From the NCBI GenBank assembly GCA_030427925.1, contig JAUICJ010000003.1, positions 1-64,000 on the forward strand: a stretch of DNA of 64,000 bases, given 5' to 3'. The stretch comes from Bacteroidia bacterium. Lineage in GTDB: Bacteria > Bacteroidota > Bacteroidia > Flavobacteriales_D > Sanyastnellaceae. Under the pieces are notes generated by a model. It did no database searches. It saw only the letters and a program-made list of their open reading frames with translations, and was not told the origin of the DNA. Both the position numbers and the translations under genes were made by a program. Below, piece by piece: positions 1 through 64,000 of this stretch. Position 1 is the first letter of the stretch. The number at the start of each line of letters is the position of its first letter.

Positions 1-1439
1 GTGGTCGTACCCGGCATGCCGTTCGTAGCATGCTCCTCAACCGTCATGGTGTAAACGGGACCCGTAGGAGTTCCTCCACCCGAACCACCGCAGGAGCAGA
101 AGTCACAGGATCCGTCGTCGTCCGTAGCTGCGCTGTCATAATTGCAAGCAGCTGCATCCGTGCAACCCGCTACTTCAAACGCGTCACAAATGCCGTCGCC
201 GTCTGCATCGGCCAAGCACGAGCCGTCGCAATCATAGCCCGTCTCGGCATACGTGCACGAACCGTTATCGTCCGTAGCCGCACTGTCGTAGTTGCAGGCC
301 GTCGCATCCGTGCAACCCCCTGCTTCAAATTGATCGCAAATGCCATCGCCATCGGCATCGTTCAAGCACACGCCATCGCAATCGTAACCTGCATCTGCAA
401 AGGAGCATGAGCCGTCATCATCCGTTGCATTTGCGTCGTAGTTACAAGCCAAAGAGTCGGTGCAACCACCGACTTCAAATTCATCGCACACCCCATCTCC
501 ATCCGCATCGTTCAGGCAGTTGCCCGAGCAATCGTACCCCGCATCAGCGTAGGTACACGAATCGTCTGCATCCGTCGCCGCGGCATCGTAGTTGCACGCC
601 ATGTTGTCGGTGCAACCCGCCACTTCGAACTCGTCGCACACACCGTCCATGTCCGAATCGTTCAAGCAAGTGCCTGCGCAATCGTAACCGGCATCCGCAA
701 ACGTGCACGAACCATCGTCAGCCGTTGCGGCCGAATCGAAGTTGCAAGCGGTGTCATCCGTGCAACCTGGAACGTCGGTGCTGCCGCCATCACCGCCTGC
801 GGTGTACGTGCCTGGACCGTTGAAGGAGAAGGTGAGTTGGATTTGGTTTGCACCAACGCCCAGCGGGAACACCTGGGCATTGACGGTGCCACTGGGTTCT
901 CCAGCACACGTCACCTGCATGAACAGGGTTCGCATGGTCGTGGGATTGGGCAAGCCATTCGGTGTTCCGTTCAACACATACCATGCTCCACCGGTGACAT
1001 CGTTCACAAGGATGTCCTGACCAGCAAGCGGTGAGGTTGCATTGAAACTACCCAACCAAGGTTGAGCGGAGCTTTCCACTGAACTGATGGCCGTCTGAGG
1101 AGGAACGGGAGATCCTGAGATGCCAATGGTAACCCAGCTGTCGTACTGCAACGTGGGGAAGAACCCGAAGAATGCCGGATTCACACCGTCCGCGGTCGAA
1201 CCCGAAGCGAACCCGTCATTGTAGAAGCCACTGGGAGTGGTCAACTCGAACGGGGCCTCGTCGTTCCCGAAAATTGAACTCAAGAAATCGGTCTCATCGT
1301 TCATATCGATGTACAATCGATACGTCGTTGTCCCAGGAATGCCGTTCGTGGCGTGCGCCTCGACGGTCATGGTATAATCCTGTCCAAGTGAGAAAAGCGC
1401 GGTACATAGTCCCGCGAAAAGCAGCAGAAAACGGCTCAT
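1..1439 (-). CDS. Repeat-rich secreted protein, 5' part (runs off left edge)
   Basis: The reading frame is open from the ATG at 1439 to the window edge, so only the N-terminal 479 residues are seen. An N-terminal signal peptide (MSRFLLLFAGLCTALFSLGQ) precedes a module of about 220 residues starting YTMTVEAHATNG. Four complete 50-residue Cys/Asp-rich repeats and a partial fifth follow; each carries a GCTD..ACNYD core and a calcium-binding-like DADGDGVCD loop. A Gly/Ser linker leads to YTMTVEEHATNGMPGTT, a second copy of the N-terminal module, so the full protein is at least a two-module giant. The N-terminal module resembles that of the protein encoded at 24801-26450. A C-terminal T9SS sorting domain is expected outside the window. 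Function is unknown; a secreted or surface structural role is inferred. Confidence 0.85.
   Translation of the reverse strand, partial: MSRFLLLFAGLCTALFSLGQDYTMTVEAHATNGIPGTTTYRLYIDMNDETDFLSSIFGNDEAPFELTTPSGFYNDGFASGSTADGVNPAFFGFFPTLQYDSWVTIGISGSPVPPQTAISSVESSAQPWLGSFNATSPLAGQDILVNDVTGGAWYVLNGTPNGLPNPTTMRTLFMQVTCAGEPSGTVNAQVFPLGVGANQIQLTFSFNGPGTYTAGGDGGSTDVPGCTDDTACNFDSAATADDGSCTFADAGYDCAGTCLNDSDMDGVCDEFEVAGCTDNMACNYDAAATDADDSCTYADAGYDCSGNCLNDADGDGVCDEFEVGGCTDSLACNYDANATDDDGSCSFADAGYDCDGVCLNDADGDGICDQFEAGGCTDATACNYDSAATDDNGSCTYAETGYDCDGSCLADADGDGICDAFEVAGCTDAAACNYDSAATDDDGSCDFCSCGGSGGGTPTGPVYTMTVEEHATNGMPGTT
168..767 (-). repeat. Four tandem 150-bp repeats inside the secreted repeat protein
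   Basis: Four successive 150-bp units (767-618, 617-468, 467-318, 317-168 on the minus strand) each encode 50 residues with six cysteines and an Asp-rich DADGDG loop. A partial fifth unit continues to about position 90. The units match at protein level and diverge at DNA level, which suggests older duplications kept by selection. The fold is probably thrombospondin-type-3-like and calcium-binding; that part is inference. Confidence 0.85.
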
Positions 1440-1689
1440 GTTGTGCTAATTTATGGCATCGTAAATATAGCCAAAATCCTGTTAAGATTCGACAGCTACA
1501 CCCTTGAAGCCGACAAATTACCACATTTCGCCCTTAAAACCGAATCCCGACGCGGCAGAAATCCACCTGTTTGGTTCCCCTCCAGATGAATAATCTCCAC
1601 GCCTTCAAGGCATTCAGCACAACGGAAGCCCTATACGCTCCCTTGCGAAAAAAGTTTCGACTTTTTTTCGAATGAACCCCTAACGGGCA
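1440..1689. other. Intergenic region with one hairpin
   Basis: This 250-bp stretch separates two minus-strand genes. Apart from the hairpin at 1646-1670 I see no open reading frame with sensible composition. The part next to 1440 is AT-richer and probably holds the promoter of the repeat protein, but I could not place a clean -7 box. Confidence 0.5.
1646..1670 (-). terminator. Hairpin terminator downstream of the RRM gene
   Basis: The arms CGAAAAAAGT and ACTTTTTTTCG pair around the four-base loop TTCG. On the minus strand the hairpin lies 20 nt past the stop of the RNA-binding protein gene and its 3' arm is T-rich. It is an A/T-rich stem rather than a classical GC stem, so termination strength is uncertain. 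Confidence 0.5.
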
Positions 1690-2187
1690 TCATTCGTCGT
1701 CCAAATCGCCCAACCAGTCGTTGTATTTGGGGCGATCTTTGCCTTTCAAACGAGGCTGGCGTGGGCCATCGGCCCACATGTCCCGTTCCTTCCGTTTCGC
1801 GGTCGTTTTTTTCTTCGCCACAGGGCGCGGAGCGGCGGGGTCCGCAGCAGGTCCCTGCCCCTCTCCGGGACGGCGACTGAAGTCGCGGCCAGCAGGTGCA
1901 GCAGCTCCATCGGGCTTCGGACGGCTGGTTCCGGTCGCTGGGCGCGCACGCTCCTCTGCCTCCTTCACCACCATAGGAAACCTCATGAACTCCTTGCCAT
2001 TCAATTCCGCCATTGCGGCCTCCGCAGCGGACTTCTCGCGCATTTGCACGAACCCAAAACACTTTGATTGGCCTGTGTCGCGATCCGTCACGACCCGGGC
2101 ATACGCCACTTCACCGAACTGAGAAAACAACTCCACCAAGTGCTCATCTTGCACATCGCGGTTGAGTTTAGCAACGAATAGCTTCAT
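1690..2187 (-). CDS. RRM-domain RNA-binding protein
   Basis: The 165-residue product begins with one RNA recognition motif: RNP2 is LFVAKL (residues 3-8) and RNP1 is KCFGFVQM (42-49). Residues from about 80 to the end are basic and low in complexity (Pro, Arg, Lys, Ala), closing with an acidic tail (GDLDDE). Single-RRM proteins of this type are common in Bacteroidota and are thought to act as RNA chaperones or post-transcriptional regulators, often cold-inducible. A perfect palindrome, CGCAACGTTGCG at 2218-2229, lies just upstream of the start and could be an operator. RNA binding is well supported; the biological role is not. Confidence 0.9.
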   Translation of the reverse strand: MKLFVAKLNRDVQDEHLVELFSQFGEVAYARVVTDRDTGQSKCFGFVQMREKSAAEAAMAELNGKEFMRFPMVVKEAEERARPATGTSRPKPDGAAAPAGRDFSRRPGEGQGPAADPAAPRPVAKKKTTAKRKERDMWADGPRQPRLKGKDRPKYNDWLGDLDDE

Positions 2188-2217
2188 GCGGGGTCAGCGG
2201 CTGGGGTCAATGGGCTC

Positions 2218-2229
2218 CGCAACGTTGCG
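2218..2229. promoter_or_regulatory. 12-bp perfect palindrome upstream of the RRM gene
   Basis: CGCAACGTTGCG is its own reverse complement and begins 31 bp upstream of the RRM start codon. An 11-bp match, CGCAACGTTGC, recurs at 2486-2496 inside the neighbouring AIM24-like gene. A repressor site is possible; there is no other support. Confidence 0.25.
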
Positions 2230-2334
2230 AAACCAAGAGTTTGAGTTTGAATGGTTTGACCAAATGGCCAATTGAATACGAAGGTACATCATGCCCTACA
2301 ACTTCCACCACACCAAGTGAAAATTCTCTGAGGC

Positions 2335-3129
2335 TCACCAATTGTCTCCATCCACCAGCCGCCCGAGCCCACCCAACACGGACCCCTCCCCCTTCGACGT
2401 ACCGCCCGCTTTCGGAGCATGCGCCAAGATGCGATCCGCCAATCGCGAGAACGGCAAAGACTGCAACCAAACCGTTCCCGTACCCCGCAACGTTGCAAGG
2501 AACAAGCCTTCACCACCGAACAACATGGACTTCAAGCCACCCGCTCGTTCAATGGAGTAATCGATGTTGCCTGAAAACGCTACGATGCAACCCGTATCGA
2601 CGCGCAGGGAATCGTTCACGAGTTCTTTTTGGACCACGGTTCCTCCCGCGTGGAGGAAAGCCAACCCATCTCCCCGCAGCTTTTGAAGGATGAAGCCCTC
2701 GCCACCGAAGAACCCCGCGCCGATGCGCTTATTGAATGTCACGGTCACCTCGGTGCCGCGCGCAGCACACAGGAAAGCGTCCTTTTGGCAGGTGATGCTG
2801 CCGCCGATGGCCGCCAAATCGACGGGCATGATTTTCCCGGGATAGGGGGCTGCAAAAGCCACCTTCCGGCGCGAAGTGCCCTGGTTCGTGAAGTGCGTCA
2901 TGAACAACGACTCCCCCGTCAGCAGGCGTTTGCCAACTCCCAGCAGCCCATTGAAAAAACCGCCCGAAGGCTTCGAACCGTCGCCCATCCGCGCTTCGAA
3001 TTGAATGCCATCTTCCATCCAGTTCATGGCCCCAGCTTCCGCAATGACCGTTTCTTGAGGATCCAGAATGACCTCCACCGCTTGGAGGTCGTCGCCGTAC
3101 AGCGTGTATTCGATTTCGTGGCTTTGCAT
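2335..3129 (-). CDS. AIM24/TIGR00266 family protein
   Basis: The 264-residue product has the Gly-rich beta-helical character of the AIM24 family (TIGR00266): an N-terminal [20 protein letters not shown] segment, the GAMNWMEDG motif, a [10 protein letters not shown] segment and a [12 protein letters not shown] segment. No signal peptide is visible, so it is probably cytosolic or peripheral. The biochemical function of bacterial members is unknown; the yeast homologue affects mitochondrial inner-membrane organisation. The ATG at 3129 is chosen because the family begins here and a TATTTTCG promoter box ends 4 nt before it. It is transcribed divergently from the prolyl oligopeptidase gene. Confidence 0.85.
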
Positions 3130-3133
3130 GGCT

Positions 3134-3141
3134 CGAAAATA
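3134..3141 (-). promoter_or_regulatory. -7 box of the AIM24-like gene
   Basis: TATTTTCG on the minus strand matches the Bacteroidota -7 consensus TAnnTTTG at seven positions and ends 4 nt before the ATG at 3129, which implies a leaderless transcript. Confidence 0.55.
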
Positions 3142-3185
3142 GGCCAAATCCCATCCAATTCCTCCTCCGCCGCTCCCCAATGACG

Positions 3186-3193
3186 TAATTTGG
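3186..3193 (+). promoter_or_regulatory. -7 box of the prolyl oligopeptidase gene
   Basis: TAATTTGG resembles TAnnTTTG and ends 5 nt before the ATG at 3199. The in-frame TTG at 3190 lies inside this box and so is unlikely to be the real start. Confidence 0.45.
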
Positions 3194-3198
3194 CCTCC

Positions 3199-5337
3199 AT
3201 GAAAATGCATCCTTTCTTGGGCACGGTTCTGCTTGCAGCATGCGCCCAACCGCCCCAAGAACCCGCTGAACACTCCATGCGCTTGACCTATCCCCCCGCT
3301 CCCACTTCCGCCACCGTGGACACCCTTTGGAACACCCCGATTGCCGATCCTTACCGCCCCCTCGAAGACGACCGGTCGGAAAGCACGGCAGCTTGGGTGA
3401 CCGCCGAAAACGACGTCACTTTCGGCTACCTCCGCAGCATCCCTGCCCGCGCGGAGCTCCTGGAACGGTTTGGCCAACTGTACAACTACGAAAAGGTGGG
3501 CATTCCGCGCCGAATCGGCGACGCCTACTACATCGCGCGCAACAGCGGCCTCCAAAACCAAGCCGTAACCTACCGCCGCGAAGGACTCAACGGCCCCGAA
3601 TCGGTGTTCCTCGATCCCAACGCGCTCAGCGAGGCCGGCACCGTCACCGCCACACTCGGCGCTGCATCTCCCGATGATCGGTACGTCACCGAAATTCGGA
3701 ACGAGGCCGGGAGCGATTGGCAAGTCATCCACGTTTTGGATGCGCGAACGGGAGCACGACTGGAGGACCGACTGGAATGGGTCAAGTTCTCCGGCACCAA
3801 CTGGGATGCCGAAAGCACGGGCTTTTATTACAGCCGCTATCCCGAACCGGATGGCAGTGCACTGTCCCAAGCGAACGGGTTCCACAGCGTGTACTTCCAC
3901 CGGATCGGCACACCGCAGTCGGAAGACCGGCTCATTTTCCGCGACGAGGAGCACCCGAATCGCTACCATTTCACGAGCATCACCGAGGACCGGAAGTACT
4001 TGATTTTGAACACCTCCACGGGCACCGACGGCAACAGCTTGCACGTCCTCGACTTGACCGATCCCGCGGGCGAGTGGAAGCCGATTGTGGAAGGCTTCGA
4101 TTCGCATTGCTCCATTGTCGATCACGTGGATGGCCGGCTTTTGATGATGTCGGACATCGGCGCTCCGCGTTATCAGTTGGTTTCCGTGGATGCCGCAGCG
4201 CCCTCGGACCGAACCTTGTGGAACGTGGTCATTCCGCAACGCACCGACTTGTTGGAAAGCGTGAATTCGGCTGCGGGATCGCTGTTCGCGATTTGGCTTC
4301 ACAACGCGTGCCACCGCGTAGACCAATACGCCCTCGACGGCACGCACGTGCGAACCATCGATTTGCCTGAATCCACGGGAAGCGTGGGAGGATTCCGAGC
4401 CCGCAAAGACGCGGACGAGGTGTTTTACGCCTTCACCTCCTTCACCCGTCCCACCGAAATCCACCGCCTCAATCCGGCGGATGGCACCTCCACCTTGTTC
4501 GCACGCCCGGAGGTGGACTTCAACCCGGATGATTACGTCACGGAACAGGTTTGGTACCCCTCCAAGGATGGCACCTCCATTCCCATGTTCCTCGTCCACC
4601 GCAAAGACGTTATGCCCACCGGCGACGTCCCTACCTACCTCTACGCATACGGCGGATTCAACGTGAACCTCACCCCCGGCTTCAACCCCTCCAACCTCCT
4701 CCTCTGGGAGCGCGGCGGACTTTACGCCATGCCCAACCTGCGCGGCGGGGGAGAATTCGGCGAAGAGTGGCACCAAGCGGGCATGCTCTCCAACAAGCAA
4801 AACGTGTTCGACGACTTCATCGCCGCGGCGGAATACCTCCAAGTTTCGGGCTGGACCCGGCCGAGCCGGTTGGCCATTGCCGGGGGGTCGAACGGTGGGC
4901 TGCTTGTCGGCGCGGTGATGACCCAACGCCCCGAACTCGCGGAAGTGGCCTTTCCCGCAGTGGGCGTCATGGACATGTTGCGGTACCACAAATTCACCAT
5001 CGGTTGGGGGTGGATCCCCGAATACGGCAGCGCGGACAACAGCGAAGAAGAATTCCGAAACCTGTTGGCCTACAGCCCGTTGCACAACCTGAAAGACGGG
5101 GTGCGCTACCCGTCCACCTTGGTCACGACCGCGGATCACGACGACCGCGTTGTGCCCGCGCATTCGTTCAAATTCGCCGCGCGCCTTCAAGCCGCGCATG
5201 CAGGAGACAACCCGGTTTTGATCCGAATCGAGCAAGATGCGGGCCACGGCGCAGGCAAACCGACCTCAAAAATCTTGGAAGAACAGGCGGACAAGTGGGC
5301 GTTCATGTTCGATGCCATGGGGCTTGGCGGAAGGTGA
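3199..5337 (+). CDS. Prolyl oligopeptidase family lipoprotein (peptidase S9A)
   Basis: The 712-residue product hydrolyses peptides, probably after proline. An N-terminal lipoprotein signal ends in LLAAC, so it should be anchored in the envelope. A seven-bladed propeller-like domain precedes an alpha/beta-hydrolase domain. The catalytic triad is recognisable: Ser564 in GGSNGG, Asp in the DDRVVP motif near residue 649, and His683 in AGHGAG. Length fits S9A enzymes (about 690-720 residues). The ATG at 3199 is preferred over TTG 3190, which is part of the promoter. The stop codon overlaps the GTG start of the pseudouridine synthase gene (GTGA), so the two are likely translationally coupled. Envelope peptide scavenging is inferred. 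Confidence 0.93.
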
Positions 5338-6197
5338 ATCCGAGCGAAGTCAGCGTGCCCGATGAGCGGGCGGGATCGCGGATTCAGGAAGGGCTCGTGG
5401 GCCTGTTCCCGGAGGAGTTGCCGTCGCGCAAGTCGTGCAAGAAGGCCTTGGCTGCGCAGCGCGTGGAAGTCATTCGTTCGGGCCAAACCGCTTTCGCCAC
5501 CACCGCCACGCGCCTCCAACGTGGAGACCGCCTCCGCTTGCTCCCCGCGCCCCCGCTTCGCCGCCAAACCACTGCGCCGCCCCTGGTCATCGGGTACGAG
5601 TCCGACGACCACGCCGTGGTTTGGAAGCCCGCGGGTTGGGTGACTTCCGGCCCCCAGCGCCCCTCGTTGCGCGACGGATTGCGCGGAGCACTGAAGCCGA
5701 GCTCAAGCGCCGGCGGATTGCCGCAACCTGAACCGGTTCATCGATTGGATCGCGCGACTGCGGGCTGGGTCTTGATTGCGAAGACGGCGCAAGCGGCCGC
5801 ACATTTGTCCCAGCAGGTTCGGCCGGAAGGCACGTGCGTAAAAACGTACTTCGCCGTGTGTCAAGGCGCCCCACCACGTCGCGCCCAAATCCAGGTCCCG
5901 CTCGATGGCAAACCGGCCAGAACAGGACTGACTTGCCTCGCTCACGGCCAGCTCGGAGGCCGCTCCGCCAGCGCGGTCCAGCTGAACCTCCACACCGGGC
6001 GAACGCACCAAATTCGCCGCCACCTCGCCGGAATCGGACACCCCATCGTCGGCGACGCGCCGTACGGAGGAGGGCCGGGTTCGCTGCTGCTCGTTTGCAC
6101 GGATTTGTCCTACCTCGACCCCACCACCGGGGAACGCCGAACGGTGAGCGCCCCGTTGCCCAAGCGGTTTCGGCGCATTCCGTGGATCCGCGGCTGA
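5334..6197 (+). CDS. RluA-family pseudouridine synthase
   Basis: The 287-residue product should isomerise uridines in rRNA or tRNA to pseudouridine. An S4-like segment occupies about residues 10-75. The catalytic domain follows, with the nucleophilic Asp in HRLDRATAGW and the conserved GRTHQIRRHL motif near the C-terminus. The usual TSG after HRLD is TAG here, a mild variation. GTG at 5334 is chosen because it overlaps the upstream stop as GTGA and precedes the S4-like segment without an extension. Which RNA site is modified cannot be told from sequence. Confidence 0.88.
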   Translation: MNPSEVSVPDERAGSRIQEGLVGLFPEELPSRKSCKKALAAQRVEVIRSGQTAFATTATRLQRGDRLRLLPAPPLRRQTTAPPLVIGYESDDHAVVWKPAGWVTSGPQRPSLRDGLRGALKPSSSAGGLPQPEPVHRLDRATAGWVLIAKTAQAAAHLSQQVRPEGTCVKTYFAVCQGAPPRRAQIQVPLDGKPARTGLTCLAHGQLGGRSASAVQLNLHTGRTHQIRRHLAGIGHPIVGDAPYGGGPGSLLLVCTDLSYLDPTTGERRTVSAPLPKRFRRIPWIRG

Positions 6198-6226
6198 GGG
6201 CTATCTTGTCCCCTCAATCATGTCCC

Positions 6227-6973
6227 ATGGTCATCGACCGATTCGTCCGTTCCTGCTACCGCATTCCCGGCTTTCTGGTTTACAGTTTGTACCACAGCAT
6301 GCGCTTGGCGCGCATCGTCAAGCGGTACCCCGATGATCCCCAGCCGGTCCATGCGCACCTGCTTCGCTTCATCGAGGGTGTCCACAAGTTGATGGGCATC
6401 CACGTGACCGTCCAAGGCGAGCTTCCGTCGGAGCCGTCGGTCTTCATGGGCAACCACCGCAGCTACGTGGACGCGGTGCTCATCCCGTCCAAGTTTCCCG
6501 TGACGTTCGTCGCGCGAAGCGAGTCGGAACATTGGCCCATCATCGGCTGGGGAGCCACGCTGCTGGGAACGATTTGGGTGAACCGAAAAGATCCGGACAG
6601 CCGGCGGAGCACGCGCGATCGGGTGCGAGAACGCCTGGAAGACGGCCGCAGCATCATCATCTTTCCGGAAGGCACGACGCACAAAGGTCCTGATCTGTTG
6701 GAATACCGCCCATCCATGTTCTACATCTGCGCCGAAGGGGGATTCCCCATCACCCCGGTGGCCATTGAGTACAAGGACCCGGACATTGCGTGGGTGGGTA
6801 ACGATTGGTTCATTCCCCATGCGTGGAAGCACTTCGGGAAAAAGCGGATTGAGGTCGCGGTGACGTTCGGGGAGACTCGGCGGTTTGAGGACGGCGGGGT
6901 GGCCCAAACCGCCATCCACGCCTGGACAGAAAAAACGGTCGCAAGCCTCCGCGAGGCCTACGACCGTTCATGA
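6227..6973 (+). CDS. 1-acyl-sn-glycerol-3-phosphate acyltransferase (PlsC-like)
   Basis: The 248-residue product belongs to the lysophosphatidic acid acyltransferase family, which transfers an acyl chain to lysophosphatidate in phospholipid synthesis at the inner membrane. The catalytic NHRSYVDA (NHxxxxD) motif and the FPEGTTH substrate-binding motif are both present. An N-terminal hydrophobic stretch (FLVYSLYHSM) may contact the membrane. ATG 6227 is used; the ATG at 6220 is in another frame. A weak -7-like TATCTTGT lies at 6202-6209. Confidence 0.9.
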   Translation: MVIDRFVRSCYRIPGFLVYSLYHSMRLARIVKRYPDDPQPVHAHLLRFIEGVHKLMGIHVTVQGELPSEPSVFMGNHRSYVDAVLIPSKFPVTFVARSESEHWPIIGWGATLLGTIWVNRKDPDSRRSTRDRVRERLEDGRSIIIFPEGTTHKGPDLLEYRPSMFYICAEGGFPITPVAIEYKDPDIAWVGNDWFIPHAWKHFGKKRIEVAVTFGETRRFEDGGVAQTAIHAWTEKTVASLREAYDRS

Positions 6974-6988
6974 TTTCGACCCGTAAAA

Positions 6989-9805
6989 TCAGCGCGTCAT
7001 CACCCAGTTGCGGGCAGCGCGCCCTTCCTCACCCTTCACTTCGATGGTGTACACGCCCGGCCCCCATTGGCTCGCGTCGATCCACGTGCGGATGGCCGTC
7101 AGCGGCGTTTGAAGGAGGATGCGACCGGTGACGTCGGTGCAGGTGATTTGGCCTGCTTCCCCTTCGAACCAAAACCCGTTCACCCCGGGATTCGGATACA
7201 GCGACCACGCGAGCCGATCCCATTCCTCCACGGAATTCGGCAGCAGCGTGTACTGCGCGCTCACCTCCCCTGAGCAATCGCCCAAGGACTCCACCACGAA
7301 CACCGACCCATTCAGCGTCGTCGCATCCCACAACACCGTCACCGTCGAGAGGTCCACCCCAGAACTCGCCCCCACAAACGTTCCGCCGATCACGCTCCAA
7401 ACCAACTCGTTGCCCGAACCGCCCCCTGTGTAAGTAAACGTCGTTTCCGAACCCGCCATCGGGCTCACATCGAACGCAATGCTGCCTTGAGCCACGTACG
7501 TGCACCCCTCGTTCACGTTCGCTTCGGGATCGTAATTGCACGCCAAATCGTCCGTGCAACCGAGCACCGCGGGCACGCCCGCACAATCGCAGGCCTCCGT
7601 AATGGCATCCAACACGGTCTCGGCATCGCCATCGTCGCACGCCTCTCCCACCACCAGACACGTTCCGTCGTCAGCCGTGGCCAACGCATCGTAATTGCAC
7701 GCGCTTCCATTCGTGCAACCGGGCACAGGCGGCAAGCACACTTCATGCGCCACGGAGGAACCAAAATTCGCTTCATCCATGCTCGCCAGCACGAGTCCAT
7801 CGGTGGTCGTCAACACGTAATTCCCGTCCACGCTGCAACCGAACCAAACCGAACCGCCCAACCCGTCGCCGTATCCGTCGGTGACGGTCAACGTCAAGCA
7901 CGCGTTGGTCACGCACCCCGTCCAAACGTATTCCGTCGCGTCATCTGCATACGCGCCTTCTTCCACGGAAGCCAACACCTCGCCATCGCCGTCGACGATG
8001 CTCCATCCCGTCTCATCGGGGTAACAATCCGTCAACACCGTCATCACCACGTCGGTGCACGGCAACTCGCAAGACCCATCGTCGATGGTCGCCGAAGCGT
8101 CGAAATTGAACGCGTCGGGGTTGGTGCAGCCCGGGACCAATGCGGAGCAGTTGGGCAGCTCCACCACCAACGTGTCCGAATGCAAGCTGTCGGTGGCAAA
8201 GTAGACTTCGAACGCAGCGGGACCGGACCAATGCTCCACTTCCAACGGCACCCCGTCGGCCATGACCCAGCCTGAATCGGCCAGGGCAAAGCACGTGAAA
8301 TCGTCTGTTCCCCAGCACAGGCTGTCAACGGAACACAGGAAACTGCTGAACTCAGCCGTGAACGTCACCGAAGTGGCTACCTCCATCGCGTCTTCGTCGT
8401 ACCAGCACATGCTTTCCACCCCAAACCCTTCGATGTCGCAAACCACTGGACCGCAATTGCCCAATGCCAAGTTGATTGAATTCGCCACGTTCAGCCGACC
8501 TCCAGTCACCGTCTCGCCGACGAGGTTCGGAACCACATCCACCCCATCGAACACATAGCCGCGCACCAAATCGGCTGCCGCGCCCGGGTTGGTCATCGCC
8601 AATCCCGCCAAATCCGCACACGGCGCACTGTAAATCAAAGCAATCGCTCCCGCCACACACGGGCTAGCGAACGACGTGCCCGAAGTGGATCCGTACCCAC
8701 TCGATCCCGAAGGGAGGTACACGTTGTCCCCAGGAGCTCCCAAATCGATGGTCGTCGCGCCGTAGCCCGAGAACGTGCGCACGTCGTTGTTGTTCGTCGC
8801 GGTGACCGAAATCATGTAGTCGCTGTCGCACGCCGTCGGCATGTCCCCCACAGCATCCACGTTGAAATTCGAGTTCGTGGTCGCGCCGCAATTCAAGATG
8901 CCCGAGGCGCCGAGGTCGTCGTAGAAAGCGCACCAAATCGGGTAATTCGCAGGATCAGCGCCATCGATGCCCCAGCTCGCGTTCGTGGCCACCACGAACG
9001 CCCCTTGCGCTCCGCCGGTGGCGGTGTACAGTTCGCGCATCACCTTCGGGTACTCGTAGGCTGCGATGACTCCGGACTCGCTGATGCCGCCCATGTCCAC
9101 CTGCATGATGTCAACGTCCCAGTTGACGCCGACGCCGCCGGTGCCGTTGTTGCCCTTCGCCCCGATCATGCCACTGACGGAAGTTCCGTGCCCGCCCGCA
9201 GCGACGTTGTCGTTGTTGCTCGTGGTGTTCCAACCATCGACGTCGTCCACGTAACCGTTGTTGTCATCGTCGATGCCGTTGCCTGGAATTTCGTGGGGGT
9301 TGGTCCAGTGGTTGTCAATGAGGTCGACGTGATTGTAATTGCTGCCGCCGCCCTCGATGACGCAAACGACGATGCGGTCGCCGTTCGCTGTGAAGCCGCC
9401 CGTGGTGATGTCCCATGCGGCGTCGGAGTCGATGTCGTGGTCGCCGGATTGGACGTGGTGCCATTGTTGGCCAAAATTGGGATCGTTGGGCACCAGCCGC
9501 TCCTCCACGTAATGATTGAACTGCGCGGCAACGACATCCGGATGGCGGCTCAAATCACGGAGCACCGCATCGAGCGACGCGTCGGGGGCCGCAATCAAGT
9601 GGATGTTCGAACTGCGGGAAGGCGTTGAAATCAGCGACACGTCCCAGCCTTGTGAACGGACGGAGGCCGCCCAATCATCCACCGCGACATCGGCACTGAG
9701 TTTAACAAGGAGCTGGCCTGGGGCGTGATCGCCCGGGATTTGGGCCCAAAGGGAGCCCCAAGCAAGGAGGCCCATGACCAAGGCGGCCAATCGGTTCAGT
9801 TTCAT
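6989..9805 (-). CDS. Secreted S8 subtilisin-like peptidase with T9SS type A sorting domain
   Basis: The 938-residue product has a signal peptide (ending LWAQ), a pro-region to about residue 105, a subtilase domain (about 110-430), Cys/Asp-rich modules of the GCTNPDAFNFD / GCTDDLACNYD type, and a C-terminal T9SS type A domain (SLYPNPGVNGFWFEG ... VYTIEV). His206 in GGHGTSVSG, Asn275 in TNASWG and Ser378 in GTSFASP are present. The position of the catalytic Asp reads VVCVIEGGG, that is Glu151 instead of Asp. Activity may therefore be reduced or altered. A TATTTTCG box with a TTG 18 nt upstream supports the start at 9805. It lies divergent from asnB. Confidence 0.92.
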   Translation of the reverse strand: MKLNRLAALVMGLLAWGSLWAQIPGDHAPGQLLVKLSADVAVDDWAASVRSQGWDVSLISTPSRSSNIHLIAAPDASLDAVLRDLSRHPDVVAAQFNHYVEERLVPNDPNFGQQWHHVQSGDHDIDSDAAWDITTGGFTANGDRIVVCVIEGGGSNYNHVDLIDNHWTNPHEIPGNGIDDDNNGYVDDVDGWNTTSNNDNVAAGGHGTSVSGMIGAKGNNGTGGVGVNWDVDIMQVDMGGISESGVIAAYEYPKVMRELYTATGGAQGAFVVATNASWGIDGADPANYPIWCAFYDDLGASGILNCGATTNSNFNVDAVGDMPTACDSDYMISVTATNNNDVRTFSGYGATTIDLGAPGDNVYLPSGSSGYGSTSGTSFASPCVAGAIALIYSAPCADLAGLAMTNPGAAADLVRGYVFDGVDVVPNLVGETVTGGRLNVANSINLALGNCGPVVCDIEGFGVESMCWYDEDAMEVATSVTFTAEFSSFLCSVDSLCWGTDDFTCFALADSGWVMADGVPLEVEHWSGPAAFEVYFATDSLHSDTLVVELPNCSALVPGCTNPDAFNFDASATIDDGSCELPCTDVVMTVLTDCYPDETGWSIVDGDGEVLASVEEGAYADDATEYVWTGCVTNACLTLTVTDGYGDGLGGSVWFGCSVDGNYVLTTTDGLVLASMDEANFGSSVAHEVCLPPVPGCTNGSACNYDALATADDGTCLVVGEACDDGDAETVLDAITEACDCAGVPAVLGCTDDLACNYDPEANVNEGCTYVAQGSIAFDVSPMAGSETTFTYTGGGSGNELVWSVIGGTFVGASSGVDLSTVTVLWDATTLNGSVFVVESLGDCSGEVSAQYTLLPNSVEEWDRLAWSLYPNPGVNGFWFEGEAGQITCTDVTGRILLQTPLTAIRTWIDASQWGPGVYTIEVKGEEGRAARNWVMTR

Positions 9806-9821
9806 CGGTACAGGTTTGCTC

Positions 9822-9829
9822 CGAAAATA
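9822..9829 (-). promoter_or_regulatory. -7 box of the subtilase gene
   Basis: TATTTTCG on the minus strand ends 16 nt before the ATG. A TTG (reverse complement of 9848-9850) lies 18 nt upstream, matching the -33 spacing reported for Flavobacterium promoters. This is one of the few sites in the window with both elements. Confidence 0.6.
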
Positions 9830-9895
9830 CAACACGTGCCGCAATCGCAACCTCCCACGGAATCTTTGCGTACACCCTCCAAAATTCCATTCCCC

Positions 9896-11560
9896 ATGTG
9901 CTCCATCACCGCACTCCTCCAAGCGCAAGGCACCACGGACGCGGACCGTGCGCTCGCGCTTGACGTTTCGAAACTGCAACGGCATCGCGGACCGGATTGG
10001 TCCGGGGTGTTCCAATGCGAATTTGGCATCTTGAGTCACGAACGGTTGGCCATTGTGGACGTCAGCAGCGGAGCACAGCCGTTGATCGACCCCGAAACGG
10101 GCGTCGCGCTGGCCGTGAATGGTGAGATCTACAACCACCGTTCCCTCCGGAAGGAATCGACCTATCCGTTCCAAACGGGCTCCGACTGTGAAGTCATTTT
10201 GGCGTTGCACCGCTCGGGCGATCGGGACGTTTGGAGCCGATTGCATGGCATGTTTGGGTTCGTCTTGTTGGACCCGCGCGATGGCAGCTGGGTCATTGGG
10301 CGCGATCCCATCGGCATCATTCCGCTGTACTTCGGCCACGATGCTGAGGGACGGCTGTTGGTGGCCTCAGAAGTGAAGGGATTGGCGGATCACTGCGACG
10401 ACGTGCAGGAGTTCCCCCCGGGTCATGTTTGGTACAGCACAGACGATGCGCCCACGCGCTACTTCGAACGCGACTGGATGCAATGGGACACGCATCCAAA
10501 AGAGGCCTACAAGCCCGAGGAACTCAACGCCGCCTTGAAGGCCGCGGTGAAGAGCCACCTCATGGGGGACGTGCCCTACGGCCTGCTCATTTCGGGCGGA
10601 TTGGACTCCAGTGTCATCGCCGCCTTGGCGCAGCAATTTGCGCGGCAACGGGTGGACGAGGATGAGGCGAGCGAGGCGTGGTGGCCGCGGATTCACAGCT
10701 TCAGCATCGGGTTGGAAGGCAGCCCGGATTTGGCCGCAGCCGCGCAAGTCGCTGAGCACATCGGCACGGTGCACCACCCGCTGACCTTCACGATCCAAGA
10801 AGGCCTCGACGCGCTCGAAGACGTCATCCGCCACGTCGAAACGTACGATGTAACCACCATCCGCGCTTCCACCCCGATGTACCTGATGGCGCGCCAAATC
10901 AAAGCCATGGGCATCAAAATGGTGCTCAGCGGCGAAGGCGCCGACGAGCTCTTCGGCGGCTACCTCTACTTCCACATGGCTCCGAACGCGCGCGAATTCC
11001 ACGAGGAAAGCGTACGCAAGGTCCTGGGACTGAACAAATACGATTGTGCGCGCGCGAACAAGAGCATGATGGCCTGGGGCATTGAGGCGCGGGTCCCCTT
11101 CCTCGACACGCCGTTCGTGGATTACGCGATGCGCCTCGATCCGGAAGCGAAAATGGGCGGAAAGGGCCGCATGGAAAAGGAGGCCATTCGGAAGGCGTTT
11201 CCGAACCTCTTGCCCGATGAAATCCTGTGGCGCCAAAAGGAGCAATTCTCCGACGGCGTGGGCTACGGCTGGATCGATGGCTTGCGCGATCACGCGGAAC
11301 AGCGGGTCTCCGACGAAGCGTTCAGCCGCGCCACCACCCGATTCCCCATCAACCCACCCGCGACGAAGGAAGCCTACTTCTACCGCACGATCTACGAGCG
11401 GTTGTTCCCTTCAGCGGCTTGCGCTGCGTTGGTTCCTGGCGGAAAGTCCGTGGCGTGCAGCACGGAAAAGGCCCTCGAATGGAGCGAAAGCTTGCGCAAC
11501 GTGGTCGACCCATCGGGACGCGCCGTACAAGGAGTGCACAAGGACGGCTACCGCTCTTGA
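9896..11560 (+). CDS. asnB: Asparagine synthetase B (glutamine-hydrolysing)
   Basis: The 554-residue product, the same length as Escherichia coli AsnB, makes asparagine from aspartate, ATP and glutamine in the cytosol. The glutaminase nucleophile Cys2 (MCSI) is exposed after removal of Met1, which fixes the start at 9896. The N-terminal amidotransferase domain carries HRGPDWSG and NGEIYNH; the synthetase domain has the pyrophosphate loop SGGLDSS (233-239) and SGEGADELFGGY. No catalytic residue appears lost. The promoter is only a weak AATCTTTG-like site about 20 bp upstream. The downstream copper-protein gene begins 15 bp after the stop with its own promoter. Confidence 0.97.
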   Translation: MCSITALLQAQGTTDADRALALDVSKLQRHRGPDWSGVFQCEFGILSHERLAIVDVSSGAQPLIDPETGVALAVNGEIYNHRSLRKESTYPFQTGSDCEVILALHRSGDRDVWSRLHGMFGFVLLDPRDGSWVIGRDPIGIIPLYFGHDAEGRLLVASEVKGLADHCDDVQEFPPGHVWYSTDDAPTRYFERDWMQWDTHPKEAYKPEELNAALKAAVKSHLMGDVPYGLLISGGLDSSVIAALAQQFARQRVDEDEASEAWWPRIHSFSIGLEGSPDLAAAAQVAEHIGTVHHPLTFTIQEGLDALEDVIRHVETYDVTTIRASTPMYLMARQIKAMGIKMVLSGEGADELFGGYLYFHMAPNAREFHEESVRKVLGLNKYDCARANKSMMAWGIEARVPFLDTPFVDYAMRLDPEAKMGGKGRMEKEAIRKAFPNLLPDEILWRQKEQFSDGVGYGWIDGLRDHAEQRVSDEAFSRATTRFPINPPATKEAYFYRTIYERLFPSAACAALVPGGKSVACSTEKALEWSESLRNVVDPSGRAVQGVHKDGYRS

Positions 11561-11562
11561 CG

Positions 11563-11570
11563 TAACTTCG
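11563..11570 (+). promoter_or_regulatory. -7 box of the cupredoxin gene pair
   Basis: TAACTTCG fits TAnnTT(T/C)G and ends 5 nt before the ATG at 11576. It starts directly after the asnB stop codon, so the copper-protein pair probably has its own leaderless transcript. Confidence 0.5.
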
Positions 11571-11575
11571 AGCGC

Positions 11576-12421
11576 ATGAACGTGCGCGCCCTTTTCTTGA
11601 TCGGTTGCGGGGCGGCATGCGCCGCACCATCCGCTGCCCAAACCTACCGGATACAACCCGGCGAATGGAGCGCTCTGGGCACTCCGCACCCGGTGTTGCG
11701 GTTCTTGGAAGCTTCGGACGATTTCGGCAGCAACGCCATCGTCGACCTGGAAGTCGGTGAACCGGCGGTGGCGGAGGTCGTGAATTTGGACTCCGTGGAT
11801 CACGTGCTCGTCATTGACGACGTGGCGTGGGCCGGGGTGGAAATTCCCGCGGGAGATACCGTGGCGTTTGAGTGGCCGGCGCTGCCCCTGGGCTCCTACC
11901 GATACCATTTGGATGGCGAGCGGGGCAACTACCTTCAGGCGAGCGGGGTTTTGCGCGCGGGCATCGATGCGGACCATGAATTTGTTTGGCACGTGGCCGA
12001 TTTGGAGGCGGCTCTGCTGGACACGGTCGCGGCGGGGGGCACGTGGAATGCCGCGACGTACACGCCGGATTTTTTCACCATCAACGAAGCCCATTATCCG
12101 CACACGCTCGACGACCCGTGGGCCTTGGTGAGCGTGCAATTGGGCGATTCGGCCATCATTTCCGTGGCGAATGCAGGCCAAATGGACCACGTCTTCCACT
12201 TCCACGGTTTCCACGTCGAAATCCTGCAATCCACCCGCTCCCCAGAACGGGTGGGCTGGCTCAAAGACTCCGTCCCCGTGCGCCGCGGCGAAGGACTCAC
12301 CCTGCTCCTTGTACCGGACCAAACGGGCACCTACCCCGTCCACGACCACAACTTGATCGCCGTCACGAATGCGGGATTCTACCCCGGGGGCATGCTGACC
12401 CAAATCATCGTTGCGCCATGA
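11576..12421 (+). CDS. Exported multicopper-oxidase-like cupredoxin protein
   Basis: The 281-residue product has a signal peptide (to about residue 22, SAAQ) and two cupredoxin-like domains. The first (about 40-125) has lost its copper ligands. The second (about 175-280) keeps the multicopper oxidase motif HVFHFHGFH, but the second motif reads YPVHDHN, where the type-1 copper cysteine of the family (HCH) is Asp. A Met follows in FYPGGM. There is no T9SS domain. It overlaps the next cupredoxin gene by four bases (ATGA), so both are probably made together. Taken together they look like a multicopper oxidase split into two chains. Substrate is unknown. Confidence 0.8.
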   Translation: MNVRALFLIGCGAACAAPSAAQTYRIQPGEWSALGTPHPVLRFLEASDDFGSNAIVDLEVGEPAVAEVVNLDSVDHVLVIDDVAWAGVEIPAGDTVAFEWPALPLGSYRYHLDGERGNYLQASGVLRAGIDADHEFVWHVADLEAALLDTVAAGGTWNAATYTPDFFTINEAHYPHTLDDPWALVSVQLGDSAIISVANAGQMDHVFHFHGFHVEILQSTRSPERVGWLKDSVPVRRGEGLTLLLVPDQTGTYPVHDHNLIAVTNAGFYPGGMLTQIIVAP

Positions 12422-13578
12422 TCCCATTCGCTCGAATCGCCGCCCTCGCGTCCGCCTTGTTTCCCCTCCTCGCATCGGCCCAGTTCTCGCCACCTCCGTT
12501 GCTGTTTTCGGGCATGGACGGCGAACACCTGCTGGATGATGGCACGCTGTTGCCGTTTTGGGGGTACGGGTATGTGGCGGATGGGTTCATGACGCTGCCG
12601 GGGCCTTTTTTGGCCTATGAAGCCGGTGGGAATTACCTGCTTTCTTTCGTCAACGACAGCCCAGAAGGCCACACCATTCACCTGCACGGACTGGATGTGA
12701 ACCAAAGCAACGACGGCGTGCCGAGCACTTCCTTCACGGTGATGCCGAATGCGGAAGCGAGCTACGCCTTCGCCGCGAACCATCCGGGCACGTATTTATA
12801 TCACTGCCACGTGACGACGACGCTGCACCTGACGATGGGCATGTACGGGATGTTGCTCGTGACGCGTTCCGACGGGACGTTGTGGGAAGGGGGGCCTGCG
12901 TACGATCGGGATGTGCCGTTGCTGTTCAGTGATTTGGACCGTTCCGTGAACGAGGCACCCACGGCGGCTTATCCGTTTCACACCATTCGCCCCGACTACT
13001 TCATGGTGAACGGGCTGAGCGGAGCCTCCTTGTCCGATTCAGAGAGCGTGGCGGCAGCCGTGGCGGGAGAGCGGGTCGCGCTGCGGCTTGGTTCCATGGC
13101 TTACGCGCAGGTGACGTGTCGCTTTCCAAGCGAATGGCACGCCGAAGTGGTGATGAGCGATGGGCGGCCGTTGCCGGTCGCCTTGTCGGTGGAGGAGCTC
13201 GTGCTCTATCCCGGGGAGCGCTATTCGGTGCTCATTGATGCCCCGGAGGAGACGGGGACCACGATGGAAGTGGACTACATCAGCATGGTCTCGGGCGCGT
13301 TGGAATCGACCCAAACCGTGGCCCTGAACACCACGTTGACCTCGGTGAACGCCCCCATGGCCCGGCCTCAACTGATGGCCTTCCCGAACCCCGCTACCGA
13401 GCGGATTCACGCGGCATTGCCTGCCGGAAGGTGGTCGGTCTTCAACGCACTTGGAGCGGTGCAAGCGTCCGGGGTCGCGGTGGAAGGAACATGGAACATC
13501 CCCGTGAACGATTGGCCCCCGGGCCTTTATACGCTTCGGCACGAATCGGGCGCCACCGCTCGGTTCGTTGTCCGGTGA
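12418..13578 (+). CDS. Multicopper oxidase-like protein with T9SS type A domain
   Basis: The 386-residue product has a signal peptide ending SAQF, an N-terminal cupredoxin domain with HTIHLHGLD and GTYLYHCHVTTTLHLTMGM (a complete-looking His-Cys-His...Met type-1 site), a second domain without obvious ligands, and a C-terminal T9SS type A domain (MAFPNPATERIHAAL ... GLYTLRHESG). It is shorter than three-domain laccases (about 480-550 residues), and the missing copper domain is what the upstream gene encodes. The ATG overlaps the upstream stop. Secretion and cell-surface attachment are inferred from the sorting domain. Its stop is one base from the stop of the convergent lectin-like gene. Confidence 0.85.
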   Translation: MIPFARIAALASALFPLLASAQFSPPPLLFSGMDGEHLLDDGTLLPFWGYGYVADGFMTLPGPFLAYEAGGNYLLSFVNDSPEGHTIHLHGLDVNQSNDGVPSTSFTVMPNAEASYAFAANHPGTYLYHCHVTTTLHLTMGMYGMLLVTRSDGTLWEGGPAYDRDVPLLFSDLDRSVNEAPTAAYPFHTIRPDYFMVNGLSGASLSDSESVAAAVAGERVALRLGSMAYAQVTCRFPSEWHAEVVMSDGRPLPVALSVEELVLYPGERYSVLIDAPEETGTTMEVDYISMVSGALESTQTVALNTTLTSVNAPMARPQLMAFPNPATERIHAALPAGRWSVFNALGAVQASGVAVEGTWNIPVNDWPPGLYTLRHESGATARFVVR

Positions 13579-13579
13579 C

Positions 13580-16339
13580 TCAGCGTACGAGCAGCACGTG
13601 CCCCGCGTGCTGGGTCGCTCGGGCATCGCCCCGTTGGAAGTAATTCAATTCCAGCTGCCACTGGTACAAACCGTTCCCTCCGAAGTAGGGGTCGAGGTCG
13701 GTGGGCAAGGCGGTGATTTGGCCCCACCAATGCGCCTCGGGATCCGATGTGGCGAACACCACTTCTCCCCAGCGGTTCATCACCACGAGCTCGTACTTCG
13801 TCACCGGGCAATTGAATTCCGGCCTCCACGCATCGTTCACCCCGTCGTTGTCGGGCGTAAACGCCGTGGGAACGAACAGCTCGCAAGCACACGACTGCAA
13901 CTCGATGGAAAACGCCGTTTCCAAGGTCTGGCAGGCGTTGCTCACGGATACGCTGTAGTCCCCATGCGCAGCGAAGGACTCCATCGGCTGGGCACTTCCG
14001 GTGCTCCATGAATAGGTGACGGGAAACAGGTTAGGCGGCAAGGCCACGCTCAGGTGCACGGTGTCTTCCGGGCATTTCAGGTAGCTGGTGGCCAAATCCA
14101 ATTCCAACGCCTCCGCAAACGCCACCTGCACCGCATCGTAGTGAAAACAGCCGTTCCATTCCGCGAACGCCGTGTACACCCCGCTTTCGGTCACGACCAC
14201 GTCCGGCGACGTCGGTCCGTGTCCCCAGTTCAACGTGGCTTGACCTGGCACCCCTTCGGCCACAAGCACCGCTTGTGTTCCAGGGCAAGCGAGGACGTCA
14301 TCGCCCAAATCGAATGCAGGGAGCGGCTGGATGGTGACGGAAACCTCGTCGGACGCCTCGCAATCGCCCTCCACCACCGTCACGCTGTAATCCCCAGAAA
14401 CCGGTGCCTCAAATTGCGTACCATTGCCCGTGCCCATCGGTCCCGACCACAAGAACGCGTCCGCCAAGAACACCCCGCAATCCAAGGTCACCGGCGTGCC
14501 TTCACAGACGAAGACATCCGGGCCACAATTCACCGGCGGGACCGGGTCTTCGATGACTTCGACGCTTTCGCTCACTTGACAGCCCAACACCGTCGCCGTC
14601 AAGGTGGCCGTCATCGGGTCGTCCACGGTCCACGAAGCCGTCGCAGGACCACCCGCCCACACGTACCCGTCGGCTCCCGGCGCGGCCTCCAACGTCACGG
14701 AACTTCCTGCGCAAAAGTGCACGGACTCCGGCAAGTCCGGAGCAAATTCGGCCACCGTTGCGATGCCCACCGTATCCGACTCCACGCACGCTCCCACGGT
14801 GACGGTCGCCGCCAATGCCTCCCAACCCGCCGCCGACGCCCCATCCCACAACCACTCCGCACCCGTCCCCAAATCCGACCACCCCCCTGCCTGCAACCCG
14901 CTCCAACTCGTTTCCGACGCCGCATACCCCGGCGACCACGCCGCGGATTCGTACCAGCACAGCTCCAAGTCCTGACCCAAATCCAGCCCCGTGTTCGGCG
15001 AAGGTTCGAGCGAAATGGCATCGGTATAGGTGCATCCCGCAGCCACGACTTCCACCGCGTAATCCCCCGGACCGAGGTCGAACCGCACCCCCTCTTCAGT
15101 TCCATCCGACCAAAGCACGACGGGCTCCATTCCCGTCCATTGCGGGTCCGTGGCGTCGAGCGTTGCGGTTTGGCCCAAACACAACACCGCATCCTCGCCC
15201 AAGTCCAATCCATACGCCGGAAGCTCGGAAACCACCGCGGTCCACGTGAACGCGCATCCCGCCAAATCCACCTCCGCCACATACGTTCCCGCCGCGTTCA
15301 CCGACAGCGGAACATCCGAGGAACCATCCCACCACGTTACGCTGGCCCCCGGGCCTGCCGGACTCAACTCCAAGGAGGCTTCCGGGCACAGGTCGTACGC
15401 CACCTCCTCATCCTCCGTCACCACGAGGCTCACCGCGACTTCATCCTCGTGCTCCACCCCGCACGCATCCACCCATGCAACCGAATACACGGCCTCCACC
15501 TCCGCCGTGAGCGTGACTTCGTTGGCATCCGTGGAACTGAGGCCATCCGCAGGCGACCACACCGCATCGGTGGCCCCCGACGGCAGCGTCCACGTGACGT
15601 CCGCACCGGGACACAAAGCGATTTCATCCGGCAACACATCCGGAGAAAACGGATTCCACTGCACGTCGCAGACGCGGTGCGCATTGCTCAACCCCCCGGT
15701 GCTCGCCGTGAAGCCGTATATCCCTGAATCCCCGCCGATGACCGCAGGAACGTCGATGATCGCCTCAAGCCGCAACAAACAATCGAAGTGCACTTGGAAC
15801 AGCTGCGTCTCCGCGTCCCACGTCACCCGCAACTCGTGGTACTGCCCATCCTCGATGTTCGCATTGGGTGGAATCGCTGCAATGGGGCCGGCGAACGCGC
15901 TCGCTGCTTGGTGGCTGGGCGAGCCTGCGGACAAGATGGCCAAATGATCTGCCGGCGAACCCACCGGGTCCCACGCCGGATTGAGTGAATTCGTGTACGT
16001 GTCCATCTCCACGATGAGCGACGGCGAAATGCCCCCGAATCCTTGGTTCGCGCCGCCCGGCGTGGTGCCGATGGACAAGGCATTGGGATTTCGGAGGATG
16101 AACGCCATGCCGTCGGCTCCTCCGTCATTGGCGCCGAGGAACACATCGGCCCGCATTTCGAACGAGGTGGAAGCGTCCACGGGCCCGGGAAACCACACGG
16201 CACCGCTGACGCTGTTTTGGTTCGGGGTGACTTGATAGCATCCTGGTGACAGCACGGATGCTGACCCGACGAGGGTTTGACCCACCACGGAGCCCATGAA
16301 GACGAGGCCCAAAATCAGGCCGAGGGCCCGCTTAGACAT
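13580..16339 (-). CDS. Lectin-like giant with T9SS type B (gliding-type) C-terminal domain
   Basis: The 919-residue product starts with a signal peptide (to about residue 21) and an L-type (legume-like) lectin domain (about 25-235; DGMAFILRNPN, SLIVEMDTYTN). Ig- or PKD-like Cys-containing repeats follow, each with a GCT..L-type pattern. The C-terminus is a type B sorting domain (VPTAFTPDNDGVNDAWRPE, NRWGEVVF). Lectin-type binding of surface glycans is inferred. Unusually, the gene is the last of the nucleoside-salvage operon: its first eight bases overlap the end of the nitroreductase gene. It may have been inserted behind the operon or be co-expressed. Confidence 0.9.
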   Translation of the reverse strand: MSKRALGLILGLVFMGSVVGQTLVGSASVLSPGCYQVTPNQNSVSGAVWFPGPVDASTSFEMRADVFLGANDGGADGMAFILRNPNALSIGTTPGGANQGFGGISPSLIVEMDTYTNSLNPAWDPVGSPADHLAILSAGSPSHQAASAFAGPIAAIPPNANIEDGQYHELRVTWDAETQLFQVHFDCLLRLEAIIDVPAVIGGDSGIYGFTASTGGLSNAHRVCDVQWNPFSPDVLPDEIALCPGADVTWTLPSGATDAVWSPADGLSSTDANEVTLTAEVEAVYSVAWVDACGVEHEDEVAVSLVVTEDEEVAYDLCPEASLELSPAGPGASVTWWDGSSDVPLSVNAAGTYVAEVDLAGCAFTWTAVVSELPAYGLDLGEDAVLCLGQTATLDATDPQWTGMEPVVLWSDGTEEGVRFDLGPGDYAVEVVAAGCTYTDAISLEPSPNTGLDLGQDLELCWYESAAWSPGYAASETSWSGLQAGGWSDLGTGAEWLWDGASAAGWEALAATVTVGACVESDTVGIATVAEFAPDLPESVHFCAGSSVTLEAAPGADGYVWAGGPATASWTVDDPMTATLTATVLGCQVSESVEVIEDPVPPVNCGPDVFVCEGTPVTLDCGVFLADAFLWSGPMGTGNGTQFEAPVSGDYSVTVVEGDCEASDEVSVTIQPLPAFDLGDDVLACPGTQAVLVAEGVPGQATLNWGHGPTSPDVVVTESGVYTAFAEWNGCFHYDAVQVAFAEALELDLATSYLKCPEDTVHLSVALPPNLFPVTYSWSTGSAQPMESFAAHGDYSVSVSNACQTLETAFSIELQSCACELFVPTAFTPDNDGVNDAWRPEFNCPVTKYELVVMNRWGEVVFATSDPEAHWWGQITALPTDLDPYFGGNGLYQWQLELNYFQRGDARATQHAGHVLLVR

Positions 16340-17114
16340 GCTCCTTCACAAAGGTGTCAAGGTCAAATCGGAACCGCGGTCCGTACACTCCTCCTTCCGC
16401 ACGACGCCCCGCAGAAATGACCATGGTGACCTTCGCTCCGCGCGGCAAACCCAACAACCGCCGCACCCGCCAAGCGTCGAACCCTTCCATCGGGCACGAA
16501 TCGAATCCTTCTGCGCGCAGGGCCAGCATGTAATGCGCGCACGCCAGCGCAGTGCTCTTGTGCGCCCACGTGGCCAACTGGGCCAAACTCAGCGGCTCCC
16601 TAGGCGTGGGCGTGCTCCACCCGCGGACCGTAAACCACACCCACTTGAACGGACGGAACACCCCCCAAGGTCCCAAGGTGTACACGAGCTTCGTGATTTT
16701 CTCGAAGTACTGCAAGCCCTTTGCGGGGGTTTTGGGGTCCGATTTCAACCGGCGGATCATCCATTCATTGTGTTCGCGCCACCGATCGGGACGCGCCACG
16801 AAGACGACCAATTCGGGCGCCGTAACGGCCGCCGGTTGGCCCATGCAGATGCGGGCAAGTTCCCGACGCTGGTCCGGATTGCGCACCCAATGAGCTTCCC
16901 AGACTTGCAAGTTGGACGAATTGGGCGCGAGTTGCGCAGAAGCCAAACACCGGCGCATCACGTCCTCCGGTACCTCCTCATCTGCATAAATCCGGACGCT
17001 TCTGCGGGCTTCGACCACGGCGTGGAAACTGGCAGCGTCGTGCTGTGGCGCTGCTGCTGCAACGCGCTTCCTCGACGTCGCCTCCTTCGAATCAAATACC
17101 TTTACCTTAACCAT
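16332..17114 (-). CDS. Nitroreductase family FMN-dependent oxidoreductase
   Basis: The 260-residue product is a member of the nitroreductase-like flavoenzyme superfamily. FMN-binding features are VEARRSVRIYADEEV near residue 35, LAPNSSNLQVWE near 62, and a Gly-rich PRGAKVTMVISAGR segment near the C-terminus. An insert of basic and aromatic residues (about 120-170) is longer than in classical NfsB. It overlaps both neighbours by eight bases, so it is translated within the salvage operon. Substrate is unknown; the position suggests redox work on a nucleoside-derived compound, but that is conjecture. Confidence 0.85.
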   Translation of the reverse strand: MVKVKVFDSKEATSRKRVAAAAPQHDAASFHAVVEARRSVRIYADEEVPEDVMRRCLASAQLAPNSSNLQVWEAHWVRNPDQRRELARICMGQPAAVTAPELVVFVARPDRWREHNEWMIRRLKSDPKTPAKGLQYFEKITKLVYTLGPWGVFRPFKWVWFTVRGWSTPTPREPLSLAQLATWAHKSTALACAHYMLALRAEGFDSCPMEGFDAWRVRRLLGLPRGAKVTMVISAGRRAEGGVYGPRFRFDLDTFVKEHV

Positions 17115-18414
17115 GTTCTTTGCTGATGACGCGTTCAATGAGGGCATCGGTTGCACGGGGGGCCTCCATTCCGAAAGTGTAGGCCTGCTGAACCGAACGG
17201 ATGGCGGCCTCGGCGGCCGCCTCGGTGCGGGCGTGCACCACGCCGAGGTGGTGCCCCGGAGATTCGCCGGTGAAGGCGAGTTCGGTGAGTCCCACGGAGG
17301 CATCAATGGGCGCACCCGGACGGGTGCGTCCACCGCCCAAGGCCACGACCGCCAACCCGATGGCCCGGGAATCAATCCCTGTGACCACGCCTTGCTGCAC
17401 GATCGGAATGGGCTTTCGAACGGGAGCCGAAGGCAACGCGGAGCTCAGGTCGCCGCCCATGGCCGCGACCGACCGCTCGAATCGCTCGTAGGCCGCCCCC
17501 GATTGCCAAGCCCGATCGAGTTGGGCGAGCGCCTCGGGTTCATCCTTTGCCAAACCCGAGTTGATCAGTAATTCGGACGCAAGTGCCCACGTCACCCGAC
17601 GAAGGGGTTCTGAACGCACTTCTCCACGCAGCAACGCCATGGCCTCTTCGATCTCAACGGCATTGCCTGCCGAACGGGCGAGCGGATCGTCCATCCGGGT
17701 GAGCAAGGCCGTGGTGGGCATGCCGCTTCCCGTGCCCACGTCGCAAATGGCTTGGGCCAGCTCGCGGCCTTGTTCGATGGTTTGCATGAAGGCGCCTTTG
17801 CCCACCTTGATGTCCATGACGAGGTGCTCCAAGCCGGCGGCCAACTTTTTCGACAGGATGCTGGCGGTGATGAGGCCGACTTGCTCCACCGTGGCGGTCA
17901 CGTCGCGGAGGGAATAGAGGCGGCGATCGGCTGGGGCGAGGGCGGCAGTTTGGCCTGCGATGGCCACGCCCACGTGCTGGACGATGCGTTGGAAATCGGC
18001 GGGATCGGGATGGGGATTGTAGCCGGGGATGGATTCCAATTTGTCCACGGTTCCCCCCGTGTGCGCCAACCCCCGGCCGGCGATCATCGGCACGTATCCG
18101 CCGCAAGCCGCGAGCAACGGCCCCAGCGCAATGGAGACCAAATCCCCGATTCCGCCGGTTGAATGCTTATCGAAAATGGGCCCGTTGCACGGCACTTCTG
18201 ACCAATCGAGGACCTGTCCGGAATCGCGCATGGCCAAGGTCACGGCGATGCGTTCTTCGGCATTCAGGTCCTGGTAATAGCACGCCATGGCCATCGCGGC
18301 TACCTGTGCATCGGACGCATCGCCTGTGGTAATTCCTTGGACGAAGTTCCGCCACTCGGTCGGGCTCAGTGCCAAGCCGTCACGCTTTGCGCGGATCATC
18401 TCAGGGTAGGTCAT
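17107..18414 (-). CDS. deoA: Thymidine phosphorylase
   Basis: The 435-residue product cleaves thymidine or deoxyuridine with phosphate to the free base and deoxyribose-1-phosphate. The family signature region reads IAGRGLAHTGGTVDKLESI, and the phosphate and substrate motifs KHSTGGIGDL and KVGKGAFM are intact. Length agrees with bacterial DeoA (about 435-440). It overlaps deoC by four bases upstream and the nitroreductase by eight bases downstream. Together with the transporter and aldolase it lets the cell use imported deoxynucleosides as carbon source. Confidence 0.95.
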   Translation of the reverse strand: MTYPEMIRAKRDGLALSPTEWRNFVQGITTGDASDAQVAAMAMACYYQDLNAEERIAVTLAMRDSGQVLDWSEVPCNGPIFDKHSTGGIGDLVSIALGPLLAACGGYVPMIAGRGLAHTGGTVDKLESIPGYNPHPDPADFQRIVQHVGVAIAGQTAALAPADRRLYSLRDVTATVEQVGLITASILSKKLAAGLEHLVMDIKVGKGAFMQTIEQGRELAQAICDVGTGSGMPTTALLTRMDDPLARSAGNAVEIEEAMALLRGEVRSEPLRRVTWALASELLINSGLAKDEPEALAQLDRAWQSGAAYERFERSVAAMGGDLSSALPSAPVRKPIPIVQQGVVTGIDSRAIGLAVVALGGGRTRPGAPIDASVGLTELAFTGESPGHHLGVVHARTEAAAEAAIRSVQQAYTFGMEAPRATDALIERVISKEHG

Positions 18415-19103
18415 CGGATCAGCAAATTAGAGGTGCCGAGGCGGCAAGTTGGGGGGGCAATGTAGTCGGCACCCAGTGCGCGCTCCACCTGGTCAAGATA
18501 GGCATGAGCGGCATCGAGCGTGCGGACGCCACCCGAGATCTTGATGCCTTTGCCGGAGCCGGGAAGCACCTCGAGCAGCGCATCCACCGCTTCCGGCGTG
18601 GCGCCAACGGCGACTTTACCCGTCGATGTTTTGAGGAAATCGGCCCCGGCTTCCAAACACCGCTCTGCCGCTCGCTGCAACTTCCGGGGTTCCCACGGGG
18701 CGCCCGTCTCGAGGATGACCTTCACCGCCCGCGAACCGGCCCATTCGCGGATCAAGGGCATGAGTTCCCTTGCAGGTCCCTCGTCACCCGACCGGAACGC
18801 TTCGTGCGGGAACACCACGTCCCACTCCTCCGCACCACCGGCACGTTGCGCTTCCTCCGCAATCGCTTCGATGGAATGATTTCCCGCGGGAAAGTTCAAC
18901 ACCGTCGCCAACGCAACGTCTTTGCGAACGCGGCGTTCAGCCCACCATTCCACCCATTTTAAGGGAATGCAACAGGCCGCAGGTCCACCTTCCATGGCCT
19001 CTACCCGGTCCAGCATGCGCGCCAAATCCGACTCCTCTTCCTCGAACGTCAGGGTCGTCCAATCCGTGCACGCCAGCACTTGAGCATCCCGCAATGCGCT
19101 CAT
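18411..19103 (-). CDS. deoC: Deoxyribose-phosphate aldolase
   Basis: The 230-residue product splits 2-deoxyribose-5-phosphate into glyceraldehyde-3-phosphate and acetaldehyde. The Schiff-base Lys158 sits in DFLKTSTGK and the second conserved Lys188 in IKISGGVRT. ATG 19103 overlaps the stop of the transporter gene by four bases, which supports this start over longer upstream extensions. The protein is a class I aldolase with a shortened N-terminus relative to E. coli DeoC (259 residues). Confidence 0.94.
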   Translation of the reverse strand: MSALRDAQVLACTDWTTLTFEEEESDLARMLDRVEAMEGGPAACCIPLKWVEWWAERRVRKDVALATVLNFPAGNHSIEAIAEEAQRAGGAEEWDVVFPHEAFRSGDEGPARELMPLIREWAGSRAVKVILETGAPWEPRKLQRAAERCLEAGADFLKTSTGKVAVGATPEAVDALLEVLPGSGKGIKISGGVRTLDAAHAYLDQVERALGADYIAPPTCRLGTSNLLIR

Positions 19104-20350
19104 GTCAACGACAAGAACAACCCCGCAATGGTCGCGGACATCAGGTTCGACAAGGTGGCTGCAAACACCGCCTTCAAGCCAAAACGCGCAATGTCCGGAC
19201 GACGCGAGGGCGCGATGCTCCCCAACCCACCGAGCAAGATGGCGATGCTCGACAAGTTGGCAAATCCACACAAGGCAAAGCTCACAATGGCCTTCGTCTT
19301 TTCGGACAGCACCAAAGCCGGGGCATCGCCGAGGTAGGGGGCGAAGTTGAGGTAGGCTACGAATTCGTTGACGATCAGTTTTTGTCCGATGAAGGAACCT
19401 GCCGTCACCGCTTCGGACCACGGCACCCCGATGAGGAATGCCACCGGCGCAAACACGTAACCGAGGATCCATTCCATGGTCAATTCGGGGAAACCAAACC
19501 AGCCACCGATGCCACCGAACAAGCCGTTGAGGAGGGCGATGAGCGCCACAAAGGCCAAGAGCATGGCGCCCACGTTCAATGCCAATTTCAAGCCCGAGGC
19601 CGCCCCCCCTGCCGCAGCATCGATGACGTTCACTGGCGAATCGTCGCCTTCTGCATCGGCCGCCGCGTCGACCAAGGCCTCGGCGGGCGTTTCGGTTTCT
19701 GGCTTGATGAGTTTCGCGAAGAGGAGGCCACCGGGAGCCGCCATGAACGACGCCGCAATGAGGTATTCGAGGGGAACGCCCATCGAGGCATAGCCGGCGA
19801 GCACGGATCCCGCAACGGAAGCGAGGCCGCCGACCATCACGGCAAAGAGTTCCGAGGAGGTCATGCGCGCGATGAAGGGCCGGACGACGAGGGGGGCTTC
19901 GGTTTGGCCAACAAAAATGTTCGCCGTAGCCGACAGCGACTCGGTCCGCGAAGTCCCCAGCAACTTTCGCAACCCGCCGCCCAGTAAATTGATGACCCAC
20001 TGCATGACCCCGATGTAGTACAAAACGGAAATCAGCGAGGAGAAGAAAATGATGACAGGCAACACGCGGAATGCGAAAATGAACCCCAAACTGCCGTCAT
20101 CAGCCACCAATCCGCCAAACATGAACCCGATCCCGTCGTTTCCGTAATCGATGACGCGAGAAACCCCGTTGGCCGTGGCGAGCAAGGCCTGCTTTCCCCA
20201 TGGAACGTAGAGCACGAAAGCTCCGAAAAACAGCTGAACGGCGAAGGCGCCGAGGACCGTGCGCAACCGAATGGCCCGCCGGTTGTCCGAGAGCAGCAAG
20301 GCCATCCCGATAAGGAAAGCCATGCCGATCAAGCTCATGATGATGCTCAT
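19100..20350 (-). CDS. NupC-type concentrative nucleoside transporter (CNT family)
   Basis: The 416-residue inner-membrane protein has about ten hydrophobic segments and the CNT signature regions SATANIFVGQTEAPLVVRPF and VAGSVLAGYASMG. It would import pyrimidine and possibly purine nucleosides with H+ or Na+. A cytoplasmic-looking acidic loop (ALVDAAADAEGDD) lies near residue 235. The start ATG at 20350 begins with MSIIMSLIGMAFLIGMALLL, a membrane segment. It lies 41 bp after cytidine deaminase and four bases over deoC, in the middle of the salvage operon. Confidence 0.93.
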   Translation of the reverse strand: MSIIMSLIGMAFLIGMALLLSDNRRAIRLRTVLGAFAVQLFFGAFVLYVPWGKQALLATANGVSRVIDYGNDGIGFMFGGLVADDGSLGFIFAFRVLPVIIFFSSLISVLYYIGVMQWVINLLGGGLRKLLGTSRTESLSATANIFVGQTEAPLVVRPFIARMTSSELFAVMVGGLASVAGSVLAGYASMGVPLEYLIAASFMAAPGGLLFAKLIKPETETPAEALVDAAADAEGDDSPVNVIDAAAGGAASGLKLALNVGAMLLAFVALIALLNGLFGGIGGWFGFPELTMEWILGYVFAPVAFLIGVPWSEAVTAGSFIGQKLIVNEFVAYLNFAPYLGDAPALVLSEKTKAIVSFALCGFANLSSIAILLGGLGSIAPSRRPDIARFGLKAVFAATLSNLMSATIAGLFLSLT

Positions 20351-20391
20351 GCCCGCGAAGCTAAGGCAAAGGCCGGCAATTCTGCCCGACG

Positions 20392-20883
20392 TCAGCTCCC
20401 TTGCTTCCCCAGCCCCTTCGCCCGAAAACTGAATGGCAGGTACTGGGCAATGCCTGCCGCCACCGCCACCTCATCGTCTCGGGATTGCAGGATGAGCCGG
20501 ATGGGCGCGGGTTGGCGCAACTCGCATTCTTGGATGACTTGGCGACACCCCCCACAGGGCGAAAACGCCCCCCACTCCGCCTCCCCGTCCGAAGCCACCG
20601 CAAGGGCCGTTACGGCCACCCCGGGAAACTGGCTCAAGGCATGGAACAACGCCACACGCTCCGCGCACATCCCGCTGGGATAGGCCGCGTTCTCTTGATT
20701 GTTCCCGGTGATGACCGCTCCGTTCTCCAACAGCGCTGCGGCTCCCACCCGGAACCCCGAATACGGCGCATAGGCCCGCTTCACGGCTTCATGCGCAGCA
20801 CGCAAGAGCGCCTGATCTGCGGCGGGCAGCTCCTCATAAGCCCACGCTTCGAGGGTGCAGGTGACGTTGATTTCCTTCGGCAT
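20392..20883 (-). CDS. cdd: Cytidine deaminase
   Basis: The 163-residue product deaminates cytidine and deoxycytidine to uridine and deoxyuridine. Zinc ligands Cys73 (in MCAER, with catalytic Glu75), Cys110 and Cys113 (PCGGC) are all present, with the substrate motif NNQENAAYPSG before them. This is the tetrameric short class. The ATG directly abuts the stop of the upstream lipoprotein gene. It feeds uridine-type nucleosides to the phosphorylase encoded two genes downstream. Confidence 0.96.
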   Translation of the reverse strand: MPKEINVTCTLEAWAYEELPAADQALLRAAHEAVKRAYAPYSGFRVGAAALLENGAVITGNNQENAAYPSGMCAERVALFHALSQFPGVAVTALAVASDGEAEWGAFSPCGGCRQVIQECELRQPAPIRLILQSRDDEVAVAAGIAQYLPFSFRAKGLGKQGS

Positions 20884-21630
20884 TCATTCGGGGATTGAAA
20901 GCGGAAAGTACGAATGCGCCGGGATCAACGCCCCATCGACGGACCTGATTCGAACCCAATAGACACCCGATGGCGCCATTTCAGGGAATGCCAAATCAAC
21001 TTCCGACAAAGGGCAGAGCAGTCCGCCCGGTGTGGGCCACGTCCAGGTTTGCAGGACCTCCCCATCAGGGCCTTCCAGCTCCACCCGAACGGAATTCAAG
21101 CCCTCTGCATCGAACACATCGCCGACCAGGCCGATTGAAGTGCCGGGAGCTGCGGTCGGCAAGGGCGATAAGTCGGCAAACGGCACGCCGTTCAGGGAAT
21201 CGAGGGTGACCACGGACGTCGTGGGATTGGAGACCTCGAAGCTGAAGGTGACCGGATCGGTTGTTTGGCCTACCGCATCGACCAATTGCGCCCTCAACTG
21301 CAGGGTTCCCACGACCGAATCGGGCACCACCCAATGGCGACCGACCAGCGCGTTCGTGCCCGAGAGCTCCTGCTCATCGACCAGCGGCCACGACCCCGTC
21401 CGCACTTCAAACGCCTCCTCCAAAGGCACCACCTCCATGGTGGCCATCGCCAGCTCCACATCGTCCACAGCATCCGCCGTGAACGTCACCACATCCCCTG
21501 CCTCCAGTTCCAAGGTTCCGCCGTTCGAAACCCCATTCACCACCACTTCCCATTCCGGCGGCAAGACATCTTCCCGGGAGCAGCCCGCCAATGCGACCAC
21601 CGCCGCGCACACCATCGCACCATGTTTCAT
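20884..21630 (-). CDS. Lipoprotein with Ig-like beta-rich domains
   Basis: The 248-residue product has a lipoprotein signal (VVALAGC, Cys17) and then Val/Thr/Asp-rich sequence typical of one or two beta-sandwich domains, ending in VYWVRIRSVDGA. I do not recognise a named family. It is first in the run of genes leading into the nucleoside-salvage operon (stop and next start are adjacent). A near-consensus GAACTTTG ends 4 nt before the ATG. A role in nucleoside capture at the outer membrane is possible but only inferred from position. Confidence 0.75.
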   Translation of the reverse strand: MKHGAMVCAAVVALAGCSREDVLPPEWEVVVNGVSNGGTLELEAGDVVTFTADAVDDVELAMATMEVVPLEEAFEVRTGSWPLVDEQELSGTNALVGRHWVVPDSVVGTLQLRAQLVDAVGQTTDPVTFSFEVSNPTTSVVTLDSLNGVPFADLSPLPTAAPGTSIGLVGDVFDAEGLNSVRVELEGPDGEVLQTWTWPTPGGLLCPLSEVDLAFPEMAPSGVYWVRIRSVDGALIPAHSYFPLSIPE

Positions 21631-21682
21631 GCCGCAAAGTTCGAATAAAGCACCGAATCAGCCGCATTGGTGGTCGGTCGAT

Positions 21683-21690
21683 TACATTTA
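21683..21690 (+). promoter_or_regulatory. -7 box of the AMP nucleosidase gene
   Basis: TACATTTA ends 4 nt before the ATG at 21695, giving a probably leaderless mRNA. It lies in the 64-bp divergent region shared with the lipoprotein gene. Confidence 0.5.
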
Positions 21691-21694
21691 CCCC

Positions 21695-22468
21695 ATGGAC
21701 AATAAACAAGCGATCGTGAGCAATTGGCTGCCCCGCTACACGGGGGTCGCCTTGGAAGATTTCGGGGAGTACATCTTGTTGACCAATTTCAATTCGTACG
21801 TGGAGTTCTTTGCAAAGGAACATGGCGTTCAGGTGGTCGGCCAGGACAAATCCATGCCCTCCGCCACCGCCGGCGAAGTGACCATCATCAACTTCGGCAT
21901 GGGCAGCGCCAACGCCGCCACCATCATGGACCTGCTCAGCGCCATCTCGCCCAAAGCCGTCCTGTTCTTGGGGAAATGCGGCGCTTTGAAGTCGAAGAAC
22001 AAAGTCGGTGACCTCATTTTGCCCTTGGCGGGCATTCGCGGGGAAGGAACGTCGAACGATTACTTCCCGCCGGAAGTGCCCGCCATGCCGAGCTTCGCCC
22101 TGCAACGGGCGGTTTCCTCGACCATTAGGGACTACAACTGCGACTACTACACGGGGTCGGTGTACACCACGAACCGTCGGGTGTGGGAACACGACGAGGA
22201 ATTCAAGTCCTACCTGCGACGCACCCGAGCCCAAGCCATCGACATGGAAACGGCCACCCTGTTTTCCGTTGGGTTCGCGAACCGATTGCAAGTGGGCGCG
22301 TTGCTCTTGGTCAGCGATGAGCCCATGACCCCGTCGGGCGTGAAAACCGAAGCCAGCGACCGGCACGTCACCCAAAACTTCGTCGAGACGCACGTGCGCA
22401 TCGGCATGGACTCCATCAAGGAGATTCAATCCGAAGGCCGTTCCATCAAGCACCTGAAGTGGAAGTGA
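21695..22468 (+). CDS. amn: AMP nucleosidase (Bacteroidota type)
   Basis: The 257-residue product should hydrolyse AMP to adenine and ribose-5-phosphate. It is the short form found in Bacteroidota, lacking the long N-terminal domain of E. coli Amn (484 residues). The start MDNKQAIVSNWLPRYTG is typical of the family. Phosphorylase-superfamily motifs are NFGMGSANAAT, FLGKCGALK and AIDMETATLFSVG. The stop lies ten bases inside the next gene, so the nuclease-like partner is translated from the same mRNA. The enzyme controls AMP level and adenylate energy charge. Confidence 0.92.
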   Translation: MDNKQAIVSNWLPRYTGVALEDFGEYILLTNFNSYVEFFAKEHGVQVVGQDKSMPSATAGEVTIINFGMGSANAATIMDLLSAISPKAVLFLGKCGALKSKNKVGDLILPLAGIRGEGTSNDYFPPEVPAMPSFALQRAVSSTIRDYNCDYYTGSVYTTNRRVWEHDEEFKSYLRRTRAQAIDMETATLFSVGFANRLQVGALLLVSDEPMTPSGVKTEASDRHVTQNFVETHVRIGMDSIKEIQSEGRSIKHLKWK

Positions 22469-23298
22469 GCCCCGACGCGGTCCTCATCCGAAAGGCCGAC
22501 GGGGAAACCGTACCGTTTGATGAATCGAAATTGCGGGCCTCCCTCGAGCGCAGCGACGCCAAGCCACAAGTCGTCGATGGCATCGTGCGCGAGGTGAGGC
22601 AGCTGCTGGTCGATGGCATGTCCACCCGCACGATTTACCGGGAGGCCTTCAAGCGCCTGCGCGCGCATTCGCGGCATTCCGCGGGTCGGTACCGCCTGAA
22701 GCGCGCATTGTTCGAGCTGGGGCCGTCGGGGTATCCGTTCGAGCATTTCGTGGGCAAATTGATGGAGCATCAGGGCTTTCGCGCCGAAGTGGGCGTGGTG
22801 AAACCCGGGCGCTGTGTATCGCACGAAATGGATGTTTGGGCAAGCGATGGCCAAACCTTGCGCATCGTGGAATGCAAATTTCACAGCGATGCGAAACGCA
22901 AGTCCTCCATCCAAACCGCCCTTTACGTCCAAGCCCGATTCCAGGACCTGATGAGCAACTTGTCCGGGCCGGAAGCGGAACTCAACGCTGTGAGCTACGT
23001 GGTGACCAACACGCGATTCACGTCCGAGGCAGCCGCCTATGGGCGGTGCATGGGCATGCAACTCGTGGGGTGGGATGCGCCGCGAACCGGGTGCTTGAAG
23101 CAGTGGATCGACGAGAGCGGCTTCCATCCCTTGACCTGCCTCAGTGGTTTGAACCGGGCCGAAAAACACAGCTTGCTCGATCGGGGCATCGTGTTGTGCA
23201 GCGAACTGGACGCCGCGCAGCTGAAAGAAGCGGGGGTGCCAGAAAAAAAGCACCACAAGGTGCTTTCAGAATGCGCCTCCATCGTGGAGGCCCGCTGA
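22459..23298 (+). CDS. ATP-cone domain protein with Mrr-like nuclease domain
   Basis: The 279-residue product joins an N-terminal ATP-cone (about 5-90; VLIRKADGETVPFDESKL, GMSTRTIYREAFKRLR) to a restriction-endonuclease-like domain (about 95-190; EHFVGKLMEHQGF, then HEMDVWAS...LRIVECKFH, a D...ExK active site). A C-terminal part (about 190-279) is unassigned. ATP-cones sense ATP or dATP in ribonucleotide reductases and NrdR. Such fusions occur widely in Bacteroidota without known function. The start overlaps AMP nucleosidase by ten bases. Nucleotide-gated DNA cleavage, perhaps in repair or phage defence, is inference. Confidence 0.85.
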   Translation: MEVSPDAVLIRKADGETVPFDESKLRASLERSDAKPQVVDGIVREVRQLLVDGMSTRTIYREAFKRLRAHSRHSAGRYRLKRALFELGPSGYPFEHFVGKLMEHQGFRAEVGVVKPGRCVSHEMDVWASDGQTLRIVECKFHSDAKRKSSIQTALYVQARFQDLMSNLSGPEAELNAVSYVVTNTRFTSEAAAYGRCMGMQLVGWDAPRTGCLKQWIDESGFHPLTCLSGLNRAEKHSLLDRGIVLCSELDAAQLKEAGVPEKKHHKVLSECASIVEAR

Positions 23299-23299
23299 T

Positions 23300-23701
23300 T
23301 TAAAAGTCAGAATCGGTCACCTCGATGGTGTATTCATGCCGCCATTGCGAAGGAATTTTCCGGTCTTCAAACGACTCGATTTCCCAGGTTTCCATGAGCG
23401 TCCAATCCCGGTCCGTCAACGCACCATCCTCATTGTAAATCAACAAGGTATCAATGAAAGCTGCCGGCAAATCCGGATCGATGCGCCCGCCCAACCAGTC
23501 CTCCCTTCCAAGCTCTTGGCGTTCCCCGGCGGGCACGGTCACCGTGTCGAGAGCCATTCCCTGTATGTAGGATGAATGGGCGTGGATGACGGTCACGGGA
23601 CCGCTCGTTTCGTTGGCGATGAAGTAGATCTGTCGGGTGTTGCCTTCACAGCCCATTAGGGCGACGGACGCGGCAAAGAGAGGAAGCACGAAGCGATTCA
23701 T
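23300..23701 (-). CDS. Small lipoprotein
   Basis: The 133-residue product has a lipoprotein signal ending ALMGC and a Trp/Glu-rich beta-type remainder. No family recognised. ATG 23701 is preferred over ATG 23716 because the TAGTTTTG promoter box ends only 1 nt before 23716, leaving no room for a transcript start before it. The gene is convergent with the ATP-cone/Mrr gene, with one base between the stops. Confidence 0.7.
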   Translation of the reverse strand: MNRFVLPLFAASVALMGCEGNTRQIYFIANETSGPVTVIHAHSSYIQGMALDTVTVPAGERQELGREDWLGGRIDPDLPAAFIDTLLIYNEDGALTDRDWTLMETWEIESFEDRKIPSQWRHEYTIEVTDSDF

Positions 23702-23717
23702 GGGGTGATTTTGCATA

Positions 23718-23725
23718 CAAAACTA
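23718..23725 (-). promoter_or_regulatory. -7 box of the small lipoprotein gene
   Basis: TAGTTTTG on the minus strand is an exact TAnnTTTG match, 16 nt upstream of the ATG at 23701. Confidence 0.6.
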
Positions 23726-23771
23726 ACGCCCGCCGCTTTGGTTGCTTCAAGGAGCGAGGGCGAACGTTTTT

Positions 23772-24200
23772 TCACCAGTAGGGATCGTGGGGATCGACCT
23801 CATCGCCGTCGGCTGAATGGGCCAAATCCGAATCGGACAAATCATCCCCGAGCCATTCCTGCGATTCGGCATACCGCCCCAACTCGCTCCAACCGCAAGC
23901 CGTCAATCCCGCCGCCCAGACGCACGAAGAAGCGACTTCGGGACCGACCTGCAGCCCCACGAGCTCCTCGTCGAGCAGGCGCTGCCACGCTGCGCGCACC
24001 GACTGAACTTGGGCCGGCGCCCACGAACGCATGACGCTCAATGTGGCGAGCACGTGCTCGACGGAGTCGAAAGGCATTTGGCCCAAAACAGCCGAAATGC
24101 CGCCCTCAGCGCGGTAAAAAATGCCGCGGTGCGCATGCCGCACAACCCACGACTTGTCTAAAAATTCAGCGTTAACGCCCGGGTGCCAATTGTAAACCAT
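23772..24200 (-). CDS. Hypothetical protein
   Basis: The 142-residue product (from MVYNWHPG) has no signal peptide or membrane segment. It is Trp- and Ala-rich with an acidic C-terminal tail (DDLSDSDLAHSADGDEVD). No family recognised. ATG 24218 is an in-frame alternative six codons upstream; the palindrome CCCGTATACGGG lies between the two starts, so the shorter form is chosen. It sits 36 bp after the stop of the next upstream minus-strand gene and may be co-transcribed with it. Confidence 0.6.
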   Translation of the reverse strand: MVYNWHPGVNAEFLDKSWVVRHAHRGIFYRAEGGISAVLGQMPFDSVEHVLATLSVMRSWAPAQVQSVRAAWQRLLDEELVGLQVGPEVASSCVWAAGLTACGWSELGRYAESQEWLGDDLSDSDLAHSADGDEVDPHDPYW

Positions 24201-24202
24201 GC

Positions 24203-24214
24203 CCCGTATACGGG
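24203..24214. promoter_or_regulatory. 12-bp perfect palindrome CCCGTATACGGG
   Basis: The palindrome begins 2 bp upstream of the proposed ATG of the hypothetical protein at 24200. Position and symmetry would suit a dimeric repressor, but no other copy was seen in the window. Confidence 0.25.
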
Positions 24215-24236
24215 ACACATCCCCAGCGGGTTGCGC

Positions 24237-24743
24237 TCAGAGGTCGTCGCCTTCCGTGATTTGCTGCTCGATCATGTCCGCTGCGATGGCCGCGAGTCCG
24301 ATCAAGCTCCGCAACTCATCCGCTCCGATGTCCGCTGGCGGCTTCACCACGTACTGAATGACGATGCCACCATCGGGGCGTTCGACCACTTCCCACGCGC
24401 CCATTTTGTTTTCGAAGTTGTCCACCAGGAGCAGTCGCATGGTCTCGGCGGTCAGGGCTTGGTCGGTGTCTGCTACCAGCGCCGGAGACATGATGGTGCG
24501 AACCTCCACCTCATCGTACGTGAGGGTGTTCGAGTACACGTAAACGAGCTGCGTGCGGTTGTCGGGCACCTTCACGACCAACTTGAAGTCGCCGTCGGAA
24601 TCGATTTCATAAACGAGGTCTGCTTTATCGAGGGCCTTTTGGCATTTGCGGTCCACTTGCGGGGTGACCTGGGCGCTTCCATAGGTCGCCAAGCCGAGAA
24701 ACAGGCCAGCGATTGCGGCCCGGGTGAGGTTTCGTTTGTGCAT
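24237..24743 (-). CDS. Exported YbjN-like protein
   Basis: The 168-residue product has a signal peptide (AAIAGLFLGLATYGSAQ) and a mature domain with alternating beta strands and helices (FKLVVKVPDNRTQLVYVYSN, a pattern reminiscent of the YbjN fold). The assignment to YbjN is tentative. ATG 24743 is chosen because the signal peptide begins there; ATG 24785 would add 14 residues before it. It is divergent from the repeat-type secreted protein at 24801. Confidence 0.65.
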   Translation of the reverse strand: MHKRNLTRAAIAGLFLGLATYGSAQVTPQVDRKCQKALDKADLVYEIDSDGDFKLVVKVPDNRTQLVYVYSNTLTYDEVEVRTIMSPALVADTDQALTAETMRLLLVDNFENKMGAWEVVERPDGGIVIQYVVKPPADIGADELRSLIGLAAIAADMIEQQITEGDDL

Positions 24744-24800
24744 GGGCGCAAGAAAGGAAAAATTGCGCAACCTCGGGCGTTTCATCGCAACTTAGCGGAC

Positions 24801-26450
24801 ATGAAGTTGCACGCCTTCTCCGCGGCCCTGCTGCTGACCGGATCGGTTTCAGGCCAAATGACCCACCTCGCGTTCGAGGTCGACACCTGCTTTTACGCAA
24901 ACCTCGACCCCACCGGGACGTTCGATCCCGAGGGCAACTTGCCCGGCAACACGACCTACCGCCTTTTTGCCCACTTCACTCACCCGGGCGACCAGTTGCA
25001 GGCCGTGTACGCCTTGGGCTTGGGCAGCACGCTCACGAGCCCGTGGGTGCTGGATGCGCCGTGCGGTTGCTTCGAGCACCCCTTCGGCTCGTCCATCGGT
25101 ACGGGGAGCAACGCGGTGTTGTTGGATGCGTTTCCGGATTTGGCCTACGACAGCTACTTCACGATGGACGCCAACCCGGGAACGACCATCGCGGGCGGCA
25201 TTCCGGTGCTCGGCGGCGCGCCCGACCTCCCCGCGGTCTGCAACACCGTGCTCGAAGACGCGGCGATGTACGTCCTCGGCGGCGTCTTCGCTGGCAGCGA
25301 CCTCCGGGTCCTCGTCGGCCAAATCACCACCTGCGGTCCCCTCGAATTCTCCGCCTGTTTTCAAGTCCAACAAATCAACGGCACGCTGCAAAACTGGTGC
25401 GCCTCGGAATTCCCCGACGGTCCGCTCGCCCTGGAACCGCCCTGCGCGCCGTGGGCGACGTTCGACACGGAGCCCGCAGTTGCTTCGGAATCCAATCCCG
25501 TTGAGGTGTTCATTCCGTGGGCTTCGGCTTGGCCGGTGGATATTGAGTTGTTCGATGCCCTGACCGGGGAGGCCCTGGATACGCTCAGCGCGGATTCAGC
25601 GTTTTATCCGGCTCCGGGCAGCTATTTCGCCGCACTCAAGGATGCGAATACCTGCCGCGACACCACTCCGGTCTTTTGCGTGCCCGAACCGTTTTACACC
25701 TGCGAAGGGGTGTGCATCAACGATGCGGATGGCGACGGCGTATGCGACCAACTCGAAGTCCCTGGCTGCTTCGATCCCGACGCGTGCAATTTCGAACCGG
25801 AAGCCACGGACCTCGTTCCGTGCGTGTTTCCAGAACCCGGATACGACTGCAACGGAGAGTGCCTGGCCGATGGCGACGGGGATGGCATCTGCGACCCGTT
25901 CGAAATTCCGGGCTGCATGGGGGTCTATGCGTGCAATTTCAATCCCGCGGCCACGGACGACGACGGCTCCTGCACCTACCTTCCGACCTTTGCCATTGCC
26001 GGCCCCAGCACCACGTTGGACAACGTGGCAACCGCCTATTCCTATCCCGGCGATCCGGCGAGCAACTGCTTTTGGAGCGTGGAAGGCGGTGGGGTGCTCA
26101 GCGGCCAAGGAAACACCACCGTCGAAGTGACCTGGCCTGCGTCGGGCGTTTACCAAATCGTGGTCCAAGAATACGCGGACACGTGCACTTCGGCTCCGGT
26201 TTCGTTGAGCGTTGAAGTCGGCGTCAACCACATCGCGCAACACGCCCCGATGGACTTGACCATGGCCAACGGACAGTTGCACACGGGTTCACAGGGCACC
26301 TTAACCCTTTGGGACCTTCAAGGTCGACTGCTTGTTGAAGCGCCGATGCAACCCGGGGGTTCAATGGATTTGCCGCATTCCCAGACGGGAATTGCGGTGT
26401 TCGAAAAAAACAACGGAGTCCGCGAACTACTTCATTGGACAACTCACTGA
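24801..26450 (+). CDS. Secreted protein with Cys/Asp-rich repeats
   Basis: The 549-residue product has a signal peptide (to SVSGQ), an N-terminal module of about 210 residues (MTHLAFEVD ... NTTYRLFAHF ... AMYVLGGVF) related to the module repeated in the protein at 1-1439, two GCFDPDACNF / GCMGVYACNF repeats with DADGDGVCDQ loops (about 300-390), a PKD-like domain and a short C-terminal domain (LTLWDLQGRLLVEAPMQPGG) resembling a degenerate T9SS type A domain. It is likely exported by T9SS. Function is unknown. Confidence 0.85.
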   Translation: MKLHAFSAALLLTGSVSGQMTHLAFEVDTCFYANLDPTGTFDPEGNLPGNTTYRLFAHFTHPGDQLQAVYALGLGSTLTSPWVLDAPCGCFEHPFGSSIGTGSNAVLLDAFPDLAYDSYFTMDANPGTTIAGGIPVLGGAPDLPAVCNTVLEDAAMYVLGGVFAGSDLRVLVGQITTCGPLEFSACFQVQQINGTLQNWCASEFPDGPLALEPPCAPWATFDTEPAVASESNPVEVFIPWASAWPVDIELFDALTGEALDTLSADSAFYPAPGSYFAALKDANTCRDTTPVFCVPEPFYTCEGVCINDADGDGVCDQLEVPGCFDPDACNFEPEATDLVPCVFPEPGYDCNGECLADGDGDGICDPFEIPGCMGVYACNFNPAATDDDGSCTYLPTFAIAGPSTTLDNVATAYSYPGDPASNCFWSVEGGGVLSGQGNTTVEVTWPASGVYQIVVQEYADTCTSAPVSLSVEVGVNHIAQHAPMDLTMANGQLHTGSQGTLTLWDLQGRLLVEAPMQPGGSMDLPHSQTGIAVFEKNNGVRELLHWTTH

Positions 26451-26585
26451 ATGCCAACTTCCCATCGGCAATGTTTTTAAAATATCATCAACTCGTATTC
26501 CGGTTGACAATGAAGTATTTTCAGGAAAAAATCATTTTTTTATCTTTTTGTTGATTCAAATCAGTTGAATGCGCAGCCTCGGGCG

Positions 26586-26593
26586 TATTTTTG
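26586..26593 (+). promoter_or_regulatory. -7 box, exact TAnnTTTG match
   Basis: TATTTTTG lies 18 nt before the GTG of the signal-peptide-like reading frame at 26612. It probably once served a gene now lost, or drives the lipase gene with a longer leader. Confidence 0.5.
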
Positions 26594-26611
26594 CCGCACC
26601 AGATTTCACTT

Positions 26612-26689
26612 GTGCGCAGATTTCTACTCATTTTAGCAGCCTGCTTGTTGTTCATGGCAGCGAGCGTAGCCCAGGCCCCCTTGCTTTGA
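26612..26689 (+). pseudogene. Signal-peptide remnant of a lost exported protein
   Basis: GTG 26612 opens a 25-codon frame encoding VRRFLLILAACLLFMAASVA plus QAPLL, ending in TGA. It has a basic n-region, hydrophobic core and an AxA-type cleavage site like a Sec signal peptide, but nothing follows. A consensus -7 box lies upstream. The simplest reading is the 5' stump of a deleted secreted-protein gene; a genuine micropeptide cannot be excluded. Confidence 0.35.
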
Positions 26690-26725
26690 CGTCACGTTGA
26701 CGTTGGCACATGGGCACTTCGGGTG

Positions 26726-26733
26726 TAACTTCA
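26726..26733 (+). promoter_or_regulatory. -7 box of the patatin-like gene
   Basis: TAACTTCA ends 6 nt before ATG 26740. It lies inside the longer alternative reading frame that starts at 26710, which argues for the downstream start. Confidence 0.45.
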
Positions 26734-26739
26734 ACGTTC

Positions 26740-27594
26740 ATGGAGCGAGAACCCGACGCATTGATCATCGAAGGAGGTAGCCTGAGGAGCTCCTTCAGTG
26801 CAGGCATTCTCGACGTCTTCATGGCGTTTGACTACCGGCCATTCCAACGCATCATTGCGGTCTCCAGCGGAGCGATGGCCCTGTCGTTTTATGCCTCAAA
26901 TCAACCACGGGCTTTCGTTTCCATCGCCCGCAACTTGGTGGAAGACCCGGGATTCATCGATTTCAAATCCGCCTTCTCAGCGCAAGGCATCATGAACTTG
27001 GAGTACTTGCAGAAGTACGCGAATCGCCACTTTCCACTGGACGAACCGGAGGCGGAACGGCGCTTTTCAGATGTTGACCTGCGCGTGGTGGCGACCCATT
27101 TTGAGCAAGGCACGCCGATTTATTTGCGACCTAGGCCGGGAACTTGGCAGCGGTATTTGTTGGCTTCGGCCACCTTGCCGTTCGTCACCCGCGGCAAGGT
27201 CCAAGTGGAGGGCACGTGGATGTTCGACGGCGGCTACGCCGATCCCGTGCCGGTCCGGGAAGCCGTTCGACGCGGCAGCCAGTTCCCGCTCATCATTCGC
27301 ACCCGGCCAGCTGCTGCGCGGGTCGACCAATCGTACCTCGACTGGTTCGGAGTTTACTGGCACCGCGACCAGCGCGCCCTGGCCCGCTTGTTTGCCGAAT
27401 GGCACGGCGCTTACAATGACTTGGCCGAAGAGATTGAAAACCGCGTAGCGGACGGTCAGTGGGCGCAATTGGCTCCAATGGAACGCTTGGCGTCCGACGG
27501 GTTCTCGGTTGCACGCTCGGACGTGGACGCAGATTATCGGTTGGGCTTGGAGACGGGGCTGGATTACTTGCGAAGCCGGGGCTTCATCCATTGA
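26740..27594 (+). CDS. Patatin-like phospholipase
   Basis: The 284-residue product (from MEREPDAL) is a YjjU-type patatin. It has the Gly-rich oxyanion segment EGGSLRSSFSAG, the nucleophile elbow AVSSGA with probable Ser42 (first Gly of GxSxG replaced by Ala), and the catalytic Asp in MFDGGYADP. No signal peptide, so it is probably cytosolic. ATG 26710 is an in-frame alternative adding ten residues; 26740 is favoured by the family start and by the promoter box. Lipid acyl hydrolysis is expected. Confidence 0.88.
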   Translation: MEREPDALIIEGGSLRSSFSAGILDVFMAFDYRPFQRIIAVSSGAMALSFYASNQPRAFVSIARNLVEDPGFIDFKSAFSAQGIMNLEYLQKYANRHFPLDEPEAERRFSDVDLRVVATHFEQGTPIYLRPRPGTWQRYLLASATLPFVTRGKVQVEGTWMFDGGYADPVPVREAVRRGSQFPLIIRTRPAAARVDQSYLDWFGVYWHRDQRALARLFAEWHGAYNDLAEEIENRVADGQWAQLAPMERLASDGFSVARSDVDADYRLGLETGLDYLRSRGFIH

Positions 27595-27598
27595 GGAC

Positions 27599-27606
27599 TA
27601 CTTTTG
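27599..27606 (+). promoter_or_regulatory. -7 box of the PNGase F-like gene
   Basis: TACTTTTG is an exact TAnnTTTG match and ends 5 nt before the ATG at 27612, giving a leaderless transcript. It directly follows the lipase stop codon. Confidence 0.6.
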
Positions 27607-27611
27607 GCCAC

Positions 27612-28781
27612 ATGAATTGGCCTGCCATCTTCGGATTGAGCGCGATTGCCTGCATGGCGAGTTGCGCGAATGACGCGGAGGCTCCGGCTTTGGGAGACCA
27701 AATCCACCGCCTCGCCCACCGCACACGACTTGCCTTCACCCCATCCGATCCGGCCTTGACTGAAGGGGACTGGCTTCGGTTCGATGCCGGCAGGGTGCTC
27801 CTCCGGCCTTTGGTCGTGCCGGACCGCGCCCGCCGTTGCGACATCACGCTCGCGATGACCTTGCGAAGCGCCGGCGATCCGTGGGACAAAAGCGGTTCCG
27901 TGTTTGCCCTCGCCGATGGCGCGGGACGCCACTTCATGGAACGCCTGGCCGATGGGCTTGAGGCAGACACCACGACCTTCGCGGGCGTGATGGCCGATGA
28001 GACGGGGACGCCGCCGCTGGAGCTGCTGCGGTTCATTACGCCATTTGGGGCGGGGCACTTCAGCGATCATCCGAAGGCGGAATCGTGGCGTCCTGTTTCG
28101 GTGGACCAGTGGGCGGATTCGGTGCATTGGCAGCGGGACGTGAGTGCGTTCCAGCCGTGGTTCCAAGCGGCGGATACGGTGTGGATCGGGGTGTACGTGG
28201 ACACGTGGACGTCGGAGGGCTATGAGGTGGATTTGGAATTGCGGTTTGAGGAGTCGGATTTGGCCTGCGATCTGGCGCCGACTCACCAAATCCTGCCCCT
28301 GTGGAACACCACGCGACTCGCCCACGATCAACGCGACTACACGGGCTTTCCCCAAGGTCCGCTGCGCACGGTCGTCTCCGGAATTGCCGGCCAAGTCACG
28401 TGCCACCTCATCACAACCGGCCACGGCGGCCACGAGGGCGGTGACGAATTCACCCCCCAGCGCCATCGGCTGCTCGTCGATGGGGAGCTCGTGAACGCGT
28501 GGACGCCGTGGCGCACAGACTGTGGAGCGTTCCGCCGATTCAACCCGTCGAGCGGGGTTTGGGAAGTGGAGCATGCCGGCCGAACGGAACGGCTGGCGTC
28601 TTCGGATTTGAGCCGGTCGAATTGGTGTCCTGGAAGCGACGTGCCTCCGAAAGCATTCGATTTGGGCCGGTGGGATGGCGTCGCCAAAGAGCTCGCGCTC
28701 GACATCCCCGAAGCTCAGGATTATGGTGTTGATGCGTTCAATTTTTGGAACGTTTCCGCCTACCTCCAAGTAAATCCGTGA
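27612..28781 (+). CDS. PNGase F-like peptide-N-glycosidase lipoprotein
   Basis: The 389-residue product has a lipoprotein signal (SAIACMASC) and the two jelly-roll domains of the peptide-N(4)-(N-acetyl-beta-glucosaminyl)asparagine amidase F family. Recognisable segments are the domain-2 start THQILPLWNTT, the TTGHGGHEGGDEF loop, and WRTDCGAFRRFNPSSG. Length is slightly above Elizabethkingia PNGase F (354 residues with signal). It would remove N-glycans from glycoproteins at the cell surface. The lipid anchor rather than secretion is a difference from the classical enzyme. Confidence 0.87.
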   Translation: MNWPAIFGLSAIACMASCANDAEAPALGDQIHRLAHRTRLAFTPSDPALTEGDWLRFDAGRVLLRPLVVPDRARRCDITLAMTLRSAGDPWDKSGSVFALADGAGRHFMERLADGLEADTTTFAGVMADETGTPPLELLRFITPFGAGHFSDHPKAESWRPVSVDQWADSVHWQRDVSAFQPWFQAADTVWIGVYVDTWTSEGYEVDLELRFEESDLACDLAPTHQILPLWNTTRLAHDQRDYTGFPQGPLRTVVSGIAGQVTCHLITTGHGGHEGGDEFTPQRHRLLVDGELVNAWTPWRTDCGAFRRFNPSSGVWEVEHAGRTERLASSDLSRSNWCPGSDVPPKAFDLGRWDGVAKELALDIPEAQDYGVDAFNFWNVSAYLQVNP

Positions 28782-28870
28782 CCGCAGTCACGCCCATTCC
28801 GAGCACCACGCGGCAACGCGTTCGATTCTGAGGAAGTCGGCTATCTTGCGCAAATCAACGGTTGCACCTC

Positions 28871-30193
28871 ATGAGCAAGAAGCGCAAAATCGGCATCCAT
28901 GCCCTCTACGCCCAAGACCCCATCGAAGCCGATCGGCAGTTGTGGGGACGTGAATCGGATCCGCAATCGCGACGTGGTTTTTTGAAACAAGCAGGACTGG
29001 CCGCAATGGGCATGGCCGTTGGAGGCCCGATCGTCTTCGCAAAGCACATGCCCGCAGGATTGATTCCTGCCGTGTTGGCCGATCCCGCGGCGACTCCGTT
29101 CGCGCTTGAAGGCAAGCATCCCGACTTGGTGGTGTTGAATGACCAACCGTGGAACGTCGAGACGCCCGCGCACTTGCTGGATGACGACTTGACGCCTGCG
29201 GACAAGTTCTTTGTGCGGAACAATGGGTTGGTTCCGCCAGAATTCAATGTGGACCAATGGACGTTGACCATCGACGGCGAAGCGGTCCCAGAACCCATCT
29301 CCTTCACCCTCAACGAGCTGAAAGAGCGCTTCAGTGAGCACACCTACGCATTGACGCTGGAATGCGGTGGAAACGGACGCGCGGAATTCAATCCGCCTGC
29401 GAAAGGAAACCAGTGGACAACGGGAGCCGTCGGGTGCGCCGAATGGACGGGGGTGCGCCTGCGGGATGTGCTGGAAGCGGCAGGGGTGACTTCGGCGGCT
29501 GTTTACGTGGGCTATTATGGGAAAGATTTGCACTTGACGAAGAACCCCGACAAGGTCGTCATCTCACGGGGCATTCCGATTGCCAAAGCCATGGAAGACG
29601 AGACGCTCATTGCTTGGAAAATGAACGGAGAGGACATTCCTGTGCTCAATGGTTACCCGCTTCGGTTGGTGGTGGGCGGCTGGCCGGCCTCCGTCTCCGG
29701 AAAGTGGCTGACGCGGTTGAGCGTCCGGGATCGCGTGCACGATGGTCCGAAGATGGAGGCTCCCTCCTACCGCGTGCCCAATCATCCGGTAGAACCCGGG
29801 ACCGAAGTCAAGCCGGAGGACATGAAAATCATCGAGAGCATGCCCGTGAAATCGCTCATTACCTACCCGAAGACGGGGGCGATGATTCCCCAGGGCAAGC
29901 GATTGAATTTGCGCGGACACGCGTGGGCCGGTGACCGCTCCGTTCAGCGCATGGAAGTCAGCATCGACTTCGGCGCCACGTGGCAAACCGCTCAACTGAG
30001 CGACGCTCCCAACCGGCTGGCCTGGCAACGCTGGACCGCCGAAGTGGGCTTCCCTGAGCCGGGGTACTACGAAGTGTGGGCTCGGGCCACCGACGATGCT
30101 GGAGTGGCCCAACCGATGGTGGTTCCAGGATGGAATCCGAAAGGCTACTTGAACAACGCGACGCACCGCATCGCTGTGAAAGTCACCGAATAA
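28871..30193 (+). CDS. Tat-exported sulfite oxidase (molybdopterin enzyme)
   Basis: The 440-residue product has a twin-arginine signal (SRRGFLK, residues 33-39, then a hydrophobic stretch), an oxidoreductase molybdopterin-binding domain with the Mo-ligand Cys165 in LECGGNGR, and a C-terminal Mo-co dimerisation domain (GHAWAGDRSVQRMEVSIDFG). It should oxidise sulfite to sulfate in the periplasm. The ATG at 28871 starts MSKKRK. Seven bases separate it from a cytochrome c gene, the expected electron acceptor (SorAB arrangement), and a rhodanese follows. Confidence 0.92.
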   Translation: MSKKRKIGIHALYAQDPIEADRQLWGRESDPQSRRGFLKQAGLAAMGMAVGGPIVFAKHMPAGLIPAVLADPAATPFALEGKHPDLVVLNDQPWNVETPAHLLDDDLTPADKFFVRNNGLVPPEFNVDQWTLTIDGEAVPEPISFTLNELKERFSEHTYALTLECGGNGRAEFNPPAKGNQWTTGAVGCAEWTGVRLRDVLEAAGVTSAAVYVGYYGKDLHLTKNPDKVVISRGIPIAKAMEDETLIAWKMNGEDIPVLNGYPLRLVVGGWPASVSGKWLTRLSVRDRVHDGPKMEAPSYRVPNHPVEPGTEVKPEDMKIIESMPVKSLITYPKTGAMIPQGKRLNLRGHAWAGDRSVQRMEVSIDFGATWQTAQLSDAPNRLAWQRWTAEVGFPEPGYYEVWARATDDAGVAQPMVVPGWNPKGYLNNATHRIAVKVTE

Positions 30194-30200
30194 CGTGCAC

Positions 30201-30683
30201 ATGGACCCCAAAAACCGCGAACACCTCGACCAAGCCGTTCGCCACCTCAATCGCTTGGTGGCGGCGTCGTTGGTCATCGTAGCGGTGGCGCTGGTGAACA
30301 TCATGGCACCGGACACCGCAGAGAAATGGTGGGGCCCCGAACCGGAAATGGCCGCACCGATGGCGGAGGCGCCAGAAGTCGTTTCCGACACGCTGATCGT
30401 GGACGGCATCCACGTGGCGTCGGGGTTGGTGGTAGACGATGGATTCATTCAGGTGAAGGCCACGTGTTTGGCTTGTCACTCAGCCAAACTCGTGACGCAA
30501 AACCGAGCCACGCGCGATGGCTGGAAAAAAATGATCCGCTGGATGCAAGAGACCCAGAACCTGTGGGACCTCGGCACCAACGAAGACCTCATCCTGGATT
30601 ACTTGGCGAAGCATTACGCGCCGGACGAAGCCGGTCGTCGCCCCAACCTCCCCACCCCGACATGGTACGTGCTCGAAGATTGA
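30201..30683 (+). CDS. Membrane-anchored c-type cytochrome, sulfite oxidase partner (SorB-like)
   Basis: The 160-residue product has one N-terminal membrane anchor (LVAASLVIVAVALVNIM) and one haem c site, CLACHS (Cys89, Cys92, His93). The segment MIRWMQETQNLW resembles SorB cytochromes, and a Met there may be the distal haem ligand. It probably takes electrons from the sulfite oxidase encoded upstream to the respiratory chain. GTG 30195 is an alternative start two codons earlier. It overlaps the rhodanese gene by 22 bp. Confidence 0.88.
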   Translation: MDPKNREHLDQAVRHLNRLVAASLVIVAVALVNIMAPDTAEKWWGPEPEMAAPMAEAPEVVSDTLIVDGIHVASGLVVDDGFIQVKATCLACHSAKLVTQNRATRDGWKKMIRWMQETQNLWDLGTNEDLILDYLAKHYAPDEAGRRPNLPTPTWYVLED

Positions 30684-31588
30684 TCGGAACGGCGATTGCC
30701 GCGTCGTTGTTGTTTGGATGTTCAGAACCGGCTGAGGAGCGCACGCCCCATTCCGATTCGTTGTGGTCCATCGAGCGCTGGAAAGCCGAAGGGACTGCTG
30801 CCGTGCTCATTGACGTGAGCCGGGATGCGGACTACGCGGAAGGCCACCTGCCCGGCGCGCATCAGCTGTGGAGAACCGACATCGAGTCCACGGATTATCC
30901 GTACGGTGGGATGGCGGCTTCGCGTGAACACGTCCTCGAGTTGATGGATTCCTTGGGCGTAGCTCCTGGGCAGCAAATCGTCCTGTACGATGGGGTTGGC
31001 GGCTGCGATGCAGCGCGGCTTTGGTGGCTGTTGAAATTGTTTGGGCACCCCAAGGTGGCCTTGCTCGATGGTGGGGCGCGCGCTTGGACGTTGGGCGGCG
31101 ATGCGCTCTCGGTGGAAGTTCCTTCGCCGACCCCTTCCTCGGGATTTCAATTCGTGGGCCAACCGGATGCGTCGTTGCTCGCCACCGTGGATGATGTGCG
31201 GAAGGCGGCGGGCGAAGGCGTGGTGTTGCTGGACACCCGGACCGAGGATGAACACACCGGACGTCGCATGAAATCGGGCGCGGTGCGCGCGGGACGCATC
31301 CCACAGAGTTTGCATTACAACTGGGGAAATGCCGTGGATTTGAACGGCTCAGGTTGCCTCAAAGCGGTGGCGGATTTGGAATGGGATTTGACCGCTGCGG
31401 GGGTCCAATTCGACGCTCCGATCATTACGTACTGCCATACCGGAGTGCGGTCGGCGCACACCACCTTCGTGCTGCGGGAATTGTTGGGATTCGAGCGCGT
31501 GTCGAATTACGACGGCTCGTGGACCGAATGGAGCCACCTCGAAGAACTGCCCATCGTGGCCGACCAGCCGGTCAATCCCGCGCTTTAA
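30662..31588 (+). CDS. Rhodanese-type sulfurtransferase lipoprotein
   Basis: The 308-residue product has a lipoprotein signal (SLLFGC, Cys20) and two rhodanese domains (about 30-155 and 170-295). The active-site Cys258 lies in TYCHTGVRS, whose loop length fits a thiosulfate or 3-mercaptopyruvate sulfurtransferase. The start overlaps the cytochrome gene by 22 bp. Envelope location next to sulfite oxidase suggests a pathway from thiosulfate or persulfide through sulfite to sulfate. Its stop overlaps the stop of the convergent GreA-like gene by three bases. Confidence 0.9.
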   Translation: MVRARRLIGTAIAASLLFGCSEPAEERTPHSDSLWSIERWKAEGTAAVLIDVSRDADYAEGHLPGAHQLWRTDIESTDYPYGGMAASREHVLELMDSLGVAPGQQIVLYDGVGGCDAARLWWLLKLFGHPKVALLDGGARAWTLGGDALSVEVPSPTPSSGFQFVGQPDASLLATVDDVRKAAGEGVVLLDTRTEDEHTGRRMKSGAVRAGRIPQSLHYNWGNAVDLNGSGCLKAVADLEWDLTAAGVQFDAPIITYCHTGVRSAHTTFVLRELLGFERVSNYDGSWTEWSHLEELPIVADQPVNPAL

Positions 31589-32046
31589 ACCACGGACCGC
31601 ACGCGCACGACGCGCCCGTTGACGCTGACTTCGGTGCCCGGTTGGGCTTGGGCGTGAAGCAACGCTTGGGCGAGGGGTGACGCGGGGGAAATGACCTGAA
31701 CCCGGCCCCAAGGCAAATCGATGGCGCCCAAAGCCGCCGCAATCACGACTTCGCCGGAATCGAGCACGACCCAGCTTCCCCATTGGGCAGGCACGGCCCT
31801 CGCGGGCAGGGGGCGCATCACGTTTCGGAGCAATGCTTCGGCTTGGTTCAGCTCAGCAGCCGCGCGTTCCATTTCTTGTTGAACCATGGCACGGCCCGTC
31901 TCGTGCTTGTCCCCCGCCGTGGATTTGCCTTCCGACTCCAACGATTGCCGCAGGGTTTCGAACCGCTCGCGAGCCGCATCCAACCGCTCCTGAGCGACTC
32001 GGACGACCGCATTCCACACCCGCTCTTTGCGTTCCAAATCGACCAT
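31585..32046 (-). CDS. GreA/GreB-like elongation factor family protein
   Basis: The 153-residue product has an N-terminal coiled coil (about 15-75; rich in Glu, Arg and Ala) and a C-terminal FKBP-like fold resembling the GreA C-terminal domain (SPASPLAQALLHAQ ... TEVSVNGRVVRVRSV). In Bacteroidota this family is often left unnamed or misnamed. Binding to RNA polymerase is inferred from homology only. It is convergent with the rhodanese gene. Confidence 0.75.
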   Translation of the reverse strand: MVDLERKERVWNAVVRVAQERLDAARERFETLRQSLESEGKSTAGDKHETGRAMVQQEMERAAAELNQAEALLRNVMRPLPARAVPAQWGSWVVLDSGEVVIAAALGAIDLPWGRVQVISPASPLAQALLHAQAQPGTEVSVNGRVVRVRSVV

Positions 32047-32193
32047 GTTGCGAACCTACGGAAATTCGCCGCTCACGGTGGCGATTCGAATGTGATGGCT
32101 CATGCTTATTTTGCACCCGATTGACTGCGTCGATGCCATTGTGCCTCACCGCGTCGTCCTTTCGCCTTGACTTCCAACCTGAACCGCCATGTC

Positions 32194-34998
32194 ATGATGA
32201 ACAATCGCATCCTTACGGGTCTCCTTTTGCTGTTCCCCCTTGGGGCTTGGAGCCAAACCGTTACCACGTTCAATTACACCGGTGGTGTGCAAACCTACAC
32301 CGTGCCCGCGTGTGTGAGCTCATTGGAGGTTACGGCGAAAGGAGGGAAAGGCGGAGGTGCGGGAGGTGCGAACGGTGCAACCGTGACCGCTACCCTGGAT
32401 GTCGTTCCTGGGCAGGTCTTGGAAATCCGGGTTGGCGGCCAAGGCAGTTGCCCGAACGGCGGCTACAACGGGGGCGGCAATGGCAACGCGGCCAACGGCA
32501 CCGCAGCCGCTTCGTGCGGAGGCGGCGGCGCCACCGACATCCGCGAGGCGCCGTATAACCTCAATGATCGACTCATCGTGGCATCGGGCGGCGGCGGCAT
32601 GGGCGGCGGAACTTCCGATGCCGCGGGGGGCATCGGCGGCTGCGCAACCGGAACGGCCGGCACGAACACGTTCGGCGATGGCGGTGGGGCCGGAACCACG
32701 AGTTCGGGGGGCGCCGGAGGCGCTCCGTGGACCCCCAGCGGCAATGCAGGCGCTTCGGGTGCGCTCGGGCTTGGGGGTGCGGGCGGCACAGATCCCTGTT
32801 TCAATGCGGCTCCGGGTGCCGGAGGTGGAGGCGGGTACTATGGCGGCGGAGGCGGTGGAAGCGATTGCTTCAATGGAGGATCCATTGGCGGAGGCGGAGG
32901 CGGCGGTGGGTCGAGCTTGACCCCTGCGGGAGGAAGCTGTACCGCCGGGAACTCGACCGGAGCGGGATCGCTGACCATCACGACGGTGGGAGGCTTGGCG
33001 TTGTCAACGAATCCGGGATTCCCCATCCTGTGCGAAGGAGACACGTTGGATTTGGTGGTTTCTGGGGCGGACTCGTACGTTTGGCCAGACGACCCCAGCA
33101 TCGTCTTTGCAGAAGGACCCAATGCATCGTTGGCGCCAACGGAAACGACCATTTACACGGTTTACGCCAGCTCGCCCGAATGTGCAGACTCCATTGACAT
33201 CACGGTGAACGTGACGCCCTTCCCCAACCTGCAAATCAACCCGCCGGTGGCCGCAGCGTGCGATTTGGAGTCGGTGGTGCTGACAGCATCGGGTTGCAAC
33301 TTCTACCAGTGGTCGCCGCCTCAAGGACTGAACAACATCGTGGGGCCCGTGGTCACCGCCAGCCCCAATTCCACGACCACCTACACCGTCACGGGCATCG
33401 TCCCGGGCTGCACCGTTACCGAAACCGTCACCGTGGCGCTGGAGGTCTTGAATGAACAAGCTGCGTTTTTCTGCGAAGGCGAAACCTACACGTTGCCCGA
33501 TGGGGTGGTGACGGACGCGCCGGGTGAATATGAATTTGTGTACACGGCGGCTGCGGGGTGCGACAGCATTTTGACGGTCCAACTGCAGGCCACCCCAGAC
33601 TATGATTTGACCTTCGAGGCGTTTGCATGCGGCAACGAGGGCTATGTCCTGCCCGATGGCTCGACCACCTTCACCAGCGGCACGTATACGATGACGGTTC
33701 CCACCACCTTCGCGGGATGCGACAGCACGGTCACCACGGTGTTGGAGGTGATTCCCGCATTGGGCTCATCGCAGGCGTTCACGGCCTGTGCAGGTGAAAG
33801 CATCGTGCTGCCCGACGGCGAAGTGGTGGACCAAACCGGCACGTACACCACGGTGTTGACGTCCTTGGTCAGCGGATGCGACAGCACGGTAACGACGGAA
33901 GTGGTCATCAACGAAGTGTACGATTTGGACCTCGACATCAACGCCTGCAACGACAGCCCGTACTACCTGCCTGATGGCAGCGTGACGTTGAGTTCAGGCG
34001 TGTATGCCTTCGATTTGACCTCATCGGCTGGATGCGACAGCGCGGTGGTCCTCGACATCACCTTTACACCCGCGTATGACTTGAATTTCTACCCCGAGAT
34101 TTGCCAAGGCGAAACGTACACCTTGCCCGATGGCGTGGTCGTCACGAACTCCGGACTGTACGTGGACGAGTTCACCACCGCCGCAGGCTGCGACAGCACG
34201 ATCACCACCCAGCTCATCGTCCACCCCCTGCCCGCCATCGGATTGGACGTTGCAAGCAGCTACTGCGCATACGACGAAACCGTTCCGTTGACGCCAACGC
34301 CCGCGGGAGGAACACTGAACGGCCCCACCGTCAGCGGGTTGAACCTGAACCACGTGGGGGTGAATCCAGGAACGTATGAAGTGACGTACACGTTCACGGA
34401 CAGCGACGGGTGCACCGGCACGTCTTCCGCAACCTATGTCCTGGCGGCACCGCTCAATCCGGGGTATGAATGGTCCGTGCTGTGCAACCGATTGGACTTG
34501 GTTTCCACGACGCCTGACCCATCGGAATCGCTGACGTACGGCTGGTTTGTGGACGGGATCCAAATCGGAGAGCAAACCACCGCCGGCCATTTTTACTCGG
34601 CTGGAGGGGACTTTGAAGTGGGGCTGACGGTAACGGACGCTTACGGATGCAGCTATTCGTTGGACCAAATCCTCGACCTCCCGTCCGACTTCGACCTGAC
34701 GGGCTTCCAAATTCCAAACGTCATCACCCCCAACGACGACAGCATGAACGATTACGTCGTGCTCGGCGGCACTTCGGGAAGCTGCCTGAAATACGAACTG
34801 GTCATTTTCAACCGGTGGGGCGATCGCGTCTACACGATGAGCCACAACACCGCACCGTTTGCCGGCATGGACGAATCGGGGCAGCCGCTGGGCGATGGCG
34901 TTTACTTCTATACGTTCGAAGCGGAGCGTTACCCGTGCGCCGGCACCCCGGAATTGCGGGAGTGGTGCTCAGGCACCATCCAAGTGCTGCGGGACTGA
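32194..34998 (+). CDS. Gly-rich adhesin-like protein with T9SS type B domain
   Basis: The 934-residue product (from MMNNRIL) has a signal peptide (LLLLFPLGAWSQ), a Gly-rich domain (about 50-260, many GGGG runs, as in animal ALK-type Gly-rich domains), an Ig-like region, five repeats of 52-53 residues with a C.GE.Y.LPDG...GCDST pattern (about 420-680), a PKD-like domain and a type B sorting domain (IPNVITPNDDSMNDYVVLGG, FNRWGDRVY). A TTG start at 32167 is possible but would put nine polar residues before the signal. Surface adhesin or matrix protein is inferred. It converges with the next giant gene, with three bases between the stops. Confidence 0.88.
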   Translation: MMNNRILTGLLLLFPLGAWSQTVTTFNYTGGVQTYTVPACVSSLEVTAKGGKGGGAGGANGATVTATLDVVPGQVLEIRVGGQGSCPNGGYNGGGNGNAANGTAAASCGGGGATDIREAPYNLNDRLIVASGGGGMGGGTSDAAGGIGGCATGTAGTNTFGDGGGAGTTSSGGAGGAPWTPSGNAGASGALGLGGAGGTDPCFNAAPGAGGGGGYYGGGGGGSDCFNGGSIGGGGGGGGSSLTPAGGSCTAGNSTGAGSLTITTVGGLALSTNPGFPILCEGDTLDLVVSGADSYVWPDDPSIVFAEGPNASLAPTETTIYTVYASSPECADSIDITVNVTPFPNLQINPPVAAACDLESVVLTASGCNFYQWSPPQGLNNIVGPVVTASPNSTTTYTVTGIVPGCTVTETVTVALEVLNEQAAFFCEGETYTLPDGVVTDAPGEYEFVYTAAAGCDSILTVQLQATPDYDLTFEAFACGNEGYVLPDGSTTFTSGTYTMTVPTTFAGCDSTVTTVLEVIPALGSSQAFTACAGESIVLPDGEVVDQTGTYTTVLTSLVSGCDSTVTTEVVINEVYDLDLDINACNDSPYYLPDGSVTLSSGVYAFDLTSSAGCDSAVVLDITFTPAYDLNFYPEICQGETYTLPDGVVVTNSGLYVDEFTTAAGCDSTITTQLIVHPLPAIGLDVASSYCAYDETVPLTPTPAGGTLNGPTVSGLNLNHVGVNPGTYEVTYTFTDSDGCTGTSSATYVLAAPLNPGYEWSVLCNRLDLVSTTPDPSESLTYGWFVDGIQIGEQTTAGHFYSAGGDFEVGLTVTDAYGCSYSLDQILDLPSDFDLTGFQIPNVITPNDDSMNDYVVLGGTSGSCLKYELVIFNRWGDRVYTMSHNTAPFAGMDESGQPLGDGVYFYTFEAERYPCAGTPELREWCSGTIQVLRD
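33463..34224 (+). repeat. Five tandem ~157-bp repeats in the Gly-rich adhesin gene
   Basis: The Cys codons at 33472, 33628, 33787, 33946 and 34102 mark five units spaced 156-159 bp. Each encodes a LPDG motif, a Gly-Tyr turn and GCDS(T/A). This is an array of small beta domains. Confidence 0.85.
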
Positions 34999-35001
34999 TC
35001 C

Positions 35002-38000
35002 TCAGCGCAGCAGCGTAAACGTTCCCTGCACCGTATCCAAGCCGGGAATGGTCAGGATGTAGAAGTACGTGCCTGCGGCTTGGTCAATGCCCTTCCAGCC
35101 GTTGTTGTAATTCGTCGCGCGGTAGACTTCGGCACCCCAGCGGTCGTAAATCGCCAGCTCGTTCCCGGGGAAGCCCTCCAGGTTCGAGAACACCAGCGCG
35201 TCGTTCATGCCATCCTCGTTGGGCGTGATGACGTTGAACACCTCAATCGCGCAAGGCTCAACCGCCAAGGTCGTGCTCTGTTCGTCGCCGCACAGCCCCG
35301 GCAGCGTGTACGTCACGTCCAACAAGCCGAGGCCCGCTTGCTGCAGGTCGATCACGCCGTCCTGGTCAATGCAGCCACCGCAGGAGGCGGACCAAATGCC
35401 GTTTTGGATGTAGCTGCCGGCTTCAACCGACTCGGCTGCGACGCAGATTTCGTCCGTCAAGATGATGGAGGCGTCGAGTTGCGGCATCACTTCGATGGTG
35501 ATTTGGTCTGAATCCGTGCAAATGTCATTGATGACGTACGTGACCGTGTACGTTCCCAAGGTGATTTCCAAATCAATCGCCCCCGGATCGAACACATTCC
35601 CCGTCAAGCATTCCGCACAGCTCGAGCTCCACGTCCCCCCGCCATCCACCGCCTGAAGCACCACCGGGTCCTCCGACTCACACAACGTCGGCACCGCCGA
35701 AATGGTGGCATTGACGCTTTCGCCCACGTTCACCGTGGCCACAATCGGCTCGCTGCAAGCCGCATTGAACGTGAAGACCAAATCAATGACCCCCGGCTCA
35801 TTCGCCGCGAACACCCCCGAATTCGCATTCGTAATGCAATCGGGGCAAGCGGTCGAACTCCACACTCCCGAGCTGCTCGAGGCGTATTCGGCTGGAATGC
35901 CCGCATCCAACAAGACATCGAAATTGAACACGCTGCCTTCGCACAAATCGGGAATCGTCTCCACGGTTCCTTCCAACACGGGGAGGACTTCCACCACCCA
36001 GCTGGCTGAATCGGAACACAGGCCGTCCGAAACGGTGTAGCTGATGGCGACGTCGCCATACCCTGCCGAAGGCGGTGCAAACAGGCCGGCGTTCGTCATG
36101 CACCCACCGCAATCCGCGGTCCACGTTCCGCCCGGGGCATCGGTGTTGAATTGGAATTCCTCGGTCCCTGCGCACAGCGATGGAGGAACGTTGTCTGCGG
36201 AAATGCCCACCCCGGGAATGACGTTGACCGTGACGGTGCTGTCCACCGGGCAGAACGACTCCGGTGTGAAGGTGACCTCGTAGCTTCCCGTAGCCCCCGT
36301 CGCGGGTTCAAACAAGCCCGAAGCTTCCATGCACCCGTCACAATCCGCCACGGACCACGTCCCGGGCACGTCCGCCAGCATCTGCACTTCAGCGCCCTCG
36401 CACACGGTGAAGGGGCCCGTGACCGTTCCCGACGTAGGCTCCGAAACGCCGATGACGATGGTGGTGTCTCCGGGGCATGCGCCGACCGTCGTGAAGGTGA
36501 GCGTGTTTTCGCCCAAAGCCGCGTTGTTCGAATTGAAGTACCCGTTGTTCGCCAAGCAGTTGCCGCAATCGCTGGTCCAAATCCCGAACGCGGGCGTCGG
36601 GTTGATGTCGAACACATCCCCTACGCACATGCTCAACGGCGGATTGTTCAGTTGCGGTTGCGGGTTCGCAATGATGGTCAAATTCAATTGGTCCACGTCC
36701 GCGAAACAGGTTCCATCGAGCGTATGGGTCACGGACAAGAAGCCCGGACCCGCCAAAAGCGGGTCAATCGTCAACGTCTCGGCGTCGAAGCACCCGTCGC
36801 AATCGACTTCCCAAGTGCCCGAGCCTTCGAGCGGGGTCAATTGCACCGCACCGCCTTCCACGCAGATCGGCGCGGGATAGGTGAACGCCGCATCGACGTC
36901 ACTGACGGCCACGATTTCGATTTCATCGGACGTGATTTGGACGTAATCGCTCTCCGTAGGTTCGGGCCCTGTGTAATCGTCCACGCAGAACGTGACCTCC
37001 TCCCCACTGCCCGATTCGAGCGTGAACGGCCCGTACACGTTGCCATTCGACCCCGTGAAAGTCAGCTCCGTCCCCCAACCATCGCCGCCCGAATCCTCCA
37101 TCATCAAGGTGTAGCACCCGTTTTGCAGGCAGACATCATCGCTGAAGGGCGCGCCTTCTTGGTACAACACCGCACCAGCATCGCTCATGAGCACCCAGTC
37201 GATTTGGTTGTTCTGACTGAACGATCCCGTCGTGGGCAAACTGACCTCAAACTCGGTGCAGAAGGTGCCCACTGGCAATTGGCTGAACCAACCCGTGATC
37301 GTGGTGGTTGAAGACGTGCAGAACGGCAAGGTGTCCCCGATGCCCAAGAGTTCATCGGCTTGGTACCAAAGGGTGGTGCCGTCCACCACCTCGCTCGACG
37401 AAAAGCGAAACGCCACGTTGCTCGCGTTCCAATTGCCGGTGTTGAACCCCGGCGCGGCAATGCCCACGGTGCCGTCGATGTTTTGGATGCCCATCGTCGC
37501 GTTGCCCCAGGTGCACGGCTGGCGGTTTGCGAGGTACACTTCGATGGCGTTGGTTCCCTCGTACAGTACGATTTGGGCAGATACCTGTTGGCTGGTGCAG
37601 CTGTATTGGCACACGTTGTTCCAGCTGACGACGAACTGCCGGCACGGCGCGGTGCCGAAGGTGCCGTACCGCACATCGCCACAAACGCTGGGATTCAAAT
37701 CGCTGTGCACCGCCAGGATGGCGTTCAACGGGGAATTGGCGTTGGGAATGGGCCCGTTGGGATTGAATCCGGCGGCCTCGGTCAAGGTGAAGGAAAACCA
37801 CCCGTTGCTGCTGATGCGAACTTGGGTGTAGTCGTTTCCGAAGTAGTTGAAATTGAAGCCAATGGGAATGTTTCCGCTGTACACGTCATCCCCGGTGGCG
37901 ATGGCGACATTGCCCGCGTTGTACGCGTAAGGCGGGTCATAGGGAATGGGGTCCACGTCGTATTCCGATCCACCACCCGAGGCCACCGAAGCGATTCCGG

Positions 38001-38160
38001 GGGCAATCAACGTGAGGCAACTGTCTTCGCACGTGACCTCGATGTCTTCGCCCAAATCGAATGAGCCAAAGGTTGCACACTGTCCCCAAGCCTCGGCGGC
38101 TCCGAGCACCAGCATACCCGCACATGCAGCTTTCGCTGCGAAGTTTCGAATTCCCATCAT
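35002..38160 (-). CDS. Surface giant with repeated Cys-rich Ig-like domains and T9SS type B domain
   Basis: The 1052-residue product (MMGIRNFAAK) has a signal peptide ending EAWGQ, an N-terminal nidogen-like or lectin-like region (about 25-265; YNAGNVAIATGDD, FGNDYTQVRISSNGWFSF), a CUB-like region (about 290-400; DDVCLQNGCYTLMMEDSGGD), about seven repeats of 75-85 residues with a W...C..C pattern (GTWTADCGGCM), and a C-terminal type B domain (VFNVITPNEDGMNDALVF, YDRWGAEVY). The repeats are shared with the divergent neighbour at 38393. Cell-surface adhesion or matrix function is inferred. Confidence 0.88.
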   Translation of the reverse strand: MMGIRNFAAKAACAGMLVLGAAEAWGQCATFGSFDLGEDIEVTCEDSCLTLIAPGIASVASGGGSEYDVDPIPYDPPYAYNAGNVAIATGDDVYSGNIPIGFNFNYFGNDYTQVRISSNGWFSFTLTEAAGFNPNGPIPNANSPLNAILAVHSDLNPSVCGDVRYGTFGTAPCRQFVVSWNNVCQYSCTSQQVSAQIVLYEGTNAIEVYLANRQPCTWGNATMGIQNIDGTVGIAAPGFNTGNWNASNVAFRFSSSEVVDGTTLWYQADELLGIGDTLPFCTSSTTTITGWFSQLPVGTFCTEFEVSLPTTGSFSQNNQIDWVLMSDAGAVLYQEGAPFSDDVCLQNGCYTLMMEDSGGDGWGTELTFTGSNGNVYGPFTLESGSGEEVTFCVDDYTGPEPTESDYVQITSDEIEIVAVSDVDAAFTYPAPICVEGGAVQLTPLEGSGTWEVDCDGCFDAETLTIDPLLAGPGFLSVTHTLDGTCFADVDQLNLTIIANPQPQLNNPPLSMCVGDVFDINPTPAFGIWTSDCGNCLANNGYFNSNNAALGENTLTFTTVGACPGDTTIVIGVSEPTSGTVTGPFTVCEGAEVQMLADVPGTWSVADCDGCMEASGLFEPATGATGSYEVTFTPESFCPVDSTVTVNVIPGVGISADNVPPSLCAGTEEFQFNTDAPGGTWTADCGGCMTNAGLFAPPSAGYGDVAISYTVSDGLCSDSASWVVEVLPVLEGTVETIPDLCEGSVFNFDVLLDAGIPAEYASSSSGVWSSTACPDCITNANSGVFAANEPGVIDLVFTFNAACSEPIVATVNVGESVNATISAVPTLCESEDPVVLQAVDGGGTWSSSCAECLTGNVFDPGAIDLEITLGTYTVTYVINDICTDSDQITIEVMPQLDASIILTDEICVAAESVEAGSYIQNGIWSASCGGCIDQDGVIDLQQAGLGLLDVTYTLPGLCGDEQSTTLAVEPCAIEVFNVITPNEDGMNDALVFSNLEGFPGNELAIYDRWGAEVYRATNYNNGWKGIDQAAGTYFYILTIPGLDTVQGTFTLLR

Positions 38161-38392
38161 GTTGTCAAATCGTTTGGTCCAACCCCTCACGCGAGTGGGA
38201 AGGTAAGATGAACGCGAGAAATCTCCACATTCCCGAGTGCATGACGCCGTGTCGCTGCCGTCCGTTGCATCGGTGCGGGCGGGCGCAACCATTTAGAGCG
38301 TGGCGAGTTACACTAGCATGAATCCCTGCAGCAGCCTGCACATCGCCCCTACCGTGCGTCAGGAGGCTTGCCGAGCGGCCTATCTTCGTGGC
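38161..38392. other. Divergent promoter region between two surface giants
   Basis: The 232-bp spacer separates divergent genes for two large surface proteins. The right end carries the TATCTTCG box for the plus-strand gene. On the minus strand TACCTTCC near 38195 may be the other -7 box. No reading frame with convincing composition is seen. Confidence 0.5.
38381..38388 (+). promoter_or_regulatory. -7 box of the IgGFc-binding-like giant
   Basis: TATCTTCG ends 4 nt before the ATG at 38393. It lies inside a longer in-frame extension starting at 38300, which is therefore unlikely to be translated. Confidence 0.55.
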
Positions 38393-41300
38393 ATGCGCTG
38401 CAAGAACGGTTTTCGTGGAGTGGCATTGGTGATGAGCCTGTGCTGGGTGTTGGTGGGGTGGAGCCAAACCGATACGGAGTTTTGGTTCGTTGCCCCGGAG
38501 GTGTGGGCAGGGCACGGCGACGCCCCCATTGTGCTCCGGTTTGCGACCCTCAATGCACCCGCGACCATCACGGTGGAGCAACCCGCGAACGCCGCCTTTC
38601 CGACCCAAACCCTCAACGTGGCCGCCAACGCAACGGCGACGTTGGATTTGACGCCGTGGATGGATTTGGTGGAAAACAAGCCGGTGAATGCGGTCTTGGA
38701 TTTGGGCTTGCACATCACAGCAACCGCGGAGATCACGGCTTACTACGAAGTCAACAACGTCGACAACCCGGACATTTTCACCCTCAAAGGCAGCGCGGCG
38801 CTCGGCACGGAATTCTACACGCCTTTTCAGACCTTTCTGAACAACAATTACAACGAGTCGAAAGCGGGCTTGGACCTTGTGGCCACGGAGGACAACACGA
38901 CCATCACCATCACCCCGTCCACGGCGATGGTGGGGCATCCAGCGGGCGTTCCGTTCGACATCGTTTTGGACGCCGGCCAAACCTTTTCACTGCGGGCTGC
39001 CAGCACCGCGGCCGCCCAACACCCTGCGGGCACCCACATTGTCAGTTCCGCCCCCATCGCCATCACCATGAGCGACGATTCGATTGTGGGGGCTCCTTAT
39101 GGGGGCACTTGCTTCGATTTGTTCGGCGATCAGCTCATTCCCGTATCGGTTGCTGGAACGGAGCACATTGCGGTGAAGGGGCCTGATCTCGACGGCCCTG
39201 ATAAAATCTTCATCCTCGCCACCGAGGACGGCACGGAAGTCCAAATCAACGGGGTGGTGTTCGCCACGCTCAACGCCGGGCAGACGTTCACGCACTCCCT
39301 GCTCGCCGACGTCGCATACTACGTCACGTCTGCTCCAGCGATGGTCTTGCACATGACGGGCGTGGACTGCGAAGTCGCCGGCGCGGTCCTGCCTCCCCTG
39401 CTCTGCACGGGGTCCGACGAAGTTGCGTTCGTGCGATCGACGAACGAAGACTTCGCCATCACCCTCATCGTACCAGCCGGTGCGGAGGGTGGATTTGCGT
39501 TCAATGGCAATCCCATTTGGATTCCCGCTGCGAGCTTCACCCCCATTGCGCCAACCGGCGGTGATTGGCTCTTTGCCCAAATCACCACCACCGGATTCGT
39601 GCCCACGTTGGCCTCATCGCGGATCACCAATTCGCTGGGGCGCTTCCATTTGGGCACCATCAACGGCATGCCGGGCAGCTATGCGCGATACGGTTTTTTC
39701 AGCGATTTCCAAACGTACCAGCACACCACGTCCGTAAACGACGACGACGTGTGCCCGGGCGAAACCGTAGTGCTCACCGCGGAGCCCATCCCGGGAGGCA
39801 CCTACGACTGGACGGGACCCAATGATTTCACAGCAAGTGGCGATCAAATTCAGCTCGGGCCGCTCTCCGTGGACGATGCAGGCGAGTACGTGGTGACGGG
39901 CATGGCGGGCGACTGTCCGATTGAGGCCGACACCCTCGTGCTGGTGGTCAACCCGGGGCCCGCTGCCCCCGTGTTGGAAGCGACCGACCCGTGGTGCGAA
40001 GGGACGCTTGCGGAATTGGTGGCCTCGGGGCCGGGAGAATCGTGGACGTGGACGGGACCGGACGGGCCGCTGATGAACACCAGCGCTTCCGTGGAAGTGG
40101 ACCAACCTGGGACGTACACGGTCACCACTTCCATCGATGGCTGCTCTTCGGAAGCGGCGACGTGGGAGGGTGCATTCAGTCCCGCGTTCGCCATCGAACT
40201 GCCCGATGACGAGGCCCCTGCCTGCGAAGGAACGGACTGGTCCGTCGCACCCTTGGGACTTCCCGAGGGAGATTGGCTGTGGACCACTCCGTTGGGCGTG
40301 GAGCTTTCCGGGGAGGTCCTGAATTGGCCCGCTGTGGCAGAGGAAGATGCGGGTTGGTACGTGCTGTCCGGCGAGGTGAACGGCTGTCCGGCGCAATCGG
40401 ATTCCGTGCTGTTGACGGTCCAAATCCCTGCCCCCCTAACGCCCAACGTCCCCCCCACCGCTTGCACCGGTGAACCGGCCTTCCCGCTCGAAGTGGATGA
40501 CCCTTGGGGCGGCGCTTGGGCAGCATCCTGCGGGGCCTGTTTGACGGGCAGCAGCTTCGATCCCGCTCTGGCCGGCGCCGGAACGGTGACGTTCACCTAC
40601 ACCTCGGCCGGAGCCTGTGGCGTGGAGGCTGCGGCGTCACTGGAGGTCTTGGAAACACCGGACGCGGGCTTTGGAGCGCCGTTCAGCGCGTGTTTGGGGA
40701 CGGGTGAGGTGGTGTTGGTGCCCGCAGTCGCCGGTGGGAGTTGGGCGGCGGATTGTGGGGATTGCCTGAATGCAGATGGGACGTTCAATACGGGGGTGGC
40801 GGGCGAAGGGATTTGGTCCATTGCATACGCCATCGGAGGCACCTGCCCGAGCGAAGGGACAGGCACCTTCGAAGTGACGCCGAACCTCTCGAGCGCGTTC
40901 GATGCGCCCGGGACAAGCTGCTTGAACGACGCCCCCGTGGTCTTCGTGCCCGAAATTGCAGGCGGGACCTGGACAGCGGATTGCGCGGGATGCTGGTCCG
41001 GCAGCGGGGCCTTGAACGCAGCCGCGGCGGGCGTGGGTCCGATTGACGTCACCTACACCTTGCCCGGCGTGTGCGGATCGGCCACCACGGAGACCTTGGA
41101 GGTGCTGCCGTTGCCCGAGGCCGGATTCAATTGGAGCTCGACCTCCGGTTGTGCGCCATTGTGGGTGGAATTTGAGCCCCTCACTGCGAGCGATGTGGTG
41201 GCGTGCTCGTGGGCCTTCAATGGTCCTGAAAACGCGACGTCGAGCTGGGGGTGTGGAAGCGGGGCGCACGTGTTCAACGCCCCGGGGTGTTACGACGTGA

Positions 41301-41902
41301 GCCACGCGGTCATCGATGGCAACGGGTGCACGAACACCTTCCAAGCGAACGATGCGGTATGCGTCAGTGCCCCGCCTTCAGCGGAATTCACGTGGTCCCC
41401 CTACTCCCCCGATTGGTCTGACCCATCGGTAACGCTTGAAGCGCTGGAACCCAATGTGGAATGGGTTTGGACCGTGAACGGGGCGCTGTTGGGAACGGAA
41501 TCTTCGGTGTCGTTGGTTCCTGCTGAGGTCGATGAGTCGCCTTGGAACCTGTGCCTCACCACGACGGACGCGGCGATGTGTTCGGCGACGGAATGCATTG
41601 CCCTCAATCCCGGAACGGGCTTAACGGTTTACGCTCCCAACGCGTTCACGCCGGATGGTGATGGGAAGAACGAAGCGTGGCGCCTTGTGTTGGGAGGGGA
41701 TGTCGTCGAGCTGGAGGTGATCGTTTGGGATCGCTGGGGCATGGAGGTGTTCCGATCGGTTGAGCTGGAGCATTGGTGGGATGGCCGGGTGCAGGGGGGA
41801 ACGCATTTTGCCTCCACGGACGTGTACGTTTGGCAAGCCATCCTTCGGGATTCACGGGGGCATGCCCGGACCGCTTCGGGACACGTTGCCCTCATCCGCT
41901 GA
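38393..41902 (+). CDS. IgGFc-binding-like giant with Ig/PKD repeats and T9SS type B domain
   Basis: The 1169-residue product (MRCKNGFRG) has a signal peptide ending LVGWSQ, an N-terminal IgGFc-binding-type domain (about 25-450; TEFWFVAPEVW, ATEDNTTITITP, DLFGDQLIPVS), a series of Ig-like and W...C..C repeats (about 450-900; AASCGACLTG, AADCGDCLN, TADCAGCW), a PKD-like domain, and a type B sorting domain (APNAFTPDGDGKNEAWRLV, WDRWGMEVF). The C-terminal repeats match those of the divergent gene at 35002-38160, so the two proteins probably arose from shared parts. The 3' end overlaps the convergent cupin gene by 11 bp. Confidence 0.9.
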   Translation: MRCKNGFRGVALVMSLCWVLVGWSQTDTEFWFVAPEVWAGHGDAPIVLRFATLNAPATITVEQPANAAFPTQTLNVAANATATLDLTPWMDLVENKPVNAVLDLGLHITATAEITAYYEVNNVDNPDIFTLKGSAALGTEFYTPFQTFLNNNYNESKAGLDLVATEDNTTITITPSTAMVGHPAGVPFDIVLDAGQTFSLRAASTAAAQHPAGTHIVSSAPIAITMSDDSIVGAPYGGTCFDLFGDQLIPVSVAGTEHIAVKGPDLDGPDKIFILATEDGTEVQINGVVFATLNAGQTFTHSLLADVAYYVTSAPAMVLHMTGVDCEVAGAVLPPLLCTGSDEVAFVRSTNEDFAITLIVPAGAEGGFAFNGNPIWIPAASFTPIAPTGGDWLFAQITTTGFVPTLASSRITNSLGRFHLGTINGMPGSYARYGFFSDFQTYQHTTSVNDDDVCPGETVVLTAEPIPGGTYDWTGPNDFTASGDQIQLGPLSVDDAGEYVVTGMAGDCPIEADTLVLVVNPGPAAPVLEATDPWCEGTLAELVASGPGESWTWTGPDGPLMNTSASVEVDQPGTYTVTTSIDGCSSEAATWEGAFSPAFAIELPDDEAPACEGTDWSVAPLGLPEGDWLWTTPLGVELSGEVLNWPAVAEEDAGWYVLSGEVNGCPAQSDSVLLTVQIPAPLTPNVPPTACTGEPAFPLEVDDPWGGAWAASCGACLTGSSFDPALAGAGTVTFTYTSAGACGVEAAASLEVLETPDAGFGAPFSACLGTGEVVLVPAVAGGSWAADCGDCLNADGTFNTGVAGEGIWSIAYAIGGTCPSEGTGTFEVTPNLSSAFDAPGTSCLNDAPVVFVPEIAGGTWTADCAGCWSGSGALNAAAAGVGPIDVTYTLPGVCGSATTETLEVLPLPEAGFNWSSTSGCAPLWVEFEPLTASDVVACSWAFNGPENATSSWGCGSGAHVFNAPGCYDVSHAVIDGNGCTNTFQANDAVCVSAPPSAEFTWSPYSPDWSDPSVTLEALEPNVEWVWTVNGALLGTESSVSLVPAEVDESPWNLCLTTTDAAMCSATECIALNPGTGLTVYAPNAFTPDGDGKNEAWRLVLGGDVVELEVIVWDRWGMEVFRSVELEHWWDGRVQGGTHFASTDVYVWQAILRDSRGHARTASGHVALIR

Positions 41903-42188
41903 CGGAATCGCCGTACAAAAGCACGAGCTCAAGTCGGGATTCGGTCTCCATCCAATGGTCGGTGTTTGGAGGAATGGAACATGCGCTTCCTGGTCCGACG
42001 CGCTGCCGATTCGCCCCAAAGACAATCCACCCCTCCCCGTTCAACACCCGAACGTGCTCCCAGCGGTCGTGCCGGTGTGCGCGTCCATTGCGTTCGAATT
42101 CGAGCCACTCGGCGATGGGTTCGCCCTGCTGCTCGGCCAGGGTGCGCATTCGTCCAAATGAGGTTTCACGTAGTGCGAACGATTCCAT
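41892..42188 (-). CDS. Small cupin-domain protein
   Basis: The 98-residue product is a single cupin barrel: RAHRHDRWEHVRVLNGEGWI gives the first metal-binding motif (HxH...E) and GPGSACSIPPNTDHWMET the second. Such minimal cupins resemble the C-terminal half of mannose-6-phosphate isomerase. Ligand is unknown. A TAACTTGT box ends 4 nt before the ATG. The stop lies inside the 3' end of the convergent giant gene. Confidence 0.85.
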   Translation of the reverse strand: MESFALRETSFGRMRTLAEQQGEPIAEWLEFERNGRAHRHDRWEHVRVLNGEGWIVFGANRQRVGPGSACSIPPNTDHWMETESRLELVLLYGDSVSG

Positions 42189-42457
42189 CCGGACAAGTTA
42201 GGCCAGAGGAGCCGAATGCCTGCAATCCAAGAAAAGCCCGGTCCCTCTCGGTGTTGCGCTGCGGGCAATGAATCGTCGAACGCAAGCTCATGGGCACCCA
42301 CGAAAGCAGGCTCGCCGGCCTCAACGGGTGACGTGGTTGCTCACCGCCTTGCGCTGCACAGCACATTGTGCGAAAAGCCACGGGCTGAGGCTCTGCGACT
42401 CCCATGTTAACCGAATGTTTCGTATATTAAGAAATTGTTAACCAAAAATGCACTGAC
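42189..42457. other. Gene-free spacer with two GTTAACC copies
   Basis: In this 269-bp spacer I find no plausible gene. The left end holds the cupin promoter. The right end is AT-richer and has GTTAACC at 42406-42412 and 42437-42443, in direct orientation 31 bp apart, upstream of the small membrane protein gene. Confidence 0.5.
42193..42200 (-). promoter_or_regulatory. -7-like box of the cupin gene
   Basis: TAACTTGT on the minus strand ends 4 nt before the ATG at 42188. It departs from consensus at the last two positions but keeps the short spacing seen elsewhere in the window. Confidence 0.4.
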
Positions 42458-42721
42458 ATGCTCTTCATTGATTGGATTTGGATTGCCCTAGTAGCGGCCA
42501 TTACAGCCGGCTCCATCGCGTACGGATGGATTGCCGCCCGAAAAGAACAGCGCTCTGAGCTCTTGCGATTGCAGGCTGAAGTGGAGCGCCAACGGGCGAA
42601 GAAAAAGTTTTGGAAAGCCAAAGCGCGAGACGACAAGGCCCACCAACCCGATGCGGGACGGCGTCAGCTCTCTTCGCAGCGAACTTTGGCCATGCACGCC
42701 TCCAACTCCAACGCGAGTTAA
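42458..42721 (+). CDS. Small single-span membrane protein
   Basis: The 87-residue product has one N-terminal membrane segment (LFIDWIWIALVAAITAGSIA) and a basic, helical cytoplasmic part (LQAEVERQRAKKKFWKAK). No family recognised. Composition and the exact overlap of its TAA with the stop of the convergent gene at 42718 support a real gene. Regulation through the two GTTAACC copies upstream is possible. Confidence 0.6.
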   Translation: MLFIDWIWIALVAAITAGSIAYGWIAARKEQRSELLRLQAEVERQRAKKKFWKAKARDDKAHQPDAGRRQLSSQRTLAMHASNSNAS

Positions 42722-43245
42722 TCCACGGTGTGTCCGTGGTGGTGGTGTCCATGCCTGCGCTGCGGAAGCACTTCTCGTCCGCCAAGGGGCACCCCCAAGT
42801 GAACGCCAAGCTCCATCTGTTGTTGGCCCGGTTCAAACGCCCACTCCATGAACGGCCCGATGGCCATGCCATGCCAATGAAAATCTTGATACGCTTCCAA
42901 ATGGACCGCAGGATCCCACGGGCCATGCGTGGCATGGAACAGCCCCGGCGCGAGCACCAAATGGGTGTACGGATGAGGTGACCACTGGATCAACGCCATG
43001 AACGAAGTGTGCTCGTGATCGGCAAGCACGTACTCCACATCCGCTCCGAGTCCCAACGTGGTCCTGCCCAAATGATGAACGTAATGTGCGTGAAGGGCCG
43101 TCCCAGGCTCGTCTTCTTCGGTCATGTTGAAGACCGGAGCCACGCCGATTCCCACTTCATCCACGTGATATGCAGCTGCGTGATGGCCTTGGGCCGTGGT
43201 CCCCTGTGCCCAAAGCACAGCGATCAAAAAGAGGATTCCGCGCAT
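42718..43245 (-). CDS. Exported His-rich protein
   Basis: The 175-residue product (MRGILFLIAV) has a signal peptide ending TTAQ and is very rich in His, closing with HGHHHHGHTVD. Alternating hydrophobic segments (GLGADVEYVLA, MALIQWSPHPYTHLVLAPG) suggest beta strands, possibly a small outer-membrane barrel. His clusters suggest metal binding (Zn, Ni or Cu). No family recognised. ATG 43266 is an alternative start that adds seven residues before the signal. Confidence 0.7.
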   Translation of the reverse strand: MRGILFLIAVLWAQGTTAQGHHAAAYHVDEVGIGVAPVFNMTEEDEPGTALHAHYVHHLGRTTLGLGADVEYVLADHEHTSFMALIQWSPHPYTHLVLAPGLFHATHGPWDPAVHLEAYQDFHWHGMAIGPFMEWAFEPGQQQMELGVHLGVPLGGREVLPQRRHGHHHHGHTVD

Positions 43246-43306
43246 GAATGCAAACCAAGCCCCCAAGCTCTGGAATCGCTACGACCCAAGTCACTAAAAA
43301 CCCAAA

Positions 43307-43561
43307 TCAGGCACTGCGCTGGTTGGCGCTTCGAAAGCGCGTCACGTGGGTCGGCCGGGCAGCCCGATGCTTGGTGAGCCGGCCCTTTACGCGCTTGCGC
43401 CACAGTTCGAAGCTTCTTCGCTTCAGGGTTTGGCGCATCAACGCGCGAACCTCGTTCTCCTTCAGGCCAAACTGCACTTCAATCGCCTCAAACGGCGTGC
43501 GGTCCTCCCAGGCCATCTCCACGATGCGATCGCGGTCTTGATCCGTCAGCTGCTTCCCCAT
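43307..43561 (-). CDS. DUF2805 / TIGR03643 family protein
   Basis: The 84-residue product has the helix-turn-helix-like pattern of the family: LTDQDRDRIVEMAWEDRTPF, FGLKENEVRALMRQTLK, and SFELWRKRVKGR with a strongly basic tail. The family is widespread in Bacteroidota and proteobacteria and has no assigned function; DNA or RNA binding is suggested by the fold and charge. It is divergent from the flavoprotein gene, 60 bp away. Confidence 0.88.
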   Translation of the reverse strand: MGKQLTDQDRDRIVEMAWEDRTPFEAIEVQFGLKENEVRALMRQTLKRRSFELWRKRVKGRLTKHRAARPTHVTRFRSANQRSA

Positions 43562-43609
43562 GGGAATGGAACAACCGCGAGCCCGCTTCGGTTTCCCCGT
43601 CGGATTCGG

Positions 43610-43617
43610 TAGCTTCG
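43610..43617 (+). promoter_or_regulatory. -7 box of the BaiN-like flavoprotein gene
   Basis: TAGCTTCG ends 4 nt before the ATG at 43622, implying a leaderless mRNA. Confidence 0.5.
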
Positions 43618-43621
43618 CGGC

Positions 43622-44827
43622 ATGAAAGTCGCCGTCATCGGTGGCGGTGCGGCCGGTTTTTTCGCGGCCATCTCCGCGGCCGAACACCACCCACGGGCCT
43701 CGGTCGTTCTGTTCGAACGATCGAATAAATTCCTCGCAAAAGTGGCGATTTCTGGCGGCGGCCGTTGCAACGTTACGCACCACTGTTCGTCGCCCAGCGC
43801 GCTCGTCCAGCACTACCCCCGTGGCAGCTCGTTCTTGAAAAAGTCCTTCAAGCACTTTCAAGTCCGGGACACGGTGGTTTGGTTCGAAAACCGCGGTGTG
43901 GCACTGAAGATCGAGCCGGACGGCCGCATGTTCCCGACGAGCGACGATTCCTCCACCATCACCCGCTGCCTCCATGAAGCGGCGCACCATGCGGGGGTCT
44001 CGTTGCGGCTGCACGAACCGATTCACGCGCTCGAACCCAGAACGGGCGCGTGGTTGGTGAATGGCGCTCCCTTCGATCGGGTCATCGTCGCCACCGGGGG
44101 AAGCCCCAAGCGAGCGGGCCTGGAGTGGTTGGAAGCGCTCGGACATGCCATCGTCGACCCGGTGCCTTCGTTGTTTACGTTCAACATTCCGAACCGCGCG
44201 TTGAACGACCTGATGGGGCTGGTCGCGCCGCAAGCCATCGTGCGCATTCAAGGCTCAAAACGTCCCCAGACAGGCCCCGTGCTCATCACGCATTGGGGGT
44301 TGAGCGGGCCAGCGGTGCTGAAGTTATCGGCGTGGGAGGCGCGCACGTTGGCGGACTTGAATTACCACTTTTCGGTGCACGTGAATTGGGTGGGTGAGCC
44401 CAACGAGGAGGTGGCGGGCGCGCGACTGGATGAGGAGCGCGAAGCGCACGGCAAGAAGCGGATTCTGAATGCTTGCCCGTTCGATTTGCCTCGGAATTTG
44501 TGGGGGCATTTGCTGGACCAAACCGGCATTGGGCGCGAAGCGATTTGGTCCGAACTCAGCAAAAAAAGCCGCAACCAATTGCTCAACACCTTGCTCAACG
44601 ACGTGCATGCAGTGCGCGGTAAAACGACCTTCAAAGAAGAATTCGTGACCTGCGGCGGCGTGGCGCTCAGCGACGTCCACCCGATCACGCTGGAGAGCCG
44701 TCGGGCGCCGGGGCTTTACTTCGCGGGCGAGGTGCTCGACATCGATGGGGTCACGGGCGGATTCAACTTCCAAGCGGCGTGGACCACGGGGTTCCTTGCG
44801 GGACAGCTCAAGTCCGCGGCCCCCTGA
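43622..44827 (+). CDS. BaiN/HI0933-family FAD-dependent oxidoreductase
   Basis: The 401-residue product has the N-terminal dinucleotide-binding motif VIGGGAAGFFAA, the family motif KVAISGGGRCNVTH, ATGG near residue 157, and the C-terminal FAD motif GEVLDIDGVTGGFN with WTTG. Length is typical of the family (about 400). The physiological substrate of most members is unknown; some reduce bile-acid intermediates. It shares 20 bp at its 3' end with the convergent ADP-ribosylglycohydrolase gene. Confidence 0.9.
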   Translation: MKVAVIGGGAAGFFAAISAAEHHPRASVVLFERSNKFLAKVAISGGGRCNVTHHCSSPSALVQHYPRGSSFLKKSFKHFQVRDTVVWFENRGVALKIEPDGRMFPTSDDSSTITRCLHEAAHHAGVSLRLHEPIHALEPRTGAWLVNGAPFDRVIVATGGSPKRAGLEWLEALGHAIVDPVPSLFTFNIPNRALNDLMGLVAPQAIVRIQGSKRPQTGPVLITHWGLSGPAVLKLSAWEARTLADLNYHFSVHVNWVGEPNEEVAGARLDEEREAHGKKRILNACPFDLPRNLWGHLLDQTGIGREAIWSELSKKSRNQLLNTLLNDVHAVRGKTTFKEEFVTCGGVALSDVHPITLESRRAPGLYFAGEVLDIDGVTGGFNFQAAWTTGFLAGQLKSAAP

Positions 44828-45770
44828 CCAACGCCTCGGCGAGCTCCAAGGCGTGCACCGGCCAAAACACCGCCGGCCGCGGCCGCATGACCCCTTCCTT
44901 TCCATACTCCGGCCGGCACGACAGGATTGCGCGCTCCCACTGATCGGGGATGCCCTGACGGCCTTCCACCGCTCCCCACAACGCGCCGCAGATTGCCGCA
45001 TTCGTGTCCGTGTCGCCCCCGCGCATGACCGTGTCCTTGACGGCCTCCGCAAGGCTGGGCGCATGGAGCAATTGGTACAGGGCATTCTGAAACGCCAACA
45101 GCACCCACCCTTGGAGTTCGGAGAAATCGGCTGGCGCCTCCTGTTCTGATCGCGCAATGACTTGGCGAATGGCGGGATCCACGGCCCATTCGTCGGCCCA
45201 TTCTTTGATTTGGCGGTGGGTCGCCTCCGCGGAATGGCCGGAGCGCACCGCCGATGCGATGGCCGCGGCGTACAAGGCGTTGACTTGTTGGCAAATCGGA
45301 TGCGGGTGAGTGACCCGGGCGTCGGCCTTGGCCCACTTGACGACTTGATCGGTGCTGAAACGCGCACCGAAAATGCCCAGCGGGCTGACGCGCATGAGGG
45401 CACCGTTCGCCTGGCTCTCCTCGTTCCGTGTGGCCGTCAATGCCGCACGGATTGTGTTGCCGCAATCAAACGGTTGCGAACTCATCCAAAGGCGGTACTC
45501 GAGAAACGCCGCCCGGTCCGAGTACCAGCCGGACTTCACGAGCAACCGAGCGAGCAGCAAGGCCATTTCGGAATCGTCGGTGGGCTGCCCAGCGAGCGTG
45601 TCCCACGTGCCGCCGTCTTGCAATTCGTGGAGTCCTTGGGGATGGCGGTGTTGGATTTGGTCCGCGTGTTGAAATTCCACCAAACTCCCCAAGGAATCGC
45701 CCGCCAACTGCCCGAGCAGGCACCCTTGGGCGCGGCTCAATGCGCCGTCCATTTTTTCATTTGAATTCAT
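44808..45770 (-). CDS. ADP-ribosylglycohydrolase (DraG-like)
   Basis: The 320-residue product (MNSNEKMDGA) belongs to the all-helical ADP-ribosylglycohydrolase family, which removes ADP-ribose from proteins or small molecules using two Mg2+ ions. Metal-binding motifs are QPTDDSEMAL near residue 63 and RGGDTDTNAAICGALWG near 245; the start GCLLGQLAGDSLGSLVEF is typical. No ADP-ribosyltransferase is seen nearby. ATG 45785 would add five residues. Its 5' flank has the direct repeat TTTGTTTC twice on the minus strand. Confidence 0.92.
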   Translation of the reverse strand: MNSNEKMDGALSRAQGCLLGQLAGDSLGSLVEFQHADQIQHRHPQGLHELQDGGTWDTLAGQPTDDSEMALLLARLLVKSGWYSDRAAFLEYRLWMSSQPFDCGNTIRAALTATRNEESQANGALMRVSPLGIFGARFSTDQVVKWAKADARVTHPHPICQQVNALYAAAIASAVRSGHSAEATHRQIKEWADEWAVDPAIRQVIARSEQEAPADFSELQGWVLLAFQNALYQLLHAPSLAEAVKDTVMRGGDTDTNAAICGALWGAVEGRQGIPDQWERAILSCRPEYGKEGVMRPRPAVFWPVHALELAEALVRGPRT

Positions 45771-45805
45771 GAAACAAAGAAACAAATAACATCGTGCGCC
45801 GCCCC

Positions 45806-46590
45806 CTAAAAAAGCTCAAGAATGCGGACGGCGAACACGTCCACCACTTCCACGAGGATGAGCACGAGGATGACCCACTCGAGTTTACTGCTTTCTCGGT
45901 GGTCCATGATGTCCTTGAACAGCTCGAAATCTTCCTTCAAGATGACCGTGCGTTCGAGGATTTACCGGTAGCGGACTTTCAGGTCAAACGTCTGTTTCAG
46001 AGACGCGTTGAGTTGGTTCAACGTTTCGTTCTACCAGGTGATGTCCGGAGAATCGAAGATGTAGAGGTTTTCGGAGATTTGGCCTTTGATCTTCAATACG
46101 TGGCCGATGAACTGCTTGAGTTTCCTGCCGGAAATCGTGAGCCGCCCCCGCTGCTCGAGGGCATCCACGTACTGGCACGTTTCGCCGAGCAGGTACTCCG
46201 TCATTTCAAGATGCTTGTCGAGTGCCACGAATTGGGACGTGTTGAGCATGATGAGGCGGATGGCTTCTGGATCGAAGTCCGAAATGGTCACGTGGTCGAA
46301 CGAAACCGCGTCCGTTCCGGGCTCGACGAGCACCTTCATGGTCTCGCTCAATTCTTGGTCTTCCCAATTCCGGGCGTCGGGATTCAGCGACTTCACGAAC
46401 GCGTTGATCTCCGAAGAATTGTGATTGAAAAAGGCGACCACGCCGTATTGGAAGACGTAAATGAACTGCTCATCCCCGCTTGCGAGGAACAACTCGTCGG
46501 AGTCGGAAAACAAGATGGAAAGGCCAGCGCTTGCTTGCATTTCCAGATGTTCAGCGCGTTGCTGATTTGGATCGCGATGACGGCGTACAT
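45806..46590 (-). pseudogene. Broken RMD1/DUF155-family gene (frameshift and two in-frame stops)
   Basis: Homologous sequence starts MYAVIAIQISNALNIWKCK (from 46590), shifts frame between about 46545 and 46527, and continues as GLSILFSDSDELF ... YIFDSPDITW. It then meets TAG at 46031-46033, continues in the same frame NETLNQLNASLKQTFDLKVR, meets TAA at 45962-45964, and continues ILERTVILKEDFELFKDI ... LEWVILVLILVEVVD to a final TAG at 45806-45808. The last part is the C-terminal membrane anchor typical of RMD1/YagE proteins (about 260 residues). Three independent lesions show it is not functional unless stops are read through. The still-good similarity indicates recent decay. Confidence 0.85.
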
Positions 46591-46752
46591 GGGGTCAAAC
46601 TTGTGCCCCCGAAAGTCCGTCATTTTCCCCTCATTTCGAACACTGCTGCTCCCGGAAAATGAACCGCCGTTTGCACTGCCGTCCAAAAGAGGCGCTGCCG
46701 CACATCGAACCTCGATTTGGACAAGTTGTAAAATATTCCTAATGTTGATGTT

Positions 46753-47139
46753 ATGACAAGAAATTGGATCGCAGACAGGGTCTTTGATTGGGTGCGCGAT
46801 GCCCTGGCACGCGTGGCAAAGGTTGCGAACAGAATCCACGTCGAAATCAACATCATCGTTTACTTCATCCTGATTCCCTTCAGTTGGCTGATCTCCATTG
46901 ATTTGATCCTTGGAACTCGGGGAGTCATCGGGGGGCTCTATTTGCTCGGTTGGTTGGTTTTCATTGGGGCTCAACGAAGCTCTCGTAGGCGGTCCGAATG
47001 GCTGTTTCACAAGTCAGTCGATTTTCTTTTGTATTTCGACAGCATTGGGTCAAATTATATCATTTCATCTGTTCTCATCTGCGTGTTCATCCCGGTCCTG
47101 ATCTCCTGCGTGTTGTTAGCGGCCCTTTTTTGGACGTAG
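46753..47139 (+). CDS. Small multi-span membrane protein, AT-richer than neighbours
   Basis: The 128-residue product begins with an amphipathic helix (VFDWVRDALARVAKVANRI) and has about three hydrophobic spans (INIIVYFILIPFSWLISIDL, GVIGGLYLLGWLVFIGA, ISSVLICVFIPVLISCVLLA). No family recognised. Codon use is clearly AT-richer than flanking genes, which suggests acquisition. It is divergent from the broken RMD1-type gene, with 162 bp between, and lies in the decayed segment. Confidence 0.65.
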   Translation: MTRNWIADRVFDWVRDALARVAKVANRIHVEINIIVYFILIPFSWLISIDLILGTRGVIGGLYLLGWLVFIGAQRSSRRRSEWLFHKSVDFLLYFDSIGSNYIISSVLICVFIPVLISCVLLAALFWT

Positions 47140-47419
47140 TTGACAAATGCCCCTCCAGCGCAAAGCCCACAGAACGCCTTCAAAACCTGGAAATTCAATG
47201 CCATCTGCCCACGCCACCTTCACCAGATTCAATCGGAGATTGACGCATCGTTTTGGGGTCATGCAGCGCCGCATCTCCCTCTTCATTCGGAGTTTTTCTT
47301 CAGACGGGAATGAAATCCCGATGAAGGAAGTTTTGAACCGTTCAACCGTCGAACTGATCGCGTCGTTCAACATGGCCTGCAACCGATTCCATGGTAAAAT
47401 CGAACGGCGACAGGACGAA
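47140..47419. other. Gene-free stretch before a surface giant
   Basis: This 280-bp stretch can be read in frame with the downstream giant and also as an antisense frame, but neither has a recognisable domain, signal peptide or sensible composition. It may hold remnants of a lost gene. A weak -7-like TAAAATCG occurs at 47394-47401. Confidence 0.4.
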
Positions 47420-50326
47420 ATGTCACCCGCCGCTTTCTGCAGCTCGGACAGCAGCAGCCGCTGGCTTGCGATGTGGCTCGCATTCGTCTGCGGCACGATG
47501 AGCGCGCAAGTGGCGGATGATTTTGAAGTGCGGTTTTCGGCTCAGGAGAAGGGCGGGATTTGGTTTTTAGCCAATCACAGCCTTTCCTGCGAAGGCAACG
47601 GCCTGTGCGCCGACGCGCTCGCATCCCTGCCCATCTCCGGCAACGCGCAGGAGAACAACAACGCGTTCGAGATGACCTACGTGGATGTGGACGATGATTC
47701 GTCCACCTGGTCATCCTCATCCGACAGTTTGAACTTGGGGGGGTGTGCGGAAGTGCTTTGGGCGGGGCTCTATTGGGCTGGGCGTGTGGATGCCTACACC
47801 CCCAACCTCGCGCTCCGAGACCAAGTCAAGATCCGCGCTGGGAATGGGCCATACGTGGAGTTCACTGCGGATGAATTGCTCGATTTCAACAGCGGTTATT
47901 TCGACGCGTACTTCTGCTTCACGGACGTCACCGATTGGATCACAACGAACGAAGTCCAAGCCCGATACACGGTAGCCAACGTCGTCGGAGAAGAGGATTT
48001 TTCCGCATGGGCAGGCTGGACCCTCGTCATCGCGTACCGCGACGCGCTCGACCCGATTCGAAACTTGACTGTTTTTGATGGATTGGCCTTCATCTCCTAC
48101 AACGAAGATTCGGAATTGGACGTGCCCATCAGCGGGTTCGTCACCCCGGTGGTCGGACCGGTGGAGTTGGAGTTGGGCGTGGTGGCTTACGATGGAGACC
48201 GGGGGGCGACAGGAGACCAAATGGCATTCAACGGAGCCGGAAGCTACGTATACATTGAAGACGCAACCCACGACGTAAACAACACCTACAACAGCACCCA
48301 CTCGCGCAATGGGGTCATCCAACCGTGGCGGATTCCGGCCGCCAACAACACGCTCGGCCACGACGCGAACATATTCGTTCCCGACAACAGCAATTTCAAC
48401 TACCTCGCCAACGGCGCAACGGACGCGGTCATCCGCATGTCCACCAACGGCGAATCCGTGATGATTCAAACGGTTTCGGCCGTTGTGGACGTGTTTGAGC
48501 CGGATCTAAAAGCTTCAGTCTTCATCGAGGACCTGAATGGTGGTTTGGCTCAACCGGGGGATTTGTTGCAATACACCGTGGTGGGAAAAAACCTGGGCAC
48601 CGACTTCTCCACAGGAACCTTCATCGTCGACACCTTGGATTTCCGAACGAGCTATGTTCCCGGTTCATTGGAAATGTTAACGGGGCCTGGGGCGGGCCCG
48701 CTGTCGGATGACCCAGGGGACGACCAAGGGGAGTACGATCCAGCAATCCAGGCGGTGCGGGTTCGGGTGGGGACGGACGCCGGGACGGTGGTGGGTGGGG
48801 ATTTGGCCAATGACCCCACGGGAGCCGACAGCGTGGCCTTCCGATTCCAAGTTCAACTCACCGATGATTGCCTGATCCTGCAGTGTGACGGCACGCTGAG
48901 CGACGTGGCGCACATTTTCGGAACCGGCGACATTTCAGGCAACAGCCAAACCAACAACGGGCTGAGCGCACAGGTCGATGCCGATGGTTGCTCGCTTGAC
49001 TCGGGAGCGGAGGTCACGGTAGCCACAGGCAACTGCTCGCCGGTGAGCATCGAGCCTTTGGGCCCCGCTTGCCTGGGATCGGATGTGGAACTCGCGGTGC
49101 CTGCCATTGCGGACAATCCCCTTGCGGAGTCGCTGGCGCAATACGCGTGGTCGGGGCCGGGAGGGTTCGTGAGCGACCAAGCGGTGGCGGAAGTCTATGA
49201 CTTGGACGCCACGAGCGCAGGTGTGTACGCCTTGGAGATCACCTTCGCAGGCCAAAACTGCTTGCTTAACACCGCAGACTACGAACTGATCGTACATGAG
49301 CCCCAACCCGCCATTGACGCGCCCGATTCGGTCTGTTTCGATGGCCATGCCGTGGACTTCACGGGGCAAGGAGCGCTTTACCCGGACGCCGAGTATTCTT
49401 GGGAATTCGAGGGGGCTGTGGCGGCTTTCGGGGTGAGTGTCGCGGACGTGGTGTTCGAAGAGTTGGGATGGCATGAAGTTGCGCTCACGTTAACTGAACA
49501 GGGCTGCACGACATCGGTGATTGACTCCGTGTACTTGGAAGCCACTCCCCCATTGGAAGCCTTTCCGGTGAACGGATTGCAGGTTGCGGGGTGTCCGCCG
49601 CTCCTCGTGCAACCGAGCGCGATGGCACCAGTGCCCGTGGCCTTGGATTGGCAGTTCGGAGACGGAGCGCAGTCAACGGCGAGCGAGCCCGTTCACGCCT
49701 ACGAAACACCCGGAACGTATGATGTGACCGTCTCTGCCGTTTCCACCGTGGGGTGCCCTGCTTCGGTGAGTTTCCTCGTGCCAAACGCCGTAACCGTTCA
49801 TGACGAGCCCGTTGCCGGGTTTGAAATTGAGCCCAACGTCGTCAATGTTCTCGAGGGCACCGTCCAGCTCACGTCCCTCGCCGCTCCGAATGATGCCGTG
49901 TCGTACTGGATGGCCGATGGAGGAAGCTTGTCCACCCCCGATGGTTTCCACACGTTTACTGAAGGAGGCACCTTCAACGTGGTCCAAACCGTCGTGGATG
50001 CCAACGGCTGCGTCAGCACCGCAACCGGCGAGGTGGCCGTGAGCGGAACGGTTTTCTTTGCCCCCACGGCCTTCACTCCCGACGAAAACGGACGGAATGA
50101 GGTTTGGAAACCGGAAGTGACCGGGGTGTTGGATTACCGGTTGGAAGTTTTCAACCGGTGGGGAGAACGGATCTGGTGGAGCGAGGACCACGAGGAGCCT
50201 TGGCTCGGTGACGTCCGGGACGGGAGTCACTTTGTGCCCAATGGGCTCTACTTGTGGAAAGTACGCTTCACCGACCAGTTGCGCTTTCCTCAGCAGCGGG
50301 AAGGCACGGTGTGGTTGCTGCGTTGA
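47420..50326 (+). CDS. Surface giant with DUF11/PKD domains and T9SS type B domain
   Basis: The 968-residue product (from MSPAAFCSS) has a signal peptide (SRWLAMWLAFVCGTMSAQ), an N-terminal beta-rich domain (about 40-365; GGCAEVLWAGLYWAGRVD, WAGWTLVIAYRD), a DUF11-type domain (about 365-550; LLQYTVVGKNLGTDFSTGTF), Ig-like repeats, a PKD domain (DWQFGDGAQSTASEPVHAYE) and a type B sorting domain (FFAPTAFTPDENGRNEVWKP, FNRWGERIW). In-frame starts upstream to 47147 would put up to 91 residues before the signal peptide and are rejected. An adhesin-like role is inferred. Confidence 0.87.
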   Translation: MSPAAFCSSDSSSRWLAMWLAFVCGTMSAQVADDFEVRFSAQEKGGIWFLANHSLSCEGNGLCADALASLPISGNAQENNNAFEMTYVDVDDDSSTWSSSSDSLNLGGCAEVLWAGLYWAGRVDAYTPNLALRDQVKIRAGNGPYVEFTADELLDFNSGYFDAYFCFTDVTDWITTNEVQARYTVANVVGEEDFSAWAGWTLVIAYRDALDPIRNLTVFDGLAFISYNEDSELDVPISGFVTPVVGPVELELGVVAYDGDRGATGDQMAFNGAGSYVYIEDATHDVNNTYNSTHSRNGVIQPWRIPAANNTLGHDANIFVPDNSNFNYLANGATDAVIRMSTNGESVMIQTVSAVVDVFEPDLKASVFIEDLNGGLAQPGDLLQYTVVGKNLGTDFSTGTFIVDTLDFRTSYVPGSLEMLTGPGAGPLSDDPGDDQGEYDPAIQAVRVRVGTDAGTVVGGDLANDPTGADSVAFRFQVQLTDDCLILQCDGTLSDVAHIFGTGDISGNSQTNNGLSAQVDADGCSLDSGAEVTVATGNCSPVSIEPLGPACLGSDVELAVPAIADNPLAESLAQYAWSGPGGFVSDQAVAEVYDLDATSAGVYALEITFAGQNCLLNTADYELIVHEPQPAIDAPDSVCFDGHAVDFTGQGALYPDAEYSWEFEGAVAAFGVSVADVVFEELGWHEVALTLTEQGCTTSVIDSVYLEATPPLEAFPVNGLQVAGCPPLLVQPSAMAPVPVALDWQFGDGAQSTASEPVHAYETPGTYDVTVSAVSTVGCPASVSFLVPNAVTVHDEPVAGFEIEPNVVNVLEGTVQLTSLAAPNDAVSYWMADGGSLSTPDGFHTFTEGGTFNVVQTVVDANGCVSTATGEVAVSGTVFFAPTAFTPDENGRNEVWKPEVTGVLDYRLEVFNRWGERIWWSEDHEEPWLGDVRDGSHFVPNGLYLWKVRFTDQLRFPQQREGTVWLLR

Positions 50327-50386
50327 GTGCCACACCGTTTTTCGACGGACATTGCCCTTTTCATGGATGCGCACGTCACCGGCGCA

Positions 50387-51008
50387 ATGAACGCTCCGAT
50401 TTCCCCGCTGAAGTTGGCCCATTGCTTGAGCCTGACATGGTGCGGATTCTTGCACCCACATGCTGCTCAAGCCCAAATCGATGGGGACAACCTCTTTTCC
50501 GTCTGCCAAGTTGTGGCCGTTGACCTGACCTTTCCACAACCTGATTTTGGTCCACTTTGCGGGCCAAATGCGAGGCCGACCAGAACGCCTACATCACCGC
50601 CCTGCTCACGCTGACGGACATCAGCTGCACGCACTTCCTGAACAGCGTCGGGGTGCGATTGAAAGGCAACTCGAGCTACTCGCATCCTGGAGGCAAGAAG
50701 TCGTTCACAATCGACTTCAACCGATTCATCGGTGGCCAACACCATGACGGCCTGAAATCCCTCGTCAGCAACCGATTGGCGCACGTTTCATCGCAAATGG
50801 AATGTCAGACCGCTTCCGCGACGAATCCCGTCAACTCACCGCCCATCGAGTTCCCGAATCCGGCCCGAGATGAGGCGGTCCTCCAAGGGTTCCAAAAAGA
50901 ACGTACGTCACACTCCTCAATTCAATGGGACAAGCGGCAAGCGAAGCTCAAGCGATCCGTCAGGGCGAGCTGCGCGTCGATTTGACGTCCGTTTCGGCAG
51001 GCACGTGA
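50387..51008 (+). pseudogene. Remnant of a CotH-kinase-family T9SS protein gene
   Basis: A signal-peptide-like start (MNAPISPLKLAHCLSLTW) leads into DGDNLFSVCQVVAVDLTF, typical of exported CotH proteins. A one-base shift in a T run near 50550 is needed to continue as FWSTLRAKCEADQNAYITA, LTLTDISCTH and VGVRLKGNSSYSHPGGKKSF. After about GLKSLVSN most of the protein is missing. The sequence resumes with a T9SS type A fragment (IEFPNPARDEAVLQGF), shifts frame again in an A run near 50895 (TYVTLLNSMGQ), and ends at TGA 51006-51008. Two frameshifts and a large internal deletion mark a dead gene. Full CotH proteins are several hundred residues longer. Confidence 0.75.
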
Positions 51009-51289
51009 CGCATCCACTGCTGCAACGGATGGATCGAACATTTGCTCCTCGTCCATTGACTACTGCGTGCGCAATTCAACAAACCAAACCCTGAATATCC
51101 TCTCAAGGCGCGAACAAAATCAAGCAGATGCGCATGCGCGTCGGCACCTATTCATGGTTTAGAGTGCTTTCAAAACACCAAGTCCTTCACACCATTGGTG
51201 GAGCAAGGGGAAGCAGAAAGGGCGTGAATAAGCGGGATACATCTGGGATACGCCCACTAAACCATTATAACGCTTTAAAACCTAAAAAG
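51009..51289. other. Gene-free stretch downstream of ssrA
   Basis: The 281-bp stretch between the CotH remnant and the 3' end of tmRNA holds no plausible gene. GGGATAC occurs twice in direct orientation at 51234-51240 and 51245-51251. Integrases of genomic islands often use the ssrA 3' end as target, so this is where an attachment-site scar might lie, but no integrase or duplicated ssrA end is visible. Confidence 0.4.
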
Positions 51290-51687
51290 TGGAGCCGGGG
51301 GGAGTCGAACCCCCGTCCAAACAAGGACACCACTAGCTTTCTACATGCTTATCCCTCAATTGATTGTCGACCGGTGGCTGAGCAAGGGCACCCCACCAAC
51401 GGCGTAGTTCAGTAAATTTCGCTCCGGACGTCGAACCCATCCTTTGCTAGTCCCATTTATCCGATACCCCGTTGATTTGGCGGAAGGGTCCGTACGCCAA
51501 ACCTGGGGCAGCTCGTCGCGTTACCTGGTAACGGGATTAGGCGAATCGACTGAGTCGATTATGCCGCGAGCGCGTAGGAAGTGTTGTCATTTCTGACTTG
51601 AAAGTTCAAGATTAACGAGCTGTGCTAACAAGTGCTCGGCATGCTTACGAGCGATATCATCTCGCTGTCAAATCCAAAATCGGCCCC
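51290..51687 (-). ncRNA. ssrA: tmRNA (transfer-messenger RNA)
   Basis: The tRNA-like ends pair perfectly apart from one G-U: 5' GGGGCCG (51687-51681) with 3' CGGCTCC, followed by the discriminator A at 51290. The T arm GGGTTCGACTCCC is intact. The 3' CCA is not encoded. A tag-coding stretch with the universal YALAA end is present. Total length, about 398 nt, is normal. The RNA rescues stalled ribosomes and tags incomplete proteins for proteolysis with SmpB. The 5' leader to the promoter is about 20 nt and would be removed by RNase P. Confidence 0.95.
51559..51594 (-). other. tmRNA proteolysis-tag reading frame
   Basis: Minus-strand codons AGA AAT GAC AAC ACT TCC TAC GCG CTC GCG GCA TAA encode RNDNTSYALAA. 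The resume codon follows the sequence AAGTC, as in E. coli (AGTC then the tag). With the Ala from the charged tmRNA the tag is A-RNDNTSYALAA. Confidence 0.85.
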
Positions 51688-51707
51688 AGAAACAAAGAAC
51701 AAGCAGG

Positions 51708-51715
51708 CAAAGGTA
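51708..51715 (-). promoter_or_regulatory. -7 box of ssrA
   Basis: TACCTTTG on the minus strand is an exact TAnnTTTG match 20 nt upstream of the mature tmRNA 5' end. A TTG lies 15 nt further upstream, slightly closer than usual. The site lies 15 bp from the end of the dehydrogenase gene. Confidence 0.65.
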
Positions 51716-51729
51716 CATCATTCAGCCCC

Positions 51730-52989
51730 TCAACGCACTGCAGCACCTGCCGCGGCGTAGCCTTCAAGGTATCTGTAAGGCGTGTTCAACTCCCCCGCCA
51801 ACGTTGTTTCCGTAGCCGCGTGTAAAATCCCATCCCGGTCGCCTTCAATCAACAGCGGCAACACGTGCTCGATCAATTCGTTGCCGAAGCCCATGGAAGC
51901 GTCCCGAGGCAATTCACACGGCAAGTTGTCCACCGCCATCACCGTGATGCCGGAAGCATCGTCGGCAGCGCACTCCGCCTCGCGTTGCGGGTGGTACCCG
52001 TAGAACGGATCTGCGATGGTCGAAGGGCGAATCGTGCAGGCCACAGGACCGTCGATGTCGCAGCTGATGTCGGCCACGGTTTGGACCCGCCAACCCGCCA
52101 CTCGCATGTCTTCCCGCGTGAACAACAACGGAGAACCCTCCGCCCAAAAATGTCCGGCCATGTACAAATCCGCCGCGTGAGCGAAGCGCGGAAACGTGCT
52201 GTGAAAATTCGTGGGATCCTCCTTGAACTCTTTCATATCAAACGCCTTCCCCTCGTTGTGCGCGTTGTAATCCTCCACTTCCAATTGCGTGTACACCGGC
52301 TCGGGAAAGGACATGCGCAAGAAATCCTCCGGATGAACCCGACGCAGCTTCAGGTGATCCAGCACCTCCTTCGCCCCGGCCCCAACGCGCCCGCTTCCTG
52401 TCAACACGATTTTAAAATCCGCAGGCAACGATATCTGCGCAGTCGCCTCCGCGAGCATTTCGTTCAAATCCCGGCATTCCGTTGCAGGTTTGAGCTGAAA
52501 GCGCTTCGTGCGGTGGCCATAGGCTCGGAAGCCATTGTAGGCCCCCACCAAGCCCGCCCAACGCCCGAATCCGATGATGCGCTTGCCACTCGGGCGACGC
52601 AGCATCTCGTAATCGATGAGCCGGATCCGTTTCGCAAGGATCGCCGCAAGCAGCGGTGCATTGTACGGTTGCAGCTTGTACGTGTGGCTGAAAAACAAAT
52701 AGGTTTTATCCGCGATCAAGTCGGGTTTGTTCACTTCTTTGACCCCAAGCAAGATGGAGCACGAGGACAAATCCTCCTCCAACCGAACCCCCGCCTCCCG
52801 GTACTCCGCATCCGCAATCCTCCGAACGGAACTCGGCTGCACCACCACCTCCACCTCGGGATACCGGCGCATCAACTCCACGCAATGCGCTGGAGTAAGT
52901 GGAACCCGAGCATCGGGAGGCACCTTGCCTTCCCGGATGATTCCGATGCGCAAAGAGGAATTGAGGAGAGAAGTAGAGGTCGTTTCCAT
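51730..52989 (-). CDS. Saccharopine dehydrogenase-like NAD(P)-dependent enzyme
   Basis: The 419-residue product (METTSTSLLN) belongs to the alanine dehydrogenase / LYS1-type saccharopine dehydrogenase superfamily. The N-terminal substrate domain has RIGIIREGKVPPDARVPLT, and the nucleotide-binding motif is VLTGSGRVGAGAKEV near residue 210. DISCDIDGPVACTIRPSTI near 320 is typical of saccharopine dehydrogenase-type members. It could take part in lysine metabolism or act on another imino acid. TTG in the promoter is not used; ATG 52989 follows a TAAATTGG box by 8 nt. Confidence 0.85.
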   Translation of the reverse strand: METTSTSLLNSSLRIGIIREGKVPPDARVPLTPAHCVELMRRYPEVEVVVQPSSVRRIADAEYREAGVRLEEDLSSCSILLGVKEVNKPDLIADKTYLFFSHTYKLQPYNAPLLAAILAKRIRLIDYEMLRRPSGKRIIGFGRWAGLVGAYNGFRAYGHRTKRFQLKPATECRDLNEMLAEATAQISLPADFKIVLTGSGRVGAGAKEVLDHLKLRRVHPEDFLRMSFPEPVYTQLEVEDYNAHNEGKAFDMKEFKEDPTNFHSTFPRFAHAADLYMAGHFWAEGSPLLFTREDMRVAGWRVQTVADISCDIDGPVACTIRPSTIADPFYGYHPQREAECAADDASGITVMAVDNLPCELPRDASMGFGNELIEHVLPLLIEGDRDGILHAATETTLAGELNTPYRYLEGYAAAGAAVR

Positions 52990-52997
52990 AGTACCCG

Positions 52998-53005
52998 CCA
53001 ATTTA
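52998..53005 (-). promoter_or_regulatory. -7-like box of the saccharopine dehydrogenase-like gene
   Basis: TAAATTGG on the minus strand ends 8 nt before the ATG at 52989. Confidence 0.4.
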
Positions 53006-53039
53006 CGAAGTCGGGCACAGGATTCGATGCCTCAACCGG

Positions 53040-53762
53040 CTATTGCGGCACAAACCGATACGTCAGCGTGCCTCGCGTCACGTTGCGGGTTTGTTCGTCA
53101 ATGTAAAACGTGCTTCGGCGAGCACTTTGCAGGGCCGCTTGAATGAAGCAATCCTCCAGGTGCAAGGCCAAATCCGCAGCCACCTCCGCCGACCGCACAT
53201 CCCCTGCCCGGGTGACCTCAACCGCCACCACCACGGTTGCAGCCCCTTGGCATCGGTACCCCGGCACGTCCAACTTCTTCGCTTTTCTCCCCGGCAAGTC
53301 GTACGATACCGTGACGTCGCCGTCGTACTGCGCATCCCACCCCGTCAAGGTTTCCACCTCCCGATCGTCCACCTCCGGCACCCCCTCCAAACCGAAATCC
53401 TTCTCCTCCGCCGCCAACCGCGCCATCTCCGCCGCTTCAAAGGCCCGCAACTCCGCCTCAACCGCCTCCCCCATCGCTTGGCTCCCCGAATTCACCCGCT
53501 CCGCCACCCGGGACTTCGAAGCGTCGGACTGCACGTTGGCAATGCGCCCTTCCCAAGACGCGCGCAACTCCGCCTCCAACGATCGAGGGGCCACCCACTC
53601 CATCGGCTCCTCCATCAACCCCACTTCCGCATACGCCACGGGCTGCGCCCCCTCCCCCAAATCCCAGTACCAAACGCCCCCCAGAACGGCAGCGTGCACC
53701 GCCAACGTCAGCGCAACGGCCTGAAGGGCAAAGGTGGAACGCGACCTCGCGGACGCATCCAT
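53040..53762 (-). CDS. TonB-like energy transducer protein
   Basis: The 240-residue product has a short cytoplasmic N-terminus, one membrane span (ALQAVALTLAVHAAVLGGVW), a long acidic periplasmic helix (AERVNSGSQAMGEAVEAELR ... AAEEKDFG), and a C-terminal domain (GYRCQGAATVVVAVEVTRAG ... LTYRFVP) like the TonB or TonB-box-binding fold with a Cys pair. No ExbB or ExbD is nearby. The start codon shares a base with the stop of the coiled-coil protein gene (TGATG), so both are likely made together. It may couple that protein to the inner membrane. Confidence 0.75.
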   Translation of the reverse strand: MDASARSRSTFALQAVALTLAVHAAVLGGVWYWDLGEGAQPVAYAEVGLMEEPMEWVAPRSLEAELRASWEGRIANVQSDASKSRVAERVNSGSQAMGEAVEAELRAFEAAEMARLAAEEKDFGLEGVPEVDDREVETLTGWDAQYDGDVTVSYDLPGRKAKKLDVPGYRCQGAATVVVAVEVTRAGDVRSAEVAADLALHLEDCFIQAALQSARRSTFYIDEQTRNVTRGTLTYRFVPQ

Positions 53763-56377
53763 CAATCGAGGATCACCGTGGTTTCGCGGCGCCATGTCGC
53801 CTCCGTAATGCTGTCGTCCCCTTCGAAGTAATACACCCCCGTCCTCGTCACCACCTTTCGAAAGCGCCGCACGTGGTTGCCCACCCGAACCGTCCGCTCA
53901 ATCACCAACCCGTTGGGGATGTCATACGATTGCTCCTGTATGCCGGGAGCCACATCCGCGTCCTCGGGTGCGAGTTCGTACTCCTCAGCCGCAGGCGGAC
54001 TTCCACGGTCCAGAGCCAACACTTCTTGACGGGCATCGTAGCGCCGGTCTTCCGCCTGCATCGAACGCTGCAATTCCGCTGCAGCGTGCACCGATTGGGT
54101 GGCATTGATTTCCGCTTGCGTGGCGCGCAACCGCTCGCTTTCACCTTCGCCCAGCGCTGCGTATTCCTGGGCCTCGTATGTGGCCATTTCGTAGGCCACT
54201 TCGCGGTAGTCCGCTGCCGTTCGGCCCCAGTCGGCATTCCGATCTGCTTGATTTCGATACTCCCCTTCGATTGCGGGCATTTCGTCCCGGTAATCGTATC
54301 GGTGCTCGCTGGAAACGCGGGTCACCGCTTGTTGGTCATCGCGGACGTCGAGCATGCCATCGCGGGACAGGGTTTGGCCCCGGTTCGCCATGCGGGCGGC
54401 TTGCTCTTCCACCGACGCTTTCCGCTCGGCAGTGGATTCCACCCGACGGGCGCGCTGGGATGCGCCCGAGGCATGCATTGCGGAGGTGGATTCAGTCAAA
54501 ACGGCCAAATCCGCTTCCACCGCTTCGCGCCGTTCTTTCGCTCGGTCTGAAGCATCGCGATTCAAATCGAGCGCCTGTTCCTTCTCGCGTTCGACCTCCA
54601 TGGCCTTTGCCCGACGCTCCGAAGCAAGGGCTTCCCGGTAGTACGCCTCTGCTTCATCGTCCTCATCCACTTCCAAGGCGGCTGCCGCTTCTTGAGCCCT
54701 GCGGCGGGCATCTTCTTCCGAGGCGCGGCGCCGGGCCTCCTGCTCTGCTGCGGCTTCCGCTGCGGCGGCGGCACGGGCTTCGCGATCGGCTTGAGCCGCC
54801 GCCTCTGCTGCAGCAGCTTCGCGCGCGGCCGCTTCGGCTGCACGGCGATTCGCCTCGGCTTCTGCAGCGGCGGCATCCGCGGCGGCGGCATCGGCCAAAG
54901 CCGCCGCCTCCCGCTCCTGCTCCCGTTCGACCCGCTCCAACCGGCTGACCGGATAGCGCTCATTCGGTTTCACGGCCAAGGCCGCCTCATAAGCCGCAAC
55001 CGCTGCTGCCCAATTCCCCGCATCGAACGCCACATCCCCTTGATCGATGTGGCCTTGGTAAGCTGCGTCGCGCGCTGCGTCGGCCGCTGCTGAATTGGCC
55101 GCGGCGGCGGCGGCGGCGGCAGCTTCGTCTGCTGCTTCGATGTTTTTGCGGCACAACTCGGCGCGCTCGGCTGGGTGGGATTCAGCAGGCATCAGGGACG
55201 CTGCTTCCTCGTATTGCCGCAGGGCATCGCGCCAATTCTTCGCGCGGTAGTTCTTATCGGCAAGATCAATGAGCCCTTCGTATTCGGCGGCTCGGGCTGC
55301 AAGGGCAGCCGCGTCGGCAGCCAAGGCGTCCATGCGGGCCTGGCAATCGGCTGCGCGATCGCGGGGGTAGCGCTCGGAGGGGTCGAGCGCGCTGGCTTCT
55401 TCGTAAAGGGATTTGGCCTGCTCGTAACGCTCTTGGGCAAACGCCTTGTCCGCTGCGCTGATTTTATCGGCGTACAGTGCTTCCGCTCCGAGCTCCTCTT
55501 CACGTGCTGCCACTCGGGCCAACCCGTCGGCCGGTTCGGTGGCTGCCGGTTTCAGGTTTTGGGCTGAAAGGAACCCTTCACGCGCAGCGTCCAGGCGGTC
55601 GGAACGCAAGGCCGATTCGGCGGATTCCAGGGCGGAACGGAAATCCGCCTCGAGTTGCTCAGCTGCACGGGCGGCGTCCACCCCTGCTTGGGCCTCTGCT
55701 TGTTTCGCAAGCGCTTGGGCATCGTCCGCGAACAACGCCAAAGCATCCGTGAAAGCGTTCAGCGCCTCGTCCCAATCCTCCCGATCGAGGAATTGCTGTC
55801 CACGCGTCATGAGGTCCGCAAAGTCCTTCTTCATTTGGGCCAATTGCTCAGCCATCCGCTCCACGCGATCGAATTCATTGTCCACTTTCGTCCGCATGCG
55901 ATCCGTGTGCGCGAAGTCAAACGCTACCGTATTGCGCTGGGAATCAAAACTTGCCTTCCCGTAAGGCTCCTCCAAAATCGTCACATCGAAGCCCTCAACC
56001 AAGGTGAACAACGTCATGTCCAAATCCAAGTTGAATCCGCCCTTCAAGTCCTCAAGCGGCACGTTCGACGCATCCACTTGAATCCGCTTGTTCCCGTATC
56101 CGTCGAACTCGTAACTGAAAACATAATCGTGCCGCAGTGGGAGCTCAAAACTGTAGCTCGCTCGCGCATCGGTCGTCATGCGGTCATATTCGACCCCGTC
56201 CTGGTAGACAACGACTTCCACACCGGGCATCTTTTTGCGGTTGCCGTCATCGGTCAGCGTACCACTTACGAGCAACAAATCGTCCTGCGCGAATCCGGCT
56301 GCACTGGGCAAGAGCGCCAAGCACACCATCAATAAACGCAAGGCGACGCGCAGCGGGATGGGGGTTTTGTTCAACAT
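53762..56377 (-). CDS. Ala-rich coiled-coil/TPR-like envelope protein
   Basis: The 871-residue product has a signal peptide (LLPSAAGFAQ), a CarboxypepD-regulatory-like beta domain (about 30-120; SGTLTDDGNRKKMPGVEVVV), TPR-like helical repeats (about 180-460; AGNWAAAVAAYEAALAVKPN), and an extremely Ala/Glu/Arg-rich coiled coil (about 410-580). The C-terminal domain ends GVYYFEGDDSITEATWRRE. The family occurs in Bacteroidota without known role. It may scaffold or span the periplasm together with the TonB-like protein. ATG 56377 follows a TATTTTTA box; TTG 56380 is not preferred. Confidence 0.78.
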   Translation of the reverse strand: MLNKTPIPLRVALRLLMVCLALLPSAAGFAQDDLLLVSGTLTDDGNRKKMPGVEVVVYQDGVEYDRMTTDARASYSFELPLRHDYVFSYEFDGYGNKRIQVDASNVPLEDLKGGFNLDLDMTLFTLVEGFDVTILEEPYGKASFDSQRNTVAFDFAHTDRMRTKVDNEFDRVERMAEQLAQMKKDFADLMTRGQQFLDREDWDEALNAFTDALALFADDAQALAKQAEAQAGVDAARAAEQLEADFRSALESAESALRSDRLDAAREGFLSAQNLKPAATEPADGLARVAAREEELGAEALYADKISAADKAFAQERYEQAKSLYEEASALDPSERYPRDRAADCQARMDALAADAAALAARAAEYEGLIDLADKNYRAKNWRDALRQYEEAASLMPAESHPAERAELCRKNIEAADEAAAAAAAAANSAAADAARDAAYQGHIDQGDVAFDAGNWAAAVAAYEAALAVKPNERYPVSRLERVEREQEREAAALADAAAADAAAAEAEANRRAAEAAAREAAAAEAAAQADREARAAAAAEAAAEQEARRRASEEDARRRAQEAAAALEVDEDDEAEAYYREALASERRAKAMEVEREKEQALDLNRDASDRAKERREAVEADLAVLTESTSAMHASGASQRARRVESTAERKASVEEQAARMANRGQTLSRDGMLDVRDDQQAVTRVSSEHRYDYRDEMPAIEGEYRNQADRNADWGRTAADYREVAYEMATYEAQEYAALGEGESERLRATQAEINATQSVHAAAELQRSMQAEDRRYDARQEVLALDRGSPPAAEEYELAPEDADVAPGIQEQSYDIPNGLVIERTVRVGNHVRRFRKVVTRTGVYYFEGDDSITEATWRRETTVILD

Positions 56378-56384
56378 CAACGGG

Positions 56385-56392
56385 TAAAAATA
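56385..56392 (-). promoter_or_regulatory. -7 box of the coiled-coil protein gene
   Basis: TATTTTTA on the minus strand ends 7 nt before the ATG at 56377. Confidence 0.5.
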
Positions 56393-56457
56393 AGGAATTC
56401 AATCGGGAAGCACTACGAATAGGTAACCTTCGAACCGTTGCTTGCGTATGTGCGGAC

Positions 56458-57516
56458 ATGCGATTCTTTCTCAGCATCGTGCTCGCAGGCAGCTGTTTGG
56501 TGGGATGGAGCCAAACTCCAGCACCTTGGCAGTTCGCCTTCAACACCGGAGCCACCAGCTACTGGGGGGCTTCTTCGGGTCCCAGCTCGCAAGGGGCCTT
56601 CGTCTCGTCCTTATCGACCCGACGCGACCTCGGTGCGCGCATCCGGGCCACTGGGAGCGTGAGCCGCGGCGCATTTGGCCTGACGGCTGTCCCGCACAAC
56701 CGGACCATTGAACACTTTCATGGAGGAACCTTGGGGTTGCAATTTCATCCGAACTGGTCTGCATCGCACCGCATCAATCCGACTGCTGGAATCGCGTTTG
56801 GACGTTTTTCTCAGGTGGCGTGGCTCGATGCCTTGAACCAGGAGGGGTTGCCGTACCATGTTTGGTCCGATGGCCAGTTGTACGACATGCCGGAAGACGC
56901 TCCGTATGCGCGTTTGTTGGCCCAAACCCAATTGCCCGACTACGAATTCGATACCCAGCTTGCGCAAGTCAGCCAATGGGGCCTGCCCCTTCAGTTCGGG
57001 CTCGAATGGCAGGTCAGCGACGCCTTGACCATGGAAGCCGGTGGCTTCGTGTACCTCGGTGTCGCCCCCGTCGCAGGCCCGGTGGACAACGCCATCACCG
57101 CGTTTTCAGTCGGGTTTGGCTGGCGTCCGGGGTCAACGATGTTCCAAGACCCCGACATTCCATCGGAGTTTCTCGATCGCCGAGCTGACGCCGATGAAGA
57201 TGGGGTGCGCGATGGACGGGACCGCTGCTTCAACACCCCCCTGGGTGCTCCGGTCAACGCGAGAGGCTGTCCCTCCGATTCGGATGGCGATGGCGTCGCT
57301 GACCACCTCGACTTCGAGGCCCACAGCGTCGGCCCCGTCGATTTGCAAGGCCGTTCCATCGAGTGGGAAACCTTCTTAGAAAAATCGCGCCTCATCGAAA
57401 CGCCCCACTGGGACTTCCGACAAATCATTGCCGAACCGAGCACCGGCACCCGCCCTCACCTGCCGGTCGGTCAGGCCTTTGCCCCGAGCCCATCACAACC
57501 TTCTGAAAATCCATAA
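56458..57516 (+). CDS. Outer-membrane beta-barrel-like protein with thrombospondin-3 repeats
   Basis: The 352-residue product has a signal peptide (VLAGSCLVGWSQ), a beta-barrel-like region (about 25-225; FAFNTGATSYWG, GGTLGLQFHPNW, GLEWQVSDALTMEAGGFVYL), and two thrombospondin type 3-like calcium loops (DADEDGVRDGRDRC, DSDGDGVADHLDFE) followed by a linker. The usual OmpA C-terminal peptidoglycan-binding domain is absent; the protein ends in a Pro/Ser-rich tail. Divergent from the coiled-coil protein gene with an 80-bp spacer. A structural envelope role is inferred. Confidence 0.72.
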   Translation: MRFFLSIVLAGSCLVGWSQTPAPWQFAFNTGATSYWGASSGPSSQGAFVSSLSTRRDLGARIRATGSVSRGAFGLTAVPHNRTIEHFHGGTLGLQFHPNWSASHRINPTAGIAFGRFSQVAWLDALNQEGLPYHVWSDGQLYDMPEDAPYARLLAQTQLPDYEFDTQLAQVSQWGLPLQFGLEWQVSDALTMEAGGFVYLGVAPVAGPVDNAITAFSVGFGWRPGSTMFQDPDIPSEFLDRRADADEDGVRDGRDRCFNTPLGAPVNARGCPSDSDGDGVADHLDFEAHSVGPVDLQGRSIEWETFLEKSRLIETPHWDFRQIIAEPSTGTRPHLPVGQAFAPSPSQPSENP

Positions 57517-57643
57517 ATTAACGCTTCACCGCGCGAACCCGTTGTCGAAGACCAATCCCCGTCTTGGGACCTTCAACGCAAAATATTCATCGATTCACGG
57601 GATTTTTTTGCCGATATTTTTGACTTCAAAGAAAAGGATTTCG

Positions 57644-57651
57644 TATCTTCA
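57644..57651 (+). promoter_or_regulatory. -7 box of the candidate small RNA
   Basis: TATCTTCA at 57644-57651 has a TTG at 57620-57622 with a 21-nt spacer, inside the 17-23 nt range described for Flavobacterium promoters. The expected transcription start falls at the 5' arm of the closing stem of the RNA. Confidence 0.55.
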
Positions 57652-57653
57652 CA

Positions 57654-57861
57654 ACATCCAAGCAATTGGGTGAAGCATTTTCCTGACGCAGCTGCGTCGA
57701 AAGCGACGCGGTTCAGAAGGGCGACATGGCGGGCGGACGCACACCGATGGAAACCGCCATGTTTACGTAAACGATCTCCCCCCGGGGAATCCTGTCCGGT
57801 TTTACCCGGTGCGTAACAGGATGTATCGGGTCGGCTGGCGAGCCGGCCCGATTTTTTTTTT
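57654..57861 (+). ncRNA. Candidate structured small RNA of about 200 nt
   Basis: The region after the outer-membrane protein gene lacks coding potential but has its own promoter, paired segments and an intrinsic terminator. ACATCC (57654-57659) can pair with GGATGT (57819-57824), closing the whole RNA. Internal stems include GCGTCG/CGACGC around loop AAAG, CATGGCGG/CCGCCATG, the palindrome GTTTACGTAAAC, and TCCTGT/ACAGGA. GACGC also occurs before GCGTC, so two hairpins compete. Length and the closing stem next to the terminator recall 6S RNA; I cannot confirm identity. RNase P RNA, SRP RNA and tmRNA are excluded by missing conserved motifs or length. Confidence 0.6.
57825..57861 (+). terminator. 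Strong intrinsic terminator
   Basis: A 12-bp stem ATCGGGTCGGCT / AGCCGGCCCGAT (one G-U pair) with loop GGCG is followed by ten T residues. It points in plus direction only and lies within one base of the stop of the convergent oxidoreductase gene. It ends the candidate small RNA and also isolates the convergent gene. Confidence 0.9.
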
Positions 57862-59449
57862 AACTCCCCTTCAACTTCTTCACCGCCGCCGCCGCCACGC
57901 GCTGTCCATCGAGGGCCGCGGATAAGATGCCACCTGCGTAACCCGCACCTTCACCACAGGGGTAAAATCCCGGCAACTGGGGGTGCTGCAACGATTGCCC
58001 GTCGCGGGGAATGCGAACCGGACTGCTGGTCCGTGACTCCGGGGCCACGAGCACGGCGTCCGGGTGCAAGTAACCGCGCATGCGGTTTCCGAAGGTCACG
58101 AAGCCTTCTCGAAGCGCTTCCGCAATGAATGGCGGCAACACGTCGTGCAAGTTGACGGGAACGATGCCCGGGAGGTAGCTGCATGCCGGCAACGTGGTGC
58201 TGGGCCGTCGGTTCACGAAATCGAGCAGCCGTTGAGCTGGTGCGCGTTGGGTTTGGCCTGCGGCAAGCCAAGCCGCGCGCTCCACCGAAGCCTGGAACTC
58301 CATTGCCGCCAAAGGCCCTTCGAATCCAGCCCGCTCCCAATCGGCCTCCCCCACCGTCACCACAATGCCCGAATTGGCGAACGGATTGTTCCGCTTGGAT
58401 GGCGACCAACCGTTCGTGACCACCTCCTCGGGAGCGGTCGCACAGGGCGCGATGATGCCCCCAGGACACATGCAGAATGAATGCACGCCATGGTCCCCGA
58501 CTTGGCACACCAATTTGTACGAAGCGGGAGGCAGCCAATCCCCCTGCTCCCCATGGTATTGAATGCGATCTACATAGGACTGCGGGTGCTCCACGCGGAC
58601 GCCCAAAGCGAAGGGCTTGGCCTCGATGGTGAGCCCACGCCGATGCAGCATTCGAAAGACATCCCGGGCACTGTGTCCCGTGGCCACGATGACCGATTCA
58701 ACGAGGTGCTCGCGGCGATTTCCGTCCTTGACGGATTCGGTGACGACGGTGCGAACGGCGCCGCTTTGGGTGGACCAATCGACCCAGCGTTCGTGAAAAT
58801 GAACTTCCGCTCCGGCCTCGATCAAGGTGGCGCGCATGCGCTCGATGATGGCGGGAAGCTTGTTCGTACCGATGTGCGGATGGGTGTCGACCAAAATGCT
58901 GGGGTCCGCTCCGTGATGCACCAAGATTTCCAGGGCGCTGCGGATGTCACCTCGTTTGTGGGAACGGGTGTACAGCTTCCCGTCGGAATAGGTGCCTGCG
59001 CCGCCTTCGCCAAAGCAGTAGTTGGAGTCGGGGTCAACGAGGTGCTCCCGCGTGATGCGGACCAAATCCCGGCGCCGTTCGCGAACCGGCCCTCCGCGCT
59101 CGATGATGACGGGGCGAATGCCGTTCGTCACCAACTCCAATGCCGCGTACAAGCCCGCGGGGCCCATCCCGATCACGGCCACACGCGGGGCGTCCTCGGG
59201 GAGGCGCGGCCAATTCTGTCCAGCCTGCTCCAACGGCCCCAGCGTTTCGCCCTCGTGCACGTAATGAATGGTCAGCTCGGCCATGACCGGCCGCTTCCGA
59301 GCGTCCAAGGAACGTCGGTCCACCCGCCACGCCCCCAACGGACCGGTGCTTACGGCTTGCCGGACGGCATCCTCCAACCGACCGGGCTGGTCCACATCCC
59401 GCGCGGGCAGGCGCACTCGGACGGTTCGCTTGGGAAGTTCATTCGCCAT
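57860..59449 (-). CDS. COG2509-type FAD-dependent oxidoreductase
   Basis: The 529-residue product (MANELPKRTV) has a small N-terminal domain (about 1-85), the dinucleotide-binding motif VAVIGMGPAGLYAALEL near residue 90, the family segment NYCFGEGGAGTYSDGKLYTR, ATGHSARDVF, and a C-terminal FAD motif FYPCGEGAGYAGGILSAALD. Several Cys occur in SFCMCPGG. Members are uncharacterised flavoproteins of about 520-540 residues. The TATCTTCG promoter box ends 7 nt before the ATG. The gene is divergent from the E1 dehydrogenase gene. Confidence 0.9.
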   Translation of the reverse strand: MANELPKRTVRVRLPARDVDQPGRLEDAVRQAVSTGPLGAWRVDRRSLDARKRPVMAELTIHYVHEGETLGPLEQAGQNWPRLPEDAPRVAVIGMGPAGLYAALELVTNGIRPVIIERGGPVRERRRDLVRITREHLVDPDSNYCFGEGGAGTYSDGKLYTRSHKRGDIRSALEILVHHGADPSILVDTHPHIGTNKLPAIIERMRATLIEAGAEVHFHERWVDWSTQSGAVRTVVTESVKDGNRREHLVESVIVATGHSARDVFRMLHRRGLTIEAKPFALGVRVEHPQSYVDRIQYHGEQGDWLPPASYKLVCQVGDHGVHSFCMCPGGIIAPCATAPEEVVTNGWSPSKRNNPFANSGIVVTVGEADWERAGFEGPLAAMEFQASVERAAWLAAGQTQRAPAQRLLDFVNRRPSTTLPACSYLPGIVPVNLHDVLPPFIAEALREGFVTFGNRMRGYLHPDAVLVAPESRTSSPVRIPRDGQSLQHPQLPGFYPCGEGAGYAGGILSAALDGQRVAAAAVKKLKGS

Positions 59450-59456
59450 GAGGCCG

Positions 59457-59464
59457 CGAAGATA
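59457..59464 (-). promoter_or_regulatory. -7 box of the FAD oxidoreductase gene
   Basis: TATCTTCG on the minus strand ends 7 nt before the ATG at 59449. Confidence 0.55.
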
Positions 59465-59511
59465 CAGCGGCGCTCTTGCCTCCGAGGGCACCAAGTGGGG
59501 CGAAGCGGGGT

Positions 59512-59519
59512 TATTTTTG
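59512..59519 (+). promoter_or_regulatory. -7 box of the E1 dehydrogenase gene
   Basis: TATTTTTG is an exact TAnnTTTG match and ends 6 nt before the ATG at 59526. Confidence 0.6.
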
Positions 59520-59525
59520 GCCTCC

Positions 59526-61550
59526 ATGCACGACGCCTTTCCCCACAATCCGCTGCGCTTTGACCGCGGCCCGCTCGACGACGATGCCATCCGCTCGCTT
59601 TACCGGCAGCTGCTCCTGCCGCGCATGATCGAGGAAAAGATGATGAGCCAGCTGCGCCAAGGCAAGATTTCCAAGTGGTTCAGCGGGATGGGACAGGAAG
59701 CCATTTCCGTCGGCGCTGCAGCGGCCATGGCCCCGGACGAGTTCATCCTGCCCATGCACCGAAACCTCGGCGTGTTCACCACGCGGGGCATCGAACTCGG
59801 CGCGCTCTTCGCCCAATTTCAGGGCAAGGAGGCCGGTTTTACGAAAGGACGAGACCGCTCCTTTCACTTCGGTTCGTTGCCGCACCGCATCGTCGGCATG
59901 ATCTCGCACCTGGGCCCACAATTGGGCATCGCAGATGGCATTGCGCTGGCGAATAAACTGAACGGAGGCGGCAAAGCGACCCTCGTGTTCACGGGGGATG
60001 GCGGAGCGAGTGAAGGGGATTTTCACGAGGCGCTGAACGTGGCTGCGGTTTGGCAATTGCCCGTGATCATCGGCATTGAAAACAACGCGTGGGGGCTTTC
60101 CACGCCTTCGAATGAACAGTTCCGATTCGCGCATTTCACCGACAAGGCCATCGGATACGGGATTCCGGAAGAGGACGCCGTGCAGGTGGACGGCAACGAC
60201 GTCCTCGCGGTGTACCACGCAGTGCGCGACGCGGCAGCCCGGATGCGGGAACGACCGCGCCCCATCCTGTTGGAATTCAAAACGTTCCGCATGCGCGGCC
60301 ACGAAGAGGCGAGCGGCACGAAATACTACCCCGAAGGGCTCATTGAACATTGGGGCCAAATCGACCCCGTCGAGCGCTTCGAATCCTGGGGACGCGAAAC
60401 GGGTGTGCTCACCGAAGCCTTCATCGAAGCCTGTCGTGCGGAGCACAAGGCGGCCATCGCCGACGGCTTGAAATTCGCGGCAGCGCAGCCGACCATCGTG
60501 GCCAACACCTCCTTGGAATTGGCCGATCGGTTCGCGGACGCCCCGAGCACGGACTTGCTCGATGGGGACGAACTGGCGGAAGGCGATCGGGAGTTGCGGC
60601 TGATTGACGCCATTTCGGAAGGATTGGGCGGAGCGATGGAACGGCATGCCGACCTCGTTCTCATGGGACAAGACATTGCGGAGTACGGTGGCGTGTTCAA
60701 GGTGACGGACGGGTTCGTTGAGCGCTTTGGCAAGGACCGCGTGCGGAACACGCCGCTCTGCGAGAGCGCCATCGTGGGGTCGGCCTTGGGCCTGTCCATC
60801 AGCGGGCGCAAGTCCATGGTGGAAATGCAGTTCAGTGATTTCGTGACGTGTGGGTTCAACCAAATCGTGAACAACTTGGCGAAACTGCACTGGCGTTGGG
60901 GTGCGAGCGCCGACGTCGTGGTGCGCATGCCCACGGGAGCGGGCGTGGGCGCGGGGCCCTTCCACAGCCAAAGCACGGAAGCGTGGTTCTTCCACGTTCC
61001 GGGACTGAAAATCGCCTACCCCGCCACTCCGAAGGACGCGAAAGGGCTCTTGACCATGGCGTTCCACGACCCCAACCCCGTGCTGTTCTTCGAGCACAAA
61101 TTCCTGTACCGCTCCCTCGCTGGAGGCGTGCCCGAGGGCGATTACGTCATTCCATTCGGCCGGGCGCGCGTCGTGAGGAACGGCCAGGACGCAACGGTGG
61201 TGACTTACGGACTGGGCGTGCATTGGGCACTGGCCTTGGCCGAAAAACGCCCTGAGTGGGACTTGGAGATCATCGACCTGCGCACGCTGGCTCCGTGGGA
61301 TGAGGAAGCGGTGGTGGCAAGCGTTTGCCGGACGAATCGCGCGTTGGTCCTGCACGAAGACACGCTGACAGGAGGCATTGGGGGCGAAATCGCGTCGGTC
61401 CTGCACGAACGGTGCTGGGAACACCTCGATGCCCCGGTGGTGCGGGTCGCGAGCTTGGATACGCCCGTACCCTTTGCGGCTGATTTGGAACGCGCCTTCC
61501 TCGCCAACGACCAGCTGGAAGCAGCGATGGAGGCGTTGATCAATCGGTAA
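59526..61550 (+). CDS. Branched-chain 2-oxoacid dehydrogenase E1, fused alpha and beta subunits
   Basis: The 674-residue product joins an E1 alpha part (about 1-340; thiamine-diphosphate motif GDGGASEGDFHEALN and GIENNAWGLS) to an E1 beta part (about 350-674; MGQDIAEYGGVFKVTDGF, RMPTGAGVGAGPFHSQS, EDTLTGGIGGEIASV). It decarboxylates branched-chain 2-oxoacids from Val, Leu and Ile and passes the acyl group to the E2 lipoyl protein, supplying primers for the iso-branched fatty acids typical of Bacteroidota. Fusion of the two subunits is common in this phylum. No E2 or E3 gene lies in the window. Confidence 0.93.
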   Translation: MHDAFPHNPLRFDRGPLDDDAIRSLYRQLLLPRMIEEKMMSQLRQGKISKWFSGMGQEAISVGAAAAMAPDEFILPMHRNLGVFTTRGIELGALFAQFQGKEAGFTKGRDRSFHFGSLPHRIVGMISHLGPQLGIADGIALANKLNGGGKATLVFTGDGGASEGDFHEALNVAAVWQLPVIIGIENNAWGLSTPSNEQFRFAHFTDKAIGYGIPEEDAVQVDGNDVLAVYHAVRDAAARMRERPRPILLEFKTFRMRGHEEASGTKYYPEGLIEHWGQIDPVERFESWGRETGVLTEAFIEACRAEHKAAIADGLKFAAAQPTIVANTSLELADRFADAPSTDLLDGDELAEGDRELRLIDAISEGLGGAMERHADLVLMGQDIAEYGGVFKVTDGFVERFGKDRVRNTPLCESAIVGSALGLSISGRKSMVEMQFSDFVTCGFNQIVNNLAKLHWRWGASADVVVRMPTGAGVGAGPFHSQSTEAWFFHVPGLKIAYPATPKDAKGLLTMAFHDPNPVLFFEHKFLYRSLAGGVPEGDYVIPFGRARVVRNGQDATVVTYGLGVHWALALAEKRPEWDLEIIDLRTLAPWDEEAVVASVCRTNRALVLHEDTLTGGIGGEIASVLHERCWEHLDAPVVRVASLDTPVPFAADLERAFLANDQLEAAMEALINR

Positions 61551-61854
61551 CGTTCAGCGCGCGGATGGCTTGAAGTTGTCCGAGGAGTTCCAAACTCCGT
61601 GCTTGAGCCACTTCGCTGATGCGCCGCAATTCGGACTTCCATTCGGGCGCGAGGGGAACGCCTGGGATTTGGTGCGCATCCACCACATCGAGTTCCGCAC
61701 AGAGGGACTCAATGGAGGCCGTGGCTTCCCGAATGATGCTGTTCGCCTCGGCCTCAAACTCAGGCAAATCCAAGGAAAGTTGAAACCCTGCGAGCACCAC
61801 ATCGTTGAGCAAAACGTGCACGGCACGGCGAACTGGCGCGGGGGTTGAGGGCAT
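61540..61854 (-). CDS. Small hypothetical protein, helical
   Basis: The 104-residue product (MPSTPAPVRR) is predicted helical (FQLSLDLPEFEAEANSIIRE, ISEVAQARSLELLGQLQ) without signal peptide. No family recognised. The last 11 bp overlap the E1 gene convergently. ATG 61890 would add 12 residues. Composition and codon use fit a real gene, but support is moderate. Confidence 0.55.
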   Translation of the reverse strand: MPSTPAPVRRAVHVLLNDVVLAGFQLSLDLPEFEAEANSIIREATASIESLCAELDVVDAHQIPGVPLAPEWKSELRRISEVAQARSLELLGQLQAIRALNVTD

Positions 61855-61920
61855 GGTGGAATGAAAAAAGTGAATCAGAACTCCCGTCAAAGTAGGACTT
61901 CCAATTCACAATTCCAAACC

Positions 61921-62457
61921 TCATCGGCGAGCCCGCTGTTGAAACTGCTGAGGATTGCGCAACGCCGCCTCGACCTGCTTGATGTCCTTCTTGAGCATGC
62001 CCTTTTCGTCGAGACGCTTGCATTCGTTGAGCAAGGCCTTCGCTTGTTGCGGGCGGCGTTGGGCGCTCGCCACCACCGCCAGGTTGAGTTTCGCCGCGGC
62101 TTGGTCGTAGGATTGCTTCAAGCCCAAATCCAACGCCGTCCGCAAATGCTTCGCCGCCTCGTTCATGTTCTGTTCCATCGTCAAGCTTCCCGTCAAGAAA
62201 TGGTAATAGGCGCGGCGGCGCTTCCACAAATGATTCGGGTTGATGCGCCCGAGCCAGGTGCGCGCCTCGTCCATTTTTTGTTGCCGCAGGTTGGCGAACG
62301 CCAAAATGAGCCGGATGCTTTGCAGGGATGCCAACACGCCCAAGGCCGCGACCAACACCATGCCGATGCCGCTTCCGATGTGCCCTTTCGTGAACAAGAA
62401 GATGGCGTATCCGAGGGAGGCGGCCGTCAAGGCGATTTTTATGATGCGGGTGTCCAT
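61921..62457 (-). CDS. Membrane-anchored TPR-like protein
   Basis: The 178-residue product has two N-terminal membrane spans (IALTAASLGYAIFLFTKG and GIGMVLVAALGVLASLQSI) and a helical part of TPR type (ARTWLGRINPNHLWKR, AAKHLRTALDLGLKQSYDQA, QAKALLNECKRLD). It is likely an inner-membrane protein with a cytoplasmic or periplasmic helical domain mediating contacts. A TACTTTTG promoter box lies 25 nt upstream and overlaps the divergent promoter of ytxJ. Confidence 0.75.
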   Translation of the reverse strand: MDTRIIKIALTAASLGYAIFLFTKGHIGSGIGMVLVAALGVLASLQSIRLILAFANLRQQKMDEARTWLGRINPNHLWKRRRAYYHFLTGSLTMEQNMNEAAKHLRTALDLGLKQSYDQAAAKLNLAVVASAQRRPQQAKALLNECKRLDEKGMLKKDIKQVEAALRNPQQFQQRARR

Positions 62458-62469
62458 GTGGGAAGGTGG

Positions 62470-62477
62470 TATTTTTG
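62470..62477 (+). promoter_or_regulatory. -7 box of the ytxJ operon
   Basis: TATTTTTG is an exact TAnnTTTG match 21 nt before the ATG at 62499. It faces the minus-strand box at 62483-62490, so each box lies in the first bases of the other transcript. Confidence 0.6.
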
Positions 62478-62482
62478 GCCTA

Positions 62483-62490
62483 CAAAAGTA
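62483..62490 (-). promoter_or_regulatory. -7 box of the TPR-like membrane protein gene
   Basis: TACTTTTG on the minus strand is an exact consensus match, 25 nt before the ATG at 62457, and overlaps the expected start of the ytxJ transcript. Confidence 0.6.
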
Positions 62491-62498
62491 CCTGAACG

Positions 62499-62834
62499 AT
62501 GGAATGGAATGAAATGGCGACGCTGAAAGATTTGGAACGCGCAATCGAACGCTCCCACGAGCAACCCGTGATGCTCTTCAAACACAGCACGCGCTGCCCG
62601 GTGAGCAGCATGGCGAAACGCCTGACGGAACAGCGCTGGGATCACCCGGGCATCGCGCCGTTCCTGCTCGACCTCATCGCCCACCGCGACGTGAGCAACG
62701 CCATCGCCCAGCACCTCGGGGTCGATCACGAGTCGCCCCAAATGCTGCTGGTGAAACACGGAATGGCCACGCAAGTCATGTCCCATTCAAGCATCGACCC
62801 CGCGGTGTTGGATGCTACCTTTGTGCTTGAATGA
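62499..62834 (+). CDS. ytxJ: YtxJ-type bacillithiol-system redox protein
   Basis: The 111-residue product is a thioredoxin-fold monothiol protein. The active-site Cys33 lies in KHSTRCPVSS, followed by AHRDVSNAIAQHLGVDHESPQ, where the cis-Pro is preserved. Members in Firmicutes and Bacteroidota are proposed to reduce bacillithiolated proteins. ATG 62514 is an alternative start. The stop overlaps the next ATG by four bases (ATGA). Confidence 0.9.
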   Translation: MEWNEMATLKDLERAIERSHEQPVMLFKHSTRCPVSSMAKRLTEQRWDHPGIAPFLLDLIAHRDVSNAIAQHLGVDHESPQMLLVKHGMATQVMSHSSIDPAVLDATFVLE

Positions 62835-63454
62835 AGAAGATCCTAAAAATTCGGGTGGTCCTCGACGTGGTGGAGGACGTCTTCCGCGACATCGAAATTG
62901 AAGCCGATGTGCCGTTGGTGCATTTGCATGCTGCGACCTTGGATGCGTTCGGGTGGGAAGGCGATGAAATGTCCTCGTTCTACCGGAGCAACGAGCAGTG
63001 GGATCGCGGGGAGGAAATCCCGTTGATGGCCATGCCGGATGGATTCGCAGACGCGGAGGAGCCGTTGGATTTTGAGGAGATGGATTTGTCGACGAGTTCG
63101 GGGCATGCGGACACGCCGAGCATGGAGTCGAAGCAGGTGGGGCAGTTGTTCGCTGAGGTCAACGACCGGGCGGTTTACGTGTACGACTTCCTGCGCATGT
63201 GGTGCTTTTACGTGGAGCTGGTGGAGGTGCTTGAGCCGGAGGAGGGCGCTTCGTATCCGCGGTTGGTGGGCGAGTTTGGGGTGGCGCCTGCGCCGGAAAG
63301 CCGTGAAATCGACTTGGGAGACTTGGGGGACTTGGAGCCTAAAGGGGCCGATTCAACGGGGGATGCCGAACTGGATGCCTACTTGAGCGAAGACGACGAG
63401 GAGGATGAAGCCGGTTACACGAGCTTGGACGACCTGGACCACGACTTGATTTGA
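62831..63454 (+). CDS. pRiA4b ORF-3 / IS1096 passenger-like family protein
   Basis: The 207-residue product begins with the family pattern LKIRVVLDVVEDVFRDIEIE and LVHLHAATLDAFGW followed by MSSFYRSNEQW; the second half is very acidic (LSEDDEEDEAGYTSLDD). The family is named from plasmid and insertion-element passengers, but in Bacteroidota it is a regular chromosomal gene of unknown function. It is translationally coupled on both sides: four-base overlap with ytxJ and one-base overlap with miaA. Confidence 0.85.
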   Translation: MKKILKIRVVLDVVEDVFRDIEIEADVPLVHLHAATLDAFGWEGDEMSSFYRSNEQWDRGEEIPLMAMPDGFADAEEPLDFEEMDLSTSSGHADTPSMESKQVGQLFAEVNDRAVYVYDFLRMWCFYVELVEVLEPEEGASYPRLVGEFGVAPAPESREIDLGDLGDLEPKGADSTGDAELDAYLSEDDEEDEAGYTSLDDLDHDLI

Positions 63455-64000
63455 TGGAGCCCATGCGGCGAGCGAAAGCGGTGGTGGTGGTGGGGCCAAC
63501 GGCTGTGGGGAAAACGGCGTGGGGCATTGAAATCGCCCGGGCCCTCGGAGCTGAGGTGCTCAATGCGGACTCGCGCCAATTCTACCGGGACATTCCCATC
63601 GGTACCGCCCAGCCGACCCCGGAAGAACAGGCGGAAGTGCCGCATCATTTCGTGGGGCATTTGGAATTGGAGGAACTGTATAGCGCTGGGGATTTTCAGC
63701 GGGACGCAGTGCCGTGGGTGATGGCGCGGCCGGTTTCTGTGGTCGTCGGGGGCAGCGGTTTGTACTTGCAGGCGCTGTTGGATGGGCTCGATGAGGTGCC
63801 GCGGGATTTGGCCATCCGGGAGGCCCTGAATGCTGAAATTCAGGAACATGGCCTGCCGAAGCTCGTGGAGGAATTGGGCCAAAAAGACCCCGTCACCGCC
63901 CGCCGAATCGACGCCTCCAACCCGCAGCGCGTGGTCCGCGCCTTGGAAGTTTGCCGCGCCACGGGCCGACCGTTTTCCGAGTTCCATCGCGGCGGTGCTT
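63454..64000 (+). CDS. miaA: tRNA dimethylallyltransferase, 5' part (runs off right edge)
   Basis: The first 182 codons are present. The P-loop is GPTAVGKT (residues 14-21); LNADSRQFYRDIPIGTAQPT and VVGGSGLYLQALLDGL are MiaA motifs, and SNPQRVVRALEV lies near the end. The enzyme attaches a dimethylallyl group to A37 of tRNAs reading codons starting with U. The TGATG junction couples it to the preceding gene. The C-terminal part is outside the window. Confidence 0.95.
   Translation, partial: MEPMRRAKAVVVVGPTAVGKTAWGIEIARALGAEVLNADSRQFYRDIPIGTAQPTPEEQAEVPHHFVGHLELEELYSAGDFQRDAVPWVMARPVSVVVGGSGLYLQALLDGLDEVPRDLAIREALNAEIQEHGLPKLVEELGQKDPVTARRIDASNPQRVVRALEVCRATGRPFSEFHRGGA

Follow-up and report, generated by a model that had tools for sequence, protein, structure and literature searches.

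The window, a stretch of 64,000 nucleotides from the start of contig JAUICJ010000003.1 of a Bacteroidia bacterium, carries two overlapping genes on the plus strand: amn (21695–22468), which specifies a 257 amino acid AMP nucleosidase of the short form, and a gene for a 279 amino acid ATP-cone/AF1548-type PD-(D/E)XK nuclease (22459–23298). They share ten bases (22459–22468), and the start codon of the nuclease falls within the last codons of amn. Both reading frames and the overlap agree with the original prediction, and profile matches bear out the domain content that it had proposed, an AMP nucleosidase followed by an ATP-cone joined to an Mrr-type nuclease.

Upstream, on the minus strand, are genes for a thymidine/pyrimidine-nucleoside phosphorylase of the bacterial type (17107–18414; PF00591/PF07831, with PRK05820 and TIGR02644 above cut-off), a concentrative nucleoside transporter of the NupC type (19100–20350; PF07662/PF01773) and, as the divergent neighbor, a cytidine deaminase (cdd, 20392–20883; PF00383). 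The stretch between the first two (18411–19100) was taken for deoC. Downstream lies a convergent hypothetical gene of 138 codons (23300–23716, minus strand), which matched no family. The transporter, the deaminase and, by tblastn, the 138-residue gene are syntenic in a congener (G001) and in a further genome, G005. In the latter the thymidine phosphorylase, transporter, cdd, amn and 138-residue genes stand in the order of the window, the nuclease is absent and the 138-residue gene directly abuts amn. In G005, moreover, an additional ORF separates cdd from the transporter, and there is no match to the 248-residue gene at 20884–21630 or to the stretch 18411–19100. A tmRNA was called elsewhere in the window (51289–51687, minus strand) with an unusually long tag peptide, possibly a misread tag.

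The amn product matches NF005500/PRK07115 (417.9 bits, cut-off 264) and TIGR01721 (345.6 bits, cut-off 307.2) over its full length, as it does PDB entry 1ybf (E=3e-106), the short AMP nucleosidase of Bacteroides thetaiotaomicron. The protein is predicted to hydrolyse AMP to adenine and ribose-5-phosphate. 1ybf is not known to have a nuclease partner.

The start codon of the nuclease occupies the same spot in three genomes from two genera, being GTG in the window genome (G000), ATG in its congener G001 and GTG in G013. Two in-frame GTG codons (22459 and 22465) precede the ATP-cone in the window. Initiation at the second would give a four-base GTGA overlap, but this start was rejected on the evidence of G013, where the codon reads GTA and the one matching 22459 is the sole usable start before the cone. 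The adjacency of the two genes is more than chance, since the identical overlap persists in all three genomes while the nucleases have diverged to 70% and 45% identity. As no intergenic space exists, the nuclease most likely depends on the transcription and translation of amn. The locus is probably a translationally coupled two-gene unit, and the co-translation expected in the original prediction is likely.

The nuclease protein begins with an ATP-cone (residues 5–82, nucleotides 22471–22704; PF03477, 31.8 bits, cut-off 25.8) and continues into an AF1548-like nuclease with a C-terminal domain (residues 88–279, nucleotides 22720–23295). Mrr_cat (PF04471), a domain of type IV restriction enzymes, is present at 24.9 bits (cut-off 21). 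PF22357 scores 16.7 bits, below its cut-off of 23.9, and is matched by 47 of 70 nuclease homologues at E 0.01, the threshold at which the ATP-cone is found in 67 of 70; across 61 genomes the PF22357 profile matched in two, G000 not being among them, and was too weak to be of use. AlphaFold2, given 70 homologues, produced a model (mean pLDDT 96.0, pTM 0.90) that was compared with known structures. Over residues 88–279 it superimposes on AF1548 (PDB 1y88; Z 22.9, rmsd 2.9 Å, 181 residues; VIA-align 2), and over residues 4–82 the three best NrdR chains gave Z 10.1–11.2 and rmsd 1.6–2.2 Å for 76–78 residues. Lower fold matches to the nuclease domain include AspBHI, NucS/EndoMS, MspJI, FokI, Can2, Card1 and Cdn1. 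When the ATP-cone profile was run against PDB sequences the top matches were designed helical repeats covering one helix, which look like chance, and the ribonucleotide reductase (RNR) of E. coli appeared only at E 0.06–0.13; sequence matching to the PDB being weak, the cone assignment is carried by Pfam and the fold match. A search of BFVD returned 11 matches with E of at most 0.001, all partial; the named ones were restriction-type nucleases, uncharacterised proteins and one RNR.

Two known types of protein share parts of this architecture. ATP-cones occur fused to a zinc ribbon in NrdR and to the reductase in RNR; the window protein has the same cone fold, above the Pfam cut-off, joined unlike these to a nuclease. 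AF1548, a predicted restriction-type endonuclease, is alike in its nuclease and C-terminal domains (30% identity), and its solved chain (184 residues in the compared model, 199 in the sequence) is without an ATP-cone. Among the open-access papers listed by literature searches, none was recognisable as dealing with an ATP-cone/Mrr protein.

The catalytic motifs are H122-E123-x-D125 (22822–22833) and E138-C139-K140 (22870–22878). The assignment follows the D, E and K residues predicted to be catalytic in AF1548 (D38, E51 and K53, in the account of that protein in PMC1821046) together with knowledge of the family. E95, H122, E123, D125, E138, C139, K140, Y156, R160 and N184 are invariant in 123 of 123 different homologues. 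A search with peptide patterns supplied 79 of them, and as one pattern includes H122, E123 and D125, the conservation of these three is partly selected for in those rows; all 44 homologues outside the pattern-selected set keep E95, H122, E123, D125, E138, C139 and K140. A loss of catalytic residues from most homologues, which would have told against the original prediction, is thus not found, and the intact PD-(D/E)XK site suggests that the protein cuts nucleic acid. In the cone K12, K24 and T56 (120 of 123 each) and K81 (123 of 123) are nearly invariant, which is consistent with ATP/dATP binding. An arginine that contacts the ligand in RNR cones is not kept; at its position here, residue 13, most homologues have A, Y or S. 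Membership of the ATP-cone family argues that the nuclease may read ATP or dATP. Relative to G001 the nuclease has dN 0.25 and dS 1.9 (a rough NG86 estimate with dS near saturation) and on that ratio looks constrained; it nevertheless evolves much faster than amn, for which dN is 0.045 in the same comparison.

Within the window's family the nuclease is present in 4 of 114 genomes, adjoining amn in three and lying on a different contig from amn in G007. A sample of the order contained 43 carriers among 399 genomes, three of them with amn adjacent; amn lies elsewhere in four others (G007, G038, G040 and G051) and in 28 of the remaining 36, the last eight having no amn match at E 1e-30. In a sample of the phylum 79 of 392 genomes carry the nuclease and, G000 apart, amn is adjacent in none of the 78: 41 have an amn match and 37 have none at E 1e-30. 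Of the 41, 32 share only ~30–36% identity and so may be other AMN types, and the nearest amn-like match on a nuclease-bearing contig is ~86 kb away (G337). In G420 and G767 the nuclease lies at a contig start (bases 52 and 143), and an amn beyond the break may precede it. Among 80 loci of a contig scan by peptide pattern (kept from 571 confirmed candidates) and six relatives, counted by tblastn, amn was held only by the G001 contig, which occurs twice, and by G013. A general linkage of ATP-cone/Mrr genes with amn is accordingly rejected, and the want of conserved linkage that was to count against the original prediction is largely what is observed. With adjacency in only 3 of 43 and 0 of 78 carriers, and with the three cases forming a single clade, the original idea of a nuclease answering to its AMN partner does not describe a conserved system.

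A tree of 123 nucleases unites the three amn-linked proteins (100/98) on long branches, unusual composition being flagged for two of the three; two independent acquisitions behind amn are not supported, given this single clade. The nuclease of G007 falls elsewhere, beside sequences from Fulvivirga and uncultured Flavobacteriales (97/65). The amn tree likewise groups G000, G001, G013 and G005 together (100/99), and within this clade G013 and G005 are joined weakly (87/60), a pairing that would require a loss of the nuclease in G005. The simplest history, its inner branching being weak, is one gain of the nuclease behind amn in an ancestor followed by loss in G005. Nucleases of the sister clade lie near genes named by eye as alcohol dehydrogenase, succinyl-CoA ligase, a butyrate-kinase-like gene and a UroD-like gene; since these are unrelated, the amn operon may be no more than another of the hosts in which the nuclease has lodged. 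The pairing with amn is a lineage-specific curiosity.

These facts bring in a strong rival to any functional account, one that is a real possibility if short of probable: that the nuclease gene is accessory, stands on its own and can settle 3' of various genes, and that amn lends it expression while the two products have no functional link. Its scarcity in the family, the lack of a nearby amn in the 78 other carriers of the phylum sample, the different upstream genes of the sister clade and the rapid divergence of the nuclease relative to amn all agree with such a history. The retention of the overlap in two genera agrees with it less well, the more so as G013 has kept the overlap despite a different gene downstream of the nuclease. 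The neighbors of the nuclease in other genomes, described below, bear on the question from both sides.

The original prediction had also set the pair within a theme of phage defence. In such a nucleotide-gated anti-phage pair, infection would shift adenine or deoxynucleotide pools, the cone would sense the change, the nuclease would cut phage or host DNA and AMN would serve as partner effector. The patchy distribution of the nuclease speaks for such a role, and the nuclease domain is structurally similar to those of Can2, Card1 and Cdn1 (Z 9.8–10.4), CARF-PD-(D/E)XK nucleases with a comparable working layout, a nucleotide-binding sensor followed by a PD-(D/E)XK nuclease. Their sensor is CARF, whereas that of the window protein is, by Pfam and the model, an ATP-cone; an N-terminal CARF domain is thus absent. 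Among 70 homologues 65 match the PADLOC model CARF4--CARF_PDDEXK, 42 match ZorD and 32 the defence candidate PDC-S02 (E≤0.01, best 1.2e-8), but the models concerned bear nuclease domains of this type and the matches are read as reflecting that shared domain. Against the 2023 PADLOC library the window nuclease itself matched only CARF_PDDEXK (E 0.0017), and AMN only two models (E 0.004–0.01). No nuclease homologue was found in 50,697 phage records, and no cas gene is present in the two annotated plasmid regions, from Pontibacter and Criblamydia, that carry the nuclease. The neighbors are genes of nucleoside catabolism here and of stress and fermentation elsewhere, and amn, which turned up in 16 of the 20 genomes examined for it, that of the window among them, looks like a core gene. 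The defence theme therefore receives little support, and we regard an anti-phage role as improbable.

The usual partners of the nuclease were examined at 122 loci: 79 from the pattern scan, which is biased toward the nearest relatives of the query, six relatives and 37 hand-picked from 36 genera of the phylum sample, one per genus plus a second locus from G332. At 64 of the 122 the nuclease is followed, on its own strand and at a distance of no more than 500 nt, by a gene for a beta-CASP/RMMBL metallo-hydrolase. In the one-per-genus set the beta-CASP RNase accompanies 17 of 37 nucleases, against 0 of 20 control stretches (15 kb each, from 20 sampled genomes, at round-number positions chosen by hand), where the sole match of any query was one phosphofructokinase (PFK). 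Other neighbors on the same strand at E 1e-10 are a P-type ATPase (48 loci), Usp (41), GAPDH-II (29), FBA (26), Prs (26), an archaeal-type thymidine/AMP phosphorylase (25), LDH (21) and PFK (16). The count for the phosphorylase takes in the same strand only; a match at L025 on the opposite strand, read as the bacterial-type enzyme, was left out. The one archaeal-type phosphorylase that was scanned passes PRK04350 and TIGR02645 and reaches 471.7 bits with the AMP phosphorylase profile, below its cut-off of 535. The suggestion that the nuclease is tied to adenine nucleotides or the energy state receives some indirect backing from the phosphorylase and Prs, and it is weakened by the one-per-genus set, in which these two genes accompany only 2 of 37 nucleases. 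At 26 of the 122 loci (e.g. L059:8870–9124) the gene that comes immediately after the nuclease, in most cases preceding the beta-CASP gene, encodes a conserved protein of ~84 amino acids that matched nothing in Pfam or NCBIfam.

An ORF overlapping the nuclease or ending no more than 15 nt before it was present at 43 of the 122 loci, so that a tight upstream gene is common in this family, as a nuclease settling behind various genes would have it. These ORFs comprised 25 Usp-like genes, two mechanical ORFs of fewer than 100 codons and 16 others, including amn of G013; the count misses amn at L025 owing to the choice of ORF. Since 25 of the 43 are Usp-like, the partners are not random, and a nucleotide or energy theme is common to the neighbors here and at many homologues; both points speak against mere lodging behind whichever gene is at hand.

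Among 72,556 plasmid records the nuclease was found in two, from Pontibacter and from Criblamydia, a member of another phylum (Chlamydiota). In both it is followed by genes for a metallo-beta-lactamase-type (MBL) protein, a thymidine-phosphorylase-family protein and Prs, and on the Criblamydia plasmid (L158, NZ_LK031773.1) the nuclease, MBL, phosphorylase and Prs genes overlap end to end. This plasmid carries a stress/fermentation island in which phosphoketolase and acetate kinase are present. Relatives of the beta-CASP protein occur in 270 plasmid records, many of them rhizobial. In the only such region read, from Rhizobium rosettiformans, the beta-CASP gene stands with Prs, a phosphorylase and a gene annotated as xylulose 5-phosphate 3-epimerase, and the nuclease is absent.

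On the plasmids of Pontibacter and Criblamydia, the genes behind the nuclease share their annotated product names with bll3117-bll3116-bll3115 of Bradyrhizobium, which specify a thymidine phosphorylase family protein, Prs and an MBL protein, respectively. According to Table 2 of PMC6515984 these genes are raised in microoxia, with protein log2 fold changes of 2.9, 4.4 and 2.1 and transcript fold changes of 15.4, 7.7 and 5.1 for bll3115, bll3116 and bll3117, and the table notes that none of the three belongs to the direct FixK2 regulon established earlier. Bll3115 and bll3117 are listed as lower in a fixK2 deletion (PMC9104804). The rows consulted in the former table include no nuclease, and the likeness of the Bacteroidota genes to bll3115-3117, and with it a possible link to microoxia, is by annotated name only.

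Such neighbors raise the possibility, unlikely in our estimation, of a scavenging pathway used under energy stress, in which the nuclease, aided elsewhere by the beta-CASP RNase, would break nucleic acid to nucleotides, ribose phosphate would be freed by AMN here and by the AMP/nucleoside phosphorylase elsewhere, and the sugar would then be fermented. It would account for islands containing Prs, the archaeal-type phosphorylase, GAPDH-II, FBA, PFK, LDH and Usp, for the phosphoketolase and acetate kinase genes of the Criblamydia plasmid, and for the position of amn beside nucleoside-catabolism genes in the window. Full islands are, however, a minority, as the phosphorylase and Prs counts indicate, and beside Bacteroidota nucleases phosphoketolase and acetate kinase are rare (1 of 85 and 2 of 85 loci; 0 of 37 in the one-per-genus set). 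Moreover, the window genome contains no relative of the beta-CASP RNase at E 1e-10, and its sole match to the archaeal-type phosphorylase is the bacterial-type thymidine phosphorylase at 17107–18414.

The explanation that we favor, at about even confidence, is that the nuclease is an accessory enzyme, probably gated by ATP/dATP, which acts in energy or redox stress and which in this lineage is co-translated with amn next to genes of nucleoside catabolism. The translational coupling, the gating and its direction, the substrate and the functional tie to AMN are parts of it that we infer. The protein belongs to a Bacteroidota-centred family in which the ATP-cone, the nucleotide switch of NrdR and ribonucleotide reductase, is fused to an AF1548/Mrr-type nuclease. 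Binding of ATP or dATP to the cone would set the quaternary state and thereby switch the nuclease, which on a change in energy state may cut DNA or RNA. Its presence behind amn is most simply traced to a single arrival in an ancestor shared by a few Flavobacteriales, in whose descendants the two genes have stayed in register. Co-translation would mean that its production is controlled jointly with that of the enzyme converting AMP to adenine and ribose-5-phosphate, and the breakdown of nucleic acid and the removal of AMP would then rise together.

If the cone does gate the nuclease, a widespread enzyme of this phylum would be under direct ATP/dATP control with no cyclic-oligonucleotide messenger. 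The beta-CASP RNase partner and the islands of stress genes suggest where its role might be sought, in the turnover of nucleic acid under energy or oxygen limitation, and the pairing with amn matters mainly as a natural instance of joint control over AMP removal and a nuclease. A broader proposal, which we offer as a rather long shot, is that ATP-cone/AF1548 proteins represent a new kind of energy-sensing nuclease, reading ATP/dATP directly in place of a second messenger and CARF. When energy falls, for example in anoxia, they might open nucleic acid to breakdown, feeding AMN here and the beta-CASP RNase, phosphorylase and Prs elsewhere, with nucleic acid acting as a reserve of ribose.

Several further features of the family were recorded. 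Some copies of the nuclease gene (G360, G503, G470, G516, G739 and G730) contain one in-frame stop, and the gene may be decaying there. An island of the Flavobacteriaceae type lies on L092, a contig that bears the label Eubacteriaceae, and its nuclease groups inside the Flavobacteriaceae, through either a binning error or a recent transfer. Matches of a cone query for a glucoamylase-type fusion across the loci were dropped, as they were mostly to the cone of the nuclease itself. In G472, G285, G384, G420 and G523 a second ATP-cone lies just downstream of the nuclease in a frame of 513–527 amino acids. In the only one of these genomes in which it was scanned, G472 (L118:2693–3826), the second cone is fused to a putative glucoamylase (PF10091), and a glutaredoxin-like gene lies between it and the nuclease.
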